A stretch of DNA of 64,000 nt, taken from Nocardioides currus. GTDB lineage: Bacteria; Actinomycetota; Actinomycetes; Propionibacteriales; Nocardioidaceae. Positions 1 to 64,000 of the stretch are shown one piece after another. The stretch's first letter is position 1, and every line of letters starts with the position of its first letter. A program made the translations under genes and the position numbers. Under the pieces are notes generated by a model. It worked only from the letters and a program-made list of their open reading frames with translations. It had not been told where the DNA came from and did not search any database. The stretch is from the NCBI RefSeq assembly GCF_003057875.1, contig NZ_PYXZ01000001.1, positions 124,001 to 188,000 of the forward strand. Reading direction: 5' to 3'.

Positions 1-374
1 CTGCCGTGGACGATGATCGGGCCGCCCTCGGTCTCCTTGAGGGTGGCCACCTCCTCGAGCGAGCCCAGGATCGTGGCCGGCCAGCGCGGGTCCTCCTGGA
101 CCAGGGTCGTGGAGACGACGTACCTCGGCATCGCGTTGTAGCCGGCGAACTCCTCGGTCATCGTCGGCCACACCGGCGCGAACGCCTCGTAGCTGACCCG
201 GCCCATCAGCATGGCGCCGGCCTCCTCCTGCTCCCGGCCCTTGATCTCGTAGGCCGCGGGGTCGAACTCGATGTCCTGGTAGGTCCATCCCGAGCTGCGG
301 TGGCTGGGTTCGCCGCCGGGTGCCTCCATGACTCCGTCGAGGGACATGAACGCCGTGACGATGAGGTCGCGCAT
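1..374 (-). CDS. Dihydrofolate reductase / RibD C-terminal family protein, 3' end missing
   Basis: The frame reads leftward from an ATG at 374 and runs off the left edge, so only about 124 N-terminal residues are visible. The start MRDLIVTAFMSLDGVMEAPG is typical of the RibD C-terminal/DHFR-like group of stand-alone NADPH-dependent reductases. A later segment with LMGRVSYEAFAPVWP and the GPIIVHGS stretch near the edge also fit the NADPH-binding core. These proteins are mostly uncharacterised; a role in folate or riboflavin synthesis should not be assumed. It is divergent from the phosphatidyltransferase-like gene, with about 100 bp between them. Confidence 0.85.
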   Translation of the reverse strand, partial: MRDLIVTAFMSLDGVMEAPGGEPSHRSSGWTYQDIEFDPAAYEIKGREQEEAGAMLMGRVSYEAFAPVWPTMTEEFAGYNAMPRYVVSTTLVQEDPRWPATILGSLEEVATLKETEGGPIIVHG

Positions 375-478
375 CTTCTACTCCTGGCTGTGGTGTCGTT
401 GGATCCTGTCACCCACCCCACGAACGGTGGTGCCGCGTCACGACAGGTGTGGGCGGTTTTCTCTGCGATGATCTGGGC

Positions 479-1201
479 GTGCCGAGCCGAGCAACGCTGT
501 CGATCATCGCCTCGTGGCTCGTCCATGCCTACACCGCCTCGGGGGTGGTGCTGGCGTTCCTCACCGTGATCGCGGTCGCCGAGGGCGACACGGAGCGTGC
601 CCTGTGGCTGTTCCTGGTCGCCATGGTCGTCGACGGGACGGACGGGATGCTGGCGCGCAGCGTGGACGTGAAGCGGCACGTCCCGTGGTTCGACGGCGCC
701 CTGCTCGACAACATCGTCGACTACATCACCTACGCGTTCATGCCGATGGTGCTGCTGTGGAGCGCGGGCTACCTCGGCGAAGGCACGTCGGCGACGGTCC
801 TGGCCAGCGTCCCGCTGCTGGCGTCGGCCTACCAGTTCTGCCGCGTCGACGCGAAGACCGAGGACCACCTGTTCCTGGGCTTCCCGAGCTACTGGAACAT
901 CGCCGCGTTCTACGTCGTCGTCCTGGACCTCTCCCCCACCGCCGTCACCTGGGTGCTGCTCGTCTGCGCGGTGCTCGTCTTCGTGCCGATCGGCTACGTC
1001 TACCCGTCGCGGACGGAGTCGCTGCAGGGGCTCACCCTGGTCCTGACCACCGTGTGGCTCGCCAGCTACGCCGTGCTGGTCGCCCAGCTCCCCGACCCGG
1101 GCACGATCTGGCTGGCGATCTCGATCGCATACGTCGTCTACTACGTCGCGCTGAGCCTCTACCTCACCACCCACCGCGCCCACCGCGCCCGCACCGCCTA
1201 G
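479..1201 (+). CDS. CDP-alcohol phosphatidyltransferase family membrane protein
   Basis: About 240 residues with several hydrophobic helices. It carries the CDP-alcohol phosphotransferase signature as DGTDGMLAR, followed after a spacer by DGALLDNIVDY, which provides the metal-binding aspartates. Such enzymes displace CMP from a CDP-linked lipid using an alcohol head group. The spacing and TYAFMPM region resemble phosphatidylcholine synthase (PcsA-like) more than PgsA, but the head group cannot be fixed from sequence alone. I chose the GTG at 479; an in-frame GTG at 449 would add ten polar residues. It probably starts a leaderless or short-leader transcript and is followed by the patatin-like gene on the same strand. 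Confidence 0.85.
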   Translation: MPSRATLSIIASWLVHAYTASGVVLAFLTVIAVAEGDTERALWLFLVAMVVDGTDGMLARSVDVKRHVPWFDGALLDNIVDYITYAFMPMVLLWSAGYLGEGTSATVLASVPLLASAYQFCRVDAKTEDHLFLGFPSYWNIAAFYVVVLDLSPTAVTWVLLVCAVLVFVPIGYVYPSRTESLQGLTLVLTTVWLASYAVLVAQLPDPGTIWLAISIAYVVYYVALSLYLTTHRAHRARTA

Positions 1202-1302
1202 CCCAGATCTGGCCATGTCGCGGCGCCGCGACCGGTGCCATGATCGAGGGCAACGACCCGGCGTGGCCCCTCGCGCCGGGCTGCCATCGTCGGGAGGCAG
1301 GC

Positions 1303-3213
1303 ATGGGGACGGACGACCCGGGCGCCGCGCGCTTGCGTGAGCGCGCGAGCTACCTGAGCACCGAGCGCGAGTGCGACGTGGTGATGAAGGGCGGCATCAC
1401 CAGCGGCGTGCTCTACCCGCTGGCCGTGTGCGAGCTCGCGACGACCTACCGCCTGCGCAACGTGGGCGGCACCTCCGCGGGGGCCATCGCCGCTGCTGCC
1501 GCCGCGGCGGCCGAGATCGGTCGCACGTCCGGTGCCCCGGGCAGCGGGTTCGACGGCCTGGCGACGCTCCCCGACTGGCTGGGCAGCGAGGACCACCTGA
1601 TCGGCCTCTTCCAGCCGTCGGCACGCACCGAGAATCTGCACGGGCTGCTGGTCCGGGCCGTGTCGCCGGGCCCTGGCGGCTTGCGGCGTACGGCGAGCCT
1701 GGTGCTCGGCCTCGTCGGCTACGGCCTGCGCACCGGGCGGGCGTGGCTCGGCCTGCTCGGCGCCGTACCAGGCGTGCTGCTGCTCGTGGCCCTGCTCGGC
1801 GCCGAGGCCTGGGAGTCGGTCTGGGGGTGGCTCGGCCTCGTCGTCGCGGTCGTGGTCACGCTGGCCGGGCTGGCGGTCGGGGCGGCGTACGCAGCGGTCA
1901 AGGACGCCGGCGAGGCCCTCGACGACAACCTCTACGGCATCGTCACCGGCTCGCAGGCCGTGGCCGGGCGCGAGTCACTGTGTGACTGGCTGGCCGACAA
2001 GCTCGACGAGCTCGCGGGGCGGCCCCGCGACGGGACTCCGCTGACGTTCGGGGACCTGTGGGACTCCGCCCCCGAGGTCGTGCTGGAGATGCAGACCACC
2101 AACGTCACCGAGGGTCGGCCCTACCGGCTCCCCGAAGGGCTCGGCGGCGGGTTCGCCTTCGACGAGGCGGAGTTCCGTCGGATCTTCCCGGCGCGGGTCG
2201 TCGACCACCTCGTCGACGTCGGTGGCGAGCGTGTCGAGGGCGGGCTGGTCCCGATGCCGTCCGCGCGCGACCTGCCCGTCGTGGTCGCCACTCGGATGAG
2301 CCTGTCGTTCCCGATCCTGATCTCGGCCGTGCCGCTCCGGGCGATCGACCAGTCGCTGGCGAAGCCGGACGGCACGGGCTACGAGCCGAGCTGGTTCTCC
2401 GACGGCGGCATCACCTCCAACTTCCCCGTCTCCTTCTTCGACGCGCTGCTGCCGTCGCGGCCGACCTTCGGGATCACGCTCGGCGAGTTCCACCCGCGCT
2501 ACCCGCAGAGCGACGACGAGCGCTGCAACGTCTGGATGCCTCGCACCAACCAGGGCGGACAGCTCGAGTGGTGGACGCGGTGGCAGGGTGCCGGTCTGGG
2601 CGGTGTGGTCGGGTTCCTCACGGCGATCCTCGACGCCATGCAGAACTGGGTCGACAACACCCAGACACGGGTGCCCGGCTACCGCGACCGGATCGTGCAC
2701 ATCTCGCACAACGACGACGAGGGCGGGATGAACCTCGCGATGCCGCCCGAGACCCTGGCCCGGCTCGCCGAGCGCGGCCGGCAGGCCGGGCGCCTGCTGC
2801 TCGACACCTACACGCATGGCCCGGAGGAGGACCGGGTGCCCGACCCGTGCCGCCCCGGCCAGACGCTGCCCCGTCGGGTCGTCTCGTGGGAGAACCACCG
2901 CTGGGTCCGGCTGCGCACGTCGCTCGCGCTGCTGAGCGACGCGGTCACGGACTTCGCCGAGCAGCTCACCCCGGACTACGCCGACGACCTCGCGTCCCCG
3001 TTCGGCGACGCGCCCAGCTACCAGTTCACGAACCTCGACCAGCAGGCGCTGGCCCGGTCGCTGGTCGCCGACCTGCGCCGGATCGCCGCCGACATCGAGT
3101 CGGCCGAGGCGAGCGGGGCCAACGTCCCGCTCGAGGTCGGGGCGCCGAGACCGGCGCCCGTGCTGCGCATCGCGCCGGCTGTCCGCGCGAGCGAGCGGGA
3201 CGACCCGGCCTGA
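1303..3213 (+). CDS. Patatin-like phospholipase with internal membrane segments
   Basis: A 636-residue protein. The glycine-rich oxyanion segment GGITSGVLYP is at residues 30-39 and the nucleophile elbow GGTSAGA places Ser58. The catalytic Asp lies in SDGGITSNFP near residue 367. The Ser-Asp dyad of patatins is thus complete, but the two parts are separated by about 300 residues. The insert contains two or three hydrophobic stretches at roughly residues 125-190, unusual for a soluble patatin and suggesting membrane attachment. It likely hydrolyses acyl lipids. The ATG at 1303 follows GGGAGGCAGGC, a good ribosome-binding region. It lies downstream of a phospholipid-synthesis gene, consistent with lipid turnover but not proof of it. 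Confidence 0.85.
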   Translation: MGTDDPGAARLRERASYLSTERECDVVMKGGITSGVLYPLAVCELATTYRLRNVGGTSAGAIAAAAAAAAEIGRTSGAPGSGFDGLATLPDWLGSEDHLIGLFQPSARTENLHGLLVRAVSPGPGGLRRTASLVLGLVGYGLRTGRAWLGLLGAVPGVLLLVALLGAEAWESVWGWLGLVVAVVVTLAGLAVGAAYAAVKDAGEALDDNLYGIVTGSQAVAGRESLCDWLADKLDELAGRPRDGTPLTFGDLWDSAPEVVLEMQTTNVTEGRPYRLPEGLGGGFAFDEAEFRRIFPARVVDHLVDVGGERVEGGLVPMPSARDLPVVVATRMSLSFPILISAVPLRAIDQSLAKPDGTGYEPSWFSDGGITSNFPVSFFDALLPSRPTFGITLGEFHPRYPQSDDERCNVWMPRTNQGGQLEWWTRWQGAGLGGVVGFLTAILDAMQNWVDNTQTRVPGYRDRIVHISHNDDEGGMNLAMPPETLARLAERGRQAGRLLLDTYTHGPEEDRVPDPCRPGQTLPRRVVSWENHRWVRLRTSLALLSDAVTDFAEQLTPDYADDLASPFGDAPSYQFTNLDQQALARSLVADLRRIAADIESAEASGANVPLEVGAPRPAPVLRIAPAVRASERDDPA

Positions 3214-3241
3214 CCCTGGCTGAGTGCACGCGGGGATGCTC

Positions 3242-4762
3242 TCAGGAGGGTGACGGAGCGCCCTCGATGTCGAGACCGGAACCCTCGGCGGCCTTGCCGA
3301 TGGACTTCTTGATCAGGGCCTCGAGGTCGAGCCCGGTCGAGGTCTTGAGCATGCTGAGCGTCTGGACGACGTTGTCGTTGACCTGGCGGGGCAGGGCGCC
3401 CGCACCGTCGGTGGAGACGACGGTCAGCTGGTCGATGTTGCTCATCGGGGCGGCGACCTCGCGGGCGATCTGCGGGAGCACCTCGATCAGCATCTGGAGC
3501 ACGGCCGCGTCGTTGTAGTGGGCGAACGCCTCGGCGCGCTTGTCCATCGCCTCCGCCTCCGCCTGGCCGACCGCGAGGGTGGCGGCCGCGGTGGCCTCGC
3601 CCTCGGCCCGGGTCGCGTCGGCCTCCGCGGTGCGTCGGGCCTTCTCGGCCTCACCGCGACGGGCACCCTCGATCGCCTCGGCCTCGGCCAGCGCCGTACG
3701 CCGCGACTTCTCGGCCTCACCGTTGAGGCGTGCTTCTTCCGCCTTGGCCTGGGCCGCGGCGATGGTGGCGGCCTTGCGCGCCTCGGCGGCCGCGATCTCG
3801 GCGGATCGCTGGGCCTCGGCCTCCTGCTCGACCTTGTAGCGGGCGGCGTCGGCGGGCTTGCGCACCTCGGTCTCGAGGTTGCGCTCGGTCAGCGCGGCCT
3901 GGCGTACGGCGACCTTCTCCTGCTCGAGGAGGATCGCCTGGTCCCGGTCGGCCTGGGCGAGCGGCCCGGCGGACGCGGCGTTCGCGAGGGCGGCGTCGGT
4001 CTCGGCCTTGATCTCCGACTGCTTGAGCGCGAGCGCGCGCTGCGAGATCGCGATCTCCTGCTCGGCGGCGATGCGGGCCTGCTCCGCGGCCTGGCGGGAC
4101 GCGGCCTCCGCGATCGACGCGGCCTGCTGAATCCGCGCAGCCTCGGGCCGACCGAGGTCGGCGAGGTAGGTGCCGTCGTCGGTGACGTCCTGGATCTGGA
4201 AGGTGTCGAGGATCAGGCCCTGGCCGGTGAGGGAGTTCTCCGACTCGTCGGCCACGCGCTGGGCGAAGGCGGCCCGGTCGCGGATGATCTGTTCGACGGT
4301 CAGCCCGCCGACGATCGAGCGCAGCGCGCCCGCGAGCACCTCCTGCGTGAAGGCCTCGACGTCCTGCTGCTGGCTGAGGAAGCGCTGCGCGGCCAGCCGG
4401 ATCTGGTCGGCGTTGCCGCCGACCTTGACGATGGCCACGCCCTCGACGTTGAGCTTGATGCCCTGCCCGGAGACGGCGCCGCGGATCTGCACGGAGATGC
4501 GGCGCGAGGAGAGGTCGAGGGTGCCGAGCTTCTGAACGAACGGGATGACGAACGTGCCGCCGCCGAGGATGACCTTCTGTCCGGAGAGGTCGGTGGTCAG
4601 CGCACCCGTCTCGGGGTTGAGCACCGCCTTGCCCTTGCGGCCGGTGACGATGAAGGCCTGGTTGGGCCCAGCCACCTTGTAGCGGCTCGTCACGAGCAGC
4701 ACGAGCAGGACGACGAGGGCGAGCAGGCCGCCGATCGCGACGATCGGGCTCGAGAGGTCCAT
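3242..4762 (-). CDS. Flotillin-like SPFH/band 7 protein
   Basis: A 506-residue protein with an N-terminal membrane helix at about residues 5-26, then an SPFH domain to about residue 200. A long Ala/Glu/Arg-rich coiled coil follows, with repeated EAE/AEA patterns to about residue 400, and a C-terminal oligomerisation region. This order matches bacterial flotillins (FloT/YuaG), scaffolds of ordered membrane microdomains. AAGGAGAA precedes the ATG. It sits 26 bp downstream of an NfeD-like gene on the same strand, the usual partner of flotillins, so the two are probably one operon. Confidence in the family is high; no specific client is indicated. Confidence 0.93.
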   Translation of the reverse strand: MDLSSPIVAIGGLLALVVLLVLLVTSRYKVAGPNQAFIVTGRKGKAVLNPETGALTTDLSGQKVILGGGTFVIPFVQKLGTLDLSSRRISVQIRGAVSGQGIKLNVEGVAIVKVGGNADQIRLAAQRFLSQQQDVEAFTQEVLAGALRSIVGGLTVEQIIRDRAAFAQRVADESENSLTGQGLILDTFQIQDVTDDGTYLADLGRPEAARIQQAASIAEAASRQAAEQARIAAEQEIAISQRALALKQSEIKAETDAALANAASAGPLAQADRDQAILLEQEKVAVRQAALTERNLETEVRKPADAARYKVEQEAEAQRSAEIAAAEARKAATIAAAQAKAEEARLNGEAEKSRRTALAEAEAIEGARRGEAEKARRTAEADATRAEGEATAAATLAVGQAEAEAMDKRAEAFAHYNDAAVLQMLIEVLPQIAREVAAPMSNIDQLTVVSTDGAGALPRQVNDNVVQTLSMLKTSTGLDLEALIKKSIGKAAEGSGLDIEGAPSPS

Positions 4763-4788
4763 CGGTTCTCCTTGTTCCAGGGGTGGTC

Positions 4789-5298
4789 TCAGGGCTGGTC
4801 GATCTCGTCCCAGACCGGGGCCACGGTGACCGCGCTGGGCGAGAGAACGCTGGTCACGTGGACCTGCGTCCCGGGCTGGATCGGGTGGTCGGCCTTGGCG
4901 TTGAGCCGCAGGGTGTGGCCGCCGATGAGGATGTTCACCACGCCGAACCCGTCGGCGGGGATCGCGGTGACGACGCGTCCGTCGCGACCGATGGCGTCGT
5001 CGGTGGTGAGGGTGGCGTCGCTGCCGCCGTCGCGGATCAGGCGCGTCAGCCAGACGGCGAAGGCCCCGAAGACCACCCCCGCGGCGAGGCCGACCGGGAG
5101 GGCGATCGCCGTCGGCGCACCGAAGCCTTGGACGGCCGCGGCGCCGAAGCCCGTCGCCGAGACGAAGGCACCGAGGACCGCACTGGAGAAGACGTCGCCC
5201 GCGAGAACGTCGAACGCGCCGTCGAACACGTCACCGAGGACGAGGGAGAGCGCGAGCAGGACGAGGCCGATCACGCCGATCACCAGAAACGTCGTCAC
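4789..5298 (-). CDS. NfeD-like membrane protein
   Basis: A 169-residue protein started at a GTG at 5298. The longer upstream frame has a different, non-membrane composition and overlaps the divergent SDR gene, so it was rejected. The sequence opens with a hydrophobic helix, VTTFLVIGVIGLVLLALSLV, and has another around residues 65-85. The C-terminal part from about residue 105 has the glycine-rich beta pattern of the NfeD OB-fold. Short NfeD proteins of this kind lack the ClpP-like protease half and accompany flotillins. It ends 26 bp before the flotillin gene. Function is by analogy: membrane domain organisation or stress protection. Confidence 0.82.
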   Translation of the reverse strand: MTTFLVIGVIGLVLLALSLVLGDVFDGAFDVLAGDVFSSAVLGAFVSATGFGAAAVQGFGAPTAIALPVGLAAGVVFGAFAVWLTRLIRDGGSDATLTTDDAIGRDGRVVTAIPADGFGVVNILIGGHTLRLNAKADHPIQPGTQVHVTSVLSPSAVTVAPVWDEIDQP

Positions 5299-5410
5299 GC
5301 TGCGTCTGCTCCCCCGAACACCTGCCCCGCGCTCGCGGGAGCGCCAGCATCCCACGGCGACCCGCACGAGGGCGACGCCGGGGCGGGCCCGTGCGCCGTA
5401 CGCTGCGCCC

Positions 5411-6247
5411 GTGACTGCTGATCCCTCTTCCCGCGGCGGTGCGGTCGTCACCGGAGCCGGCCGTGGCCTCGGGCGCCAGATCGCCGCGCTGCTCGTCGAG
5501 CGCGGCCACCACGTGCTCGTGACCGACATCGACGGGGCGGCGGCCCGGGCGAGCGCCGAGGAGCTCGGCCCACGGGCGAGCGCCCTCGCCCTCGACGTCC
5601 GCGACCACGCCCAGGTCGTCGCCGCCCGTGACGCGGTCGTCGAGCGGGCCGGTCGCCTCGACGTGTGGGTCAACAACGCCGGCGTGCTCATCACCGGGCC
5701 CGCGTGGGAGCAGGACGAGGCCACCCGCCGGCTGATGCTCGAGGTCAACGCGCTCGGGACGATCAACGGCACCGTCGCGGCGATCGGGGCCATGCGCGCG
5801 ACCGGTGGTCACGTCGTCAACATCGTGTCGCTCGCCGGGCTGTCGGCGGTGCCCGGCGAAGCGGTCTACGCCGCCTCCAAGCACGCCGCCATCGGGTTCA
5901 GCCTCAGCACGATCGCCGACCTCCGGGCCGCCGGCGTGAAGGACGTCGACATCTCCTGCATCTGCCCCGACGGGATCTGGACCCCGATGCTCCACGACAA
6001 GCTCCACGACCCGGGCTCGGCGCTGTCGTTCTCCGGCAGGTTGCTGATGCCCGAGGAGGTCGTCGAGGCCGTACGCCGCGTGCTGGACGCGCCCCGGCTC
6101 GTCACCGCCGTCCCGGCGTGGCGTGGAGTCGTCGCCCGCGTCGGTGACGCGCTGCCGCGGTTCAGCCTGGCCGCGATGCCGCTCGTGGTGGCCCAGGGCC
6201 GGCGGACACAGAGGAAGCTGCGCGACCGCGGCGGGCCGAGGGGCTGA
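5411..6247 (+). CDS. SDR family oxidoreductase
   Basis: A 278-residue classical short-chain dehydrogenase/reductase. The Rossmann cofactor motif TGAGRGLG is at residues 14-21, the structural NNAG follows the fourth strand, and the active-site pair is in VYAASKHAA with Tyr153 and Lys157. The acidic residue after the second strand (TDIDGA) favours NAD(H) over NADP(H). The substrate is not predictable. The GTG at 5411 was chosen because it immediately precedes the Rossmann fold; the long upstream frame is antisense to the flotillin and NfeD genes. It is divergent from the NfeD-like gene with a 112-bp gap. Confidence 0.9.
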   Translation: MTADPSSRGGAVVTGAGRGLGRQIAALLVERGHHVLVTDIDGAAARASAEELGPRASALALDVRDHAQVVAARDAVVERAGRLDVWVNNAGVLITGPAWEQDEATRRLMLEVNALGTINGTVAAIGAMRATGGHVVNIVSLAGLSAVPGEAVYAASKHAAIGFSLSTIADLRAAGVKDVDISCICPDGIWTPMLHDKLHDPGSALSFSGRLLMPEEVVEAVRRVLDAPRLVTAVPAWRGVVARVGDALPRFSLAAMPLVVAQGRRTQRKLRDRGGPRG

Positions 6248-6272
6248 ACCGGCGACCGCTACCGTCGGGCGC

Positions 6273-6614
6273 ATGTCGAAGTCACTGGCCGACCTGACGT
6301 CGCGCGGGCTGGCGATCGCCGCGCAGTACGACGAGCTCAACCTCGCCGAGCGGGGCCGCACGTGGACACGCGCCGAGACGCTGATGGGCTTCGTCGGCGA
6401 CGTGGGCGACCTCGCGCAGCTGGCGATGGCCGCCGACGGGGTGCGCTCCGACCTCGGGACGGCGGAGGACACCCACGCGGCGCTGGCGCACGAGCTGGCC
6501 GACTGCCTCTGGGCCGTGCTGGTGCTGGCCGAGCGCTACGAGGTCGACCTCGAGGCGGCGTACGACGCGACGATGGACGAGATCGAGCAGCGGCTCACTC
6601 CCGACCGACCGTGA
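6273..6614 (+). CDS. Small MazG-like nucleotide pyrophosphohydrolase
   Basis: A 113-residue all-alpha protein. The HELADCLW segment holds the ExxD metal-binding half motif of all-alpha NTP pyrophosphatases, and the earlier GDVGDLAQLAM region is the likely first half. The length fits the single-domain MazG-like family rather than full MazG, a separate copy of which is at 36356-37021. The expected activity is hydrolysis of a nucleoside triphosphate to the monophosphate and pyrophosphate, possibly to sanitise the pool. It starts 25 bp after the SDR gene and its 3' end overlaps the convergent DUF1905 gene by 20 bp. Confidence 0.75.
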   Translation: MSKSLADLTSRGLAIAAQYDELNLAERGRTWTRAETLMGFVGDVGDLAQLAMAADGVRSDLGTAEDTHAALAHELADCLWAVLVLAERYEVDLEAAYDATMDEIEQRLTPDRP

Positions 6615-6882
6615 GGCGCACCTCGACGACGTCCCCGAGACCGACGCCCTCCGCCGTGCGCACCGCGTCCTTGAGGGGCAGGAAGTAGGTCTCCTCGCGG
6701 GGGAACATCGAGGTGGTGAACCTGGTCTCGCCGATCCACGCGGTCACCGGGATGACACCCCAGTAGGCCACGTCGGCCTTCACCTCGTCGACCATGTCGG
6801 CCTCGTCGGGCGGGAGCGGCACGAAGTGGTAGGGCGCCGGGCCGCGCCACTCAACCACCTCGCCGGCGAACTCGAGCTCCAT
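6595..6882 (-). CDS. DUF1905 domain protein
   Basis: A 95-residue protein, MELEFAGEVVEWRGPAPYHF onward, matching the small beta-barrel DUF1905 family. Landmarks are the early WRGPAPYHFVPLP stretch, the WGVIPVTAWIG strand pair and the FLPLKDAVR segment. DUF1905 proteins have no assigned activity; some are fused to an OmdA/YdeI-like domain, absent here. Its ATG overlaps by one base the stop of a 19-codon open frame upstream (TGATG), so coupling is possible. Its 3' end overlaps the MazG-like gene on the other strand by 20 bp. Confidence 0.8.
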   Translation of the reverse strand: MELEFAGEVVEWRGPAPYHFVPLPPDEADMVDEVKADVAYWGVIPVTAWIGETRFTTSMFPREETYFLPLKDAVRTAEGVGLGDVVEVRLTVGRE

Positions 6883-6941
6883 CAGCCGGCGCTGTCAGCC
6901 TGCGCGCCGGCGAAGTCCCGGCCTCGGATCTCTTCGACCAT
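6882..6941 (-). CDS. Possible 19-residue leader-type small ORF ahead of the DUF1905 gene
   Basis: An ATG at 6941 opens a 19-codon frame, MVEEIRGRDFAGAQADSAG, ending in a TGA that shares its last base with the ATG of the DUF1905 gene (TGATG). This arrangement often marks translational coupling. The peptide is too short to classify and has no run of one amino acid that would suggest attenuation. It may be a real upstream peptide or a chance frame in the leader. Confidence is low. Confidence 0.25.
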   Translation of the reverse strand: MVEEIRGRDFAGAQADSAG

Positions 6942-7020
6942 GGCGCCACGATAGGGCGAGCGACCGACATCGGGGCGTGCCCGGCGGCGTGGTCAACCGC
7001 CCATCAGCGAGACTGGACCC

Positions 7021-8340
7021 ATGAGCGACCTTCCCCGCAAGGGCCTGGCCCGCGGAGCCCGCCTGGCGGCACTGCCGCTGGGCTATGCCGGGCGTACGGC
7101 GATGGGGCTGGGCAAGCGACTCGGCGGCGCGCCCGCGGAGACGGTGCTCAGCGAGGTGCAGCAGCGCACGGCCGAACAGCTGTTCCGGACGCTCGGCGAG
7201 CTCAAGGGCGGCGCGATGAAGTTCGGCCAGGCCCTCAGCGTGCTCGAGGCGGCCCTGCCGGACGAGCTCGTGGCGCCGTACCGCGAGAACCTCACCAAGC
7301 TCCAGGACGACGCTCCCCCGATGCCGACCCAGACGGTGCGCGACCAGCTCGCGGTCGACCTCGGCCCGGCGTGGAAGGAGCAGCTGGTCTGGCTCGACGG
7401 CGGACCCACCGCGGCGGCCAGCATCGGGCAGGTGCACAAGGGACGCTGGGTCGACGGCCGCGAGGTGGCGGTCAAGGTGCAGTATCCCGGCGCCGGCGAG
7501 GCCCTGATGAGCGACCTGCGCCAGCTCGCGCGCGTCGCTCGCGGCATCGCCCCCGTCTTCCCGGGCATCGACATCAAGCCGCTCGTCGCCGAGCTGCAGG
7601 CGCGGGCCGCCGACGAGCTCGACTACTCCCTCGAGGCGGAGGCCCAGTCGTCCTTCGCCGAGGCCTTCCGCGACGACCCGGACTTCGTGGTGCCCGACGT
7701 GGTCGCCAGCGGGGAGAAGGTGCTGGTCACCGAGTGGCTCGAGTCGCCCCACTCCCTGGCCCACGTCATCCGTGAGGGCACGACCGAGGAGCGCAACCAC
7801 TACGGCGAGCTGCTCGCCCGGTTCCTCTTCTCCGGCCCCGCGCGCACCGGGATGATGCACGCCGACCCGCACCCGGGGAACTTCCGCCCGATCCCCGCGA
7901 CCGGACAGCTCGGGGTCCTCGACTTCGGCGCCGTGGCCCGGCTGCCCGAGCGGCAGATGCCGAGCGCGATGGGGAGCCTGATCCGGATCGCCCGCGACGC
8001 CGACAGCGACCAGCTGGTCGCCGGGCTCCGCGACGAGGGCTTCATCAAGGACAACGTCACCGTCGACCCTCAGCTGGTCCTCGACTACCTCGCCCCGTTC
8101 ATCGAGCCCGCGCGCGAGGAGACCTTCCGCTTCAGCCGGGAGTGGATGCGCGCCCAGTTCGAGCGGGTCAACAACCCCCGCGACCCGGCGTTCACGATGG
8201 CGACCAAGTTCAACCTGCCGACCAACTACCTGCTGATCCACCGCACCTGGCTCGGCGGCCTCGGCCTGCTCAGCCAGCTCGAGGCGGAGGCGCCGTTCCG
8301 GGCGATCCTCGAGGAGAACCTCCCCGGCTTCGCCGCCTAG
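7021..8340 (+). CDS. AarF/ABC1/UbiB family atypical kinase
   Basis: A 439-residue protein with the hallmarks of the ABC1/UbiB kinase-like fold. The N-terminal KGGAMKFGQ is the KxGQ motif, and AASIGQVHKG is the alanine-rich nucleotide loop that replaces the glycine-rich loop. A conserved Lys lies in VAVKVQYPG, HADPHPGNF is the catalytic loop, and LDFGAVA is the DFG-like metal motif. Members support isoprenoid-quinone biosynthesis or lipid handling; the direct substrate is unknown. In menaquinone-using actinobacteria the role is unclear. It ends at 8340, overlapping by 4 bp the end of the convergent ltrA-like pseudogene. Confidence 0.92.
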   Translation: MSDLPRKGLARGARLAALPLGYAGRTAMGLGKRLGGAPAETVLSEVQQRTAEQLFRTLGELKGGAMKFGQALSVLEAALPDELVAPYRENLTKLQDDAPPMPTQTVRDQLAVDLGPAWKEQLVWLDGGPTAAASIGQVHKGRWVDGREVAVKVQYPGAGEALMSDLRQLARVARGIAPVFPGIDIKPLVAELQARAADELDYSLEAEAQSSFAEAFRDDPDFVVPDVVASGEKVLVTEWLESPHSLAHVIREGTTEERNHYGELLARFLFSGPARTGMMHADPHPGNFRPIPATGQLGVLDFGAVARLPERQMPSAMGSLIRIARDADSDQLVAGLRDEGFIKDNVTVDPQLVLDYLAPFIEPAREETFRFSREWMRAQFERVNNPRDPAFTMATKFNLPTNYLLIHRTWLGGLGLLSQLEAEAPFRAILEENLPGFAA

Positions 8341-9571
8341 GTGGGTCGGTCGGCCCGCTGCTGTCGCCGTTCCACGCCGATCAGCACCAGCACGACCAGC
8401 GCGAGGTAGGCCACGACGGCGGTCCCGGTGAGGTCGTCGCCGGCCACACCGATCAGCAGGGGTACGGCGATGCCGCTGGTCCCCCACAGCGCCGGCCGCG
8501 CGAGGGTGAGCCCGGAGGACACGAGGTTCGCCAGCGTGCCGAGCCCGAACCACGTCGCCACCGCACCGCACAGCAGCCACCGCTGCGGCGACTCGAGGCT
8601 CTCGCCGCTGTGGGCCACGACCCCGCCGAGGGCCGCGGCGACGGCGGCGATGCTGGCCGTCGTGGCGCAGTGCAGGGCGAGCGCGAACCGCTGTGGCACG
8701 CGGTCGGGACGCAGGTGGGGCACGCCGGCGTAGCCGTGGACGACGGACAGCGCCCACATGCCGGCCAGCAGCACGAAGGCCACGAACCCGGTCACGAGCA
8801 GCGGCCCGCCCCACTCCGCCTCCGAGGCCGCGGTCACGCTCTGGATGACCCCCTCGCCGAGCACGATGATGACGAACAGCTGAGGCGTTCGGAGAGGTGG
8901 CCGGCGTCGAAGCGGACGATCTGGATGCCGGCGAAGGACGTCATCCGCTCCGGGCTGCGCTGCGTCATCTGGTCGACCCGCTTCTGCGTCTCCCCGAGCA
9001 TGTCCTCGCCCGACATCACCACGAGCAGGACGAGGTCGAGGGCGATGCCGAGTGCCCACAGCGCGAACTTCCACGGCTCGTCGACCCAGATCGAGACCAC
9101 CCACGGCACCACCCCGGTCAGGTGCTGGGCGATCGGCCAGTCCGCCACCACCGCGCCCCGCCGCCAGGCGCCCGCCCCGGCGAACCGGGTGGCGACGTAG
9201 GCGATCGCGAAGGCGTTGGCCATCGCGAAGTGCGCACCCTCGAAGCCCTCGTGGACCACGTCCTCCGCCACACCCGGCACCGAGGCGGCCATCACCGCGA
9301 GGCCGAACATCCCCATCAGCAGGCGTACGGTGCGGGTGTCCTCGCCGGCGGCGTTGCCGTAGAGCATGTAGCTCATCCACGAGAGCCAGAACGCGAGGAA
9401 CAGCACGGCGTAGAGCGCGAGGCTGGCGCCGGTGACGTCGTCGTGGATGACGTGGGCCAGGGTGCCGACGCCCGCGACGACCACCAGGTCGAAGAACAGC
9501 TCGATCCAGCTGGCGTGCCGCTCCTCCTCCAACGAGGTCTCGGACCCGATCCCCGCCTTCACGTCGTCCAT
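8337..9571 (-). pseudogene. ltrA-like (low temperature requirement A) membrane protein, frameshifted
   Basis: Two adjacent minus-strand frames together make one LtrA-family protein of about 410 residues with many membrane helices. The 5' part from the ATG at 9571 carries the family N-terminus EERHASWIELFFDLVVV and runs in frame to FDAGHLSER. The 3' part resumes with LFVIIVLGEGVIQS and continues to the stop at 8337. Between the last good codon of the first part (8885-8887) and the first good codon of the second (8877-8879) there are five bases instead of six, so one base is missing around 8880-8884. No homopolymer or slippery site is present. This is a disrupted gene or an assembly/sequencing error. 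Confidence 0.85.
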
Positions 9572-9619
9572 GCACGACAGGCTAGAGGCCGGTGGCGGAT
9601 GCTCTGCCACCATGAGTCC

Positions 9620-10015
9620 ATGGACTCCGCCGCCGCCCTCGCCCGCTGGCACGCCGTCGTGGACAGCCGCGACGCCGCCGGTCTGCCCGCCCTGATCGCC
9701 CCGGACGCGGTCTTCCGCAGCCCGGCCGTGCACGCTCCGCAGGAGGGCCGCGACACCGTCGTCGGCTACCTCACCGCCGCGTTCACGGTGCTCGGACCGC
9801 ACCTGGCCTACGAGCGGGAGTGGCTCGCCGACGACTCGGCGGTGCTGCAGTTCCGCACCGTCGTCGGCGGGCTCGACATCAGCGGCGTCGACATCATCAC
9901 CTGGGACGCCGAGGGTCAGATCGTCGACTTCACCGTGATGGTGCGTCCGGCCAAGGCGCTCGAGGCCGTCATCGAGCACATGGGCGCCGAGCTGATGCGG
10001 ATGCTGGCGGGCTGA
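9620..10015 (+). CDS. SnoaL/NTF2-like fold protein
   Basis: A 131-residue protein with the pattern of the NTF2-like cone fold: an N-terminal helix with ALARWHAVVDSRD, then LPALIAPDAVFRSPA, and late strands VVGGLDISGVDIITWDAEGQIVDFTVMVRP. Proteins of this type include SnoaL-like isomerases and many uncharacterised small enzymes. The substrate cannot be read from the sequence. It is divergent from the ltrA-like pseudogene with a 48-bp gap. The start follows a CCACCATG context without a strong Shine-Dalgarno. Confidence 0.8.
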   Translation: MDSAAALARWHAVVDSRDAAGLPALIAPDAVFRSPAVHAPQEGRDTVVGYLTAAFTVLGPHLAYEREWLADDSAVLQFRTVVGGLDISGVDIITWDAEGQIVDFTVMVRPAKALEAVIEHMGAELMRMLAG

Positions 10016-10030
10016 CCCGCCGTTGCCGGT

Positions 10031-10258
10031 TCAGCGCCCGCGGTTGCGGGGGTGCAGCTTCGCCGTCCGCTCGTTGCCGCGCTTGAAGTTGCCGGTCAGG
10101 CGCGCCATGAGCTCCTGGGGGTCGTCGTCCTCGACGTCGCGCAGGAAGTCGGCCGCCCGGCCGCCGCGCAGCGTCGTCGCCGGCTTCCCGTGATGGGTGA
10201 TCCGCACGGAGCCGTCGGGCAGCTCGGCCCAGTCGAACCCCTCCGCCCGTCCCCCCAT
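10031..10258 (-). CDS. Small hypothetical protein, last gene of the MoxR/VWA operon
   Basis: A 75-residue protein, MGGRAEGFDWAELPDGSVRI onward, with mixed charge and no membrane segment. Its ATG shares one base with the TGA of the VWA gene (TGATG), so translation is probably coupled to that gene. I do not recognise the family. The first half looks like short beta strands (SVRITHHGKPATTLRG) and the second half is charged and helical. Its position as the distal gene of an ATPase/VWA operon suggests an accessory role in that system, but nothing in the sequence shows it. Confidence 0.7.
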   Translation of the reverse strand: MGGRAEGFDWAELPDGSVRITHHGKPATTLRGGRAADFLRDVEDDDPQELMARLTGNFKRGNERTAKLHPRNRGR

Positions 10259-12267
10259 CAGCCGACCCAGAAGCCGCGGTCGCCCATGCCCCAGCCACCG
10301 AAGTGGTCGCGGTACGTCGATGCCGACCGGTCGCCGAGGTAGGACCCGACGACGGCGGCACCGAGGTCGTCGAGCTCGGGCGAGACCATCCGCCCCTCGA
10401 CCCGGCGGGCCATCGACTCGATGAATCGGGCCAGGCCCGGGTCCTCGCCGAGCCGGAAGAACGTCGTCTGCGCACCGAGGCGGCGCGAGTTGTCGAGCTC
10501 GCGCACGGTGTGGGCGATCGTCTGCGGGTGGGGCGGGTAGGAGAACCACACGTCGCCGTCGGGCTCGAGGTGGCTGGTGGGCTCGCCGTCCGTGACGATC
10601 AGCAGCACCGGCTGGGCGTTGGGGTGCTTGCGGAAGTGGCGGTTGGCCAGCAGCAGCCCGTGGTGCAGGTTGGTGCCCTTGTCCCACCGCGCGTCGAGCC
10701 CGGTCAGGTGCTCGATCTCCATCACCTGCGCGTGCCGGCCGAAGCCGATCAGCTGCAGGTGGTCGCCACGGAAGCGCGACTGGATCAGCTGGTGCAGCGC
10801 GAGGGCCGTGCGCTTCATCGGCACCCAGCGTCCGTCCATGGCCATCGAGAACGACGTGTCGACGAGGAGGGCGACCGCGGCCTGGGTGCGCTCCTCGGTC
10901 TCCTGCACCTCGACGTCCTCGACCCGCAGGCGCAGCGGGGTCGTGGCGGCGCCGTCGCCGGCCGTGCGCAGGACGGCGTTGGTGATGGTGCGGGTGACGT
11001 CCCAGGGCTCCGTGTCGCCGTACTCCCAGCCCCGGGTCGAGCCGGACAGGTCGCCGGCTGCGCCGGCGTTGCGAGACTCGCGGGCGCCCTGGCGTCCCGA
11101 CATCCGGGTCGCGACGTCGCGCAGGAGCGCCTTGCCGAGCTGGCGCATCGCCTTGGGCGAGAGGCGCATCTCGCCGTTGGAGCCGCGCTGGAGGTAGCCC
11201 GAGTCGCGCAGCGCCTTCTCCAGCTCGGAGAGCGTGCGCGCGTCGATCGCCGCTTGGTCACCGAGCTGGCGGGCGAGGGCGTCGAGGTCGACGTCGTCCA
11301 TCCGCGCGCCGCCGTAGGACTGCGCCAGCTGGTCGGCCAGCGCGTCCAGCTCGGCGAGGTCCTGGAAGGCGCCGGTGCCGTCGCCGAGCCCGAGGCCCTG
11401 CTCGCCGCCGAAGTCCTCCGAGCCGCCCCAGTCGAGGTCGGGCCGCAGGGACTGGAGGTTGGCGTCCATCCGCGCGAGCTGCTGCATCAGCTCGGGCGAG
11501 CCGAAGGCCTGCTGCGAGAGCTCCATCAGCTCGGCCCGCTGCTCGGGCGTCATCGAGTTGAGCATCCGCTGCGCCGCGGCCGAGCGCTGCGCGAGGGCGT
11601 CCATCAGCTCGTCGATGTTCTGCGGGTTCTCCGGGAAGAAGTCGCCGTGCTTGTCCATGAAGTCGCGGAAGTCCTGGTCGGTGTCCTCCCCGCGAGCGTG
11701 CTTCTCCATCAGGTCGTTGAGGTCACCGAGCATCTCGTTGATGGCGGCCCGGTCCTCCTCGGTCGCGCCCTCCATCGCCTGCTTCATCCCGGCGAAGCGC
11801 TGGTCGAGGAGCTCGCGCCCGAGCAGGTCCTTGATCTCCTCGTAGGCCTCGCAGGCCTCCTGGGACGTCCAGTCGTAGCCGCTGAGCTCGCTCACCGCAG
11901 CCGCGGTCGAGTCGGGCAGGTTGGCCAGCTGCATCTCGCGGAAGTCGCGGTCGGCGTCGTCCATCACAACGTCCCGGGCGAGCTGGCCGCGCTCGGCGAG
12001 CACGGCCTTGTCGAGCAGCTCGCGGACCTGCTGCATGGTGCCGTCGAGGTTGTGCCGCTGGAGCAGGTCGCGCCGCTTCTCCGCGATCCGCCGCGCGAGG
12101 TCGTCGAGACCCTGCTGGTCCTGCCCGCCGCGCCGCAGGAACTCCCGCATCGCGCGCTCGGGCGAGTAGCCCGCCATCACGTCCTGCCCGATCGCGTCCA
12201 GCGCCTCGGCCAGGTCGACCGGTGGGGCGAGCGGGTCGCCGCCGTCGTACCTGCGGTAGCGGCTCAC
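10258..12267 (-). CDS. VWA domain protein, partner of a MoxR-type ATPase
   Basis: A 669-residue protein. The C-terminal third is a von Willebrand factor A domain with MIDAS motif DTSFS in VALLVDTSFSMAMDGRW, and later LIGFGRHAQ and VLLIVTDGEPT. The N-terminal two thirds are helical, rich in Asp, Glu, Gln and Met, with patterns such as LRPDLDWGGSEDFGG. A GTG at 12267 overlaps the stop of the upstream GNAT gene as GTGA. It is two genes downstream of an AAA+ ATPase; such MoxR/VWA pairs act as metallochelatase-like or chaperone machines. The client is unknown. Confidence 0.88.
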   Translation of the reverse strand: MSRYRRYDGGDPLAPPVDLAEALDAIGQDVMAGYSPERAMREFLRRGGQDQQGLDDLARRIAEKRRDLLQRHNLDGTMQQVRELLDKAVLAERGQLARDVVMDDADRDFREMQLANLPDSTAAAVSELSGYDWTSQEACEAYEEIKDLLGRELLDQRFAGMKQAMEGATEEDRAAINEMLGDLNDLMEKHARGEDTDQDFRDFMDKHGDFFPENPQNIDELMDALAQRSAAAQRMLNSMTPEQRAELMELSQQAFGSPELMQQLARMDANLQSLRPDLDWGGSEDFGGEQGLGLGDGTGAFQDLAELDALADQLAQSYGGARMDDVDLDALARQLGDQAAIDARTLSELEKALRDSGYLQRGSNGEMRLSPKAMRQLGKALLRDVATRMSGRQGARESRNAGAAGDLSGSTRGWEYGDTEPWDVTRTITNAVLRTAGDGAATTPLRLRVEDVEVQETEERTQAAVALLVDTSFSMAMDGRWVPMKRTALALHQLIQSRFRGDHLQLIGFGRHAQVMEIEHLTGLDARWDKGTNLHHGLLLANRHFRKHPNAQPVLLIVTDGEPTSHLEPDGDVWFSYPPHPQTIAHTVRELDNSRRLGAQTTFFRLGEDPGLARFIESMARRVEGRMVSPELDDLGAAVVGSYLGDRSASTYRDHFGGWGMGDRGFWVG

Positions 12268-12725
12268 GGCTTGCGCCTCATCCAGATGTCGTCGGGCCAC
12301 GGCGGGTTGGCGACCGTCTCGGCCTCGACGAAGCCGTGCGCGGCGTAGAACCCCGCGACCCGGTCGTTGCCGTCGACGCGTTCGAGCCACAGCGTGCGGT
12401 CGCCGTTGAGCTCGATGATCGCGTCGAGCAGCCGCGTGCCGACGCCGGTCCCCTGGACCTCGGGGTGGACGTAGAGCTTCCACATCACCGAGCGGTCGTC
12501 CTTCGGGCCGAGGTTGGCCACGCCCACGATGCGCCCGTCGTCCTCGGCGACGACGTGCGGGATGCGCTGGAGCGAGGCACCCAGTCGCTCCAGCGACCAC
12601 CACTCGTCGAGCATCCGTCGGGCGTAGGCCGCGTCGATGGGGTCGTACGTCGCGGGCACCACCGCCTCCCCCAGCGCGCGGATCGCGGGGACGTCGGCCA
12701 CGGTGCCGGGCCGCAGGTCAGCCAT
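12264..12725 (-). CDS. GNAT family N-acetyltransferase
   Basis: A 153-residue acetyltransferase. The acetyl-CoA-binding motif A is VHPEVQGTGVGTRLLDAIIE, with the Q/RxxGxG/A pyrophosphate loop as QGTGVG. The later GFYAAHGFVEAE segment is motif B. It lies between the ATPase and VWA genes, overlapping the former by 8 bp and the latter by 4 bp, so all are probably co-expressed. Whether it modifies a component of the ATPase/VWA machine or is a bystander cannot be told. The acceptor substrate is unknown. Confidence 0.88.
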   Translation of the reverse strand: MADLRPGTVADVPAIRALGEAVVPATYDPIDAAYARRMLDEWWSLERLGASLQRIPHVVAEDDGRIVGVANLGPKDDRSVMWKLYVHPEVQGTGVGTRLLDAIIELNGDRTLWLERVDGNDRVAGFYAAHGFVEAETVANPPWPDDIWMRRKP

Positions 12726-14106
12726 AGATCGTCTCCCGGCCGTCGGACTCCTTGCCGACCCGGCGGGCGAGGTAGAGCCCCTCGAGCGCGAGCTCGACGG
12801 CGCAGGCCCGTTCGCCGTCGTTGGTCGCACCGATGCGCGCACCGATGTCGTCGTAGACCTCCGACTCGCCGAGCACCGGGAGCCCCGAGAGGAAGTCGCG
12901 CGCCGACGTGCGTCCGCTCGTCGCGATGGTCGCACCGTCCTCGACCGCCTCCACCAGCAGGCCGAGGTCGAGGCCCCGGAAGTGGCCGCGGACGGACTCG
13001 GCGATCGCCGTGCGCAGCAGGTGGGTGAGGACCTCGCCCTCGCGGCCCTCCTCGCCGGTCTCGAACTCGATCTTGCCGCCGAGCACCTCGACGGCGGTCT
13101 CGAGGTCGACGACCCGGGCGACGGCGACGTCCTCGCCGTTGACGGTGGCGCGGTGCAGGGCAGCCGCGGCGATCGTCTCCGCGCCGGCGATCGCGAAGCG
13201 CGCGCTCACGCCCGAGCGCTGGTCGACGGCGCTCGACTCGCGCAGGTTGCGGGTGAAGCGGGCCAGGATCTCGATGAGCACGTCGGGGACCTCGGCGACC
13301 AGCTCCGCCTCCTGGCGGATCACCGCGATCTCGTCGACGACCTCGAGCGGGTAGTGCGTGCGGATCTCGGCGCCGAAGCGGTCCTTGAGCGGGGTGATGA
13401 TGCGCCCGCGGTTGGTGTAGTCCTCGGGGTTGGCGGAGGCCACGACCAGCACGTCGAGCGGCAGCCGCAGGACGTAGCCGCGGATCTGGATGTCGCGCTC
13501 CTCCATCACGTTGAGCATCGCGACCTGGATCCGCTCGGCGAGGTCGGGCAGCTCGTTGATCGCCACGATCCCCCGGTGGGAGCGCGGGATCAGGCCGAAG
13601 TGGATCGTCTCCGGGTCGCCCAGCGAGCGTCCCTCCGCGACCTTCATCGGGTCGACGTCGCCGATCAGGTCGGCCACGCTCGTGTCGGGGGTCGCCAGCT
13701 TCTCGGAGTAGCGCTCGTCGCGGTGGCGCCAGGAGATGCGCAGGTCGTCGCCGTACGTCGCGTGCGACTGCTTCGAGGAGACGGTGATCGGGTCGTAGGG
13801 GTGCTCGCCGAGCTCGGAGCCGGAGATGACCGGTGACCACTCGTCGAGCAGGCCGACCAACGAGCGGAGCAGCCGGGTCTTGCCCTGACCGCGCTCGCCG
13901 AGGAGGACGAGGTCGTGGCCGGCGATCAGCGCGCGCTCGAGCTGCGGGACGACCGTGTCGTCGAAGCCGTGCAGCCCCGGCCACGGGTCGACGCCCTCGC
14001 GCAGGCGCGCGAGGAGGTTGTCACGGAGCTCGACGCGGAGGGGCTTGAGCTCGTGGCCGGAGGCGCGGAGCTCGCCGAGGGTGGAGATGGCAGGTGAGGT
14101 GGTCAC
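12718..14106 (-). CDS. MoxR/Mg-chelatase-like AAA+ ATPase
   Basis: A 462-residue AAA+ ATPase. Walker A is LGERGQGKTRLL, the Walker B region is GIVAINELPDL, and sensor I is in VVASANPEDY. The RGRIITPLKDRF segment is typical of BchI/MoxR-like ATPases. The GTG at 14106 was chosen because upstream codons have no conserved features. It is the first gene of a four-gene operon with GNAT, VWA and a small protein; ATPase plus VWA is the classic chelatase/chaperone pairing. It is divergent from the PNPOx-like gene across 130 bp that probably holds both promoters. Confidence 0.9.
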   Translation of the reverse strand: MTTSPAISTLGELRASGHELKPLRVELRDNLLARLREGVDPWPGLHGFDDTVVPQLERALIAGHDLVLLGERGQGKTRLLRSLVGLLDEWSPVISGSELGEHPYDPITVSSKQSHATYGDDLRISWRHRDERYSEKLATPDTSVADLIGDVDPMKVAEGRSLGDPETIHFGLIPRSHRGIVAINELPDLAERIQVAMLNVMEERDIQIRGYVLRLPLDVLVVASANPEDYTNRGRIITPLKDRFGAEIRTHYPLEVVDEIAVIRQEAELVAEVPDVLIEILARFTRNLRESSAVDQRSGVSARFAIAGAETIAAAALHRATVNGEDVAVARVVDLETAVEVLGGKIEFETGEEGREGEVLTHLLRTAIAESVRGHFRGLDLGLLVEAVEDGATIATSGRTSARDFLSGLPVLGESEVYDDIGARIGATNDGERACAVELALEGLYLARRVGKESDGRETIYG

Positions 14107-14236
14107 CTGTTCAACGCTAGACCCGCGGGCAAGCAAGGTCGGGCGCATCGGTCCCGCGACGTGGGACCAACGACCCTGACGTCCCCGCGCGGCCCGCGCC
14201 GACGATGGGGGCCAACCCACGAGTCGGAGGTGCGTC

Positions 14237-14674
14237 ATGGCGGAGCTGCGGAACCTGAGCCGGAGCGAGTGCGAGGCGCTGCTGCGGCGCGGCGAGGTCG
14301 GGCGCGTGGCGCTGGCGACCCCGACCGGACCGCACATCGTGCCGGTCAACTACACCGTGAGCCGCGGCGACGTCGTCGTCGCGACGGCGCCCTACAGCGT
14401 GCTCGGGAGCTCCGGGCGCGACACCCTGCTGGCGTTCGAGGTCGACCACGTCGAGCACGCCCAGCAGCGCGGCTGGAGCGTGGTCGTGAGGGGACGGGCG
14501 GAGATGGTGGAGGACCCCGAGGAGGTGCGCACGCTGGGACGCCTGCTGCCGCGGCCGTGGGCGTCGGGGACCCGCACGCTCTACCTCCGCATCCCGCTGG
14601 ACGAGGTGAGCGGACGCCGCCTCGGCGGCGGCTGGGACCTCGAGGCCACCATGCCCCAGCGCCCCACGACCTGA
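14237..14674 (+). CDS. Pyridoxamine 5'-phosphate oxidase-like flavin/F420-binding family protein
   Basis: A 145-residue protein with the split-barrel pattern of the PNPOx-like superfamily. It opens with LSRSECEALLRRGEVGRVAL, then PHIVPVNYTV for the first strands, and has VVVRGRAEMVEDPEEV in the middle. Actinobacterial members bind FMN, heme or F420 and often act in stress resistance; no true PdxH signature is seen. GGAGGTGCGTC precedes the ATG. It ends at a strong bidirectional terminator shared with the convergent DoxX-like gene. Confidence 0.82.
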   Translation: MAELRNLSRSECEALLRRGEVGRVALATPTGPHIVPVNYTVSRGDVVVATAPYSVLGSSGRDTLLAFEVDHVEHAQQRGWSVVVRGRAEMVEDPEEVRTLGRLLPRPWASGTRTLYLRIPLDEVSGRRLGGGWDLEATMPQRPTT

Positions 14675-14692
14675 GTCCGGCGGGTGTTGGCA

Positions 14693-14738
14693 CACGACGA
14701 GGGACCCGCCCGGTCACCCGGGCGGGTCCCTCGTCGTG
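14693..14738. terminator. Bidirectional intrinsic-type terminator hairpin
   Basis: A perfect 21-bp inverted repeat, 14693-14713 pairing with 14718-14738 around the loop TCAC. It sits between the convergent PNPOx-like and DoxX-like genes and can serve both strands. No U-tract follows on the plus strand, only CTCCCCC, as is common in actinobacterial terminators. Confidence 0.85.
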
Positions 14739-14749
14739 CTCCCCCACGC

Positions 14750-15340
14750 TCATCGCAGGACGGGATACCTCCGCACCGTCCGGGTGCGCGCCCACGGTCG
14801 GCCCAGGCCCCACGTGCCGCCGGCCGCGGCGAGGGCCAGCACCACCATGACGATCACGCCGACGAGGTGGTCGTCGACCACGGGGTTGTTCTCGAGCGGC
14901 AGCGACGCGGCGTACATGAAGGCGTACATCAGGGCGCCGGCGGCGGTGCCGATCCGCATCCCGACGCCCAGGAGCAGCGTGACCCCGATCCCGAGCAGGC
15001 CCAGCATGAAGAGCCAGTCGACGACCGCGTGGCCGGCGAGGCCGTTGAAGAAGCCCTTGAACGGGTTGTCGGCCGGGATGGCGAAGCTCAGGAAGCCCTC
15101 GGTCGGGCTGCCGCCGTTGATCCAGGCGGCGTCGCCGAAGCGGTGCAGCACCCCCTCCTGGTCGTAGCCGGTGTGGAAGCCCAGGGCGAAGGTCTTGTCC
15201 AGGAAGGCCCACAGGAAGATGACGCCGTAGGCGATGCGCAGGACCGCGATCGCCCGGTCGAGCGGGGACTCGGTCGCCGCGACGTCCGGGGTGTCGAGCC
15301 CCTCGCTGGCGACGTGGTGGTGGCGGGGGATGACGGTCAT
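14750..15340 (-). CDS. DoxX-like integral membrane protein
   Basis: A 196-residue membrane protein with about four helices. The region RIAYGVIFLWAFLDKTF is the typical first DoxX helix, and the glycine-rich GLLGIGVTLLLGVGMRIGTA follows later. DoxX-like proteins have been linked to respiratory complexes and oxidative-stress systems (known from mycobacteria), but this one is not clearly assigned. A strong AGGAGGG sits 7 bases before the ATG at 15340. An orphan DosR-like regulator lies immediately upstream on the same strand. Confidence 0.82.
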   Translation of the reverse strand: MTVIPRHHHVASEGLDTPDVAATESPLDRAIAVLRIAYGVIFLWAFLDKTFALGFHTGYDQEGVLHRFGDAAWINGGSPTEGFLSFAIPADNPFKGFFNGLAGHAVVDWLFMLGLLGIGVTLLLGVGMRIGTAAGALMYAFMYAASLPLENNPVVDDHLVGVIVMVVLALAAAGGTWGLGRPWARTRTVRRYPVLR

Positions 15341-15443
15341 GGCGAGCCCTCCTGCTGGTGGTGGTTTCCTGGCACCTCCACCCTCGCGAGGCCGGGGCGG
15401 CACCGGCAGGGGACGAGGTCCCCTGGTCGGGCGCCGAAGGTCC

Positions 15444-16091
15444 CTACCGACCGGGACCGAGGAGCTTCGAGGCCAGCACCGCCGCCTGCGTGCGGCGCTC
15501 CACGCCCAGCTTGGCCAGGATGCTCGAGACGTAGTTCTTGACCGTCTTCTCCGCCAGGAACATCTGCTCTCCGATCTGGCGGTTGGTGAGCCCCTGGGCG
15601 ACGTGCTCCAGGATGCTCAGCTCCTGCTCGGTGAGGGCGGCCAGCTCGGGCGCGGTCGCCGGCCCGTTGCGCACCCGTTCGAGGACCCTCGCGGTCAGAG
15701 CCGGGTCGATCAGCGAGTTGCCGGCCGCCACCTGGCGCACGGCGTTCACGAGGTCGCTGCTGCGGATCTCCTTGAGGACGTATCCCGCGGCGCCGGCCAT
15801 GATCGCCGCGAACAGCGCCTCGTCGTCGTCGTAGGACGTCAGCACCAGTGCCTGGACGTCCGGGTCGACCGAGCGGACGGCCCGGCACACCTCGATCCCC
15901 GAGCCGTCCGGGAGCCGGGCGTCGAGCACCGCGACGTCGGGCCTCAGCGCCGGGATCCTGGCCGTGGCCTCGACGGCGGAGGCGGACTCGCCGACGACCT
16001 CGATGTCGTCGTGCCGCTCGAGCAGGACGCGCAGGCCCTCCCGCACGACGTCGTGGTCGTCGAGGAGGAAGACCCGGATCGGCGTGCTCAC
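15444..16091 (-). CDS. LuxR/NarL-family response regulator, DosR/DevR-like
   Basis: A 215-residue response regulator. The receiver domain has the acidic pocket LLDDHD, the phospho-acceptor Asp in VAVLDARLPDG, and the conserved Thr/Lys positions in VLTSYDDDE and YVLKE. The C-terminal LuxR helix-turn-helix has FLAEKTVKNYVSSILAKLG followed by VERRTQAAV, closely like DosR/DevR of mycobacteria, which responds to hypoxia and nitric oxide. No sensor kinase is adjacent, so it is an orphan here. The neighbouring DoxX-like gene, starting 103 bp downstream of its stop, is a plausible target. Confidence 0.92.
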   Translation of the reverse strand: MSTPIRVFLLDDHDVVREGLRVLLERHDDIEVVGESASAVEATARIPALRPDVAVLDARLPDGSGIEVCRAVRSVDPDVQALVLTSYDDDEALFAAIMAGAAGYVLKEIRSSDLVNAVRQVAAGNSLIDPALTARVLERVRNGPATAPELAALTEQELSILEHVAQGLTNRQIGEQMFLAEKTVKNYVSSILAKLGVERRTQAAVLASKLLGPGR

Positions 16092-16109
16092 GCGCCCATC
16101 GAAGCAGGC

Positions 16110-16622
16110 CTACAGCTCGAGGTACATCACGTGCAGACCGACCCGCCCGTGCGTGGGGTGGTCGAAGGCGCGCGGGACGGTACCGACGATCTCGAAGCCG
16201 AGGTCCTGCCAGAGGCGTACGGCGACGGTGTTGGTCTCCACCACGGCGTTGAACTGGATTCCGGCGAACCCGGCGGCGCGGTGCCACTGCACGACGTGCT
16301 CGCCGAGCCGCCGCCCGACACCGCGCCCGCGCGCAGCGGGGTCGACCATGAACGACGCGGTGCCGACGTGCGCGCCGCGGCCCGGGCGGTTGGGCCCCAT
16401 CTTGGCGCTGCCGAGGACCGCTCCCTCTTCCTCGAGCACGACGACGTGGTCCGTCATCCACCACGGCCGCGCCGTGTCGATCGTCAGGTCGATCGGGAAG
16501 GCGTAGGTCTCCCCCGCCCGGACGATCTCGTCGAAGATCGGCCAGATCGCCGGCCAGTCGGCGTCGGTGGCGGTGCGGACGGCGGTGCTGCTGCTGGTGC
16601 CGCTGTTGGTGCGACTGGTCAT
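16110..16622 (-). CDS. GNAT family N-acetyltransferase
   Basis: A 170-residue acetyltransferase. The cofactor motif is FMVDPAARGRGVGRRLGEHV, with the RxxGxG loop, followed by the C-terminal GFAGIQFNAVVETNTVAVRL and DLGFEIVGTVPRAF. These match the phosphinothricin-acetyltransferase-like group, but the acceptor is not predictable. A Ser/Thr-rich N-terminal stretch (residues 2-16) is probably disordered. It is divergent from a VOC protein gene with 71 bp between starts. Confidence 0.88.
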   Translation of the reverse strand: MTSRTNSGTSSSTAVRTATDADWPAIWPIFDEIVRAGETYAFPIDLTIDTARPWWMTDHVVVLEEEGAVLGSAKMGPNRPGRGAHVGTASFMVDPAARGRGVGRRLGEHVVQWHRAAGFAGIQFNAVVETNTVAVRLWQDLGFEIVGTVPRAFDHPTHGRVGLHVMYLEL

Positions 16623-16693
16623 GACTTCCCCTCAATCGTCGATGTGGTGCCGGCGCCTGCGGCGGATCATGGAGGTGACGAAGGAGGCGCACC

Positions 16694-17080
16694 ATGTCGC
16701 TCGAACACCGCCCGGTCGCGATGATGCTCCCCGTCACCGATGTCGACCGCGCACAGCAGTTCTACGCCGAGACCCTCGGCCTCGACTTCACCGGCCGCAA
16801 CGACGAGGGCAGCGCGATGTTCGTCCTCGGCGGCGGCACCACCCTCGTGCTGCTCCCCCGCCCCGACAGCCATCCGGCCGAGAGCACGGCGATGAGCTTC
16901 GAGGTCGAGGACGTCACCTCGGAGATCAGCGCTCTGGAGGGGCGCGGGGTGACCTTCGAGGACTACGACCTGCCCGACGTCAAGACGGTCGACCACGTCT
17001 GCGAGTTCGGCGACGAGCGGGCGGCGTGGTTCAAGGACCCCGACGGTCACGTGCTCTGCCTGCACCAGGGGGTCACCTAG
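16694..17080 (+). CDS. VOC (glyoxalase/bleomycin-resistance) family protein
   Basis: A 128-residue single-module VOC protein. It begins with LPVTDVDRAQQFYAETLGLD, the typical first beta-alpha-beta unit, and ends with AAWFKDPDGHVLCLHQG, which contains the C-terminal metal-ligand position. Family members are metal-dependent lyases, dioxygenases or binding proteins for antibiotics; the actual substrate is unknown. GAAGGAGG precedes the ATG at about 10 bases. Confidence 0.88.
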   Translation: MSLEHRPVAMMLPVTDVDRAQQFYAETLGLDFTGRNDEGSAMFVLGGGTTLVLLPRPDSHPAESTAMSFEVEDVTSEISALEGRGVTFEDYDLPDVKTVDHVCEFGDERAAWFKDPDGHVLCLHQGVT

Positions 17081-17098
17081 CCGCGCGCCCGGCCGGCC

Positions 17099-17620
17099 TC
17101 AGGCGCCGGTCGCGCCGTCCACCGACTCGCGGATCAGGTCGGCGTGGCCGTTGTGGCGTGCGTACTCCTCGATCATGTGGATCAGGATCCAGCGCAGGTC
17201 GAAGGGCTGTCCGGTGTGGCGGCTGGCCACCTTGGCGACCGTGTCGAGGTCGTCGCCGATCTTGTCGAGGATCCGGTCGCTGGCCGCGATCGCGTCGTCG
17301 AGCAGGCCGAGGAGCACCTCGGGCGAGTCGTCGGCCGCCGTGCGGAACTCCCAGTCGGGGTCGCCCTCCCAGTCCACGCCCTGCCACGGCGCCGCGTCCT
17401 CGCGCCCGAGCAGCACCACCGAGAACCAGTTGTCCTCCACGAGCGCCATGTGCTTGAGCAGGCCGCCGAGGGTGAGCGTGCTCGGGGCGAGGGGCCGGGC
17501 GAGCTCCTCCTGGGTCAGGCCCGCGGCCTTCTGCTTGAGGGTCTGGCGGTGGAAGTCGAGCCACGCGCGCAGCTGGACGGCCTCGGGGCCGGAGGTGGGC
17601 GGGTCGGGGCGATCGGTCAT
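17099..17620 (-). CDS. DinB/DUF664 family protein (mycothiol-transferase-like)
   Basis: A 173-residue four-helix DinB-fold protein. The DUF664 hallmarks are LLKHMALVEDNWF near the middle and HMIEEYARHNGHADLIRE near the end, which hold the three His metal-ligand positions. In mycothiol-producing actinobacteria this fold includes mycothiol S-transferases, so a role in conjugating or detoxifying small molecules is plausible but not demonstrated. It is convergent with the upstream VOC gene. Confidence 0.87.
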   Translation of the reverse strand: MTDRPDPPTSGPEAVQLRAWLDFHRQTLKQKAAGLTQEELARPLAPSTLTLGGLLKHMALVEDNWFSVVLLGREDAAPWQGVDWEGDPDWEFRTAADDSPEVLLGLLDDAIAASDRILDKIGDDLDTVAKVASRHTGQPFDLRWILIHMIEEYARHNGHADLIRESVDGATGA

Positions 17621-17675
17621 GGCGGCGACGCTAGCGGCCGCGCCGGGGGCCGGGCGACACCTTTAGGCTCGCCGG

Positions 17676-18035
17676 GTGTTCACTCGCGACTGCCCGTGCG
17701 GGTCCGCAGCGCCGTACGACGCCTGCTGCGGTCCGCTGCACCGCGGCGCCGCCACGGCGACGACCCCCGAGCAGCTGATGCGCTCGCGGTTCGCGGCCTA
17801 CGCCCTCGGCGAGACCGACTACGTCTTCCGCACCTGGCACCCACGCACCCGCCCCGACGACCTGTCTGCCGATCCGGGGCTCACGTGGACCCGGCTCGAG
17901 GTGCTCGACGCCCGTGGCGACGCGGTGGAGTTCGTCGCGCACTACGACTCCCCCGCCGGGCCCGGCGAGCTGCGCGAGCGCAGCGTCTTCGAGCAGCGCG
18001 GCGGGCGCTGGGTGTACGTCGCCGCATTGCCCTGA
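17676..18035 (+). CDS. YchJ-like protein with SEC-C metal-binding motif
   Basis: A 119-residue protein. The N-terminal CPCGSAAPYDACCGP is a SEC-C type zinc-binding motif, with Cys spaced CxC...CC. It is followed by the YchJ signature PEQLMRSRFAAYALGETDYV and a small NTF2-like beta region ending RWVYVAALP. YchJ proteins have no known enzymatic activity. The GTG at 17676 was chosen because it immediately precedes the Cys motif. Confidence 0.88.
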   Translation: MFTRDCPCGSAAPYDACCGPLHRGAATATTPEQLMRSRFAAYALGETDYVFRTWHPRTRPDDLSADPGLTWTRLEVLDARGDAVEFVAHYDSPAGPGELRERSVFEQRGGRWVYVAALP

Positions 18036-18047
18036 CCCGCGCGGCCC

Positions 18048-18776
18048 TCAGGCCGGCGGGCGGTCGGTCAGGCAGTAGTGCATCCCGGCGGGGTCCTCGA
18101 GCACGGTCCAGAAGCTGTGCTCGGAGACGACGTGCGCGCCGAGCCCGACGTGGCGCAGGATCTCGCGGTCGCGCTGCGAGCAGGCGAGGTCGAGGTGCGC
18201 ACGGACCGGCCCGTCGTCGCCGGTGCGTTGCATCAGGATGCGCAGCGCCTGGTCGTCGGGGCGGACCAGCCGGTCGAACTCGGGCAGCGATGCGCCCGAC
18301 CGCGGCCAGCCGAGCAGGGACTGCCAGAACCCGGCCTCGTCCTCGAAGGTCTCCCGCGGGATGTCGAGGCAGACCTGGTCGATGGCGCTGCGTGAGCCAC
18401 CCGGCCAGGAGGCTGCGGGAGCAGCAGTGCCGGCCGGGTGGTTGACCAGGCAGAAGGTCAGTCCACCGGGCGAGCGCAGCACGACGTAGCCCTGATCGGC
18501 ACGCTGGTCGGCGACCTCGACGGCGCCGAGGCCGATCGCCCGGTCGGCCTCGGCCCGCGGGTCGGGGACGTGCACGTCGAGGTGCAGCCGCGGGGCGCCG
18601 TCGCCGACCCGCTGCATCTTGAGGTGGGGGTCGCCCTCCGCCGGGGTCAGGGTGAGGAACTCCTCGTCGTCGCCCCGGCGGGCCGACGGCGTCCAGCCGC
18701 TCACCGCCGACCAGAAGTCGACGGCGGGCTCGAAGTGCGGTGGGGGTACGTCGAGGAAGGCGGTCAGCCAGAACAT
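18048..18776 (-). CDS. Two-module VOC family protein
   Basis: A 242-residue protein with two tandem VOC modules. The first (about residues 1-115) opens with FLDVPPPHFEPAVDFW and ends GYVVLRSPGGLTFCLVNHP. The second (about 130-240) opens with IDQVCLDIPRETFEDEAGFW and ends TVLEDPAGMHYCLTDRP. Tandem VOC modules often form one active site or a binding cleft within a single chain. No function is implied beyond the fold. It is convergent with the YchJ-like gene. Confidence 0.87.
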   Translation of the reverse strand: MFWLTAFLDVPPPHFEPAVDFWSAVSGWTPSARRGDDEEFLTLTPAEGDPHLKMQRVGDGAPRLHLDVHVPDPRAEADRAIGLGAVEVADQRADQGYVVLRSPGGLTFCLVNHPAGTAAPAASWPGGSRSAIDQVCLDIPRETFEDEAGFWQSLLGWPRSGASLPEFDRLVRPDDQALRILMQRTGDDGPVRAHLDLACSQRDREILRHVGLGAHVVSEHSFWTVLEDPAGMHYCLTDRPPA

Positions 18777-18800
18777 GGACCGACCCTAGGGAACCTGGCA

Positions 18801-18889
18801 GTCCCGCGCGACCGCACCGTCGGACGGCAGCCGGGACGTCCGACGACGTGGTTGGCCCGACAGCCGCATCGTCGGACGTCCCGCGGGAC
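18801..18889 (-). terminator. Inverted-repeat cluster, probable terminator of the RGG-rich protein gene
   Basis: A perfect 15-bp inverted repeat pairs 18832-18846 with 18869-18883 around a 22-base loop. An outer 8-bp pair (18801-18808 with 18882-18889) overlaps it by two bases and could form an alternative fold. It lies directly downstream of the minus-strand gene ending at 18899 and upstream of the VOC gene start at 18776. A terminator is the simplest reading. Confidence 0.6.
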
Positions 18890-18898
18890 CGCTGCGGG

Positions 18899-19525
18899 TC
18901 AGAGGGCCGGACCCTGGCCGCGCAGCTTGTCGACCTCGGCCATCGCGTCGCGCAGCTGGCCGAGCCACTCGTCGGCGTGCTCGCCGACCAGCCGGACCGA
19001 CCACGCGAGCGCGTCGGAGCGGGAGCGGGCCACGCCCGCGTCCACGAGGGTGTCGAGCACCTGCCGCTCCGGCTGGCGCAGTCGCGTCATGACCGGGGCG
19101 GACACGTGCGTGAAGAGTGCGGTGGTGTCGCCGAGGCGGGCGCCCCACGAGACCTTGCGCTGGTAGCGCGACTCGGCCTCGAGGGCGATCTCGATGCGCT
19201 GCTCGCGGGTGTCGGACCGGAAGCGGCTGATCCGCCCCTCGGCCTCGGCATCGGTGGCGGACTCGTCGGCCAGGGTGCCGATCACGAGGATCTCCTCGCG
19301 GTCGGTGCTCACCTCGACCGAGTCGAACCACTCGGACGGGAGCCGGCCGGCGAACCAGTCGGCGGCGTCGGTGGCGCTGGGCAGGTCGGCGACCTGCCAG
19401 CCGCCGCGGCCACGACCGCCGGGACCGCCGCGGCCGTGCGGGCCACCTCGTCCGCCACGCCCTCGCCCGCGGCGCTCGCCGCGGGTCTCGTTGTTCTCGG
19501 AGCTGTCGTCTGGGGTGTTCATCAT
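18899..19525 (-). CDS. Protein of unknown function with an N-terminal RGG-rich tail
   Basis: A 208-residue protein. Residues 1-15 are polar, residues 16-42 are almost only Arg, Gly and Pro in RGG/RGR repeats, and the rest is a compact helix-rich domain with WFAGRLPSEWFDSVEVSTDR and later SDALAWSVRLVGEHADEWL. The C-terminal part mentions no known catalytic motif. RGG tails often bind nucleic acid; that is inference. AAGGAG sits well before the tandem ATGATG start. The promoter region is an unusual AT-rich patch with three TTACA repeats. Confidence 0.8.
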   Translation of the reverse strand: MMNTPDDSSENNETRGERRGRGRGGRGGPHGRGGPGGRGRGGWQVADLPSATDAADWFAGRLPSEWFDSVEVSTDREEILVIGTLADESATDAEAEGRISRFRSDTREQRIEIALEAESRYQRKVSWGARLGDTTALFTHVSAPVMTRLRQPERQVLDTLVDAGVARSRSDALAWSVRLVGEHADEWLGQLRDAMAEVDKLRGQGPAL

Positions 19526-19545
19526 GTGTCTCCTTGCTTCGTTCG

Positions 19546-19566
19546 TTACATAATTACACCGTTACA
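19546..19566 (-). promoter_or_regulatory. Three TTACA repeats at exact 8-bp spacing upstream of the RGG protein gene
   Basis: TTACA occurs on the plus strand at 19546, 19554 and 19562, that is TGTAA three times reading toward the gene. The patch is AT-rich in a very GC-rich genome and lies about 20 bases upstream of the start. It may be a regulator binding array or overlap the promoter; the 8-bp period is less than one helical turn. Confidence 0.4.
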
Positions 19567-19610
19567 AGAGTGCCAGCGCAAGCGTATTCCCGGACCGACC
19601 ACCGGAGATC

Positions 19611-20231
19611 TCAGCGCGCGTCGACCCAGCGCTCGCCGACGGGTTCGGGCACCACCCCGCCGCCCGTCACCTCCGCGACGACCGGGCCCACGGTGTCGGG
19701 GTCGCGGGAGCCGACGACGAGGCGCACGTCGGCGCCGTACGCCGCATCGAGCACCACCAGGCCGCGTGCCCGCAGCTCCCCCTCCACCCGTCCGGCGTCG
19801 GCGTGACCCAGGCGGAGGGCGAACTCGGTCACGAGGTCGCGACGCAGCGTGCCGGCCTCCGCGAGGGCGAGCCGGACGGTGTCGCCATACGCCCGGACGA
19901 GACCGCCGGCACCGAGCAGCGTGCCCCCGAACCACCGCGTCACCACCGCCGCGACGTCGCTGACGCCCGCCCCGCGCAGCACCTCCAGCATCGGCGCGCC
20001 CGCCGTGCCGGCCGGCTCGCCGTCGTCGGACGACCGCTGGAGCGAGCCGTCGGGCCCGAGCACGAAGGCCGAGCAGTGGTGCCCGGCGTCGGGATGGGCG
20101 CGTCGGAGCCCAGCGACCAGCGCGCGGGCGTCAGCCTCCGAGCCGACCCGGCGCAGCGTGCACGCGAACCGCGAGCGGGACACCTCCAGCTCGGCCCGAG
20201 CGTCGCGGGCCAGCGTGAGGTAGGACCTCAC
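19611..20231 (-). CDS. YigZ/IMPACT family protein
   Basis: A 206-residue protein. The signature RSSDDGEPAGTAGAPMLEVL, followed by VVTRWFGGTLLGAGGLVRAY, is diagnostic of the YigZ/IMPACT N-terminal domain. The remainder forms the second alpha/beta domain. The eukaryotic IMPACT homologue regulates translation stress signalling; bacterial YigZ function is unknown. The GTG at 20231 overlaps the TGA of the BrkB-like gene as GTGA, so the two are translationally coupled. Confidence 0.9.
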   Translation of the reverse strand: MRSYLTLARDARAELEVSRSRFACTLRRVGSEADARALVAGLRRAHPDAGHHCSAFVLGPDGSLQRSSDDGEPAGTAGAPMLEVLRGAGVSDVAAVVTRWFGGTLLGAGGLVRAYGDTVRLALAEAGTLRRDLVTEFALRLGHADAGRVEGELRARGLVVLDAAYGADVRLVVGSRDPDTVGPVVAEVTGGGVVPEPVGERWVDAR

Positions 20232-21271
20232 TCGCCCTTGCCCTCCCTCTTGCCCTCGACGGTGCTCTCGACCGCGCTGTCCTGGGCGCTCTCCTCGTCG
20301 CCCTCGTCCTGCCGCTCCTCCCACGACACCGAGACCTTCTCGAAGCCCTTGTGCCGCTGCATCCGGGCGTACGACGCGTAGGCCCGCCGGTCCGCCGGCG
20401 TCAGCTCGACGGCGTCGGTGAAGGGGGTCAGCAGCGCGCGGGGGAAGAGCCGGCGCGCGATCACCACGTTGATCTCCATCGCGAGCACCGCCATCACGGC
20501 GCCGATGAACAAGAACCCGACCAGCCCGAGGACGAGTCCGAAGGTCTTGGTCATCGACGTGGTGTCGACGAGCACGTTGGCGACGTACAACGCACCGAGG
20601 AACTGCAGGAGCTGCCACATCAGCGCGAGCGCGAACCCGCCCGGCGCGGCCCGTCGGAAGCTGTGCTGCCCGGTCGCGGCGTAGCGGAACAGGACCGAGA
20701 GCATCGACCCGACCACGAGCACGGTGAGGACCGGCACCAGGCCCGGCACGCCGACGTCGAGGAAGGACGTGGTCGTGGTGGCGATCGTCGACACGACGGT
20801 CACCGACAGCAGCGCGGCGCCGGCGGTGATCAGCAGGACGAGGCTCTTGAAGCGTGCGTAGAACGGGTTGGGGCGGGAGTTGCGTGGCACCGACCAGGCG
20901 ACGTGCATGGCGTTCTGGAGGCAGTTCGCGAGGCCCAGGGATCCGTAGAGCGCGGCCAGCGAACCGAAGGCGATGCCGGACGCCGACCCCGTCAGTCCCT
21001 CCGGGCGGCCGAGCTGGTCGCCGATGATGGGGAACTGGCTCAGGGCGGAGTTGAGGATGTCCTCCTGCCACTCCGGCTTGGCGCCGAGCACGAAGCCCAG
21101 GATCGAGGTGCCCAGCAGCATCAGCGGGAAGATCGAGACGAACGCGTAGTAGGTCATCATCGCGGCCAAGTAGTTGCCCTGGTCGTCGAAGAACTTGTAG
21201 ATCACCGCGAGCGGGAACCCGATGACCGGATGCCGGCGCTGGAAGCCGTCGATCGTCCCCACCACGCCCAC
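20228..21271 (-). CDS. YihY/BrkB family inner membrane protein
   Basis: A 347-residue membrane protein with about six helices. The N-terminal NYLAAMMTYYAFVSIFPLML is the conserved YihY signature, with further helices at FKSLVLLITAGAALLSVTV, VPVLTVLVVGSMLSVLF and LGLVGFLFIGAVMAVLAMEI. The last ~60 residues are charged and acidic (DEGDEESAQDSAVE). The old annotation as ribonuclease BN is wrong for this family; a transport role has been proposed. It is followed with 4-bp overlap by yigZ. Confidence 0.9.
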   Translation of the reverse strand: MGVVGTIDGFQRRHPVIGFPLAVIYKFFDDQGNYLAAMMTYYAFVSIFPLMLLGTSILGFVLGAKPEWQEDILNSALSQFPIIGDQLGRPEGLTGSASGIAFGSLAALYGSLGLANCLQNAMHVAWSVPRNSRPNPFYARFKSLVLLITAGAALLSVTVVSTIATTTTSFLDVGVPGLVPVLTVLVVGSMLSVLFRYAATGQHSFRRAAPGGFALALMWQLLQFLGALYVANVLVDTTSMTKTFGLVLGLVGFLFIGAVMAVLAMEINVVIARRLFPRALLTPFTDAVELTPADRRAYASYARMQRHKGFEKVSVSWEERQDEGDEESAQDSAVESTVEGKREGKGE

Positions 21272-21307
21272 GGAGCGAACGCTACCGGCAGGCTCGCAGC
21301 GGGAGCC

Positions 21308-22084
21308 TCACCACGCGTGGAGCAGTCCCCCACCGAGTCGCACGACCAGGGCCGTGACGACGACGAGGAAGAAGATCCGCACGAAGCGCGAGCCGCGGGC
21401 GACCGCGACCCGCGCACCGGCGTAGCCGCCCACGATGTTGGCCACCGCCATCAGCGGCGCGAGCTGCCACAGCACGGCCCCCTGCGGGACGAAGACGACC
21501 AGGGCCGCGAGGTTGGTCGCCCAGTTGGCGAGCTTGGCCTTGGCGGAGGCCTCGAGGAAGTTGTAGCCGAGCAGCCCCACCAGCGCGAAGACGAAGAACG
21601 AGCCGGTCCCCGGGCCGATCGCGCCGTCGTAGAAGCCGACGGCGAGGCCCGTCACGAGCACGGCCGAGACGTGCTGCCCGCCGCTGAACCGCAGCTGGGT
21701 CAGCGACCCGACGCTCGGCCGGAACCAGACGTAGGCGCCCACGAGCACGAGGATCACCAGGATGATCGGGTCGAAGGCCGAGCGGGGCATGAGGGACGCC
21801 ACCAGGGCGCCGCCGAACGAGCCGACGAAGGCCGCGAGCATCAAGGGCCCGAAGGTGCGCGGGTCGGGTCGGATCCTGCGGAAGTACGTCGCCGCGCTGA
21901 TCGTGGTCCCGCAGAACGACGCCAGCTTGTTGGTGGCCGCGATCTGCACGACCGACGCGCCAGGCAGCCCGATCAGCAGGGCGGGGAGCTGGATCAGGCC
22001 GCCGCCACCGACGACGGCGTCGACGAACCCGGCCGCGAGGGCCGCGAGCACCAGGAGCGCGATCGTGGTGGTCGACAGCTCCAT
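21308..22084 (-). CDS. TSUP/TauE family sulfite or sulfonate exporter-like protein
   Basis: A 258-residue membrane protein with about eight helices. It opens with ALAAGFVDAVVGGGGLIQLP, the TSUP signature with the glycine run, and carries a second half repeat GFYDGAIGPGTGSFFVFALV. TSUP proteins move sulfite, sulfoacetate and related anions; the substrate is not readable. Its start lies 19 bp from the divergent BtuF-like gene, so the two share a compact promoter region. Confidence 0.9.
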   Translation of the reverse strand: MELSTTTIALLVLAALAAGFVDAVVGGGGLIQLPALLIGLPGASVVQIAATNKLASFCGTTISAATYFRRIRPDPRTFGPLMLAAFVGSFGGALVASLMPRSAFDPIILVILVLVGAYVWFRPSVGSLTQLRFSGGQHVSAVLVTGLAVGFYDGAIGPGTGSFFVFALVGLLGYNFLEASAKAKLANWATNLAALVVFVPQGAVLWQLAPLMAVANIVGGYAGARVAVARGSRFVRIFFLVVVTALVVRLGGGLLHAW

Positions 22085-22103
22085 GCGTGCCACCCTAGGG
22101 GCC

Positions 22104-22961
22104 GTGCGCATCGTCTCCCTGCTGCCCTCGACCACCGAGATCCTGTTCGCGATCGGGGCCGGTCAGGACGTGGTGGGGGTGACGTTCGAGTGCGACTTCC
22201 CGCCCGAGGCGCGCACCCGGCGGATCGTCTCGACGAGCGCGATGCCGGAGGGACTGACGCCCAAGGAGATCGACGACTTCGTGGTCGCCGCGACGGCTGC
22301 CGGTCAGGACCTCTACCGCCTCGACGAGGGCGCGCTCGCCGACCTCGACGCAGACCTCGTCGTCACCCAGGACCTGTGTGCGGTGTGCGCGGTGGACGTG
22401 TCCGTGGTCGACGACGCACTCGCCCACCTCGGCTGCACGGCCGAGGTCCTCACCCTCGACCCGCACACCCTCGACGAGGTGTTCGCCACGATCCACACCC
22501 TGGGACGGGCGACCGGCCGCGAGGACGCAGCCGCCTCGCTCGTGGCCGGGCTCCACGCCCGCCTCGCCGAGGTCGTACGCCGCGTGGCACACCGACCGCG
22601 GCCACGGGTCGTGCTCCTGGAGTGGACCGACCCGCCGTTCGCCCCCGGGCACTGGATCCCCGAGATGATCGACCTCGCCGGCGGCGAACCGGTGCTCGGC
22701 GTCGCCGGGGCGAAGAGCGTCCGCACGACGTGGGCCGACGTCGACGCGGCCCGCCCGGACCTGGTCGTGGTGGCGCCGTGCGGCTACGACCGGGCGGGTG
22801 CCCGGGCGCTGGCCGACGAGATAGCCGGGGAGCTGCCCAGCGGCGTACGCGTGCATGCCGTGGACGCCGATGCCGCATGGGCTCGCCCGGGCCCGCGCCT
22901 GCTCGACGGGATCGAGGAGCTGGCGCGGGTCCTGGACGAGATGTGCGCGTCTAGCGCGTGA
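22104..22961 (+). CDS. BtuF/FepB-like cobalamin-binding fold protein without signal peptide
   Basis: A 285-residue protein of the helical-backbone periplasmic-binding fold. It opens directly with RIVSLLPSTTEILFAIGAGQ, the usual first strand, and has VVTQDLCAVCAVDV in the ligand cleft and WTDPPFAPGHWIPEMIDLAG in the second domain. The GTG at 22104 leaves no room for a signal peptide or lipobox, and no permease or ATPase genes are nearby. It may be a cytosolic ligand-binding protein rather than a transport component. Its 3' end overlaps the convergent lipoprotein gene by 11 bp. Confidence 0.85.
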   Translation: MRIVSLLPSTTEILFAIGAGQDVVGVTFECDFPPEARTRRIVSTSAMPEGLTPKEIDDFVVAATAAGQDLYRLDEGALADLDADLVVTQDLCAVCAVDVSVVDDALAHLGCTAEVLTLDPHTLDEVFATIHTLGRATGREDAAASLVAGLHARLAEVVRRVAHRPRPRVVLLEWTDPPFAPGHWIPEMIDLAGGEPVLGVAGAKSVRTTWADVDAARPDLVVVAPCGYDRAGARALADEIAGELPSGVRVHAVDADAAWARPGPRLLDGIEELARVLDEMCASSA

Positions 22962-23397
22962 ACTTCTCGACCTGGATCAGGTCGTAGCCCCGGGGCATGA
23001 CCTGGCCGAGGCCGGGGCACTGCAGCGTGCCCGACGCCCCGGGCTCGAGCTCCTCGTCGGAGCGGCAGATCAGCGTCGCCTGGAGCTTGTCGTCGCCGAC
23101 GAAGACGATCTCGAAGATCGCGAACCGGGACTCGTCGCCGTCGTTGGTCACCTCGGCGGTGATCTGCGGCTGCTCCGACTCCTCCATCTCGATCGTCGCC
23201 GTCGTGCTGTCGAGGGTCCAGCCCTTCGCGACCGTGAAGTCGTTCCAGGTGAACTCGTCGCCGAGCTCGACCTGGACCTTGGCGTCCTCGCCGGTGGCAG
23301 CGTCGCCGGAGCCGGAGTCGTCGGAGCAGCCGACGGCGAGCACGAGGAGCAGGGCAGCGAGCGCGGCCCGCAGGAGGATCGTCACGGGCTTCATCAT
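22951..23397 (-). CDS. Small predicted lipoprotein
   Basis: A 148-residue protein. The N-terminus MMKPVTILLRAALAALLLVL ends in a lipobox LAVGC, so Cys24 is probably lipidated. After a Ser/Asp/Gly-rich linker there is a beta-rich domain with FTWNDFTVAKGWTLD and ITAEVTNDGDESRFAIFEIV, typical of small extracellular domains like those of DUF4352-type lipoproteins. The role is unknown. Its ATG overlaps the stop of cystathionine beta-synthase, so it is co-transcribed and coupled with that gene. Confidence 0.82.
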   Translation of the reverse strand: MMKPVTILLRAALAALLLVLAVGCSDDSGSGDAATGEDAKVQVELGDEFTWNDFTVAKGWTLDSTTATIEMEESEQPQITAEVTNDGDESRFAIFEIVFVGDDKLQATLICRSDEELEPGASGTLQCPGLGQVMPRGYDLIQVEKFTR

Positions 23398-24788
23398 CAC
23401 CCGCGGGCCAAGAAGGCGAGCAGGTCCTGGCGCGTCAGCACCCCGACCGGCTTGCCGTCCTCGTGCACGAGCACCGCGTCGGACGACTCCAGGAGACCGA
23501 CCGCCTCGCGGGCCGGCGACGTCGAGCCGATCGAGGGCAGCGAGGCCGACATGTGCTGCTCGACCGGGTCGGTGAGCTTGGCGTGGCCCGCGAACAGCGC
23601 GTCGAGCAGGGCACGCTCGGACACCGAGCCCGCGACCTCGGCGGCCACGATCGGCGGCTCGGCGCGGACGACGGGCATCTGCGAGACGCCGTACTCCTGG
23701 AGGATGTGCACGGCCTCGGCGACCGTCTCGCTCGGGTGGGTGTGCACGAGGTCGGGCAGCCGACCCGACTTGCCGCGCAGCACCTCGCCGACCGTGCGGT
23801 CCTGCGAGTCGCCGGCGGTGGCGAAGCCGTACTGCCCCAGCCACTCGTCGTTGAAGACCTTGGTGAGGTAGCCGCGACCGGAGTCGGGCAGCAGCACCAC
23901 GATCACCGCGTCGGTGCGGCCCTCGGCGGCGAGCTCCTCGGCGAGCTGCTTGGCGGCGAAGGCGGCCATGCCCGACGAGCCGCCGACGAGCAGCGCCTCC
24001 TCGCGGGCCAGGCGGCGGGTGAAGGCGAAGGAGTCGGCGTCGGAGACCTCGATGATGCGGTCGGCGACCGTGCGGTCGTAGGTGTCGGGCCAGAAGTCCT
24101 CACCGACGCCCTCGACGAGGTAGGGGCGACCGGTGCCGCCGGAGTAGACCGAGCCGGCCGGGTCGGCGCCGATGACCTGGACCTCGGGGTTCTGCTCCTT
24201 GAGGTAGCGACCGATGCCGGAGATGGTGCCGCCGGTGCCGACGCCGCACACGAAGTGGGTGATCTTGCCGTCGGTCTGCTCCCAGACCTCCGGACCGGTG
24301 GTCTCGTAGTGCGAGCGCGGGTTGTGCGGGTTGGAGTACTGGTCGGGCTTCCAGGCGCCGGGCTGCTTGGAGAGCCGGTCGCTGACGTTGTAGTAGGAGT
24401 CGGGGTGCTCCGGGGCGACGGCGGTCGGGCAGACGACCACCTCGGCGCCGTACGCCTTGAGGACGTTGCGCTTGTCCTCGCTGACCTTGTCGGGGCACAC
24501 GAAGACGCACTTGTAGCCCTTGGCCTGCGCCACCATCGCGAGCCCGACGCCGGTGTTGCCGGAGGTCGGCTCGACGATCGTGCCGCCGGGCTGCAGCTCG
24601 CCGGAGGCCTCGGCGGCCTCGATCATGCGGGTCGCGATGCGGTCCTTCACGGATCCGCCGGGGTTGAGGTACTCGACCTTCGCGAGCACCAGCGGTCCGT
24701 CGGCCTTCCCGAGATCGTCGAGAGAGGTGGAGAGCCTCAGCAGCGGGGTGTTGCCGATGAGGTCCAGGAGAGAGTTCACGAATTTCAC
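23397..24788 (-). CDS. Cystathionine beta-synthase with C-terminal CBS domain pair
   Basis: A 463-residue PLP enzyme condensing serine and homocysteine to cystathionine in transsulfuration. NPGGSVKDR places the PLP lysine at Lys48, TSGNTG binds the substrate carboxylate and VGGSSGMAA anchors the PLP region. From about residue 330 there are two CBS motifs (VHTHPSETVAEAVHILQEYG and the final GKPVGVLTRQDLLAFLARG), a Bateman module. A cysteine synthase reading is less likely because of the CBS pair. A lipoprotein gene follows with a 1-bp overlap. Confidence 0.93.
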   Translation of the reverse strand: MKFVNSLLDLIGNTPLLRLSTSLDDLGKADGPLVLAKVEYLNPGGSVKDRIATRMIEAAEASGELQPGGTIVEPTSGNTGVGLAMVAQAKGYKCVFVCPDKVSEDKRNVLKAYGAEVVVCPTAVAPEHPDSYYNVSDRLSKQPGAWKPDQYSNPHNPRSHYETTGPEVWEQTDGKITHFVCGVGTGGTISGIGRYLKEQNPEVQVIGADPAGSVYSGGTGRPYLVEGVGEDFWPDTYDRTVADRIIEVSDADSFAFTRRLAREEALLVGGSSGMAAFAAKQLAEELAAEGRTDAVIVVLLPDSGRGYLTKVFNDEWLGQYGFATAGDSQDRTVGEVLRGKSGRLPDLVHTHPSETVAEAVHILQEYGVSQMPVVRAEPPIVAAEVAGSVSERALLDALFAGHAKLTDPVEQHMSASLPSIGSTSPAREAVGLLESSDAVLVHEDGKPVGVLTRQDLLAFLARG

Positions 24789-24828
24789 CCGGTCAATCTA
24801 GCCACCTACCGGCCATTAACATGAAGTC

Positions 24829-25881
24829 GTGGGGACAGCAGGGGCAGCGCGCAAGCTCGCATCGGCGGCGGCATTCGGGGGCGGCGGCCTGTCCGTGCTG
24901 GGAGCCGGGTTGTACGGCGTCCTGCGGGCCGAGGCCAAGCTCGCGCGCCGGGCCATCGGCGAGCCGAGCGCCGGCCACCGACCGCCGGAGTCGAGCGGGT
25001 GGTACGGCCGTGGCCGGCCCGGGCCGGCGATCCGGCTCGTGCTCCTGGGCGACTCCAGCGCCGCCGGCTACGGCGTCGACCGGGTCGAGGACACACCCGG
25101 CGCACAGCTGGCGAGCGGGATCGCGACGCAGGCCAACCGCCGCGTCCACCTGCGCGAGTTCGCCAAGGTCGGCGCCCGCTCCAGCGACCTCGCGGTGCAG
25201 GTCGAGGCGGCCCTGCTGACCGAGCCCGACATCGCGGTCATCCTGATCGGCGCCAACGACGTGACCCACTCGGTGCTGCCGTCGCAGTCGGTGCAGCACC
25301 TCGCCGAGGGTGTGCGCCTCCTGCGCGAGGAGGGCTGCACCGTCGTCGTCGGCACCTGCCCCGACCTCGGCACCATCAAGCCCATCGCTCCCCCGCTCAA
25401 GCAGGTCGCCCGCTCGTGGTCGCGCCGGCTGGCCGCGGCGCAGACGATCGCCGTGGTCGAGGAGGGCGGCCGCACGGTCGCGCTCGCCTCGATCCTCGGG
25501 CCCGAGTTCGCCGCCGCGCCGGCCGTGCTGTTCGGCCCCGACCAGTTCCACCCCTCCGCCGACGGCTACAAGCAGCTCGCGTCGGTGCTGATCCCCTCGT
25601 GCCTGGCCGCGCTCGGCCTGATCCCCGAGGACGAGGCGCTCCCCGAGGCCTACCGCGGCGAGGGCGTCCTGCCCGTCGCGGCCGCCGCCGTACGCGCCGT
25701 CAAGACGCCCGGCACCGAGCTCGGCGGCACCGAGGTCTCGGGCGCCCAGCGCGGGCTGCGGGGGCGCTGGGTCGAGCTGCGGCACCGGCGTCGTCACCCG
25801 CACGCCGAGGTCGAGTCGCCCGAGGAGACCGAGGACACCGAGGCGTCACCCGACCAGGAACCGGCCGCGATCGACGGGTAA
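24829..25881 (+). CDS. SGNH/GDSL hydrolase family protein
   Basis: A 350-residue protein. An N-terminal hydrophobic stretch (about residues 10-30) may be a membrane anchor. Block I is LLGDSSAAGYG with the nucleophile Ser, block III is LIGANDV, and block V is GPDQFHPSADGY with the catalytic Asp and His. It is therefore an intact esterase or lipase-type hydrolase. The last 60 residues are charged and Glu-rich. The GTG at 24829 is preferred. It is divergent from cystathionine beta-synthase with a 40-bp gap. Confidence 0.9.
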   Translation: MGTAGAARKLASAAAFGGGGLSVLGAGLYGVLRAEAKLARRAIGEPSAGHRPPESSGWYGRGRPGPAIRLVLLGDSSAAGYGVDRVEDTPGAQLASGIATQANRRVHLREFAKVGARSSDLAVQVEAALLTEPDIAVILIGANDVTHSVLPSQSVQHLAEGVRLLREEGCTVVVGTCPDLGTIKPIAPPLKQVARSWSRRLAAAQTIAVVEEGGRTVALASILGPEFAAAPAVLFGPDQFHPSADGYKQLASVLIPSCLAALGLIPEDEALPEAYRGEGVLPVAAAAVRAVKTPGTELGGTEVSGAQRGLRGRWVELRHRRRHPHAEVESPEETEDTEASPDQEPAAIDG

Positions 25882-25945
25882 CGGGTCGAACGTGACACTC
25901 CCGCCCCCACTGGTGGGGGCGGGAGTGCTTCTTTCGACCCGTTAC
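25878..25945. terminator. Nested terminator hairpins downstream of the SGNH hydrolase
   Basis: A 14-bp perfect stem pairs 25896-25909 with 25914-25927 around CTGG and is followed by CTTCTTT. It is enclosed by a second perfect inverted repeat, 13 bp, 25878-25890 with 25933-25945. The outer left arm contains the TAA stop of the hydrolase gene. The inner hairpin is a good rho-independent terminator. Confidence 0.85.
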
Positions 25946-25968
25946 TCGCGGACGGGCCCGGAAATGAC

Positions 25969-26001
25969 GCCGACCCGACGTCTCGATGACGTCGGGCCGG
26001 C
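25969..26001 (-). terminator. Probable terminator of the Bax inhibitor-1 family gene
   Basis: Inverted repeat 25969-25982 with 25988-26001, one A-C mismatch in 14 positions, loop of five bases. It lies 15 bases beyond the stop of the minus-strand gene. It partners the nested hairpins of the convergent SGNH gene. Confidence 0.65.
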
Positions 26002-26015
26002 GGAGCGGGGCAGGC

Positions 26016-26909
26016 TCAGTCCTGCTGGAAGATCGCCAGGATCCGCAGCAGGTTGGTGTAGATCCAGACGAGGCTGACGGTCAGCGCAAACGCGGCCCGC
26101 CACGACTCTCGCTCCGGGAGCCCGGCGCGGACGCCCTGCTCGACGAAGTCGAAGTCGAGGATCAGCATGAAGACACCCAGCACGAGGCCGCCGATGGCGA
26201 ACACGAGGCCGAGGCCGCCGAAGCCGAAGAAGCCGATCTGGTTGCCGAAGAAGCCCAGCACCATCTCGAGCAGGCCCAGCGCCACCATGCCGAACATGGC
26301 CGCGACGACGAACGTGCGGAACTTGTTGCCGACCTGGATGTCGAAGAACTTGTACGCCGCCAGCGTGCCCGCGAAGGCCGCGAAGGTGCCGATCACGGCC
26401 TGCAGGACGATGCCGGTGTCGACACCCGCGTAGGCCGGGATGATCTTCGAGAACGCGCCGAGCGCCACGCCCTCGAGCGCGGCGAAGGCGAGCACCAGCG
26501 CGGGGCTGATGATCTTCTTGAACGAGTTGACCATCGACAGCGCGAAGGCGCCGAACGAGCCGACCATCAGCGCGAGGTAGAGCTTGCCGATGTTGTCCTC
26601 GTTGGCGAGGCCGCTCTCGGTGATCGAGTCGCCGGTCCAGAACCACGTGAGCGCCGCGAAGGCGATCACGACGGCCAGGGTCATGGCGGTCTTCTGGACG
26701 ACCGAGTCGACGGTCATCCGGCCCTGGTCGACCTGCTGGGTCGGGGTGCCGGTGCCCCACTGCGAGGGGTCGCCGTACTCGGGGGCGGAGGGAGCCTGGC
26801 CGTAGCCGGGGTAGGCCTGTCCACCACCGGCGTAGCTCTGGTTGCCGTAGGCGTTGGCCGTCCCGTTGAACTCCTCGGAACGGTTGAAAACCGGGTTGTT
26901 GCTCTTCAT
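26016..26909 (-). CDS. Bax inhibitor-1/YccA family membrane protein
   Basis: A 297-residue protein. The first 75 residues are polar and Gly/Gln/Tyr/Pro-rich (YAGGGQAYPGYGQAPSAPEY), probably disordered in the cytoplasm. Seven hydrophobic helices follow, including MTLAVVIAFAALTWFW, FALSMVNSFKKIISPALVLA and the last VSLVWIYTNLLRILAIFQQD. The late acidic residues match the Bax inhibitor-1/YetJ-type fold, whose homologues are pH-dependent calcium leak channels. The ATG is preceded by AAGGAGAG. Confidence 0.9.
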   Translation of the reverse strand: MKSNNPVFNRSEEFNGTANAYGNQSYAGGGQAYPGYGQAPSAPEYGDPSQWGTGTPTQQVDQGRMTVDSVVQKTAMTLAVVIAFAALTWFWTGDSITESGLANEDNIGKLYLALMVGSFGAFALSMVNSFKKIISPALVLAFAALEGVALGAFSKIIPAYAGVDTGIVLQAVIGTFAAFAGTLAAYKFFDIQVGNKFRTFVVAAMFGMVALGLLEMVLGFFGNQIGFFGFGGLGLVFAIGGLVLGVFMLILDFDFVEQGVRAGLPERESWRAAFALTVSLVWIYTNLLRILAIFQQD

Positions 26910-26974
26910 GGTCTCTCCTTGGAGGCCGTGTGGTGTGCCGCCACCTTACTCGGCGGCTACTCATCCAAACGTGC

Positions 26975-27021
26975 GAGCAGGGCCCGGTGTTCCCGTGGGG
27001 ACGGCGATCCGGGCCCTGCTC
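26975..27021 (-). terminator. Terminator of the large lamin-tail protein gene
   Basis: Perfect 13-bp inverted repeat, 26975-26987 with 27009-27021, loop of 21 bases. It lies 9 bases past the stop of the minus-strand gene at 27031. Confidence 0.7.
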
Positions 27022-27030
27022 AGGGGATTC

Positions 27031-29643
27031 TCAGGAGCGCACGAACAGCGCGAACTTCCGCGAGGTGCGCTGGTGGGCGTCGTCGCCGGCGATCGTCACC
27101 TTCAGGGTGCGCCGTCCGGCCCTGGCCAGCTCGGGCACCCGGACGACGAGCCGCCCGTCGGCCTTGAGGACCGCCTTCAGCGAGCCGTCGTACCCGCCGA
27201 TGCGGACCACGACGTCACCACCGGGTCCGCCGGCGGTGGTCGCGACCCGGAGGACGACCGTGCCCCGACGGCCCGTCGACACGACGAGCTTGCCCTTACC
27301 TGCCTTGGCGATCGTCACGCTGCCCACGGCCGGAGCCGAGGTCGGGGCCGAGGTCGGGGCCGCCGTCGGGGCCGTCGTGGGGGTGGGCGTCGGCGTGGGC
27401 GTCGGCGTGGGGATCGGCGTGGGGGTCGGGGTGGGCGTCGGCGGGACCTCGCACGGGATCGTGCCCGAGCGCAGCGAGTGCCCGTCGGTGTCGCCGTCGT
27501 CGCTCCACACGACCTCCTTGCTGCCCGCGCCGCAGGTCGACTGCGGCGCGATCGCGAAGCCCTCGTTGTTCAGGTTGGGCATCCCCACCGGGCGGTCGAA
27601 GGCCTGTGCGACCCGGAACGCCCCGGCGTCGTCGAGCTCCATCGTCACGGTGACGCCGTCGCAGCTGTCGTCACACACGGCCCACAGGCGCTGCTGCTCC
27701 GGGTCCCAGCTGACGTCCATGGCGCCCTTCGGGCCGGCGTTCGTGGTCAGCTCCGGGTCGAGCGTGGCGACGAGGTGTGCCGTCTCCTGCACGGCGGCGG
27801 TCTGGTCGAGCGCCACGACGTGGAGCAGCCCGGTGCCCTCGACGGCGACGACGTAGAGGCCGGTGCCGTGGTGCGGATAGGTCGCCGGGTCGTACGCCGC
27901 GCCGGTGGCCTGGTCGACGAACCCGCCCGCGGTGAGGGCGTTGTCCGGGATCCAGGTGATGCCCTCGAGACCGAGGTTGGCGCCCACGGTGGGCAGCAGC
28001 GCGTTGAGCGACCACTCGTCGGTGGCACTGATCGGGCCGCCACCGGTCGAGGTGCCCGGCTCGTAGCGCAACACGGCGTTCCTGCTGACCCCGCTGACGG
28101 AGTTGTCGCGCTCGGTGGCGAGGTAGACCGCGCCGTCGGGGCCGATCGTGATGCCCTCGGAGTCGGGCGCCCCGGTGCCGTCCGCGTAGCGCGGGTCCCT
28201 GCCACCCGCCCAGCCGCTCGCGGGCACCCACGCGCTGCCGCTCTTCGTCATCTTCCACAGCGTGCCGGCCTTGTTCTGCGCGACCCACAGCGTGGTCGGG
28301 TCGGTCGGGTCGAAGACCACGCCGCTGGCGTCCTGGTTGAAGGTCGCCGCGTCGTCGGAGACCTGGACGGTCTGCGAGCCCGGCCACGGCGCCCGGTCGA
28401 GGCCGGGACACTGGTTGGCGGCGCCGCGGGTGAGGGCGGCGGTCGCGATGAACGCGCCGACCCCGTCCTTGCACCGGCCGTAGGACGGGACACCGTGGGT
28501 GGTCCAGGCGAACGAGTCGATCAGCTTCGCGGTCGGGTCGAAGAGGCGTACGGCGTCCGAGCCTCCGAGCCCGGCGGCCAGGGCGTCGACCACGAGGTGG
28601 CCGTGGGCGGGCACGACGCTGGGGCTGGGCAGGGTCGTCGGGTTGGTGTCCCCGCTGTCCTTGACCACCCAGCCGGCGACGTCGATGTCGGTGCCCGAGA
28701 GGTTGACGAGCTCGACCCAGTCGGGGTTGGGGTCGGAGACGACCTCGTTGAGACGGATCGGGCTGCAGGCGTTGGCGGCACCGCGGGTCGCGACGGTGGT
28801 CTCCTGCCAGGCGCCCGTGCCGTCGGGGCAGCGACCCAGCGTCGTACCGGCGTGGCCCCCCGACGACGCGTGCTCGTCGACCTTCGTCGTCCCGTCGGCG
28901 AGGTAGAGCGTCACGGTGTCGTCGACCCCGAGGCCGAAGCCGGGCGGCGGGAACTCGGTGTAGGTCGCGTAGAACCCGCCCGGGGCGATCACCGTGTTGG
29001 CGGGGATCGTGACGAACGGGTTGCTCGCGCCGGCGTCCTTGAGCCTCCATCCGGAGACGTCGGCCGGGGTGCTGCCCGTGTTGGTGAGCTCGACCCAGTC
29101 GGCGACCGCGTCACCGTTGGACTCGATCTCGTTGAGCCGGACGCTGCTCGGGTCGAACCCACTGGGGCAGGCGTTCGCGGCGGCCTTGGTGGCCGACACG
29201 GTGGCGACGAAGTCACCCGTGCCGTCGGCGCAGCGCCCGTACGTCGTCGTCGCGTGGGTCGTCCAGGAGTAGGAGTCGACGAGGGTGGTGCCGTCGGCGG
29301 CGAAGACGCGCGCGGAGTCGGCGCCGCCGAGGCCGAAGCCACCCACGACGCCCGGGCCCTCGGTGTGGATCGCGAGGTGTCCGCCGGGCGCGACGACGGA
29401 GCCGGCCGGGAAGGTGAGGGTCCGGCTGTCGTCGCTGTCCTTGACGACGAAGCCGGAGACGTCCGCCGCGGTCGATCCGGTGTTGGTGACCTCGATCCAG
29501 TCCGCGACCGGGTCACCGTTGGACTCGACCTCGTTGATCCTCACGTCGGTCACGGCGTCGGCAAGGGCCGACGTCGCCGTGAGCGTGGTGAGGGTGACGG
29601 CGGCGAGGGCTCCCGCCAGGGCACAACGAAGCGCAACGCGCAT
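27031..29643 (-). CDS. Secreted protein with three lamin-tail domains and a beta-propeller
   Basis: An 870-residue protein. A signal peptide (about residues 1-28, ending TATSALADA) is followed by three lamin-tail (LTD) domains at roughly 30-150, 165-290 and 295-405, each starting VRINEVESNGDPVADWIEVT or a variant. A beta-propeller/esterase-like-phytase region (about 420-720) has LEGITWIPDNALTAGGFVDQ and NLNNEGFAIAP. A Pro/Thr/Ala linker covers about 735-768, and the end is an Ig-like beta domain. No sortase motif is seen, so it is secreted or cell-wall associated. LTD plus SdiA-regulated/phytase-like proteins are known in actinobacteria; activity needs testing. GGAG precedes the ATG. Confidence 0.88.
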   Translation of the reverse strand: MRVALRCALAGALAAVTLTTLTATSALADAVTDVRINEVESNGDPVADWIEVTNTGSTAADVSGFVVKDSDDSRTLTFPAGSVVAPGGHLAIHTEGPGVVGGFGLGGADSARVFAADGTTLVDSYSWTTHATTTYGRCADGTGDFVATVSATKAAANACPSGFDPSSVRLNEIESNGDAVADWVELTNTGSTPADVSGWRLKDAGASNPFVTIPANTVIAPGGFYATYTEFPPPGFGLGVDDTVTLYLADGTTKVDEHASSGGHAGTTLGRCPDGTGAWQETTVATRGAANACSPIRLNEVVSDPNPDWVELVNLSGTDIDVAGWVVKDSGDTNPTTLPSPSVVPAHGHLVVDALAAGLGGSDAVRLFDPTAKLIDSFAWTTHGVPSYGRCKDGVGAFIATAALTRGAANQCPGLDRAPWPGSQTVQVSDDAATFNQDASGVVFDPTDPTTLWVAQNKAGTLWKMTKSGSAWVPASGWAGGRDPRYADGTGAPDSEGITIGPDGAVYLATERDNSVSGVSRNAVLRYEPGTSTGGGPISATDEWSLNALLPTVGANLGLEGITWIPDNALTAGGFVDQATGAAYDPATYPHHGTGLYVVAVEGTGLLHVVALDQTAAVQETAHLVATLDPELTTNAGPKGAMDVSWDPEQQRLWAVCDDSCDGVTVTMELDDAGAFRVAQAFDRPVGMPNLNNEGFAIAPQSTCGAGSKEVVWSDDGDTDGHSLRSGTIPCEVPPTPTPTPTPIPTPTPTPTPTPTTAPTAAPTSAPTSAPAVGSVTIAKAGKGKLVVSTGRRGTVVLRVATTAGGPGGDVVVRIGGYDGSLKAVLKADGRLVVRVPELARAGRRTLKVTIAGDDAHQRTSRKFALFVRS
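27331..27443 (-). repeat. Low-complexity PT/AP linker repeat
   Basis: A GC-rich microrepeat (units of GTGGGCGTCGGC on the plus strand) encodes Pro-Thr and then Ala-Pro-Thr-Ser runs inside the lamin-tail protein. It is a coding spacer, not a CRISPR or regulatory repeat, and is a likely site of length variation. Confidence 0.85.
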
Positions 29644-29778
29644 GGACTGACTCCAGGGCTCGGAAGGGGTGTGGCTGACCAGCCGAGCGAAACGTCGCGG
29701 AGGCCGACGAACGGAGGCAGAACCGCGGGCGAACCGACGACCAACGGGGCGTGTGGAGTGGAGGTCCTGCCCGCGAGG

Positions 29779-29852
29779 TGCCCCCGGTGGGGGTCGAACC
29801 CACACTGTGCGGTTTTTAAGACCGCTTCCTCTGCCGATTGGGATACGGGGGC
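29779..29852 (-). tRNA. tRNA, anticodon UAA (Leu by codon), with a short variable region
   Basis: A 74-base cloverleaf on the minus strand. The acceptor stem GCCCCCG/CGGGGGC is perfect with discriminator A. The anticodon stem is GCGGT/ACCGC with loop CTTAAAA, giving anticodon UAA; the T arm is GTGGG/CCCAC with loop TTCGACC. The D arm TCC...GGA has the loop AATCGGCAGA, as in Leu/Ser tRNAs. The variable region is only five bases (ACAGT), whereas bacterial tRNA-Leu normally has a long arm. No CCA is encoded. It lies 16 bp after the ppx stop, probably on the same transcript. Confidence 0.85.
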
Positions 29853-29868
29853 GAGTGGCCCGCGAAGG

Positions 29869-30783
29869 CTACGCGGTCCGCAGGGACCAGGCGATGCCCT
29901 CGAGGATGTCGGACTCGCTGACCAGCAGCTCGTCGACGGTGGTGCGCCGCAGCACCCGCGAGGCGATCAGCGCACCGGCGTCGATGACGTCGGCGCGGCC
30001 CGGGTGCATGTAGCCCAGGGCGAGGCGCTCGGCGACGGTCATCGCGACCAGCCGGTCGACGTGGGAGTGCACGTCCGCGTGGGTGTGCACGGAGCGGTCG
30101 ATCGCCTCGGGGTCGTACGCCGCCAGGTCGAGCACCCCGGCCGCGAGCGTGGTCATGGTGCCGGCGATCCCGACCACCGTGGCCGCGGCGGCGAGGTCGA
30201 CCCCGCTCGCGTCGAGCTGGTCGTCGATGTCGCGGACGACGGCCTCGATCTCCTCCCGGGTCGCCGGGTCGTGGCGCACGTGGCGCTCGTGGAGGCGCAC
30301 CGAGCCGACGTCCATCGAGCGGGCCGCCACGACGCCGGCGTCGTCGCCCAGCACCACCTCGGTCGAGCCACCGCCGATGTCGACGACCAGGATCGGGCGC
30401 GCCGCCTCGTCGGGGACGTTGCTCATCGCGCCAGCGAAGGCGACGGCGGCCTCCTCGTCGCCGCTGAGCACCTCGGGCTCGACCCCGAGCCGGGCCAGCA
30501 CGCCGGCCCGGAACTGCGCCGCGTTGTCGGCGTCGCGCGTGGCCGAGGTGGCGCAGAACCTGATCGTCTCGACGTCGTGCTGCGAGATCAGCGCGGCGTA
30601 CGTGTCGATCGCGGCGAAGGCGCGCTCCAAGGCCTCGTCGGCGAGCCGGCCGGTCGCGTCCACCCCCTGCCCGAGCCTGACCATGCTCGACTCACGCACG
30701 AGCACCTCGAGGCCGGCGTCGGTGTGCTCGCCGATGAGGAGCTTGATGGTGTTGGTGCCGCAGTCGACGGCGGCTACACGCAC
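29869..30783 (-). CDS. ppx: Exopolyphosphatase/Ppx-GppA family phosphatase
   Basis: A 304-residue protein of the ASKHA fold. It opens with RVAAVDCGTNTIKLLI (phosphate 1 loop) and has LVVDIGGGSTEVVLGD (phosphate 2 loop); the middle has FCATSATRDADN. It is the short actinobacterial Ppx-like type lacking extra C-terminal domains. It hydrolyses polyphosphate or possibly pppGpp. The GTG at 30783 overlaps the DUF501 gene by 10 bp. A tRNA follows closely. Assignment of polyphosphate over ppGpp substrate is by family. Confidence 0.9.
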   Translation of the reverse strand: MRVAAVDCGTNTIKLLIGEHTDAGLEVLVRESSMVRLGQGVDATGRLADEALERAFAAIDTYAALISQHDVETIRFCATSATRDADNAAQFRAGVLARLGVEPEVLSGDEEAAVAFAGAMSNVPDEAARPILVVDIGGGSTEVVLGDDAGVVAARSMDVGSVRLHERHVRHDPATREEIEAVVRDIDDQLDASGVDLAAAATVVGIAGTMTTLAAGVLDLAAYDPEAIDRSVHTHADVHSHVDRLVAMTVAERLALGYMHPGRADVIDAGALIASRVLRRTTVDELLVSESDILEGIAWSLRTA

Positions 30784-31268
30784 GGGCCCGGCTCCCACCA
30801 CTCGCCCAGCAGGTCGAGGACCTCGTCGCCGAGCGGGTTGACGCCGCGGCCCATCGCCAGCGACTGCCCGGCCAGCACGTGCAGACACTTGACCCGGTCG
30901 GGCATGCCTCCGGCGGAGATGCCCTCGATCTCCGGGACGTCGTGGCCCGACTCGGTCGCCAGGGCGCCGCGGAAGGCGAGGTAGGACTCGTGCGCCGCGG
31001 CGTACGCCGCGGCGAGCTCGGGGTCCTCACCGAGCCGGTCCTGCATCTCCTTCATCAGGCCGGAGCCCTCCAGGGTCCCGATCCTCGAGGCCGCGCGCGG
31101 GCAGGTGAGGTAGAAGGTCGTCGGGAACGGCGTGCCGTTGGGCAGCCGAGGCTCCGTGGTGACGACGTCGGGGTTGCCGCACGGGCAACGGTGGCCGACG
31201 GCGTGGATGGCGCGGGGCTCGCGGCCGAGCTGCGCGGCGATGGCTGCTTCGTCGTTCGGGTCGATCAC
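30774..31268 (-). CDS. DUF501 domain protein
   Basis: A 164-residue protein. The hallmark CPCGNPDVVTTEPRLPNGTP with PFPTTFYLTCPRA contains Cys residues probably binding metal, and GGMPDRVKCLHVLAGQSLA is the C-terminal signature with an additional Cys and His. DUF501 proteins are of unknown function and almost always sit between a DivIC/FtsB-like gene and ppx in actinobacteria, as here. It overlaps ppx by 10 bp. Confidence 0.92.
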   Translation of the reverse strand: MIDPNDEAAIAAQLGREPRAIHAVGHRCPCGNPDVVTTEPRLPNGTPFPTTFYLTCPRAASRIGTLEGSGLMKEMQDRLGEDPELAAAYAAAHESYLAFRGALATESGHDVPEIEGISAGGMPDRVKCLHVLAGQSLAMGRGVNPLGDEVLDLLGEWWEPGPCV

Positions 31269-31291
31269 GAGCCGATCATTTCACTGGTCGG

Positions 31292-31924
31292 TCACGGGGT
31301 GGAGGCCGCACCCGCGCGGCCGTCGATCTCCGTGGCGGGGCCGTCGGTGGGCGCCGGCGGGTCGCCGGCCATCTCGACCGAGGCCCAGGCGTTGTCCCAC
31401 CACGCCGTCGGGACGGTCTTGATCACGTCGTCCGGGTCGCTGAGCGAGGTCTGGCTCTCCAGCGGCTTGCCGTCCTTGTCGAGCACCAGGAAGCCGGTCT
31501 CGCCCGGCATGAGGTAGCCGAAGCGGGCCCGGGCCTGGGCCTTGACGAACGCGGGGTCCTCCCAGCGCTTCTTCTCCCGCTCGAGGGAGTTGATCGCGCT
31601 CTCCCGCTCGGCGATGGCGACCTTGAGGTCGCCGATGTGGGCACGCTGCTGGAGGTAGGCGCGCAGCGAGGATGCGTACGACACGGTGAGCACCGCCAGC
31701 ACCAGCACCAGCACGGCGGCGCGGCCGGTGAAACGGGGGCGACGCGGCGTCGGCCTGCTCGTCGCGCCGACGGGGGCCGTCGCCGCGGACCTGGCGCGGG
31801 CGGCGCTGCGGTCGGAGCCGCTGCGCTCCGTCCGCCCGGTGCGGGTGCCCGGGCGCGTGCTGCCGCCGGGTCCGCCCCGGGGGGTGCGTCGCGGCGCGGC
31901 GCCGGGTCGGGACGGGGAAGCCAT
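31292..31924 (-). CDS. FtsB/DivIC-type septum formation initiator
   Basis: A 210-residue bitopic protein. Residues 1-70 are basic and Arg/Pro/Gly-rich (cytoplasmic tail), a single membrane helix AAVLVLVLAVLTVSYASSL follows, then a coiled coil (RAHIGDLKVAIAERESAINS). The FGYLMPGETGFLVLD segment is the typical FtsB/DivIC end. It should act in the divisome with FtsL and FtsQ. The basic N-terminal tail is longer than in Bacillus, as usual in actinobacteria. It is followed by DUF501 and preceded by enolase on the same strand. Confidence 0.9.
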   Translation of the reverse strand: MASPSRPGAAPRRTPRGGPGGSTRPGTRTGRTERSGSDRSAARARSAATAPVGATSRPTPRRPRFTGRAAVLVLVLAVLTVSYASSLRAYLQQRAHIGDLKVAIAERESAINSLEREKKRWEDPAFVKAQARARFGYLMPGETGFLVLDKDGKPLESQTSLSDPDDVIKTVPTAWWDNAWASVEMAGDPPAPTDGPATEIDGRAGAASTP

Positions 31925-32005
31925 GCGAGCAGTCTGCCTCGCGCGGCAGCCAGATCCCGGGACCACGCGCCGGTCCGGTGTCGCCGCACCGCCGCGGGCG
32001 GTCGC

Positions 32006-32039
32006 GGTCGATCGCAGTCATCCGATGTCGGGGATCGAC
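32006..32039. repeat. Copy A of a dispersed GGTCGATCGCAGT element
   Basis: Positions 32006-32027 match 62469-62490 in 21 of 22 bases (difference C/G in the middle). Here a following GATCGACC (32032-32039) can pair with the first bases, but the palindrome is less complete than in copy B. It sits in the 293-bp gap between the enolase stop and the FtsB-like start. Confidence 0.6.
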
Positions 32040-32172
32040 CGAGACCTCGCCGCGGACCCGCATCCGGACGGGTGTGCGGCGATCCCGTCCACGTCCTCTC
32101 CCCAGGTCCGTGACCGTGCTGGTCACTCTCAGGGACGGGGACCGGTTGGACCGGTCCGTTGGTTGTCCGGTG

Positions 32173-32210
32173 GCGAGCGCCGCCTTGCCGCACGCGGCTG
32201 CGGCGCTCGC
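32173..32210 (-). terminator. Terminator downstream of enolase
   Basis: Perfect 11-bp inverted repeat, 32173-32183 with 32200-32210, loop 16 bases. It lies 7 bases past the enolase stop, so the FtsB-like gene probably has its own promoter in the remaining gap. Confidence 0.7.
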
Positions 32211-32217
32211 GTCAGGC

Positions 32218-33528
<1,311 letters not shown>

Positions 33529-33609
33529 TCACCCTAGACCCGCGGGCGCCCCCTGCCGCCAGCCCACGACGGGCATGAGAATCCGCGCGGACCGACTAGC
33601 GTCTCGGTC

Positions 33610-34557
33610 GTGTCCACCGCCGCCGACCGCTTCACCGCGTTCGTCGAGCTGATCGCTCCCGACGTCGACGCGATGCCGACGACGGCGGCCCAAATGGCCG
33701 GGCTGGCCGGCCTGTCGCCGTCGCAGTTCGAGCGCGTCGCCCGCGCCGTGGTGGGCGAGTCGCCCGCGAGGTTTCGCGGACGCATCCTGATGGAGCGGGC
33801 GTCGTACCTCATGCTGACGACCGATCGGAGGCTGCTGGACATCGCCGTCGACAGCGGCTTCTCCAGCCACGAAGCCTTCACGCGGGCGTTCCGGCGCGAG
33901 TTCGGGGTGCTGCCGTCGGTGTGGCGCACGGAGCCGACGTCGTTCCGCATCGAAGCACCCAACGACGTGCACTTCAGCCCGCCCGCTGGCCTCCGCCTGC
34001 CGGCCCGTCACAGGATGGACAGCGTGGACCTGGTCGTCGAGATGGTGGAGCACCACGTGTGGCTGGTCGGTCAGCTGGTCGACCGCGCCCAGCGGGTGTC
34101 CGACAGCGATCTCGACCACGTCTCCGAGCGCTCGGTCGACGGGATCGACGGCGGCACCCTGCGATGGGCGTTGTCGCGACTGGTCGGCCAGATGGAGATG
34201 TGGAACGCCGCCGTCCACGACGTGGGCTACGACTTCGGCGTCGAGGAGCACGAGTCGCCCACGTCGATGCGCAGGCGGCTCGACCGCGTCGGCCCCGAGT
34301 TCGTCGACAACGTCTCGTTGATCGCGGCCACCGGCCGCTTCGACGAGACCTTCGTCGAGGCGTTCTCGCCGACGCCACAGGTGTTGTCGTACGGCGCCAT
34401 GGTGGCGCACGTCCTGACCTTCGCCGCGCACCACCGGCTGCTCGCGCTCTCCCGGCTGCGCGAGTGCGGCGTCACCGACCTCGGGTTCGGCGACCCGAAG
34501 CAGTGGTTCGCGATCGGTCGCGACGATGCGGCTCTCGATCAAGCGGACGACGGCTGA
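33610..34557 (+). CDS. AraC-type helix-turn-helix fused to a DinB-like domain
   Basis: A 315-residue protein. Residues 25-110 form an AraC/XylS HTH pair, with LAGLSPSQFERVARAVVGES and LLDIAVDSGFSSHEAFTRAF. Residues 135-300 form a DinB-type helical bundle with MVEHHVWLVGQLVDRAQ and VLTFAAHHRLLALSRLRECG, whose His residues may bind metal. It is probably a transcription regulator sensing a small molecule or thiol through the DinB half. The GTG at 33610 is preceded by the -10-like TAGCGT a few bases away, so the transcript may be leaderless. Confidence 0.88.
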   Translation: MSTAADRFTAFVELIAPDVDAMPTTAAQMAGLAGLSPSQFERVARAVVGESPARFRGRILMERASYLMLTTDRRLLDIAVDSGFSSHEAFTRAFRREFGVLPSVWRTEPTSFRIEAPNDVHFSPPAGLRLPARHRMDSVDLVVEMVEHHVWLVGQLVDRAQRVSDSDLDHVSERSVDGIDGGTLRWALSRLVGQMEMWNAAVHDVGYDFGVEEHESPTSMRRRLDRVGPEFVDNVSLIAATGRFDETFVEAFSPTPQVLSYGAMVAHVLTFAAHHRLLALSRLRECGVTDLGFGDPKQWFAIGRDDAALDQADDG

Positions 34558-34592
34558 ACGCGGCAGCGTGCGTGGTGTCGAGAGGAGACACC

Positions 34593-35096
34593 ATGTCCAT
34601 GAAGGCCCCCTACCGAGAGCCCCTGTTGCCGGCCGAGCCCGGACCGCGGGTCGTGCCCGAACCGCGACGACGGGGCGAGGAGGGCGGCGGCCGGTGCGGC
34701 GTGTGCGCCGGCTCCGCCGAGCCCGCCGTGTGGGGTGACGAGCACTTCACCCTGCACCCACCACGGACCTGCAGCCTGCCCGGCACTCTCTGGCTGGCCA
34801 GTCGCGACCACGTCGACTCCTTCCGCGACCTCTCCTCTGCGGCTGCGGCCGGGTTTGGACCGCTCGTCGCCCGGGTCGAGACCGCGATGCTCGAGGACCC
34901 CGGCGTCGGCCGCGTGCACGTCTACCGCTGGGGCGACGGCGCCGCCCACTTCCACGTCTGGATGATGCCGCGCCCGTTGGGCATGCTCGAGGCCAGCGGC
35001 ATGATGCTGCCGCTGTGGGAGGACGCCCTGCCCGACGTGCCGGACGAGGAGTGCCGGACCGCGGCCCGGCGGGTCGTCGATCGGCTGGCGGGCTGA
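34593..35096 (+). CDS. HIT-like domain protein
   Basis: A 167-residue protein. The N-terminal part has a CGVCAGSAE motif with close Cys residues and TCSLPGTLWLASRDHVDSFR. The C-terminal half has VHVYRWGDGAAHFHVWMMPR, matching the HxHxx segment of the histidine triad family, though the third His is replaced. It is probably a nucleotide-binding or phosphorylase-like member. AGAGGAGA precedes the ATG. It is directly upstream of an APC-type permease. Confidence 0.75.
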   Translation: MSMKAPYREPLLPAEPGPRVVPEPRRRGEEGGGRCGVCAGSAEPAVWGDEHFTLHPPRTCSLPGTLWLASRDHVDSFRDLSSAAAAGFGPLVARVETAMLEDPGVGRVHVYRWGDGAAHFHVWMMPRPLGMLEASGMMLPLWEDALPDVPDEECRTAARRVVDRLAG

Positions 35097-35097
35097 G

Positions 35098-36351
35098 GTG
35101 CCCGACACCGTGCCGACCCCGGGCCGGGCGCTCGCACGACGCATCGGCACGACCGACGCCGTCGTGGTCGGCCTGAGCGCGATGCTCGGCGCCGGCGTGT
35201 TCGTCGCCTTCGCGCCGGCGGCGTCGGCGGCCGGGTCCGCGCTGCTGGTCTCGCTCGGGCTGGCGGCGCTGATCGCCTTCTGCAACGCCACGTCGTCCGC
35301 GCAGCTCGCGGCGGTCCACCCGTCGTCGGGCGGCACCTACCTCTTCGGTCGGGTCGTGCTGGGTCCGTGGTGGGGCTTCGTGGCCGGCTGGGGCTTCGTG
35401 ATCGGGAAGACGGCCTCGTGCTCGGTGATGGCGCTGGCCTTCGCGGCGTACGCCGTCCCGGGCGGCGGGTGGTGGCAGCGCGGCGCCGCGGCGGCGGCGG
35501 TGGCGCTGTTCACGGCCGCGACCTTGCGCGGCATCAACCGGACGGCCCAGGTGGCGCGGGTGCTGCTGGGGGTGACCGGCTCGGTGCTGGTCCTGGTGGT
35601 CCTGCTGTCCGCGAGCCGCGAGGTGGTCGAGGCACCCGACCCGCTCACGGGCGCGAGCACGCTCGGCGTGCTCCAGGCGGCCGGCCTGCTCTTCTTCGCC
35701 TTCGCGGGCTACGCCCGGATCGCCACGCTGGCCGAGGAGGTGCGTCGTCCCGAGCAGATCAGCCGCGCGATCCTGGTCGCGCTCGGCGTCACCCTCGCCG
35801 TCTACCTCGCCGTCGCGCTCGTGCTGGTCCGCACCCTGGGCGCCGACCTGGCGTCCTCCGCCACGCCGTTGTCCGACGCCGTGGGGGCCGTGGGGGCGGG
35901 GTGGGCGCGACCCGCAGTCCGGGTCGGCGCTGCCGCGGCCGCGCTCGGCGCCCTCCTGGCCCTGCTGGTCGGGGTCAGCCGCACCACGCTCGCGATGGCC
36001 CGCGAGCGCGACCTCCCCGCCTGGCTCGCGTCCGTCTCGGACCGGCACCGGGTGCCCGACCACGCCCAGCTCGCCGTGGGGGTGGCGGTCGTCGTGCTCG
36101 TGCTCAGCGTCGACCTGCGGGGCGCGATCGGCTTCTCGTCATTCGGCGTGCTCACCTACTACTTCGTCGCCAACGCCGCGGCGTGGCGCCAGCCCGCCGG
36201 CGAGCGACGCTGGCCCCAAGCGCTCCAGCTGCTCGGGATGTCCGGCTGCCTGGTCCTGGTCGGCACCCTGCCCGGGCCCTCCGTCCTGGCCGGCCTGGCC
36301 GTCCTCGCCGTCGGCTTGCTGGGCCGCCTCGCCCTGCGGCGACCCCGCTAG
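35098..36351 (+). CDS. APC family amino acid/polyamine permease
   Basis: A 417-residue transporter with about twelve hydrophobic helices. It opens with DAVVVGLSAMLGAGVFVAFA, the first helix with the consensus GxG break, and has FFAFAGYARIATLAEEVRRP, the sixth-helix substrate region, and later LVGVSRTTLAMARERDLP. The substrate is not readable from the sequence. It starts 1 bp after the HIT-like gene, so co-expression is likely, and its stop is 4 bp from convergent mazG. Confidence 0.92.
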   Translation: MPDTVPTPGRALARRIGTTDAVVVGLSAMLGAGVFVAFAPAASAAGSALLVSLGLAALIAFCNATSSAQLAAVHPSSGGTYLFGRVVLGPWWGFVAGWGFVIGKTASCSVMALAFAAYAVPGGGWWQRGAAAAAVALFTAATLRGINRTAQVARVLLGVTGSVLVLVVLLSASREVVEAPDPLTGASTLGVLQAAGLLFFAFAGYARIATLAEEVRRPEQISRAILVALGVTLAVYLAVALVLVRTLGADLASSATPLSDAVGAVGAGWARPAVRVGAAAAALGALLALLVGVSRTTLAMARERDLPAWLASVSDRHRVPDHAQLAVGVAVVVLVLSVDLRGAIGFSSFGVLTYYFVANAAAWRQPAGERRWPQALQLLGMSGCLVLVGTLPGPSVLAGLAVLAVGLLGRLALRRPR

Positions 36352-36355
36352 ACAC

Positions 36356-37021
36356 TCACCCCTCGGCGGCGTCGACCTCGCGGCGTACGGCGGCGCGCAG
36401 CGCCTGCTCCGGATCGACGCCCGCCGCCCGCGCCTCCCGGACGAGGTCGAGCAACCGCTCCCCCAGCACCTCGGACGTCGTGCCGTCGGAGGCACCGGTC
36501 GCCCCGTCCGCACTACGTCGCGGATCCGTGGGGGCGTCCGACGCATCGAGCCGGGCCAGGCGCTCGAGCACCTTGTCGGCGTACAGCAGAGCCGGCAGGC
36601 CGGGCGGGAGCCCGTCGGTGACCGACGACCGGTCCTTCTCGAGCGCCTTTGCCTGCTGCCACCGCTCGTTGACCTCCGCCGGCGTCAGCGAGGCGGACGC
36701 GTCGCCGAAGACGTGCCCGTTGCGGCGCACCATCTTCTCCGTGAGGCCGGCGGCGACGTCGTCGATCGTGAAGTCGCCGGCGTCGCGGGCGATCTCGGCG
36801 TGGAAGTAGACCTGGAGGAGCAGGTCGCCGAGCTCCTCGCGCAGGTGCTCGGGGTCCCCGGACTCGATCGCCTCGAGCGTCTCGTGGGTCTCCTCGAGGA
36901 GGTAGCGGGCCAGCGACAGGTGGGTCTGCCCGGCCTTCCACGGACACTCGGTCCGCAGCCGGCGCATCACCTCGACGAAGGCGACGAGGTGCTGTCCCTC
37001 GGGTGGGGTGTCCTCAGCCAC
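36356..37021 (-). CDS. mazG: MazG nucleoside triphosphate pyrophosphohydrolase
   Basis: A 221-residue MazG protein. The catalytic ExxE...ExxD pattern is LEETHETLEAIE followed by LREELGDLLLQVYFHAEIA; the C-terminal half is shorter and less conserved than in E. coli MazG, with a Pro/Ser-rich insertion. It hydrolyses (d)NTPs to monophosphates. It overlaps a SurA-like lipoprotein gene by 8 bp, and mfd lies behind that, suggesting a genome-maintenance operon. Confidence 0.93.
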   Translation of the reverse strand: MAEDTPPEGQHLVAFVEVMRRLRTECPWKAGQTHLSLARYLLEETHETLEAIESGDPEHLREELGDLLLQVYFHAEIARDAGDFTIDDVAAGLTEKMVRRNGHVFGDASASLTPAEVNERWQQAKALEKDRSSVTDGLPPGLPALLYADKVLERLARLDASDAPTDPRRSADGATGASDGTTSEVLGERLLDLVREARAAGVDPEQALRAAVRREVDAAEG

Positions 37022-37703
37022 CGCAGCGCTGGCTGACGGGCAGCGACGACGAGTAGGACGCGTCGGGGTCGGCGGCGAGGCCCGCCTTCGCCTCGTCGCT
37101 GAGCGCGAAGGAGAGGTTGGTGTCGGTCGGCACCAGCTGGCCGTCCTTCAGCTCGATGCCGTACTTCGGGTCGACCTCGATCCCGTGGACCTCGGGCCAG
37201 ACCTTGAAGATGTCGGCGCCGGCCTGGGAGACCTCGTCGGTCGTCGGGTCGGTGAAGCCCTCGTCGGTCAGCTTGGCGCGGCCGACCTGGTCGACGATGT
37301 CGTTGGCGAGCGCCTGGGTCGTCATCACCGTGATGTAGTCGTCTCGCACCTCCTCGGGCATCACCGACGCGGCGCGGGTCCGCTCGGCGAGGTCGCGCTC
37401 GTAGACGCTGCCCGGCGTGACTCCGTAGTCCTCGGCGATCTGCTCGCTCTGTGAGGTGAGGGCGAGCAGCTGCACGACGCCCTGGCGCAGCACGCCCAGC
37501 GGCACGGTCTGGCCCTCGAACTGGTCGGACAGCGCGACGCACAGGTTCTGCGCGGCCCGGTCGACGGTCCGGGTGCTGATGGTCTCGTCTCCGACCTTCG
37601 CCGCGACGCCGGGCGAGGCACTGCCGGCGCAGCCGCTGAGCAGCAGGGCGGACAGGCCCACGGCCAGGGTGGGCAGCAGACGGGGGTGGCTCACGGTTCT
37701 CAC
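37014..37703 (-). CDS. SurA N-terminal-like lipoprotein
   Basis: A 229-residue protein. Signal sequence LLPTLAVGLSALLLSGCAG contains a lipobox LSGC, so Cys25 should be lipidated. The domain behind it (ISTRTVDRAAQNLC, then VLRQGVVQLLALTSQSEQIA and YGVTPGSVYERDLAERTR) resembles the SurA/PrsA N-terminal chaperone helices. No rotamase domain is visible, so peptidyl-prolyl isomerase activity is not expected. It is located between mazG and mfd as in other actinobacteria. Confidence 0.8.
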   Translation of the reverse strand: MRTVSHPRLLPTLAVGLSALLLSGCAGSASPGVAAKVGDETISTRTVDRAAQNLCVALSDQFEGQTVPLGVLRQGVVQLLALTSQSEQIAEDYGVTPGSVYERDLAERTRAASVMPEEVRDDYITVMTTQALANDIVDQVGRAKLTDEGFTDPTTDEVSQAGADIFKVWPEVHGIEVDPKYGIELKDGQLVPTDTNLSFALSDEAKAGLAADPDASYSSSLPVSQRCGG

Positions 37704-37719
37704 TCCAGCTCGACGAGGT

Positions 37720-40700
37720 TCACGACGTGGTGGTCGGCGGATCGATGATGTCCTCGATCACGTGCCGCGCCCATTCAAGCAGGGCGATCCCGTCGATGGG
37801 ACGCCCCCCGATCACGGCGGTCTGCGGCCGCGGCACGAGGATCGTGCTCGTGGGCGCCTTGACGATGCTCTTGGGGTAGACGCGGTTGAGGCGTACGACG
37901 CGTGAGTCGGGCAGGTCGACGGGCGCGAACCGCACGTGCTTGCCGGCGATCGTGATCTCCTTGACCCCCGCCTGGCGGGCCCGGGCTCGGAACCGACCGA
38001 CGATCAGCAGCGACTCGACCTCGACCGGCGGCTGGCCGTAGCGGTCCACCATCTCCTCGCGCAGCTGGTCGACGTCGTCGTCGGAGCGCACCTCGGCGAG
38101 GCGCTTGTACATCTCGAGGCGCAGCCGCTCGGAGGGGATGTAGCCGTGGGGCAGGTGGGCGTCGACCGGCAGCTCGATGCGCACCTCACCGAGCTCGGCC
38201 TCGCCGTCGCCCTTGAAGTCCGAGACGGCCTCGCCGACGAGACGGACGTAGAGGTCGAAGCCGACGTCGGCGATGTGGCCCGACTGCTCGCCGCCGAGCA
38301 GGTTGCCGGCCCCGCGGATCTCGAGGTCCTTCATCGCGATCGCCATGCCGCCGCCCAGGTCGGAGTGCTGGGCCAGCGTCGCGAGCCGCTCGTGCGCGGT
38401 CTCGGTCAGCGGCTTCTCGGCCGGGTAGAGGAAGTAGGCGTAGGCCCGCTCGCGCGAGCGACCCACGCGCCCGCGCAGCTGGTGCAGCTGCGAGAGGCCG
38501 AGGGTGTCGGAGCGCTCGATGATCATGGTGTTGGCGTTGGAGACGTCGAGGCCCGACTCGACGATGGTGGTGCACACCAGCACGTCGAAGCGCTTCTCCC
38601 AGAAGTCGAGCATCACCTGCTCGAGCTGGTGCTCCCCCATCTGCCCGTGCGCCGTCGCCACCCGCGCCTCGGGCACCAGCTCGCGGAGGTGGGCCGCGGC
38701 CTTCTCGATCGAGTTGACGCGGTTGTGGATGAAGAAGACCTGTCCCTCGCGCAGCAGCTCGCGGCGTACGGCGGCGATCACCTGCCGGTCCTCGTAGGCG
38801 CCGACGTAGGTCAGCACCGGGTGCCGCTCCTCCGGCGGGGTGGTGATCGTGGACATCTCGCGGATGCCGGTGACCGCCATCTCGAGGGTGCGCGGGATCG
38901 GCGTCGCACTCATGGACAGCACGTCCACACTGGTGCGCAGGCGCTTCATCTGCTCCTTGTGCTCGACGCCGAAGCGCTGCTCCTCGTCGACGATGATCAG
39001 CCCGAGGTCCTTCATCGTGATGTCCGGGTTGAGCAGCCGATGGGTGCCGACGACGATGTCGACGGACCCGTCCTCGAGCCCGGCGATCACCTCGCGCGCC
39101 TCCTTGTCGGTCTGGAAGCGCGAGAGCCCCTTGAGCACGACCGGGAAGCCGCTCATCCGCTCGGTGAAGGTGGAGAGGTGCTGCGTGACGAGCAGCGTGG
39201 TCGGCACGAGCACGGCGACCTGCTTGCCGTCCTGGACGGCCTTGAACGCCGCGCGCACCGCGATCTCGGTCTTGCCGTAGCCGACGTCGCCGCACACGAG
39301 GCGGTCCATCGGGACGGTGCGCCGCATGTCGCCCTTCACCTCGTCGACCGTCGTCAGCTGGTCGGGCGTCTCGTTGAACGGGAACGCGTCCTCGAGCTCG
39401 CGCTGCCACGGGGTGTCGGGACCGAACGCGTGGCCCTTCGTGGCCTGCCGCGCGGCGTACAGCTTGATCAGCTCGGCCGCGATCTCGCGGACCGCCTTGC
39501 GGGCGCGGTTCTTGCGCTTGGTCCAGTCACCGCCGCCGAGCCGGTCGAGACTGGGCTGCTCGCCGCCGACGTAGCGGGTGATCTGGTCGAGGGTGTCGGC
39601 CGGGACGTAGAGCCGGTCCGGCGGCGCGCCCCGCTTGGCGGAGCCGTACTCGAGGACGAGGTACTCCCGCGTCGCGCCCTGCATCTCGCGCTGCTTCATC
39701 TCCACGAACCGACCGACGCCGTGCTGCTCGTGCACGACGTAGTCGCCGGCCTTGAGCTCGAGCGGGTCGATCTGCTTCTTGCGGCGCGCGGGCATCTTGC
39801 GCATGTCGCGCGTCGAGCCCTTCTGCCCCGAGAGGTCCTCGCCGGTGAGCAGCGCGACCCGGGTGTCGGGGTCGACGAACCCGGACACCAGGCAGCCGGT
39901 GGTCACGGTGACGACGCTCGCGTCGCCCGAGACGTCCACGTCGGAGAAGGCCGCGGGCACGTCGTGCTCGGCCAGCACCTCGACCATCCGCTCGGCCGGC
40001 CCGTGGCCCTGGTGGACGACGGTCACGCGGTAGCCGTCGGCGAGCCACCCACGGATGTCGCTGATCGCCTTCTCGATGTCGCCCCGGTAGGCCTCGGCGG
40101 GCTGCAGGGCCAGGGCCCGGGAGGGTACGGCGCCCGCGAGGACGTCGACGTCGGGCACCTCCTCGGACGTGGGGGTCTCGATGCCGAAGGGGCTGACGGT
40201 CCACCAGCCGAGGTTGCGCTCGATCGCGCTGCCCCGCACGTCGGCCACCTCGCGGTAGGACGCGGCCCCGAGGTCGATCGGCGACTGGCCGCCACCGGCC
40301 GCGGCGGCCCAGCTCGCGCCGAGGAACTCCTCGCTGGTCGCGACCAGGTCGTGGGCGCGCGTGCGGGCACGCTCGGGGTCGAGGACGAGCACCGTCGTGG
40401 TGTCGGGCAGCAGGTCGACCAGCAGCTCCATGTCGTCGACGAGCACGGGCGCGAGCGACTCCATGCCCTCGACCGCGATGCCGGCGGCGATCTTGTCGGT
40501 GAGCTCCAGCAGCTGCGGGTGCGCCTGCCCGAGGGCGGCCGCCCGGCGGCGTACCTCCTCGGTCAGGAGCAGCTCGCGGCACGGCGGCGCCCAGAGGCGG
40601 TCGAGGGTCTCGACCGTGCGCTGGTCGGCGACCGAGAACGAGCGGATCTCCTCGACCTCGTCGCCCCAGAACTCCACCCGCAGCGGGTGCTCCTCGGTCG

Positions 40701-41307
40701 GGGGAAAGACGTCGACGATGCCGCCGCGCACCGCGAACTCGCCGCGCTTCTCGACCATGTCGACGCGGGAGTAGGCCGCATCCGCGAGCCCGCGCACCAC
40801 GTCGTCCAGCGCCGCGCTGCTGCCCTTGGTCAGCTCGACCGGCTCGAGGTCGGCCAGACCCTTCACCTGCGGCTGGAGGATCGAGCGGACCGGGGCGACG
40901 ACGACGCGCACGGGTCCGTTGGTGGCGTCGGCGCCCGGGTGACGCAGGCGTCGCAGCACCGCGAGCCGGCGACCGACGGTGTCGCTGCGCGGGCTCAGCC
41001 GCTCGTGCGGCAGCGTCTCCCAGGACGGGTAGTAGGCGACGAGCGCCGGGTCGACCAGGTCCGCCAGCTCGGTGACGAGGTCCTCGGCCTCCCGGGCGGT
41101 CGCGGTCACGGCCAGCACGGTGCGCCCCGCGTCGACCAGCCCCTTGACCACCAGCGGCCGGACCGCGGCCGGACCGGTGAGGTCGAGAGCGCGCACCTGG
41201 CCGGCCCCGGCCATCGCCTCGGCCAGGACCGGACCGCCCAGGACGGCGTCGGCGACCGCCGTCACCGGGGACTGCGGGACGGTGGTTCGTGGCACTGCGG
41301 CGGACAC
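37720..41307 (-). CDS. mfd: Transcription-repair coupling factor Mfd
   Basis: An 1195-residue ATP-dependent DNA translocase. N-terminal UvrB-like module with YYPSWETLPHERLSP, RNA polymerase-interacting domain around residue 500-600 (YVVHEQHGVGRFV), then the RecG-like motor with CGDVGYGKTEIAVRAAF (Walker A) and IIVDEEQRFGVEHKEQ (DEEQ), and the TRCF domain at the C-terminus. It removes stalled RNA polymerase and recruits UvrA. The GTG at 41307 lies 8 bases after GGAGG; a longer frame extends upstream but has no homology-like features. Confidence 0.97.
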   Translation of the reverse strand: MSAAVPRTTVPQSPVTAVADAVLGGPVLAEAMAGAGQVRALDLTGPAAVRPLVVKGLVDAGRTVLAVTATAREAEDLVTELADLVDPALVAYYPSWETLPHERLSPRSDTVGRRLAVLRRLRHPGADATNGPVRVVVAPVRSILQPQVKGLADLEPVELTKGSSAALDDVVRGLADAAYSRVDMVEKRGEFAVRGGIVDVFPPTEEHPLRVEFWGDEVEEIRSFSVADQRTVETLDRLWAPPCRELLLTEEVRRRAAALGQAHPQLLELTDKIAAGIAVEGMESLAPVLVDDMELLVDLLPDTTTVLVLDPERARTRAHDLVATSEEFLGASWAAAAGGGQSPIDLGAASYREVADVRGSAIERNLGWWTVSPFGIETPTSEEVPDVDVLAGAVPSRALALQPAEAYRGDIEKAISDIRGWLADGYRVTVVHQGHGPAERMVEVLAEHDVPAAFSDVDVSGDASVVTVTTGCLVSGFVDPDTRVALLTGEDLSGQKGSTRDMRKMPARRKKQIDPLELKAGDYVVHEQHGVGRFVEMKQREMQGATREYLVLEYGSAKRGAPPDRLYVPADTLDQITRYVGGEQPSLDRLGGGDWTKRKNRARKAVREIAAELIKLYAARQATKGHAFGPDTPWQRELEDAFPFNETPDQLTTVDEVKGDMRRTVPMDRLVCGDVGYGKTEIAVRAAFKAVQDGKQVAVLVPTTLLVTQHLSTFTERMSGFPVVLKGLSRFQTDKEAREVIAGLEDGSVDIVVGTHRLLNPDITMKDLGLIIVDEEQRFGVEHKEQMKRLRTSVDVLSMSATPIPRTLEMAVTGIREMSTITTPPEERHPVLTYVGAYEDRQVIAAVRRELLREGQVFFIHNRVNSIEKAAAHLRELVPEARVATAHGQMGEHQLEQVMLDFWEKRFDVLVCTTIVESGLDVSNANTMIIERSDTLGLSQLHQLRGRVGRSRERAYAYFLYPAEKPLTETAHERLATLAQHSDLGGGMAIAMKDLEIRGAGNLLGGEQSGHIADVGFDLYVRLVGEAVSDFKGDGEAELGEVRIELPVDAHLPHGYIPSERLRLEMYKRLAEVRSDDDVDQLREEMVDRYGQPPVEVESLLIVGRFRARARQAGVKEITIAGKHVRFAPVDLPDSRVVRLNRVYPKSIVKAPTSTILVPRPQTAVIGGRPIDGIALLEWARHVIEDIIDPPTTTS

Positions 41308-41425
41308 TGCGACCTCCAGGGTGGAACGCGGACAGACCCCCAACCGGACACGGGTGGGGGTTCGGGGAAAGTCTACTGACGACGCATGGTTTGAGGCACG
41401 GGGAGGCGGGGTAGGGCCTCGGCAG

Positions 41426-41477
41426 CGGGTCGGCAACCGACCCGGCCAACGTCATCGAGGAGTGCCCCGAGCACTCC
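41426..41477 (+). promoter_or_regulatory. Two short hairpins in the leader of a secreted protein gene
   Basis: CGGGTCGG/CCGACCCG (41426-41433, 41437-41444) and GGAGTGC/GCACTCC (41459-41465, 41471-41477) are perfect inverted repeats 14 bases apart, immediately upstream of the ribosome-binding site of the gene starting at 41499. They may stabilise the mRNA leader or bind a regulator. The 191-bp gap also holds the mfd promoter. Confidence 0.35.
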
Positions 41478-41498
41478 GCGAACAGGGAAGAGGGAGCA

Positions 41499-42152
41499 AT
41501 GCGCTTCAACCGAATCATCGCCGGCACCGTCACCGCCGGCCTCGTCGGCCTCGTGCCCGTGGCTGTGTCCTCGCCGGCCAGCGCGACCGACAACCTCACG
41601 ACCGTGACCACCGTCTCGAGCTACACCGAGGTCCCGATCACGTACGGCGACACGATCACGCTGTCGTCGGACGTGGCCGCCTCCGACGGCGGCAGCGCCT
41701 ACAAGGGTGTCGTCGCGCTCCAGGCCTCGACGGACGGCGTCAACTTCGCCACCGTCGCCACCGGCGAGAACAGCTACTCCTCGTTCGAGGTGAAGCCGAC
41801 CGCCAACACCCTCTACAAGGTCGTCTACAGCGGCTACACCGCGACGAGCACCTACGAGGACAACTACGCGCCGAGCGAGTCGGCGCCGTTCGCCGTCACG
41901 GTCAAGCGCAAGGCCGTCTTCAAGACGCCCGGCCTGTTCCTCGTCGGCAAGATCAAGCCCGACTTCGGTGGCAAGAAGGTCATCCTGAAGAAGAAGAAGG
42001 GCAAGAAGTACGTCGCGTGGAAGAAGGTCAAGACGAACAAGAAGGGCGCGTTCCGGGTCAAGGCCCCGAACAAGTCGGGCTTCAAGTTCACCGTGACCAT
42101 CCCCGGCGACGCCAAGTTCGTGGGCTTCACCGAGGCCTACCAGGTCTACTGA
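41499..42152 (+). CDS. Secreted beta-rich protein, unknown function
   Basis: A 217-residue protein with a signal peptide (IIAGTVTAGLVGLVPVAVSS, cleavage after ASA near residue 30). The first mature domain is Ser/Thr/Tyr-rich with ITYGDTITLSSDVAASDGGS, an Ig-like pattern. The second is basic and Lys-rich (KKVILKKKKGKKYVAWKKVK), a common C-terminal beta module of actinobacterial secreted proteins. Function is unknown. AGAGGGA precedes the ATG and a strong terminator follows. Confidence 0.82.
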   Translation: MRFNRIIAGTVTAGLVGLVPVAVSSPASATDNLTTVTTVSSYTEVPITYGDTITLSSDVAASDGGSAYKGVVALQASTDGVNFATVATGENSYSSFEVKPTANTLYKVVYSGYTATSTYEDNYAPSESAPFAVTVKRKAVFKTPGLFLVGKIKPDFGGKKVILKKKKGKKYVAWKKVKTNKKGAFRVKAPNKSGFKFTVTIPGDAKFVGFTEAYQVY

Positions 42153-42170
42153 TCCGCCCCTGATCGCGGC

Positions 42171-42200
42171 ACGACCCCGGACCGGCTGGTCCGGGGTCGT
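42171..42200 (+). terminator. Rho-independent-type terminator
   Basis: A perfect 13-bp stem, 42171-42183 with 42188-42200, loop GGCT, about 18 bases after the stop of the secreted protein gene. Confidence 0.85.
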
Positions 42201-42302
42201 TCCATGTCCGGAACCTTCCTCTGGCCGCCACGCGCCTGTCCTGTCTAGGCTCGCCACCAAGGTCGACGGGGCGTCGGCCGACCAACCCGGGGGGAACGAT
42301 CG

Positions 42303-43751
42303 ATGAAGCTGGCCCGCGCGTCCGCGCTCTTCTGCACCGCACTCGTCGCGACCATGCTCGCGCTGGTGCCGACCGCACCGGCCCACGCCGCGGTCACCGT
42401 CTTCACCGTGCCGACCAGCAACGCCGACCTGGGCCGGATCACCACGGCCCCCAACGGCGACATGTGGTTCATCGAGCGCGACGCGAACAAGATCGGCCGG
42501 ATCACCCCGGCCGGGGTGGTCACCGAGTTCAACCTGCCGACGCAGACGGTGGGCGACTCGAGCGTCTACGGCATCGACGTCGCCGCCGACGGCACCGTCT
42601 GGGTGGTGTGGGACTCCGGGTGGAACGCGCTCGGCTTTCATCCCTCCAACCCCGGAGCCGCCGTCAACTACGACCTCGGCGACTATCCGTACGGCGGCGA
42701 GGTCCGTGTTGCCCCTGACGGACGCGTCTTCGTCACCATGAACTACGACGAGTCGGGCGTCGCCACGCTGGCCCCCGGCTCCTCCGACTTCTTCTGGTCC
42801 GCCAACGCCCCCGAGTGCGAGGACGTGCTCGGCGAGGCGGCCGACGGTTCCATGTGGTGCCAGGGCGGCGGGCTCGACCAGCTCGTCCACCTGAATGCCG
42901 ACGGCACCGGCGGCGTGACCTACCCGCTGCCCTCCGACGCGACGTACCCCAACGGCCTCGCCGCCGGTCCGGTCGGCTCGATCTGGTTCACCCGCAGCTC
43001 CTCGGGGACGATGTTCACCTCGCCCAACAACGGCTCGGTCGGCTACCTCGACCAGGCCAGCGGTGCGACGAGGATCTGGAGCACGGGCTCGCGCACCGCG
43101 CCCTCGGACCTGATCCAGGCGCCCGACGGGACGATGTGGTTCACCAACCGAGGCGCCGCGCCCGCCATCGGCCACATCAACGCCGCCGGCGTCGGCGCGA
43201 TCACCGCGGTCGGCAACTACGAGCCGACCTCCCTGACCTGGGGAGCGGACGGCGCGATCTGGTTCACCGACGCGAAGAACAACGCGATCGTCCGCGTGAC
43301 GCCCGACCAGCTCCAGACCACCAACGTCGACGTGGGGACGGGCGCCACGATGATCACGGGCTCCACCCCGCCGCCTCCGGGTCCCGTCCCCGGCACGCCC
43401 GGCGTCCCGCCGGCACCCGGCACGAAGGGCCTGCCGACCGGCACGATGACCAAGCCCAAGGGTGTGGTGAAGGTGAAGCAGGCGAAGGTGCCCGTCGCGG
43501 TCTCCTGCCCGACGTCCGCCACGCGGGGCTGCATCGGCTCGGTGAAGGTCAGCAAGGGGAAGAAGGCCGTCACCAGGGCGGCGTCCTACCGTCTCGCCAG
43601 CGGCACGTCCACGACCGTCAGGGCGAAGCTCACCGGCCCCGGGAAGCGGATCGTCAAGCCCGGCAAGCGGGTCAGGCTCTCGGCCTCGCTGACCAGGGTC
43701 GGGGCGAAGAAGCCGTCGGTGAAGCGGTCGTTCACGGCCCTCAGGAGGTAG
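42303..43751 (+). CDS. Secreted Vgb-like beta-propeller protein
   Basis: A 482-residue protein. Signal peptide 1-29 (ending APAHA). A beta-propeller follows to about residue 350, with blade signatures such as PNGDMWFIERDANKIGRI and PVGSIWFTRSS, as in virginiamycin B lyase-like propellers. A Pro-rich linker covers about 355-378. The last 100 residues form a Lys/Ser/Thr-rich beta module. True Vgb lyases are shorter and cytosolic, so lyase activity is not implied. A -10-like TAGGCT sits at 42246-42251. Its end overlaps the VOC gene by 11 bp. Confidence 0.82.
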   Translation: MKLARASALFCTALVATMLALVPTAPAHAAVTVFTVPTSNADLGRITTAPNGDMWFIERDANKIGRITPAGVVTEFNLPTQTVGDSSVYGIDVAADGTVWVVWDSGWNALGFHPSNPGAAVNYDLGDYPYGGEVRVAPDGRVFVTMNYDESGVATLAPGSSDFFWSANAPECEDVLGEAADGSMWCQGGGLDQLVHLNADGTGGVTYPLPSDATYPNGLAAGPVGSIWFTRSSSGTMFTSPNNGSVGYLDQASGATRIWSTGSRTAPSDLIQAPDGTMWFTNRGAAPAIGHINAAGVGAITAVGNYEPTSLTWGADGAIWFTDAKNNAIVRVTPDQLQTTNVDVGTGATMITGSTPPPPGPVPGTPGVPPAPGTKGLPTGTMTKPKGVVKVKQAKVPVAVSCPTSATRGCIGSVKVSKGKKAVTRAASYRLASGTSTTVRAKLTGPGKRIVKPGKRVRLSASLTRVGAKKPSVKRSFTALRR

Positions 43752-44142
43752 TCGACACCTCCGCCTCCGAGCGCAGGATGCAGAACTCGTTGCCCTCCGG
43801 GTCGGCAAGGACGACCCAGCCGGTGCCGGGACCGTACTTCCCGCGCTGGTCGCCGACCTGGCGCGCGCCGAGACCGAGCACCCGCTCGACCTCGTCGTCA
43901 CGGCTGCCCGCGCGCGGGCGGAGGTCGAAGTGGATGCGCTTGCGGACGGCGGAGAGGTCGTCGGCGACCTCGATGAACAGGATCGAGTGACCCGTCTCGG
44001 CGTCGCGGATCATGCACTCCTCGTGCCCCGGCAGGTTGGGATCGCCCTCGATGTCGACGTAGCCCAGCAGCTGCTTCCACCACTCGGAGAGCTCGTAGGC
44101 GTTGGCGCAGTCGATGGTCGTGTGCGAGACGAAGGAGGTCAT
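43741..44142 (-). CDS. VOC family protein
   Basis: A 133-residue single-module VOC protein. It starts VSHTTIDCANAYELSEWWKQ and ends WVVLADPEGNEFCILRSEAE, as do many actinobacterial glyoxalase-like proteins. The ligand or metal residues are partly conserved (His near the start, Glu near the end). Function unknown. GAAGGAGG is not visible on this strand; the start ATG at 44142 fits the domain. It is convergent with the Vgb-like gene. Confidence 0.88.
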   Translation of the reverse strand: MTSFVSHTTIDCANAYELSEWWKQLLGYVDIEGDPNLPGHEECMIRDAETGHSILFIEVADDLSAVRKRIHFDLRPRAGSRDDEVERVLGLGARQVGDQRGKYGPGTGWVVLADPEGNEFCILRSEAEVSTTS

Positions 44143-44198
44143 GGCACGCAGGCTCCCACCGGCCGCCGACACCCGGCAACGGCGTTTACGCTGACGAG

Positions 44199-45134
44199 GT
44201 GATCCGCGCCCTCGCCGTCGTCCTGGTGCTGACCGCCGCACCGGCCTGTGCCGGCGACCGGACCGCATCGCCCAGCCAGGCGGCGCGTACGACGAGTGCC
44301 GCACCGACCACGGACCCGCTGACCGACGGACCGCTGGCCGACGGTCCGCGCCGGCCCACCGGGGCCGCCGACGCGGCCCGCCGGCTCGAGGCCGCGCTGG
44401 CCGTCCTCGCCGACACCAGCGCCACGCGGGACGAGGTCGCTGTCGCCGGCCACGTCGAGCAGCTCGCGGTCCGCGAGGTCAGCACGCACCCGCGCTGGCT
44501 GGGTCGGGTGCTCGAGCGGCTGCCCCGCTCGGACCGCCGCCGCACCCGCACCAACGTCGAGGCGCGGCTCGCGTTCCGGTCGATGCACCCGACCGACGCG
44601 GCGGACCTGGCCGACGAGCTCCCGGCCTGGCGCATCGTCGCGCCCGCTCCGGCGCGCGTCCTGGAGCGGTCCTACCGCGAGGCCGAACGCCGGTTCGGCG
44701 TCGACTGGGAGTACCTCGCCGCCATCAACCTGGTCGAGACCGCCTTCGGCCGGATCCTCGGCACGTCGGTGGCCGGCGCACAGGGGCCGATGCAGTTCCT
44801 GCCCACCACGTGGGACATCTACGGCAACGGTGGCGACATCGACGACCCCCACGACGCGATCCTCGCGGCCGGCCGCCTGCTGAGGGCCAACGGCTTCGCC
44901 CGCGACAAGGCGGCTGCGCTCTTCCGCTACAACAACTCAGCGGCGTACGTCCGCGGCGTGACCCTGCACGCGCGGGTGATGCAGCGCGAGCCCCGCGCGC
45001 TGCTCGGCTACCACGCGTGGCAGGTCTACTACCTGACGCAGCGCGGCAGCGTGTGGCTCGAGGAGGGCTACGCCGAGAAGCAGCCGGTGCCCGTGGACCG
45101 CTACCTCGAGGAGCACCCCGAGGCGCTGCCCTAG
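44199..45134 (+). CDS. Lytic murein transglycosylase lipoprotein
   Basis: A 311-residue protein. A short signal sequence with lipobox-like AAPACAG suggests lipidation near Cys18. A Thr/Pro/Ser-rich linker leads to a helical region and then an SLT/MltB-like catalytic domain: YLAAINLVETAFGRILGTSV with the catalytic Glu and GAQGPMQFLPTTWDIYG. It cleaves the peptidoglycan glycan backbone to anhydro-muropeptides. The GTG at 44199 follows GACGAG. Confidence 0.88.
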   Translation: MIRALAVVLVLTAAPACAGDRTASPSQAARTTSAAPTTDPLTDGPLADGPRRPTGAADAARRLEAALAVLADTSATRDEVAVAGHVEQLAVREVSTHPRWLGRVLERLPRSDRRRTRTNVEARLAFRSMHPTDAADLADELPAWRIVAPAPARVLERSYREAERRFGVDWEYLAAINLVETAFGRILGTSVAGAQGPMQFLPTTWDIYGNGGDIDDPHDAILAAGRLLRANGFARDKAAALFRYNNSAAYVRGVTLHARVMQREPRALLGYHAWQVYYLTQRGSVWLEEGYAEKQPVPVDRYLEEHPEALP

Positions 45135-45149
45135 CAGCGTCCTCGGGAC

Positions 45150-45935
45150 TCAGTCGGTGCCGTGACGGCGGACGAACTCGATGATCTGCTCGGCGAGCTC
45201 CGGGCGGCACACGATCAGGTCGGGCAGCGAGGTGTCGTCCTCGTTGTAGACCAGCGGCGAGCCGTCGACGCGCGAGCAGTGCAGGCCGGCGGCGCGGGCG
45301 ACGGCGACGGGCGCGGCGTTGTCCCACTGGTACTGCCCGCCGGCGTGGACGTAGGCGTCGGCGAGGTCGCGCACGACGCTCATCACCTTCACCCCAGCAG
45401 ACCCCATGGGGACGAGCTCGGCGTCGATCTCGGCGGCCAGTGCCTCGACGAAGGCGGGCGGGCGGGTGCGCGAGACGGCGATGCGCGGGCGCGTCGACGT
45501 GCGCGGCGGCACGACGCTCGGCGTGCCGGTGCTGAAGGTCTCCCCCAGGGCGGGCTGGGCCACGGCTCCGGCGGTGAGGCCGTCACCACCGGCAGACGCC
45601 TCCCACAGCGCGACGTGCACGGCCCAGTCGTCGCGCGGCGGCTCGGAGAACTCGCGGGTGCCGTCGAGCGGGTCGATGATCCAGACGCGCTCGGCACCGA
45701 GGCGGGCCTTGTCGTCGGTCGCCTCCTCGCTCAGGACGGCGTCGTCGGGGCGGTGCTCGGCGAGCACCCGCGCCAGCAGCTCCTGCGCGGCGGCGTCGCC
45801 GGCGTCCTTGAGCTCCCTGCCCTCCAGACCGCTCTCGGCGCGCACACGGAGCAGCACCTCGCCGGCCTGCTCGGCCGCCCAGACGGCGAAAGCGTGGTCG
45901 TCGAGGGAGCGGTGGTCGGTCGTCGTCTCGGTCAC
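45150..45935 (-). CDS. Inositol monophosphatase-like phosphatase, CysQ type
   Basis: A 261-residue phosphatase. The metal-binding residues are in LSEEATDD (motif 1), VWIIDPLDGTREF (motif 2) and GQYQWDNAAPVAVARAAGLH (motif 3). The REF after DPLDGT favours 3'(2'),5'-bisphosphate nucleotidase (CysQ), which removes PAP in sulfate assimilation, over inositol phosphatase. It is convergent with the lytic transglycosylase gene. Confidence 0.9.
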   Translation of the reverse strand: MTETTTDHRSLDDHAFAVWAAEQAGEVLLRVRAESGLEGRELKDAGDAAAQELLARVLAEHRPDDAVLSEEATDDKARLGAERVWIIDPLDGTREFSEPPRDDWAVHVALWEASAGGDGLTAGAVAQPALGETFSTGTPSVVPPRTSTRPRIAVSRTRPPAFVEALAAEIDAELVPMGSAGVKVMSVVRDLADAYVHAGGQYQWDNAAPVAVARAAGLHCSRVDGSPLVYNEDDTSLPDLIVCRPELAEQIIEFVRRHGTD

Positions 45936-45960
45936 GGCGGCAGCCTATCGGCGCCGCCGC

Positions 45961-46725
45961 TCAGGCCTCGGGTCGGCGCGGGCTCGGCGGCAGCGGCGCA
46001 CCACCGCGCCGGTCCCGCGGCTCCGGGGCCACCTCGGTGTCGGGCAGCCCGAGGCGGTGCACCACTGCGACCGCGGCGAGCTGCGAGCCCACGTCGAGCT
46101 TGCGGCGGATGGACCTGATGTGGCTGCGCACGGTGGTCTCCGCGACACCGAGGCCCTCGACGATGTCGCCCACGCGGGAGCCGGCAGCGAGCAGACCCAG
46201 CACCTCGCGCTCGCGCGGCGAGAGGTCGGCGATGCGCTCGCGCAGCGCGTCGTCCTCGGCCAGCCAGCGGAACCACTCGCGCACCAGGCGCGAGCGGCGG
46301 ACCTCGGTGAACGGCGACGAACCGCTGCGCACCAGCATCAGGGCCGAGACCACCTCCGCCAGCGAGGACTCGTTGTTCATCACGGCGGCGGCTCCGCTGG
46401 CCAGCATCGCCCCCCACGCCGCCCCCTCCGGTCGGTGGGTGAGGACCAGGAAGCGGGCGGACGACTGCGTGACCAGCGACTGGGTGGCCATCACCGCGTC
46501 CCTGCCCTCGAGGTCGTCGAAGAGGATCACGATGTCGGACTCGGTGAGCTCGTGCACGGCCCGCTGGACCCCCGGCGCCCACGAGGCCGCCTCGGCGTCG
46601 ATGCCCCGCCCGCGCAGGGCGGCACCGACCGCCTGCGAGATGAGCAGGAGCTTGGACAAGATCAGCACCGAGCCGACCGGCGTGCCCACCACCACGTGAT
46701 TCGCCTCCAACTGGCTCGTGCTCAT
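45961..46725 (-). CDS. LuxR-type transcription factor with degenerate receiver domain
   Basis: A 254-residue protein. The C-terminal LuxR HTH is standard: LSPREREVLGLLAAGSRVGD and VAETTVRSHIRSIRRKLDVG. The N-terminal half has a receiver-like alternation but lacks the acidic pair (VLILSKLLLISQA in place of IIEDH), while DIVILFDDLEGRD resembles the acceptor region. It may not be phosphorylated normally. The ATG at 46725 has GGGGAGAG upstream. It is divergent from a sensor kinase/regulator pair whose regulator has a closely similar HTH (shared SQLAAV). Confidence 0.88.
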   Translation of the reverse strand: MSTSQLEANHVVVGTPVGSVLILSKLLLISQAVGAALRGRGIDAEAASWAPGVQRAVHELTESDIVILFDDLEGRDAVMATQSLVTQSSARFLVLTHRPEGAAWGAMLASGAAAVMNNESSLAEVVSALMLVRSGSSPFTEVRRSRLVREWFRWLAEDDALRERIADLSPREREVLGLLAAGSRVGDIVEGLGVAETTVRSHIRSIRRKLDVGSQLAAVAVVHRLGLPDTEVAPEPRDRRGGAPLPPSPRRPEA

Positions 46726-47055
46726 CCACTCTCCCCGTCGCAGCCGGGCGCCGTACGCGCCCTGGGTCGAACCCTGCACGCTCGATGACCCACGACAATC
46801 GTGGGGACCCGGACGTCCACCGATTTGGGGATGATCCGAGCGTGCGCGTCAACGTCCCATCCCGTCTAGCCCGGGGTTGCCCAGAATTGGGTATCAGCAC
46901 ATCATCTAGTGGGTCTTAGGGCATTGAGACCTACATTTCGTTGAGCGGCCCTCGGGGGAACGCACCATTGACGGTGGTCCGAATGACCATCTGAGAGGGA
47001 GTCTTGGCCAGGGCGGGGAGCCCGGGTCTTGGCACTAGGGGCATATGGGGCGAGC
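46726..47055. promoter_or_regulatory. Divergent control region of the regulator genes, no gene seen
   Basis: A 330-bp gap, richer in A and T than its surroundings. It has a possible -35 TTGACG at 46968 for the sensor-kinase gene, and an imperfect inverted repeat GGTGGTC/GACCATC just after it (46973-46991). No open frame with coding character was seen. It must hold promoters for both directions; exact sites are not certain. Confidence 0.45.
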
Positions 47056-48519
47056 GTGCAAGAAAATTCAACACATCGATTTCTGAGCGGCTGGCACGAG
47101 GGGTTGCTGGCTGCAGGAGTCACCGGGGTGCCGGTCCTCGCGATCCTGATCGCGGTTCCGGACAGCCGGGTCTCCTCCAGGGCGGCCGCGATCGCGGGCG
47201 TCGTCGCCGGGGTGCTGCTGCTGATCGCAGCCCTCGAGTTCTACTTCTACTGGCTGACCTCGCCGAGCCGGCGCCGGGCCTGGACCGTGAGCGCGCTCGT
47301 CGTCGTCGCTGTGCAGGTGCTCGCGTCATCGGCGCACGACCTGGTCGACCCGCCGCCCGGTGGCGGCGTCGTCGGGTGGGGCACGGTCGTCGACCTGCTG
47401 GCCACGGGCGTGGTGCTCGGGCTGCTCTTCGTCGGCACCCGCGCGCTCCGCAACCCGCATCCCGCGCTGCTCGGCCTCGGGCTGGGCGTCGCGCTGGCCG
47501 GGCTGCTGGCCACCGGGCCGGCCGACCACGTCCTGGGCGCACCGCCCCGTGCCGTGATCGCGCTGCTGCTGACGACGATCGTCGCCGCCCACGTGGCCAT
47601 CGCGTGGCAGATCCTCGCCGATCACAGCCTGGTCGACTGGGCGCGGCACCGCCTCGCCCTGACCATCGTCCTGGTCGGCGTCGCACAGCTGGCCCGCTCG
47701 GGCGCCTTCGACGGCTGGGCGACCGACCTGGCCGCGGCCGTGGGTCAGGTCGGCGCCGCTATCCTCTGGAGCAGCGCCACCTTCCGCCTCCTCGCCGACA
47801 CGGTGGTCCACCAGCACCGCCGGGCCCGTGCCCTCGAGTGCGCCGTGCTGGAGAACGAGTCCAACCTGCGCGGCAGTCGCGAGCTGATGCACGAGATCCG
47901 CAGCACGGTCGCCGGCGCCGCCAGCGCGGCCCGGCTGCTCGACGACGAAGCCGTCAGTCCCGCGACCCACGCCCGCCTCGAGCGGGCGATCCGCACCGAG
48001 CTGGACCGGCTCGAGCGGATGGTCACGGACCAGGAGCCGGCGAGCCCCGGCCCCGTGGACCTCGACACCACCCTCGACGTCCTCCTCGAGGCGCACCGCG
48101 CCCAGGGCCGGACGGTGGAGTGGGAGCCGAGCGGCGGCGCCACCGTGCACGCCCGCCCCGACGACGTCGCCGAGGCGCTCAACATCCTGCTCGACAACGC
48201 GGCGACGCACGGTGGTGGGACCGCCAGCCGGGTCGCGGTGACGCGGGCCGACGGTCTCGTCGAGATCGCCGTCACCGACGCCGGACCTGGCGTGCCGCTC
48301 GAGGCACGGGAGGGCATCTTCGACTGGGGCGTCCATCGCAGCGACTCACCCGGCCAGGGCATCGGCCTGAGCGTGGCGCGTCGCCTGGTCACCGAGCACG
48401 GGGGCACCCTGACGCTGGCCGACCAGGCCGCCGAGCAGGGTTCGTCCTTCATCATCCGCCTGCCCGCCGCGCGTCGTTCGGAGGAGGACCATGTCCTCGA
48501 CCCCCGACACTCGGCCTAG
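47056..48519 (+). CDS. Membrane sensor histidine kinase
   Basis: A 487-residue protein. The first ~220 residues contain about seven membrane helices (for example PVLAILIAVPDSRVSS, AGVVAGVLLLIAALEFYFYW, LGLGLGVALAGLLA) with no extracellular sensor domain. The dimerisation/phosphoacceptor region has SRELMHEIRSTVAGAASAAR with the His, and the ATPase domain has ILLDNAATHG (N box), DAGPGVPLEA (G1) and GQGIGLSVARR (G2). The GTG at 47056 was preferred to a TTG at 47029. It overlaps the next regulator gene by 29 bp. Confidence 0.9.
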   Translation: MQENSTHRFLSGWHEGLLAAGVTGVPVLAILIAVPDSRVSSRAAAIAGVVAGVLLLIAALEFYFYWLTSPSRRRAWTVSALVVVAVQVLASSAHDLVDPPPGGGVVGWGTVVDLLATGVVLGLLFVGTRALRNPHPALLGLGLGVALAGLLATGPADHVLGAPPRAVIALLLTTIVAAHVAIAWQILADHSLVDWARHRLALTIVLVGVAQLARSGAFDGWATDLAAAVGQVGAAILWSSATFRLLADTVVHQHRRARALECAVLENESNLRGSRELMHEIRSTVAGAASAARLLDDEAVSPATHARLERAIRTELDRLERMVTDQEPASPGPVDLDTTLDVLLEAHRAQGRTVEWEPSGGATVHARPDDVAEALNILLDNAATHGGGTASRVAVTRADGLVEIAVTDAGPGVPLEAREGIFDWGVHRSDSPGQGIGLSVARRLVTEHGGTLTLADQAAEQGSSFIIRLPAARRSEEDHVLDPRHSA

Positions 48520-49180
48520 CACCCGCGTCCTCATCATCGAGGACCACACGCTGTTCGCCGAGTCGCTGGAGCTCGCGCTGTCCCTCGAGGGCTACGACGT
48601 CCGCCGACTGGCCCTGCCGGAGGTGGGCGGGTCGATGGCGACGCTGAAGTCGACGGCCCTGCGCAGCAACGCGCGGATCGTGCTGCTCGACCTCGACCTC
48701 GGCCGGTTCGGCGACGGGATGGGGCTCATCGCCCCGCTGGCCCGGGCCGGTGCCAACGTCGTGGTGGTGACGGCCTCGACCGACCTCGGTCGGTGGGGTG
48801 CGTGCGTGCGCCAGGGCGCCCGCAAGATCATCTCCAAGGGCCGTCCGCTGCAGGAGACCCTGAGCACCGTGCGCCGCCTCCACCAGGGCCTGCCGGTGAT
48901 GAACTCCGAGGAGCTCGAGCGGCTGCTCGACGCCTGGCGCAGCGAGCGCATGGTCACCGACGACATGCGTCGCCGCCTCGAGCTGCTCACGCCGCGCGAG
49001 AAGCAGGTGCTGGGCGCGCTGATCGAGGGCCACAACGTGCGCGAGATCGCGCGCATCGGGGTCGTCTCCGAGGCGACCGTGCGCACGCAGGTGAAGTCGA
49101 TCCTGGGCAAGCTCGAGGTCTCCTCGCAGCTCGCGGCCGTCGGGCTCGCCCACCACGTCGGCTGGCAGCACGCCGGCTGA
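48491..49180 (+). CDS. LuxR/NarL-family response regulator
   Basis: A 229-residue response regulator. The receiver has RVLIIEDHTLFAESLE, the acceptor Asp in VLLDLDLGRFGDG, and VVVTASTDLG plus ARKIISKGRP for the Thr and Lys positions. The LuxR HTH is LTPREKQVLGALIEGHNVRE, then VVSEATVRTQVKSILGKLEV. It overlaps the kinase gene by 29 bp, so the pair is one system. It probably controls the exopolysaccharide operon that starts 232 bp downstream. Confidence 0.92.
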   Translation: MSSTPDTRPSTRVLIIEDHTLFAESLELALSLEGYDVRRLALPEVGGSMATLKSTALRSNARIVLLDLDLGRFGDGMGLIAPLARAGANVVVVTASTDLGRWGACVRQGARKIISKGRPLQETLSTVRRLHQGLPVMNSEELERLLDAWRSERMVTDDMRRRLELLTPREKQVLGALIEGHNVREIARIGVVSEATVRTQVKSILGKLEVSSQLAAVGLAHHVGWQHAG

Positions 49181-49329
49181 GCCGACGATGTCGTACGCCG
49201 CAGCGTCGGTGTCGCACCCGCAGCGCGGGCGCGGCACCGACGTCGTCGTTCCAGCGACCCTCGGTCGGCCGATCGCCGTACGGGAAAACCGGATGGCACG
49301 GCAGGTATCAAGGCAGATCGCGCACGGCT

Positions 49330-49374
49330 ATGCCGCATTTGCGGCATGCCCGGCCGCTCGGGTCTACCTAGGCT
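49330..49374 (+). promoter_or_regulatory. Perfect 18-bp palindrome plus -10 element before the exopolysaccharide operon
   Basis: ATGCCGCA-TT-TGCGGCAT occupies 49330-49347. A -10-like TAGGCT is at 49369-49374, so a start site near 49381 would place the palindrome centre near -42, the place of a class II activator. No clear -35 hexamer is present, which fits an activator-dependent promoter. A LuxR-type regulator from the adjacent genes is the natural candidate binder. Confidence 0.55.
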
Positions 49375-49412
49375 CGCCTCACTGCTCACGCGTGGTCGGG
49401 AAGGGGGTTCGG

Positions 49413-50858
49413 ATGGCGCAAGTCACTGTGCCCCCAGTCGGCGATCTGGTCAGCGGCCTGCCGTTGCCCCCCACTCAGCGGGTCGCGCACCACGACCAGA
49501 TCGTCGACGCCGAGATCCCACGCTCACGCAGCAACCGGTGGCTCCGTCCGGCGGCCGACATGACGGCCAGCGGCGTCGCTCTCGTGGTCGCGACGACGGG
49601 TGGAGCCACCGTCCAGCCCGCGGCCCTCGTGGCGCTCGTCGTCGCCTGGCCGATGTTCCTGGCCGGCAACGGCTGGTTCGTCCGCCGTCCGCTCGGTGAG
49701 CCCGTCGGCGTCCGGATCGGCCGGGTGCTGCGCGCCGGCGCCGGGCTCGGCATCGCGTGCTGGCTCGCTGCCGTCGTCGTCGGCGACGCCGCCGCGCCCG
49801 AGGTCCTCGTCCCGGTCGTCGCGGCGCTCACCCTCGCCGTCCTCGTCACCGGCCTCGCACCGGTCCCCGGACTGTCGCCGACCCGTGTCGTGCTCGCCGG
49901 CCACCCCGACGACGTCCGCTCCGCGATCGCCGAGCTGGCCACCTCGCGCCGCTACGTCGTCGCCGCCGCGTGCGTCTCCGCGGTCCCCGACGCCCCGCTC
50001 GGCACGCTCCCCGTGCAGGTGGGGGTGTCGTACGCCGCGGACGTCACCGATCGCACCAACAGCGACGCGCTGCTGGTGCTGCCCGGCCAGGGCGTCACCC
50101 ACGCGACGATGCGGCGCCTCCAGTGGCGCGCCGACGGCGCCGGGGTGCCGCTCTACATCGGCACCGGCCTCCTCGACGTCGCCCCCACCCGTGTCTCCGT
50201 GGTGCAGGGCGCCGGCATGGACGTCATGCAGGTCCGGGCGGCTCCCCAGCGCGGCCCGCGCCGCGCCGTCAAGGACGTCGTCGAGCGCTTGCTCGCCGCC
50301 GGCGCACTGGTCCTGCTCTCCCCCGTGCTCCTCGCCGTGTGGCTGATGGTCCGCCGCGGCTCGGCCGGTCCCGGACTGTTCCGGCAGGAGCGGGTCGGTC
50401 GCAACGGCGAGACCTTCACCATGCTCAAGTTCCGCACGATGACCAGCACCGCGGCCGAGGAGCAGGCCGAGCTGGCCGAGCTCAACCAGGTCGACGGCGG
50501 GGTGATCTTCAAGATCCGCAACGACCCGCGCATCACGCCGATCGGCGGCTTCCTGCGGCGCTACTCCGTCGACGAGGTCCCGCAGCTGTGGAACGTCGTG
50601 ACGGGCCAGATGTCGCTGGTGGGTCCGCGGCCTGCGCTGCCGCAGGAGGTCGAGCGCTACGACCTCGACCCGCGCCGCCGGCTGGCGGTCAAGCCCGGCA
50701 TCACCGGTCTGTGGCAGGTCTCGGGCCGCTCGGACCTGAGCTGGGCCGAGTCGGTGCGGCTCGACGTGAAGTACGTCGACAACTGGTCGCTGATGCTCGA
50801 CGTGTCCATCCTGTGCCGGACGGTGGGGGCCGTCCTGAACCACCGCGGCGCCTACTGA
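49413..50858 (+). CDS. Polyprenyl glycosylphosphotransferase (initiating sugar transferase)
   Basis: A 481-residue WbaP/CpsE-type enzyme that loads the first sugar phosphate on undecaprenyl phosphate. The N-terminal half has four or five helices and a soluble module with VVLAGHPDDVRSAIAELATS. The C-terminal catalytic part has LLAAGALVLLSPVLLAVWLM, then ETFTMLKFRTMTSTAAEEQA, and SVDEVPQLWNVVTGQMSLVG followed by GPRPALPQEVERYD. The ATG at 49413 follows GAAGGGGG. It is the first gene of the exopolysaccharide operon. Confidence 0.92.
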   Translation: MAQVTVPPVGDLVSGLPLPPTQRVAHHDQIVDAEIPRSRSNRWLRPAADMTASGVALVVATTGGATVQPAALVALVVAWPMFLAGNGWFVRRPLGEPVGVRIGRVLRAGAGLGIACWLAAVVVGDAAAPEVLVPVVAALTLAVLVTGLAPVPGLSPTRVVLAGHPDDVRSAIAELATSRRYVVAAACVSAVPDAPLGTLPVQVGVSYAADVTDRTNSDALLVLPGQGVTHATMRRLQWRADGAGVPLYIGTGLLDVAPTRVSVVQGAGMDVMQVRAAPQRGPRRAVKDVVERLLAAGALVLLSPVLLAVWLMVRRGSAGPGLFRQERVGRNGETFTMLKFRTMTSTAAEEQAELAELNQVDGGVIFKIRNDPRITPIGGFLRRYSVDEVPQLWNVVTGQMSLVGPRPALPQEVERYDLDPRRRLAVKPGITGLWQVSGRSDLSWAESVRLDVKYVDNWSLMLDVSILCRTVGAVLNHRGAY

Positions 50859-50897
50859 ACCTGAACTGCTGAGCGCCCCGGGGGGTGGCGCCACGTC

Positions 50898-52148
50898 ATG
50901 TACCTGAGCCTGACCGATCGACCTGAGCGGACCGCCGTGCCCGGCGCGCGGCGTCCGCGGGTCCCGCGCGTCGTCTGGCTGCTCGGCCTCGTCAGCCTCG
51001 TCACCGACGTGTCCAGCGAGGCGGTCACCGCGATCCTGCCGCTCTACCTCACGGCCGTGCTCGGCCTCTCCACGATCGCCTACGGCGTGGTCGACGGCCT
51101 CTACCAGGGCGTCAGCGCCTTGGTGCGCATCGCCGGTGGATGGGCCGCCGACCGCTCCGACCACCCCAAGTGGGTGGCGTTCGTGGGCTACGGCCTGTCC
51201 TGCGTGGCCCGCGTCGGGCTGCTGTTCGCGACCGGGGTCGGTGCGGTCACCGCGGTGGTCACCGCCGACCGCATCGGCAAGGGCGTGCGTACGGCGCCGC
51301 GCGACGCCATGATCGCCGCGAGCGTCCCGACGGACCACCTCGGCCGCGCCTTCGGCGTGCACCGGACCCTCGACACGATCGGCGCGGTCATCGGCCCGCT
51401 GCTCGCCTTCGCGATCCTCTGGGCGATCCCCGACGGCTACGTCACCGTGATGGTGGCCTCGCTCGCCTTCGCGGTCATCGGGGTCGCCATGATCGGGCTG
51501 CTCGTGCCCGACCAGCGGCCGCGTCGCGAGGCGGTGGCCGGCCCGGCGCCGGCTCCGTCGTTCTCGTGGTCGCAGGTGGCCGACCCGCGCCTGGTGCGGC
51601 TGCTCGTGGTGGTCGGGGTGCTGGGCATCCTCACCGTCGGCGACGGCTTCCTCTACCTCGCGCTGCTCGATCGCAGCGGCTTCGCCGCCCAGTGGTTCCC
51701 GATGCTCTACGTCGGCACCAACATCGCCTTCCTCGCCCTGGCTGTGCCGATGGGCCGGCTGGCGGACCGGTTCGGTCGGGCCCGGGTCCTCGTGCTCGGC
51801 CACGTCGCACTGGTCGGCGCCTACGCCTGCGGCGCCAGCCCGGGCAGCGGATGGATCGCGACGATCGGCGCGCTGCTCCTGCTCGGGGTCTTCTACGCAT
51901 CCACCGACGGCGTGATCGCCGCCGTCGCCGGACGGCTGGTGCCGGCCGGGGTGCGGGCCAGCGGCATCGCCACCGCGCAGACCGTGGTCGCACTCGCCCG
52001 GCTCGCCTCGTCGCTCGCGTTCGGGGTGCTCTGGTTCGCGGTCGGCCCACAGCAGGCGCTCGTGCTGGTCGGGGTGCTGCTGGCGGTCGCGATCCCCGTC
52101 GCCCTGAGCCAGGTCGTGGCGCTCGACCGGTCGGCGGAGGTGGCCTGA
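50898..52148 (+). CDS. MFS transporter
   Basis: A 416-residue protein with about twelve membrane helices. The loop after helix 2 has YQGVSALVRIAGGWAADRSD and helix 4-5 has DRIGKGVRTAPRDAMIAASV, resembling the MFS group with GKGxRxxxRDA, found in drug or sugar exporters. It lies inside the exopolysaccharide operon and its stop overlaps the next gene by one base, so a role in the pathway is possible but the substrate is unknown. Confidence 0.88.
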   Translation: MYLSLTDRPERTAVPGARRPRVPRVVWLLGLVSLVTDVSSEAVTAILPLYLTAVLGLSTIAYGVVDGLYQGVSALVRIAGGWAADRSDHPKWVAFVGYGLSCVARVGLLFATGVGAVTAVVTADRIGKGVRTAPRDAMIAASVPTDHLGRAFGVHRTLDTIGAVIGPLLAFAILWAIPDGYVTVMVASLAFAVIGVAMIGLLVPDQRPRREAVAGPAPAPSFSWSQVADPRLVRLLVVVGVLGILTVGDGFLYLALLDRSGFAAQWFPMLYVGTNIAFLALAVPMGRLADRFGRARVLVLGHVALVGAYACGASPGSGWIATIGALLLLGVFYASTDGVIAAVAGRLVPAGVRASGIATAQTVVALARLASSLAFGVLWFAVGPQQALVLVGVLLAVAIPVALSQVVALDRSAEVA

Positions 52149-53173
52149 TGTCGAGACGCGTCCTGGTGTTCGTGGTCGTCTGCGTGGTCAGCCTCGGCGG
52201 TGCCACCGCCTACGCCGTCAGCGACCTCGACCGCTACCGCGACGAGATCGCCGACGCGCCGGCCCTCGACACCGCGCCCGCGTCGAGCTTCGCCGACGGG
52301 CCGCGCATCGTCTTCCGCAACACCGCGATCGGGCCCGACTACGGCAAGGTCGCCACCGTCGCGCTCGACGACCCGCACGGCCCGCGCGACGTGACCGACC
52401 TCGACTGCGACCGGATCGACGTCGTGCCGGAGGGCGGCTCGTGCCTCCAGTCCGACCCGGGCGTGGTCACCCGCTATCGCTGGCTCGACCTCGACGCCGA
52501 CCTCGACGAGGTCGACGAGACCCCGCTCGTGGGCATGCCGTCGCGCACCCGCCTCTCCCCCGACGGCTCGATGGTCGCCAGCACCGTCTTCGTCGCCGGG
52601 CACTCCTACAGCCAGGTCGGCTTCTCCACCGCCACCGTCGTGCGCGAGGTCGGTGGCTCCACCTGGGGCAACCTGGAGAAGTTCCAGCTCGTGATGGACG
52701 GCAAGGCCGTGCGGCCGGCCGACCGCAACGTGTGGGGGGTGACCTTCGACCGCACCGGACCGGGGTTCTACGCCACCGTCGCGACCGGCGGCACGCCGTA
52801 CCTCGTCCGCGGCGACCTCGAGGCGCGCACGCTCACCACCGTGCGCGCCGGGGCCGAGTGCCCGGCGCAGTCGCCCGACGGCACCCGGGTGGCCTACAAG
52901 AAGGACATCGGCAAGGACCTCGGCGAGGACACCGTGCACTGGGCGATCGCGGTGCTCGACCTCGCCTCCGGCAAGGAGACGGTCCTCGACGCGGAGGACC
53001 GCAGCGTCGACGACCAGGTGCAGTGGCTCGACGACGACACCCTGCTCTACGCGCTGCCCCGCGACGACGACCCCGGCACCACCGACGTGTGGGAGCTCGC
53101 GGCGGACGGCTCGTCGGCGCCCGACGTGCTCATCGAGCAGGCCTGGTCGCCCGCGGTGGTGAGGACGTCATGA
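52148..53173 (+). CDS. Membrane-anchored TolB-like propeller protein
   Basis: A 341-residue protein. An N-terminal hydrophobic helix (VLVFVVVCVVSLGGATAYAV) serves as signal or anchor. The rest resembles a WD40/PD40-type (TolB) propeller with GMPSRTRLSPDGSMVASTVF, CPAQSPDGTRVAYKKDIG and WLDDDTLLYALPRDDD. No enzymatic motif. It overlaps MFS by 1 bp and GT2 by 4 bp, so it is an integral part of the exopolysaccharide operon; it may bind polymer or an export component. Confidence 0.85.
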   Translation: MSRRVLVFVVVCVVSLGGATAYAVSDLDRYRDEIADAPALDTAPASSFADGPRIVFRNTAIGPDYGKVATVALDDPHGPRDVTDLDCDRIDVVPEGGSCLQSDPGVVTRYRWLDLDADLDEVDETPLVGMPSRTRLSPDGSMVASTVFVAGHSYSQVGFSTATVVREVGGSTWGNLEKFQLVMDGKAVRPADRNVWGVTFDRTGPGFYATVATGGTPYLVRGDLEARTLTTVRAGAECPAQSPDGTRVAYKKDIGKDLGEDTVHWAIAVLDLASGKETVLDAEDRSVDDQVQWLDDDTLLYALPRDDDPGTTDVWELAADGSSAPDVLIEQAWSPAVVRTS

Positions 53174-54222
53174 AGCTGCACCGGCCCCGCCCCGCAACGG
53201 CCCGACCGCTCGTCTCCGTGGTCGTCCCCTGCTACAACTACGGCCACTTCCTGCCCGAGGCCGTCGAGAGCGCCCTCACCCAGACCGGGGTCGAGCTCGA
53301 GGTGATCATCGTCGACGACTGCTCGACCGACGACAGCGCCACCGTGGCCGAGGCCCTCGCGGCGCAGCACCCCGAGGTCACGCTGATCCGCAACCCCGTC
53401 AACCTGCGCCACATCGCGACCTACAACGTCGGTCTCGCGGCGACGACGGGCGACTTCGTGGTGCTGCTGTCCGCCGACGACCTCCTCGCCCCCGGCGCCC
53501 TCGCGCGGGCGGCCGCCGTGTTCATGGCCCACCCCGAGGTCACGCTGGTCTACGGCCAGGCGGTCACGTTCCACGAGCGCCCGCTGCCCGACCCCGAGCC
53601 GGCGCGCTCCTGGTCGACGTGGCAGGGGCACGAGTGGGTGACGCACTCGTGCCGCAACACCGGCAACCTGATCGTCAACCCGGAGGCCATCGTGCGCCGC
53701 AGCGTCCTCGACCGCGTCGGCGGCTACGACCCGACCTTCCCGCACGCCGCCGACATGCTGCTCTGGCTCCAGGCCGCGTGCCTCGGCGACGTCGCCCGGG
53801 TCAACGGGACGCAGGCCTACTACCGCGACCACGGCGGCAACATGCACCTCACCGACTACGCCGGGCTGCTCACCGACATGGGCGAGCGACGCAACCTGCT
53901 CGACGCGTTCCTCACCGACGGCCTCGGCGCGGCGATCCCCGACGCCGCCGGCCTGCGCGACGCCGCGCACCGGACCTTCGCCCGCGAGTCCCTGCGCTAC
54001 GCCCTGCACGAGCTCGACGGTGCGGGCCACCCCGACCAGGTCGACGCCCTCGTCGACTTCGCCGTCGAGACGTGGCCGGGCGTGCGGCGTACGCGCCTGT
54101 GGGCAGCGGTCGCCCGGCGGCAGCGGGGCCGGGTCCCCGCGTGGCGGGCGCAGGCCGCGCGACGGGTCTTCGCCCTGCGCTGGGCCCTGCGCTGGCAGCG
54201 ACGGCACAGGTGGGGCACGTGA
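53170..54222 (+). CDS. Family 2 glycosyltransferase
   Basis: A 350-residue GT-A fold enzyme. It has VSVVVPCYNYGHFLPEAVES, the nucleotide-binding IIVDDCSTDDS, and the metal-binding SADD in FVVLLSADDLL; the GGYDPTFPHAADMLLWLQAA segment is the acceptor region. It transfers a sugar from a nucleotide donor during repeat-unit assembly. ATGA overlap with the TolB-like gene and GTGA overlap with the flippase gene. Confidence 0.93.
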   Translation: MKLHRPRPATARPLVSVVVPCYNYGHFLPEAVESALTQTGVELEVIIVDDCSTDDSATVAEALAAQHPEVTLIRNPVNLRHIATYNVGLAATTGDFVVLLSADDLLAPGALARAAAVFMAHPEVTLVYGQAVTFHERPLPDPEPARSWSTWQGHEWVTHSCRNTGNLIVNPEAIVRRSVLDRVGGYDPTFPHAADMLLWLQAACLGDVARVNGTQAYYRDHGGNMHLTDYAGLLTDMGERRNLLDAFLTDGLGAAIPDAAGLRDAAHRTFARESLRYALHELDGAGHPDQVDALVDFAVETWPGVRRTRLWAAVARRQRGRVPAWRAQAARRVFALRWALRWQRRHRWGT

Positions 54223-55661
54223 CGACCATCGAGCCGAGCAGCCCGCCCACCCTGGACCGGGCCGTCAAGACCGGGCTCACGTGGAGCGCCGTCAACACCC
54301 TCCTGCTGCGGCTGGGATCGCTCGCCGTGGGGATCGTGCTGGCGCGCATCCTCTCCCCCACGGAGTTCGGCACGTTCGCGGTCGCGATGACCGTCCAGAC
54401 GCTGGTGCTGAGCCTCAGCGACCTCGGCCTGGCCACGCAGCTGGTGCGCAGCAAGGACTTCGAGGGCGAGGCCCCGACGATCGCGACGCTCGGCGTGCTG
54501 AGCGGGTTCGCGCTGGCCGGCGCGATGATCGCCACCTCGCCGTGGATCGCGCGCGGGATGGGCAGCGCCGAGGCGACCAGCGCGATCGCCGTCCTCGGGG
54601 TCACGGTGGGCATCGCCGGCTTCGGCGTCGTGCCGTTCGCGCTGCTGCTCCGCGACTTCCGGCAGGGCCACCTGCTGGCCGCGACCGCCGCCGACTTCGT
54701 CACCGGCACGGTCGTCTCGATCCTGCTGATCACGCAGTTCGACCTCGGCGCCCTCGGCCTCGCCTGCGGCCGCCTCGCAGGCCAGCCGATGGCCACGCTC
54801 CTGCTCTTCGTCGTAACGCGACGCCGCCCGCACTTCGGCTGGAACCGCGCGCTGATGTCCGACGCGGCTCGCTTCGGGCTGCCCATCGCGGGCGCCAACG
54901 TGCTCTCGTGGGCCACGCTCGGGCTGCCGACGCCGATCATCGCGCACGGCGTCGGCCTGACGCTGCTCGGCTTCTACGTCCTGGCCTTCAACGTCTCGAG
55001 CTGGCCGATGACCGTGCTCGGCCAGGCCGTGCGCGCCGTCGCGCTCCCGGCGTTCAGCCGCACCACCGACCTCGACCAGTCCGTCGTCTTCCGGCGCAGC
55101 CTCCGCCTCACCTGGACCATCGCCGCCCCGTGCGGCGTCGCGCTGGCCGTGCTCGCCGAGCCCGTCATCCTCACGTTGTACGGCGATCGCTGGGACCGCG
55201 CCTGGCCCGTGCTCGCCGTCCTGGGGATCTTCGGGTCGGTGCGGGTCGCCTTCGACCTGTTCGCGGCGTTCCTGCTGGCGCACGGCAGCTCGCGCACCGT
55301 CTTTCTGGTGCAGCTCGCCTGGCTGGTCACGCTGCTCCCGGCGTTGTTCGTCGGCGTCCGGGTCGGCGGGCTCGTCGGTGCGGCGCTGGCGCAGGTCCTC
55401 GTCGTGGTTGCCGTGTCGGTGCCGATGTACCTGCGCGCGCTGCACCAGGTCGGCATCGACACCCGCGGACTGGCAGCGGCCCTGGCCCGGCCGAGCGCCG
55501 CCGCCCTCGTCGCGGGTGCCGCGGGCTGGTTGGCCCGCGAGGCGTTCTCGGCCCCCGTGCTGGCCCTGGCCGCCGGCTCCCTCGCCGGGCTCGTGGTCTA
55601 CGCCGCGCTGATGGGTCGCCAGTTCCTGGCCGAGGCCGAGATCCGGGGGGTGCGGTCGTGA
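54219..55661 (+). CDS. Wzx-type oligosaccharide flippase
   Basis: A 480-residue polysaccharide transporter of the MOP superfamily with 12-14 helices. Typical parts are LRLGSLAVGIVLARILSPTE (first helix and the conserved LxP motif), LSDLGLATQLVRSKDF, and LYGDRWDRAWPVLAVLGIFG. It should flip the lipid-linked repeat unit. The GTG at 54219 overlaps the GT2 stop by GTGA and its end overlaps GT4 by 4 bp. Confidence 0.92.
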   Translation: MTTIEPSSPPTLDRAVKTGLTWSAVNTLLLRLGSLAVGIVLARILSPTEFGTFAVAMTVQTLVLSLSDLGLATQLVRSKDFEGEAPTIATLGVLSGFALAGAMIATSPWIARGMGSAEATSAIAVLGVTVGIAGFGVVPFALLLRDFRQGHLLAATAADFVTGTVVSILLITQFDLGALGLACGRLAGQPMATLLLFVVTRRRPHFGWNRALMSDAARFGLPIAGANVLSWATLGLPTPIIAHGVGLTLLGFYVLAFNVSSWPMTVLGQAVRAVALPAFSRTTDLDQSVVFRRSLRLTWTIAAPCGVALAVLAEPVILTLYGDRWDRAWPVLAVLGIFGSVRVAFDLFAAFLLAHGSSRTVFLVQLAWLVTLLPALFVGVRVGGLVGAALAQVLVVVAVSVPMYLRALHQVGIDTRGLAAALARPSAAALVAGAAGWLAREAFSAPVLALAAGSLAGLVVYAALMGRQFLAEAEIRGVRS

Positions 55662-56794
55662 CGAGGCGCAGGGTGGTGCTGGTGACGCACGACGCGTCGC
55701 TGACGGGCGCCCCGATGGTCGCACTGCTGGTGGCGCGGTCGCTGGCCGAGCAGGGTGACGAGGTCACCGTGGTCTCGCGGCGCTCCGGTCCCCTGCTGGC
55801 CGACTTCGCCGCCGTCGCCCCGACCGTGCCCGAGCTGCTCTACCGCGTGCGTCGCCGGCTGTGGGAGTCGCGCGTGCTGCGGCCCGTCGCCTGGATCGTC
55901 GACGTGCTGGCCGCGACCGCGACGCTGGCGCGCCACCGCGCCGACCTCGTCTACGTCAACAGCACCGCCGCCTCGATCTACGTCCACGCCGCCCGCTGGC
56001 TGAAGGTGCCGGTCGTGCTGCACGTGCACGAGTCGGACGCCAACACCGACATGTTCCTGTCGCAGGCCCGGGTCGACGACCTGGAGGGCGTGGAGCTGGT
56101 GGCCTGCTCCCCGCAGGTGGAGCGGGACCTGATGGCGCGGACCGGGCGCCCGTCCGGCGGCGTGCACCTGCTGCTGTCGGTGCCGGACGCCGACCGCTTG
56201 CGCGCGATGGCGTGCGAGGACGGCGGTGCGCCGCCGGCCGGCGACCCGCTGATGGTCGGGGCGACCGGCAGCGTCGGGCACCGTAAGGGCACCGACCTGT
56301 GGCTGCAGGTGGCGCGGATCGTGCAGGCGTCCCACCCCGCGCACTTCGTCTGGGTCGGCGAGCTGGGCGACCCCGCGATGGCCGTGCCGACCCCCGGCGT
56401 CGACTTCACCGGCCCGACCTCCAACCCCTATCCCGCGATGGCGTGGTTCGACATCGCCACCCTGCCGTCGCGCGACGACCCGTTCCCGCTCGTCGTCGTG
56501 GAGTCGATGCTGCTCGGCAAGCCGGTCGTCGCCTTCGACGTCGGCAGCGTGCGCGACCAGGTCGGCGAGGGCGGCATCCTCGTCCCGCCGGAGGACGTCG
56601 AGGCGTTCGCCGCGGCCGTCCTGCACCTGCTGACCGACGAGTCCGCCCGAGCCGCGCTGGGCGTGGCTGCCCGGGAGCGGGCGGAACGTCTCTTCTCCTC
56701 GACCGCGTTCACCCACCGACTGCGCGAGATCCTCGGCGCCCCGACCGGTCCGACCGGTCAGGAGCCGAGGATCGCCGCCCGCCAGGCGAGATAG
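55658..56794 (+). CDS. Family 4 glycosyltransferase
   Basis: A 378-residue GT-B fold enzyme. N-terminal acceptor half starts VTHDASLTGAPMVALLVARS; the donor half has VGATGSVGHRKGTDLWLQVA and VVVESMLLGKPVVAFDVGSV, including the catalytic Glu region. It overlaps the flippase by GTGA. The final 37 bp overlap the convergent glycosyltransferase gene at 56758, so both genes share their ends. Confidence 0.92.
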   Translation: MTRRRVVLVTHDASLTGAPMVALLVARSLAEQGDEVTVVSRRSGPLLADFAAVAPTVPELLYRVRRRLWESRVLRPVAWIVDVLAATATLARHRADLVYVNSTAASIYVHAARWLKVPVVLHVHESDANTDMFLSQARVDDLEGVELVACSPQVERDLMARTGRPSGGVHLLLSVPDADRLRAMACEDGGAPPAGDPLMVGATGSVGHRKGTDLWLQVARIVQASHPAHFVWVGELGDPAMAVPTPGVDFTGPTSNPYPAMAWFDIATLPSRDDPFPLVVVESMLLGKPVVAFDVGSVRDQVGEGGILVPPEDVEAFAAAVLHLLTDESARAALGVAARERAERLFSSTAFTHRLREILGAPTGPTGQEPRIAARQAR

Positions 56795-57894
56795 CGGCGG
56801 TCCCAGTCATGTGCAGACCTGAACTCAGCCGTCTCTGCGGCCGTGGCCCGTGGCCCGGCGGCCGCTGCGAGCACCTCGGGTGCGAGGCGTGCGCCGTGGG
56901 CGACGAGTCGGCAGTGCGGCGACAGTCCGCGCATCGGCTCGAGGTCGGTCGCGACGACCGGCGCACCGGCGCCGAGGTACTCGTACACCTTGAGGGGGCT
57001 CATCCCCTCGGTCTCGGGGACGTGCGGGACCAGGCACACGTCGGCGACGGCCATCATGGCCAGCACCTGCGGACGCGGCTCGGCGTCCCGGATGAGGACG
57101 TTGTGCCGCGTGGCCAGGTCGGTGAAGCACTCGGGCTCCTGCATCGGGCCGACGAGGACCAGCGTCCACTCGGCCGGCAGGTCGTCGGCGAGGTCCTGCA
57201 GGGCCTCGACGTCGATGCGGCGCTGCAGGCTGCCGGCGTAGAACGCGACCTTGCCGCCGAGCGCGGCGAACCACGCGGGCACGGCTGCTTGCTCCTCGAA
57301 GTCGGCGGACACGATGCCGTTGGGCACGACGGTGCTGCGCCGGGCGCCGATGATGTCGACGATCGCCTGCGTCACCGCGACCACGTTGACGTCGCGGGCC
57401 ACGACCTCGGCGTACGCCCATCCCACCAGCGCAGCGGAGTCGGGGACGCCGCGGAAGTCGTCCCAGGCGTAGAACGCGACGTCACGCCACACGTCGCGGT
57501 CGGCGACGGCGGCCAGCACCGGGTGGCTGGTGACGAGCACCGTGCTCGACGGGTCGACGTGGCGCTGCAGCCGGCGGTCGAGCCGTCGCTGGACGGCGAC
57601 TGCTTCGTCCCGCTCGGTCGGCTCGCCGCGTCGCCAGCGCCGGGGCTGCAGGTGCTCGCGCGACGGGTCGATGGCGAAGGGCGGCGGCGCCGGCCGGTCG
57701 GGCTTCAGCCGTCGGAGCTGGCTGCGGACCGGGTCGACGAGCACGGCCCGCTCGACGGACCGGTCGTCGCGCAGCCGGGTCGCGATGCGCTCGGGCGAGA
57801 AGGCGGAGCCGACGCGCAGGGCGTCGGCCCAGGTGCGGTAGCCCAGCGCGTAGACGACCGTGGTGACCGGGCTGGTGGTCGGTGTGGCCACCAC
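56758..57894 (-). CDS. GT-B glycosyltransferase
   Basis: A 378-residue glycosyltransferase read against the operon. It has FYAWDDFRGVP and ARRSTVVPNGIVSADFEE in the middle and the donor domain with KVAFYAGSLQRRIDVEALQD, MSPLKVYEYLGAGAPVVATD. These match GT4-type/TagO-independent families such as those with a GT1 C-terminal signature. Its start is 6 bp from the end of the next minus-strand GT gene, so both form a short minus-strand unit inside the locus. Confidence 0.88.
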   Translation of the reverse strand: MVATPTTSPVTTVVYALGYRTWADALRVGSAFSPERIATRLRDDRSVERAVLVDPVRSQLRRLKPDRPAPPPFAIDPSREHLQPRRWRRGEPTERDEAVAVQRRLDRRLQRHVDPSSTVLVTSHPVLAAVADRDVWRDVAFYAWDDFRGVPDSAALVGWAYAEVVARDVNVVAVTQAIVDIIGARRSTVVPNGIVSADFEEQAAVPAWFAALGGKVAFYAGSLQRRIDVEALQDLADDLPAEWTLVLVGPMQEPECFTDLATRHNVLIRDAEPRPQVLAMMAVADVCLVPHVPETEGMSPLKVYEYLGAGAPVVATDLEPMRGLSPHCRLVAHGARLAPEVLAAAAGPRATAAETAEFRSAHDWDRRYLAWRAAILGS

Positions 57895-57900
57895 GGCGCC

Positions 57901-59082
57901 TCAGACCAGCAGCCGCGCCGGGCGCGACTGCGGTTCGGTCCAGATCTCGTCGGCGTGCCGGGCGGCGTCGCCGACCAGCACCCAGTAGCCGATGTCGTCG
58001 TGGTAGCCCACGACGTGCGGCGCGCTCCCGACGTGCACACGCAGCTTGGCGAGCTGGTCGACGTCCACGTTGGTCCAGATGCAGGCGCTGCCCGCGACGT
58101 CGACCACGGGACCCGACTCCAGCGGCCCGCTGGTGAACACGACGTCGTACGACGCCCGACGCAGCCGCGTGCCCTCGGGCGACTCCGGGAACGGCCGGTC
58201 GCCGGCGACGACGTTGTGCACGCGGATCGGGGCGTCGCCGGCGTGCTCGGCGATGCGGTCGATGTCGCGACGCAGGTCGCCCAGGACGACGGTGCTGCCG
58301 CCGCCCGCCGCGCGGTGCGCCGTACGAGCGGCGAGCGAGGCCTTGGCCCAGCGCAGCCGCCACCGGTGGTCGGCCAGGAAGCCCGACGCACGCAGGGCCT
58401 GCGTCCGCCCGGTCGCCCCGATCACCCCGCAGGTCGTCTGCAGGGGCAGCAGGTCGGGGTGCATGCGCGCCACGGCGGCGTGCGCCTCGTCGAGCCGGGC
58501 GAGGTTGGTCGACAACGAGTTGTGGCTCATCGGGATGTCGATCGCGACGACCGCCCGACCCTCGCCGCGGCGACGCTGGCCCCACTCGACGGCGTAGGCG
58601 TGCCAGGCCAGGACGGGGTCCTCGGACAGCGGGTCCTCGAGCAGGTCGGACCGCCGCGCCAGGAACAGCACCTCGTCGAGGCTGTCGACGGGCATCGGCT
58701 CGTCGTCGGTCTCACCGATGAGCACGAGCCGGTCACGGATCCGCCCGCGGATCCGGCCGTCGGCCCCGATGCCCACCGCACCGACCAACCCGAGACCGGG
58801 ATCATCCATCAACACGGCGGCCGCCTCCTCGAGGGCGACCAGGGAATGCAGGTAGATGTCTTGCTGGACGAACACGACGACGTCGCGGGTGGCGTCACGC
58901 ACACCCTCGTTGAGCGCGGCACCGGCGGTGGTGTGACGCTGCCCCCGGTTGTCGACCGGGAGGTACTCCAGGTCGGGCGCCTGCGCCCGCTGGTCCTCGA
59001 TGGAACGGTCGAGGCAGTCGAGACGCACTGCCTCGTTGTTCCAGACCGAGACGATCGAGACCGCAACGCGCCGACTGGCCAT
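57901..59082 (-). CDS. GT2-like glycosyltransferase
   Basis: A 393-residue protein. The N-terminal domain has GT-A features: VAVSIVSVWNNEAVRLDCLD, VDNRGQRHTTAGAALNEGVR and VVVFVQQDIYLHSLVALEEA (probable metal site). The canonical DD/DxD pair is altered (QQD), so donor use needs checking. The C-terminal third has VHNVVAGDRPFPESPEGTRL and a region that may be a methyltransferase or GT fold remnant. It is divergent from the Wzz-like gene across 112 bp. Confidence 0.78.
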   Translation of the reverse strand: MASRRVAVSIVSVWNNEAVRLDCLDRSIEDQRAQAPDLEYLPVDNRGQRHTTAGAALNEGVRDATRDVVVFVQQDIYLHSLVALEEAAAVLMDDPGLGLVGAVGIGADGRIRGRIRDRLVLIGETDDEPMPVDSLDEVLFLARRSDLLEDPLSEDPVLAWHAYAVEWGQRRRGEGRAVVAIDIPMSHNSLSTNLARLDEAHAAVARMHPDLLPLQTTCGVIGATGRTQALRASGFLADHRWRLRWAKASLAARTAHRAAGGGSTVVLGDLRRDIDRIAEHAGDAPIRVHNVVAGDRPFPESPEGTRLRRASYDVVFTSGPLESGPVVDVAGSACIWTNVDVDQLAKLRVHVGSAPHVVGYHDDIGYWVLVGDAARHADEIWTEPQSRPARLLV

Positions 59083-59194
59083 GCGGCAAGAGTAGGTGAA
59101 TCGAACGACGACGGTGGCCGTTGCGGACGGATACCCTTGATGGGGGATCGGGCCCTTGTCGTCGCACGTGTCGCCGCAAGGATGGGGGAACCTC

Positions 59195-60121
59195 ATGGAC
59201 TTCGTTGACGTGCTGCGCGTGCTGGGCCGGCGCTGGCTGATCGTGCTGCTCGGTGTGCTGGTCACCGGCGCGGCCGGCTTCTACGCGATCACCGTCGTGC
59301 CCACGCAGTACCAGGCCAGGGCGCAGTACGTCCTGCTGCTGCCCTCGGGCGCGACGGGCCTCACCAACCCGACCAACCCCTACATCAACCTCAACAGCGG
59401 GCTGATCTTCGCCACCAGCCTGATCGCGAGCGACCTCGGCACCAAGGACGTCGCCCGCACCCTGGTCGAGGACGGGTTCGACTCCGACTACTCGATCGCG
59501 CAGAGCACGTCGGGTGGCCCGTCCCTCGACGTGGTCGTCAACGGCAGCGACCCCGACGACGTGCTCGCCACCCGCAACGAGCTGCTGGCCCGCTTCGACG
59601 AGGAGCTCGACACGCTCCAGGACATCCCGGGCATCCCCGACCGGCAGCTGATCTTCTCGCGCACCAACGCCGTCGACCCGGTCGCCGAGGTCGTGCCGGG
59701 TGCGAAGAAGAAGGCGCTGGTGCTGATCGCGGCGGTGGGCATGGTCGTCACGCTCGTGCTCGCGTTCTCGATGGACGGGCTGCTTCGTCGCCGTACGGCG
59801 CGCAAGCAGGCCCTCAAGCAGCCCGCCGCCTCCGGCGCCCCCGAGCCGCCGGCCGAGACGGTCGACACCTCGACCCCGCCGGCCGGGACCGCCGACACCT
59901 CGAGCCCGCCGGCCAAGACGCCGAAGCCCAAGAAGCCCAAGCAGAAGCGGCCTGCGACCGGGCAGGCGACCGGGCAGGCGAAGGCCGGGGACAAGGCGCG
60001 GCCTGCTGACGACGCGAAGGACTCCGAGTCGGCCGAGGCCGACCAGGGCGAGGACGAGTCCGGCTCGGCGATCTCGATCCGCCGGTTCGGCCGGAGCAAG
60101 TCGGTCAGCCGGGCGTCATGA
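59195..60121 (+). CDS. Wzz-type chain-length regulator without kinase domain
   Basis: A 308-residue protein. Helix 1 (RRWLIVLLGVLVTGAAGFYA) and helix 2 around residues 172-192 (ALVLIAAVGMVVTLVLAFSM) flank a periplasmic coiled region, the PCP/Wzz topology. After helix 2 there is no BY-kinase domain; instead residues ~200-308 are Pro/Ala/Lys-rich with a near repeat (TSTPPAGTADTSSPPAKT) and then Lys/Asp/Glu runs. It probably controls polymer length. It overlaps the next gene by ATGA. Confidence 0.87.
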   Translation: MDFVDVLRVLGRRWLIVLLGVLVTGAAGFYAITVVPTQYQARAQYVLLLPSGATGLTNPTNPYINLNSGLIFATSLIASDLGTKDVARTLVEDGFDSDYSIAQSTSGGPSLDVVVNGSDPDDVLATRNELLARFDEELDTLQDIPGIPDRQLIFSRTNAVDPVAEVVPGAKKKALVLIAAVGMVVTLVLAFSMDGLLRRRTARKQALKQPAASGAPEPPAETVDTSTPPAGTADTSSPPAKTPKPKKPKQKRPATGQATGQAKAGDKARPADDAKDSESAEADQGEDESGSAISIRRFGRSKSVSRAS

Positions 60122-61533
60122 GCACGACGCCCGTCGTCCCGGCCCCGACGGGGACGGGAAGCCCGCCGGTCCCCGACCGGGCCTCCCTCCCGGCGGCGCG
60201 CCTGCTCGTCCTCTGGGCGGGCCTGATGCTGCTCCTGCCGAGCGAGCTGGTGCTCCCCCAGATCGGCTCGGCCGGCTCCCCCGCCAACCTGCTCGGAGTG
60301 GGGTTCCTGCTCTGGTGGGTGTGCGCGAAGCTCGCCGGCCGGGTCGAGGCGCCGATCAACCCGATGCACGTCGCGCTGGCCATCCTGGTGGTCGTCGTGC
60401 TCATCTCGTTCGCCAACGGCATGGTCCACGGGTGGACGCGGCCCGTCGACATCCGACAGCCCGCCGACGCGGTCTACACCTTCACGCCCGTCTCCCAGGC
60501 GGAGCTGTTCGACAAGTCGATGCTGGGTGGGATGCGCGGCCTGATCACGATCGGCAGCTGGGTGGGCGTGGCGCTGATGGTGATGGACGGCCTCAGGTCG
60601 TGGCGCGAGATTGACCGCCTCGTCTCGTGGGTGGTCTGGATGAGCGCCGTGGTCGCCGCGATCGGGATCTACCAGTACTTCACGGGCGACAACCTCGCAC
60701 GCTTCATCCGCGTGCCGGGGCTCTCGGCGACGTACGAGATCGGCACGTCCATCTCGCGCTCGGTGCTCAACCGGGTCTCGTCGACCACGACGCACCCGAT
60801 CGAGTTCTGCGTCGTGCTCACGACCATCTTCCCGCTGGCGATGCACCGTGCCCTCCACCCGCACGCGGTCGGCACGCTCAACAAGATCGTGGCCTGCTAC
60901 GTCCCGGCCGGGCTGATCGGGCTGGCGATCCCGATGGCCGTGTCGCGCTCGGGCATCGTCGCGCTGGCGGTGGTGATGATCGTGCTGTTCAGCGGCTGGC
61001 CCAACAACCGCCGCATCTGGGTGGTGGTGCTCGCCCCGCCGACGGCGATCCTCATGCGCTCGGCGCTGCCCGGCCTCCTCGGCACCATCAAGGCGCTGTT
61101 CAGCCAGGGCACGTCCGACCCCAGCGTCACGGCACGCACCGCCGACTACGGCGCCGTGCTGGAGATCTACTCCGCGCAGCCGTGGTTCGGCCGCGGTGCG
61201 TTCACCTTCATCCCGCAGTACTACCGGGCGCTCGACAACCAGATCCTCCTCAACCTGGTCGAGCTCGGTGCGATCGGGCTCGCGGCGTCCATCTGGATCT
61301 TCGCCGTCGGCTACTACCTCGCGCGCTACGCCAAGCGGCACGCCCTGAGCATCGAGCGCTCGCACTTCGGCCTCGCCCTGTCGGCCGGCATCCTGGCGAT
61401 GCTGATCACCTACGTCACCTTCGACGCGTGGGGCTTCGCCAAGGCCGGGGCCGTGACGTTCTTCCTGCTCGGCCTCGCCGGCGCCGCCCGGAAGCTGGCC
61501 CATACGCCCGACGACACCCGGCCCGCCACATGA
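60118..61533 (+). CDS. O-antigen ligase/Wzy-like polymerase
   Basis: A 471-residue membrane protein with 10-12 helices. Helix and loop features are LLPSELVLPQIGSAGSPANL at the start, the region IYQYFTGDNLARFIRVPGLS, THPIEFCVVLTTIFPLAMHR, AVSRSGIVALAVVMIVLFSG with a conserved SRSG, and FGRGAFTFIPQYYRALDNQI in a late loop. This matches the O-antigen ligase/polymerase family. It should polymerise or ligate the flipped repeat units. ATGA overlaps on both sides couple it to neighbours. Confidence 0.88.
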   Translation: MSTTPVVPAPTGTGSPPVPDRASLPAARLLVLWAGLMLLLPSELVLPQIGSAGSPANLLGVGFLLWWVCAKLAGRVEAPINPMHVALAILVVVVLISFANGMVHGWTRPVDIRQPADAVYTFTPVSQAELFDKSMLGGMRGLITIGSWVGVALMVMDGLRSWREIDRLVSWVVWMSAVVAAIGIYQYFTGDNLARFIRVPGLSATYEIGTSISRSVLNRVSSTTTHPIEFCVVLTTIFPLAMHRALHPHAVGTLNKIVACYVPAGLIGLAIPMAVSRSGIVALAVVMIVLFSGWPNNRRIWVVVLAPPTAILMRSALPGLLGTIKALFSQGTSDPSVTARTADYGAVLEIYSAQPWFGRGAFTFIPQYYRALDNQILLNLVELGAIGLAASIWIFAVGYYLARYAKRHALSIERSHFGLALSAGILAMLITYVTFDAWGFAKAGAVTFFLLGLAGAARKLAHTPDDTRPAT

Positions 61534-62441
61534 CGCAGGCCGGCGTCGACGTCGCGGTCGTCGTGGTCACCTACAACTCCAGCGACGTGCTCCCCGGACT
61601 GGTCGAGACGCTGCCCGTCGGGCTCGACGGCGTCACCTGGCAGCTCGTGGTGGTCGACAACGCCTCGAGCGACGACAGCCCCGGCCTCGCCGCCCGCCTG
61701 GCCCCCGACTGCACGGTCGTCGAGACCGGCCGCAACGCCGGCTACGCCGCCGGCCTCAACGCCGGCGTGCTCGCCGCTCCCCCGCACCGCGCCGTGCTGG
61801 TCCTCAACCCCGACGTGCGCCTGGAGCAGGGCTGCGTCGCCACCCTGCTCGCCGCGCTCGATCGCCCGGGCGTCGGGATCGCGGTGCCCCGGCTCGGGGA
61901 CGGCGACGGTGCGCTGCACCTGTCCCTGCGCCGCGAGCCCACGGTCCTGCGAGCCTGGGGCGACGCGCTGCTCGGCGCCCGGCGCGCCGGTCGCTGGAGC
62001 GCGCTCGGCGAGCTGGTGACCGACCCCGCGGCGTACGCCGACGGCCGCACCGTCGACTGGGGCGAGGGTTCGACGCAGCTGGTCTCGGCGGCGTGCTGGC
62101 AGGCGTGCGGGCCGTGGGACGAGAGCTTCTTCCTCTACTCCGAGGAGACGGAGTTCGGCCTGCGCGCGCGCGACCGCGGCTTCGCGACGTGGTTCGAGCC
62201 GACCGCTCGCGCCACACACCTGCAGGGCGAGTCGATGACCTCGCCGCGGCTGTGGGCCCTGCTCGCGACCAACCGCGTGCGCCTGCACTGGCGTCGCCAC
62301 GGACCGTTCGCCGGCCTCGCGTTCTGGGCAGGCGTCACCCTCCGCGAGGCCAGCCGTGCCGCACTCGGGAAGGCGACCAGTCGGGCCGCACTGTCGGCGC
62401 TGCTGAGTCCGCGCCAGTGGCGGACGCGTCCCGCGCCGTGA
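61530..62441 (+). CDS. Family 2 glycosyltransferase (rhamnosyltransferase-like)
   Basis: A 303-residue GT-A enzyme. It opens VAVVVVTYNSSDVLPGLVET, then VVVDNASSDDSPGLAARLAP, NAGYAAGLNAG and VLVLNPDVRLE (metal-binding NPD). The FFLYSEETEFGLRARDRGF segment is the GT2 acceptor/catalytic motif with acidic residues, typical of WbbL-type rhamnosyltransferases. It is the last gene of the second exopolysaccharide unit, followed by a dispersed-repeat hairpin. Confidence 0.92.
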   Translation: MTQAGVDVAVVVVTYNSSDVLPGLVETLPVGLDGVTWQLVVVDNASSDDSPGLAARLAPDCTVVETGRNAGYAAGLNAGVLAAPPHRAVLVLNPDVRLEQGCVATLLAALDRPGVGIAVPRLGDGDGALHLSLRREPTVLRAWGDALLGARRAGRWSALGELVTDPAAYADGRTVDWGEGSTQLVSAACWQACGPWDESFFLYSEETEFGLRARDRGFATWFEPTARATHLQGESMTSPRLWALLATNRVRLHWRRHGPFAGLAFWAGVTLREASRAALGKATSRAALSALLSPRQWRTRPAP

Positions 62442-62467
62442 GGGCGACGACGACCAGCCGCGAGGCT

Positions 62468-62504
62468 CGGTCGATCGCAGTGATCCGATGACTGCGATCG
62501 ACCG
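62468..62504. repeat. Copy B of a dispersed palindromic element, may act as a terminator
   Basis: A perfect 14-bp inverted repeat, 62468-62481 with 62491-62504, with a 9-base loop GATCCGATG. The left arm plus loop repeats 32006-32027 with one difference. It is 27 bases past the last glycosyltransferase stop, so it may also terminate the operon; no T run follows. Confidence 0.7.
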
Positions 62505-62552
62505 CGACCAGCGCGTCCCGCCGATCGCGCACACGACGTAGGGTCGGTCGAG

Positions 62553-63068
62553 ATGCAGCTGCTACCGCCCGTCGTCGGCCCCCACCCGGTCATCGTCTTC
62601 TGCGGGATGGCCGGAGCCGAGAGCACCAAGCACCGCGACCACTACTACGCCTCGCCCGGCAACAGCTTCTGGGAGTCGATGCACCGCTGCGGGCTGACAC
62701 CCTCCCAGCTGCGACCCGAGGAGGACCACCGCGTCACCGAGCACCGCCTCGGCCTGACCGACCTCGTCGGTCACTGGGACCACGCGTCGAACCGCGGCTG
62801 GGTCGAGATCGACGTGCTGCTCGCCGACCTCGAGCGCTGGCAGCCGGCGTGGTTGGCCTTCACCGGCAAGGGCACGGCGGCCCACGCGGCCACGGCCCTC
62901 GGGCACCGAAAGCCCGGCCTCGGCGCCACCGACTGGGAGGTGGCCGGCGCACAGGTCTTCGTGCTGCCGGGCACCAGCGGCGCCAACCGGCGCAGGGACT
63001 ACGACGGCCGCCCCGACCGGCTCTCGTGGTGGCGCGAGCTGGCCGAGATCACGCAGCCGGACTTCTGA
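62553..63068 (+). CDS. Uracil-DNA-glycosylase-fold protein, Mug/HDG-like
   Basis: A 171-residue protein. The N-terminal IVFCGMAGAES followed by DHYYASPGNSFWESM resembles Mug/TDG and the hypoxanthine-DNA glycosylase group, and FVLPGTSGANRR is the C-terminal intercalation motif. The Mug motif GINPG is changed to GMAGA, so the Asn water-activating residue is absent; activity is therefore uncertain. GLTPSQLRPEEDHRVTEHRL is typical of the family. It lies outside the exopolysaccharide operon. Confidence 0.82.
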   Translation: MQLLPPVVGPHPVIVFCGMAGAESTKHRDHYYASPGNSFWESMHRCGLTPSQLRPEEDHRVTEHRLGLTDLVGHWDHASNRGWVEIDVLLADLERWQPAWLAFTGKGTAAHAATALGHRKPGLGATDWEVAGAQVFVLPGTSGANRRRDYDGRPDRLSWWRELAEITQPDF

Positions 63069-63135
63069 CCTGCCCCCGGGTCGCTCTCGCGGGTCCAGCG
63101 ACGGAACCGACGAGCGGCCGTAGGCCGTCGACCAC

Positions 63136-63166
63136 GTCAGCGCCACGGCCTTCACCCCGCGCTGAC
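63136..63166. terminator. Weak inverted repeat between convergent genes
   Basis: GTCAGCGC/GCGCTGAC, 63136-63143 with 63159-63166, loop 15 bases, directly before the stop of the beta-helix protein gene. It may be a weak terminator. Confidence 0.35.
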
Positions 63167-63169
63167 GGC

Positions 63170-64000
63170 TCAGTAGCCGCGGACCTTCTTGCCGTCCTCC
63201 CAGACGTTGCCGGAGAAGACGTTGCCCTCGCCGCCCTCGGCGACCGCGGTCACCGGGCCGAAGGACGCGCACTTCCGGTTGGCGCCGCGCTCGAAGACGT
63301 TGTTGGTGATCACCATGTACGTCGACTGGGTGCCGTAGGGCTTCTGGGGGTCGTAGCCGCCGTACAGGCAGTAGGCGGCAGGCCCGGCGGAGAAGAAGTT
63401 GCCGTCGACGGTGACGCGCGAGAGCGGGTCGAAGTCGGCGAAGAGCGCCATCGCCGACGAGCAGCCGCCGTTGTCGGACTGCGAGTCGCAGGCCAGCGTG
63501 TTGTGGCGCACGAGCATGTCGTGGCCGCCGTTGGAGGTGAAGCCATCGCCGTGCCAGTCGCTGCCGGCCGGCATGTACTGCGCGTGCAGCCACGAGTCCT
63601 GGATGTCGCAGTTCTCGTTGCACGACACCGACTGGCGCGCGCCGATGACCTCGACTCGGCGCATCGTGATGTTGTACTGGCCGACCGCCGAGCCGTCGTA
63701 GGTCCCGCCGTCGACCGTGGAGTCGGAGATCGTGAGCGAGCCTCCGCCGTCGCCGATGACGATGTTGCCCTCGACGTAGGAGTTCTTGATGACGACGCCG
63801 GGGGCCTCGATCATCAGATAGGTCGGGACGAGCTTGCCGTCGATGACGGTCCCGGGCTTCGTGATCTCGACCGGACCGTTGTACGCCGCCAGGCGGGCGG
63901 TGTCCGGCGCGCCGGTGTTGGCGGCGTTGGGGAAGGCGGTGGGTGGGGCGGTCGAGGTCGGCGTGGCGAGCACCGGGCGGACGTGGAACGCCGCCTTGAT
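63170..64000 (-). CDS. Secreted right-handed beta-helix-type protein, 5' end missing
   Basis: About 276 residues are visible; the frame continues past the right edge without a clear start. After a Thr/Pro/Ala linker (TPTSTAPPTAFPNAANTGAP) there are short regular repeats such as VVIKNSYVEGNIVIGDGGGS, LTISDSTVDGG and VTVDGNFFSAGPAAYCLYGG, the ladder of a parallel beta-helix. Cys pairs (SCNENCD, CDSQSDNGGC) suggest disulfides and secretion. It resembles pectate-lyase-like or PbH1 repeat proteins; a lyase role on the nearby polysaccharide is only inferred. Confidence 0.82.
   Translation of the reverse strand: MKAAFHVRPVLATPTSTAPPTAFPNAANTGAPDTARLAAYNGPVEITKPGTVIDGKLVPTYLMIEAPGVVIKNSYVEGNIVIGDGGGSLTISDSTVDGGTYDGSAVGQYNITMRRVEVIGARQSVSCNENCDIQDSWLHAQYMPAGSDWHGDGFTSNGGHDMLVRHNTLACDSQSDNGGCSSAMALFADFDPLSRVTVDGNFFSAGPAAYCLYGGYDPQKPYGTQSTYMVITNNVFERGANRKCASFGPVTAVAEGGEGNVFSGNVWEDGKKVRGY

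Follow-up and report, generated by a model that had tools for sequence, protein, structure and literature searches.

A gene of 74 nt on the minus strand of the window (the whole 64 000-nucleotide stretch of Nocardioides currus DNA that was analyzed) is very probably an ordinary tRNA-Leu(UAA), the only one in its genome, with a class-I-like fold, charged with leucine by the single LeuRS and decoding the rare codon UUA. Charging, expression and decoding in N. currus are predictions from the sequence. The first-pass annotation had described a tRNA with perfect stems, the anticodon UAA, a leucine-type D arm and a variable region of five bases, all of which is borne out by Aragorn, by the Rfam tRNA model (RF00005) and by the sequence itself; its coordinates were also right, with the gene running from 29852 to 29779. 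Aragorn calls tRNA-Leu(taa) at 29779-29852, and RF00005 matches exactly the same interval with a score of 56 bits (cut-off 29; E 1.1e-10). As read from the sequence, the tRNA is complete and all 20 stem pairs (7+3+5+5) are Watson-Crick, and with a folding z-score of -2.7 it is stabler than its shuffles. The first half of the minus-strand sequence is GCCCCCG TA TCC CAATCGGCAGA GGA A GCGGT CTTAAAA and the second half is ACCGC ACAGT GTGGG TTCGACC CCCAC CGGGGGC A. The CCA end is not encoded; CCT comes next.

The anticodon UAA (positions 34-36; 29816-29818, minus strand) lies in the loop CUUAAAA and is given alike by the sequence, Aragorn and RF00005. The D arm (29827-29843, minus strand) has the stem UCC/GGA and the loop CAAUCGGCAGA; with C13 it carries A14, A15, G18, G19 and A20a, which make the loop one of the leucine-tRNA type. 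Its D-stem pair is C12-G23, where long-arm leucine tRNAs instead have G12-C23. The variable region ACAGU (29804-29808, minus strand) has no long arm and, at 5 nt, falls below the 10 nt or more that define class II. Together with A73 (the discriminator, at 29779 on the minus strand) and C12-G23 with C13, it places the tRNA in a short-arm type with variable regions of 5-8 nt. Among 116 distinct ungapped short-arm host sequences homologous to this tRNA, ACAGT is the most frequent variable region, A73 is present in all 116, and so is U48, which is able to make the A15-U48 pair. An Allo-tRNA, defined by 12 acceptor-branch pairs split 8/4 or 9/3 (PMC7609411), is ruled out, as the split here is 7/5.

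We screened the genome (4.53 Mb, 99.98% complete) with RF00005 and found 45 tRNAs, with this UAA tRNA single among them. A check for further UAA tRNAs, which the first-pass annotation had proposed, found no second and no long-arm UAA tRNA among the 45. The other four leucine tRNAs (CAA, CAG, GAG and UAG) are 82-87 nt as called and all long-armed. The observation that UUA is nearly absent holds: there is no TTA in the 43 called genes of the window, and only nine in 218,064 codons of 580 called genes, compared with 10,105 CTG. These counts cover 864 kb, about a fifth of the genome, and come from a simple ORF caller based on GC3, which overlooks genes of low GC content. Five of the nine TTA codons occur no later than codon 21 of the called ORF, and mis-called starts may account for them. 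The sole UAA tRNA is still needed for those few UUA codons, and would possibly also read UUG by wobble, alongside the long-arm CAA tRNA.

A very rare UUA and a single UAA tRNA would also suit a regulatory tRNA like bldA, whose supply controls a few switch genes in which UUA has been kept. The Streptomyces bldA tRNA-Leu(UAA) shares the anticodon, the rarity of UUA and a GC-rich actinobacterial host with the tRNA studied here, but bldA is a long-arm class II tRNA, whereas the N. currus tRNA is short-armed and shows no regulatory pattern in the 864 kb sampled, where no developmental set of TTA genes was seen. The TTA codons found are in epimerase-type and unnamed genes or possibly in mis-called starts. 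The same tRNA is moreover fixed in free users of UUA such as IMCC26103, a complete low-GC actinobacterium with 3,024 TTA codons in 400 kb, which argues that its basic job is decoding. A bldA-like role is not needed for the UAA tRNA, and we consider it unlikely.

The amino acid that the tRNA carries is a separate matter, because a non-leucine synthetase might charge it and UUA might then stand for another amino acid, or be ambiguous, in these bacteria; the long arm that marks bacterial tRNA-Leu as class II is absent, and so few UUA codons occur here that reassigning them would cost little. In Escherichia coli, LeuRS uses A73, A15-U48, G18G19, A20a and the D-loop/T-loop contacts, with A73 as the main recognition base (PMC9976931). 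The sequence and folding of the long arm of E. coli tRNA-Leu are uncorrelated with leucylation, and variants that lack the arm are still active, while SerRS depends on a long arm (PMC9976931), a point against non-leucine charging. The leucine recognition set taken from that work (A73, A14, A15-U48, G18G19, A20a) is present in full in the UAA tRNA, and every published E. coli tRNA-Leu recognition element is invariant in the 116 short-arm host sequences. In the same sequences, 99.4% of stem cells are paired, compared with 35-54% in slid controls, and both-side changes are seen in 16 of the 20 pairs. The paired percentage is the stronger figure, since slid controls already reach 9-14 on the both-side count. 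This genome has one LeuRS above the family cut-off and no further paralogue above it that could serve as a second LeuRS for the short-arm tRNA; one LeuRS was likewise found in IMCC26103 and in another Nocardioidaceae genome, G093. The UAA tRNA would therefore combine a class-I-like fold, with its five-base variable loop, with the retained A73, A14, A15-U48, G18G19, A20a and D-loop/T-loop contacts, and this conserved recognition set suggests that the single LeuRS charges it with leucine.

IMCC26103 also allows the meaning of UUA to be compared across genes. In this genome, UUA is read by two short-arm UAA tRNAs alone and UUG by a short-arm CAA tRNA (loci L490, L491 and L492), and among the leucine tRNAs the long arm occurs only in GAG and UAG. 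In 59 alignable gene pairs between IMCC26103 and N. currus, 62.4% of 532 aligned TTA codons face leucine, as do 65.5% of TTG and 59.6-70.0% of CTT, CTC, CTA and CTG, while ATT faces isoleucine in only 37.5%. In pairs with at least 45% identity, 254 of 385 TTA codons face CTC or CTG of N. currus. UUA in IMCC26103 thus faces leucine as often as do the CUN codons, whose readers are long-armed, which indicates that it means leucine where only short-arm tRNAs read it, and recoding of UUA is rejected on this alignment. By homology, UUA would be leucine in N. currus as well; for decoding, the anticodon UAA comes from this genome and the alignment of UUA with leucine from IMCC26103, none of the nine TTA codons found here being in an alignable gene pair. 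A comparison of one TTA-bearing epimerase with the PDB was ambiguous at the TTA codon, and the codon comparison for G093 had five usable UUG codons and one usable CUA codon, too few to judge by. With the invariant leucine elements, the UUA codons aligned with leucine and one LeuRS, the earlier suggestion that the tRNA is charged with another amino acid finds no support, and we regard non-leucine charging as very improbable.

The ordinary tRNA-Leu(UAA) that we favor has a constant genomic place. It is preceded on the same strand by a gene (29869-30888, minus strand) for a presumed Ppx/GppA-type phosphatase, with a stop codon 16 nt before the tRNA. The gene order leading to the tRNA is eno, ftsB-like, DUF501-like, ppx, tRNA, in which the enolase (ORF at 32218-33495, minus strand), ftsB-like and DUF501-like products are presumed as well. 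The first-pass annotation had proposed comparing the ppx-proximal tRNA across relatives, and in every homologous locus with ppx included (59 of 59) the tRNA follows that gene on the same strand, at distances from 12 nt to about 5 kb. This constancy argues for descent within the actinobacteria, not for recent insertion here. Several Microbacteriaceae loci that carry the short-arm tRNA also have homologues of enolase and/or DUF501. The tRNA likely shares a transcript with the ppx-type gene or has a promoter inside it; a scan found no promoter or terminator consensus near the tRNA, which means little in a GC-rich actinobacterium. Directly downstream of the tRNA, at 27031-29643 on the minus strand, lies a gene whose long product looks secreted; its repeated segments are lamin-tail-like by eye, and its C-terminal part resembles an esterase or phytase. 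A pseudogene is ruled out by the perfect stems, the conservation and the constant position after ppx. A functionless phage tRNA, either decayed or newly inserted, is the least credible reading of the gene, with hardly any probability, as the shape is common in phages and tRNA arrays but the stems here are perfect, the tRNA is the sole UAA reader and its same-strand place after ppx recurs in all 59 loci.

The short-arm form is widespread among relatives. By BLAST, 181 of 198 Nocardioidaceae genomes have a match, some of the matches being a CAA paralogue, and a pattern that accepts any arm length gives candidates in 130 of 130 good Nocardioidaceae genomes, with the UAA tRNAs short-armed among the matches listed. 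A73, A14, A15 and U48 are present in all of 65 Nocardioidaceae short-arm tRNAs. In a class-wide sample of 247 genomes, the UAA tRNA was matched in its short form in 136 and in its long form in about 20; about 90 fit neither pattern, Streptomyces-sized genomes among them, so that these frequencies are lower bounds for both forms. The short UAA form is the one found in most actinobacterial genomes that could be typed. A scan of named genomes found it in at least 119 contigs, mostly of actinobacteria, including Gordonia, Nocardia, Rhodococcus, Mycobacterium, Corynebacterium, Dietzia, Tsukamurella, Microbacterium, Arthrobacter, Amycolatopsis, Pseudonocardia, Streptosporangium, Cellulomonas, Trueperella and others. 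In the rest of the phylum, short and long UAA forms occur in blocks, and in Cyanobacteria the long form prevails and the short form is occasional. In one family of the class, which also has long-arm members, some UAA leucine tRNAs have a variable region of intermediate length, 7-8 nt (loci L100-L104). Pseudonocardia endophytica has a second UAA tRNA with an odd fold and a poor D arm (L246:3900-3971), about 3.4 kb from its normal short-arm copy, which is perhaps a decaying copy. The peculiarity that the first-pass annotation had implied for this tRNA was therefore mistaken, as the form is lineage-wide; a family of such tRNAs in relatives, which it had named as counting against its reading, does exist, and we infer that this family is leucine-charged. 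Within its clade the short-arm tRNA is ordinary; set beside what textbooks state, it is a mild surprise.

Among distinct sequences with good stems, found with a search pattern that left the signature positions free, 189 of 202 short host tRNAs have A9, C12-G23 and C13, and 12 more have G9 instead, while the four long host tRNAs in the same set have G12-C23, G9 and mostly G13. Position 23 agrees with this signature, with few exceptions, in the matches listed for the class, the rest of the phylum and Cyanobacteria. The different D-arm core indicates that deleting the arm from the local long form would not by itself give the short form. The signature could reflect a separate lineage or a shared structural compensation, both of which are possible readings of 74 bases that do not decide between them.

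The short-arm shape is also found in viral sequences, in at least 119 contigs, with 119 confirmed by Aragorn; the scan targeted the short form, so its proportion among viral contigs is no measure of frequency. These viral tRNAs share the five-base variable region, C12-G23 and A73 with the host tRNA. Similar tRNAs are labelled tRNA-Leu in annotated phages of Mycobacterium, Gordonia, Erwinia, Pseudomonas, Bacillus and cyanobacteria; the tRNA-Leu(UAA) of mycobacteriophages (Bonray, Colt and others) has 82% identity over 74 nt to the one studied here, and those of the Erwinia phage phiEa21-4 group and Cyanophage P-RSM6 resemble it as well. The phage tRNAs are accessory copies, whereas the UAA tRNA of N. 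currus is its host's only UAA reader. Outside the actinobacteria, the short-arm form is in some cases part of a tRNA array (Flavobacteriaceae L191, Chloroflexaceae L172 and Planctomycetaceae L237), and in the Flavobacteriaceae genome it occurs beside a normal long-arm UAA tRNA. Next to it in the L191 array is a UAG leucine tRNA whose spacing suggests a short arm too, and L184 is a further array with a short-arm leucine tRNA outside the usual actinobacterial site. Of the earlier proposal that this is a leucine tRNA that lost its long arm, the leucine tRNA without a long arm stands, but the loss is not borne out, given the different D-arm core and the form's frequency in phages.

Several Nocardioidaceae have a second short-arm tRNA with the anticodon CAA and up to 89% identity to the UAA tRNA (loci L254-L259, L261-L263, L265, L266, L268, L269 and L271). 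No long-arm CAA tRNA was matched in the Nocardioidaceae genomes that carry it, which looks like an anticodon change followed by replacement of the long-arm CAA tRNA. G093 additionally has a tRNA-Leu(UAG) that is short-armed, shares this type of D arm and has its CCA encoded (L501:50-126), so that three of its five leucine isoacceptors are short-armed; in N. currus, by contrast, the CAA and UAG tRNAs are still long-armed. The short-arm CAA and UAG tRNAs suggest stepwise replacement of a leucine tRNA set. We tentatively propose, as a possibility that we hold to be less probable than not, that short-arm leucine tRNAs belong to a single mobile lineage that is associated with phages and has a D-arm core of its own (C12-G23 with C13). 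In the ancestors of most Actinomycetia this lineage would have replaced the long-arm tRNA-Leu(UAA) native to them, and changes of anticodon would later have carried it to other leucine codons. If so, one LeuRS would serve both shapes, with three of five isoacceptors class-I-like in some genomes such as G093 and all UUA/UUG readers class-I-like in IMCC26103.

Comparable tRNAs have been described in part. In the passages of PMC11541572 that concern them, only tRNA-Leu-2, -3 and -5 of Mycobacterium tuberculosis are credited with a long variable loop, which would leave two of its five tRNA-Leu apparently without one, like the UAA tRNA here; those passages do not discuss the short tRNA-Leu, their anticodons or their charging. 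The named Mycobacterium genomes that we searched have the short UAA form, like N. currus. In the Mycobacterium mucogenicum clade, also actinobacterial, a tRNA cluster includes a tRNA-Leu(UAG) with a short variable loop, but it is an extra copy with another anticodon in hosts that keep their long-arm UAG tRNA (PMC6582537). Mitochondrial tRNA-Leu(UUR) likewise reads UUR without a long arm and is charged via A73 and A14 (PMC9976931), but it is mitochondrial, has a weak anticodon branch in human and has an independent history. A search of open-licence papers found none that describes the short UAA form as such; it is implicit in annotation and in print.

Textbooks and tRNA-sequencing tools define bacterial tRNA-Leu as class II (e.g. 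the rules in PMC6297222). The UUA reader of a major bacterial class breaks this rule, so class-based pipelines would misfile the short-arm tRNA-Leu(UAA). The short-arm form would be a natural, large-scale confirmation that the long arm is dispensable for LeuRS.
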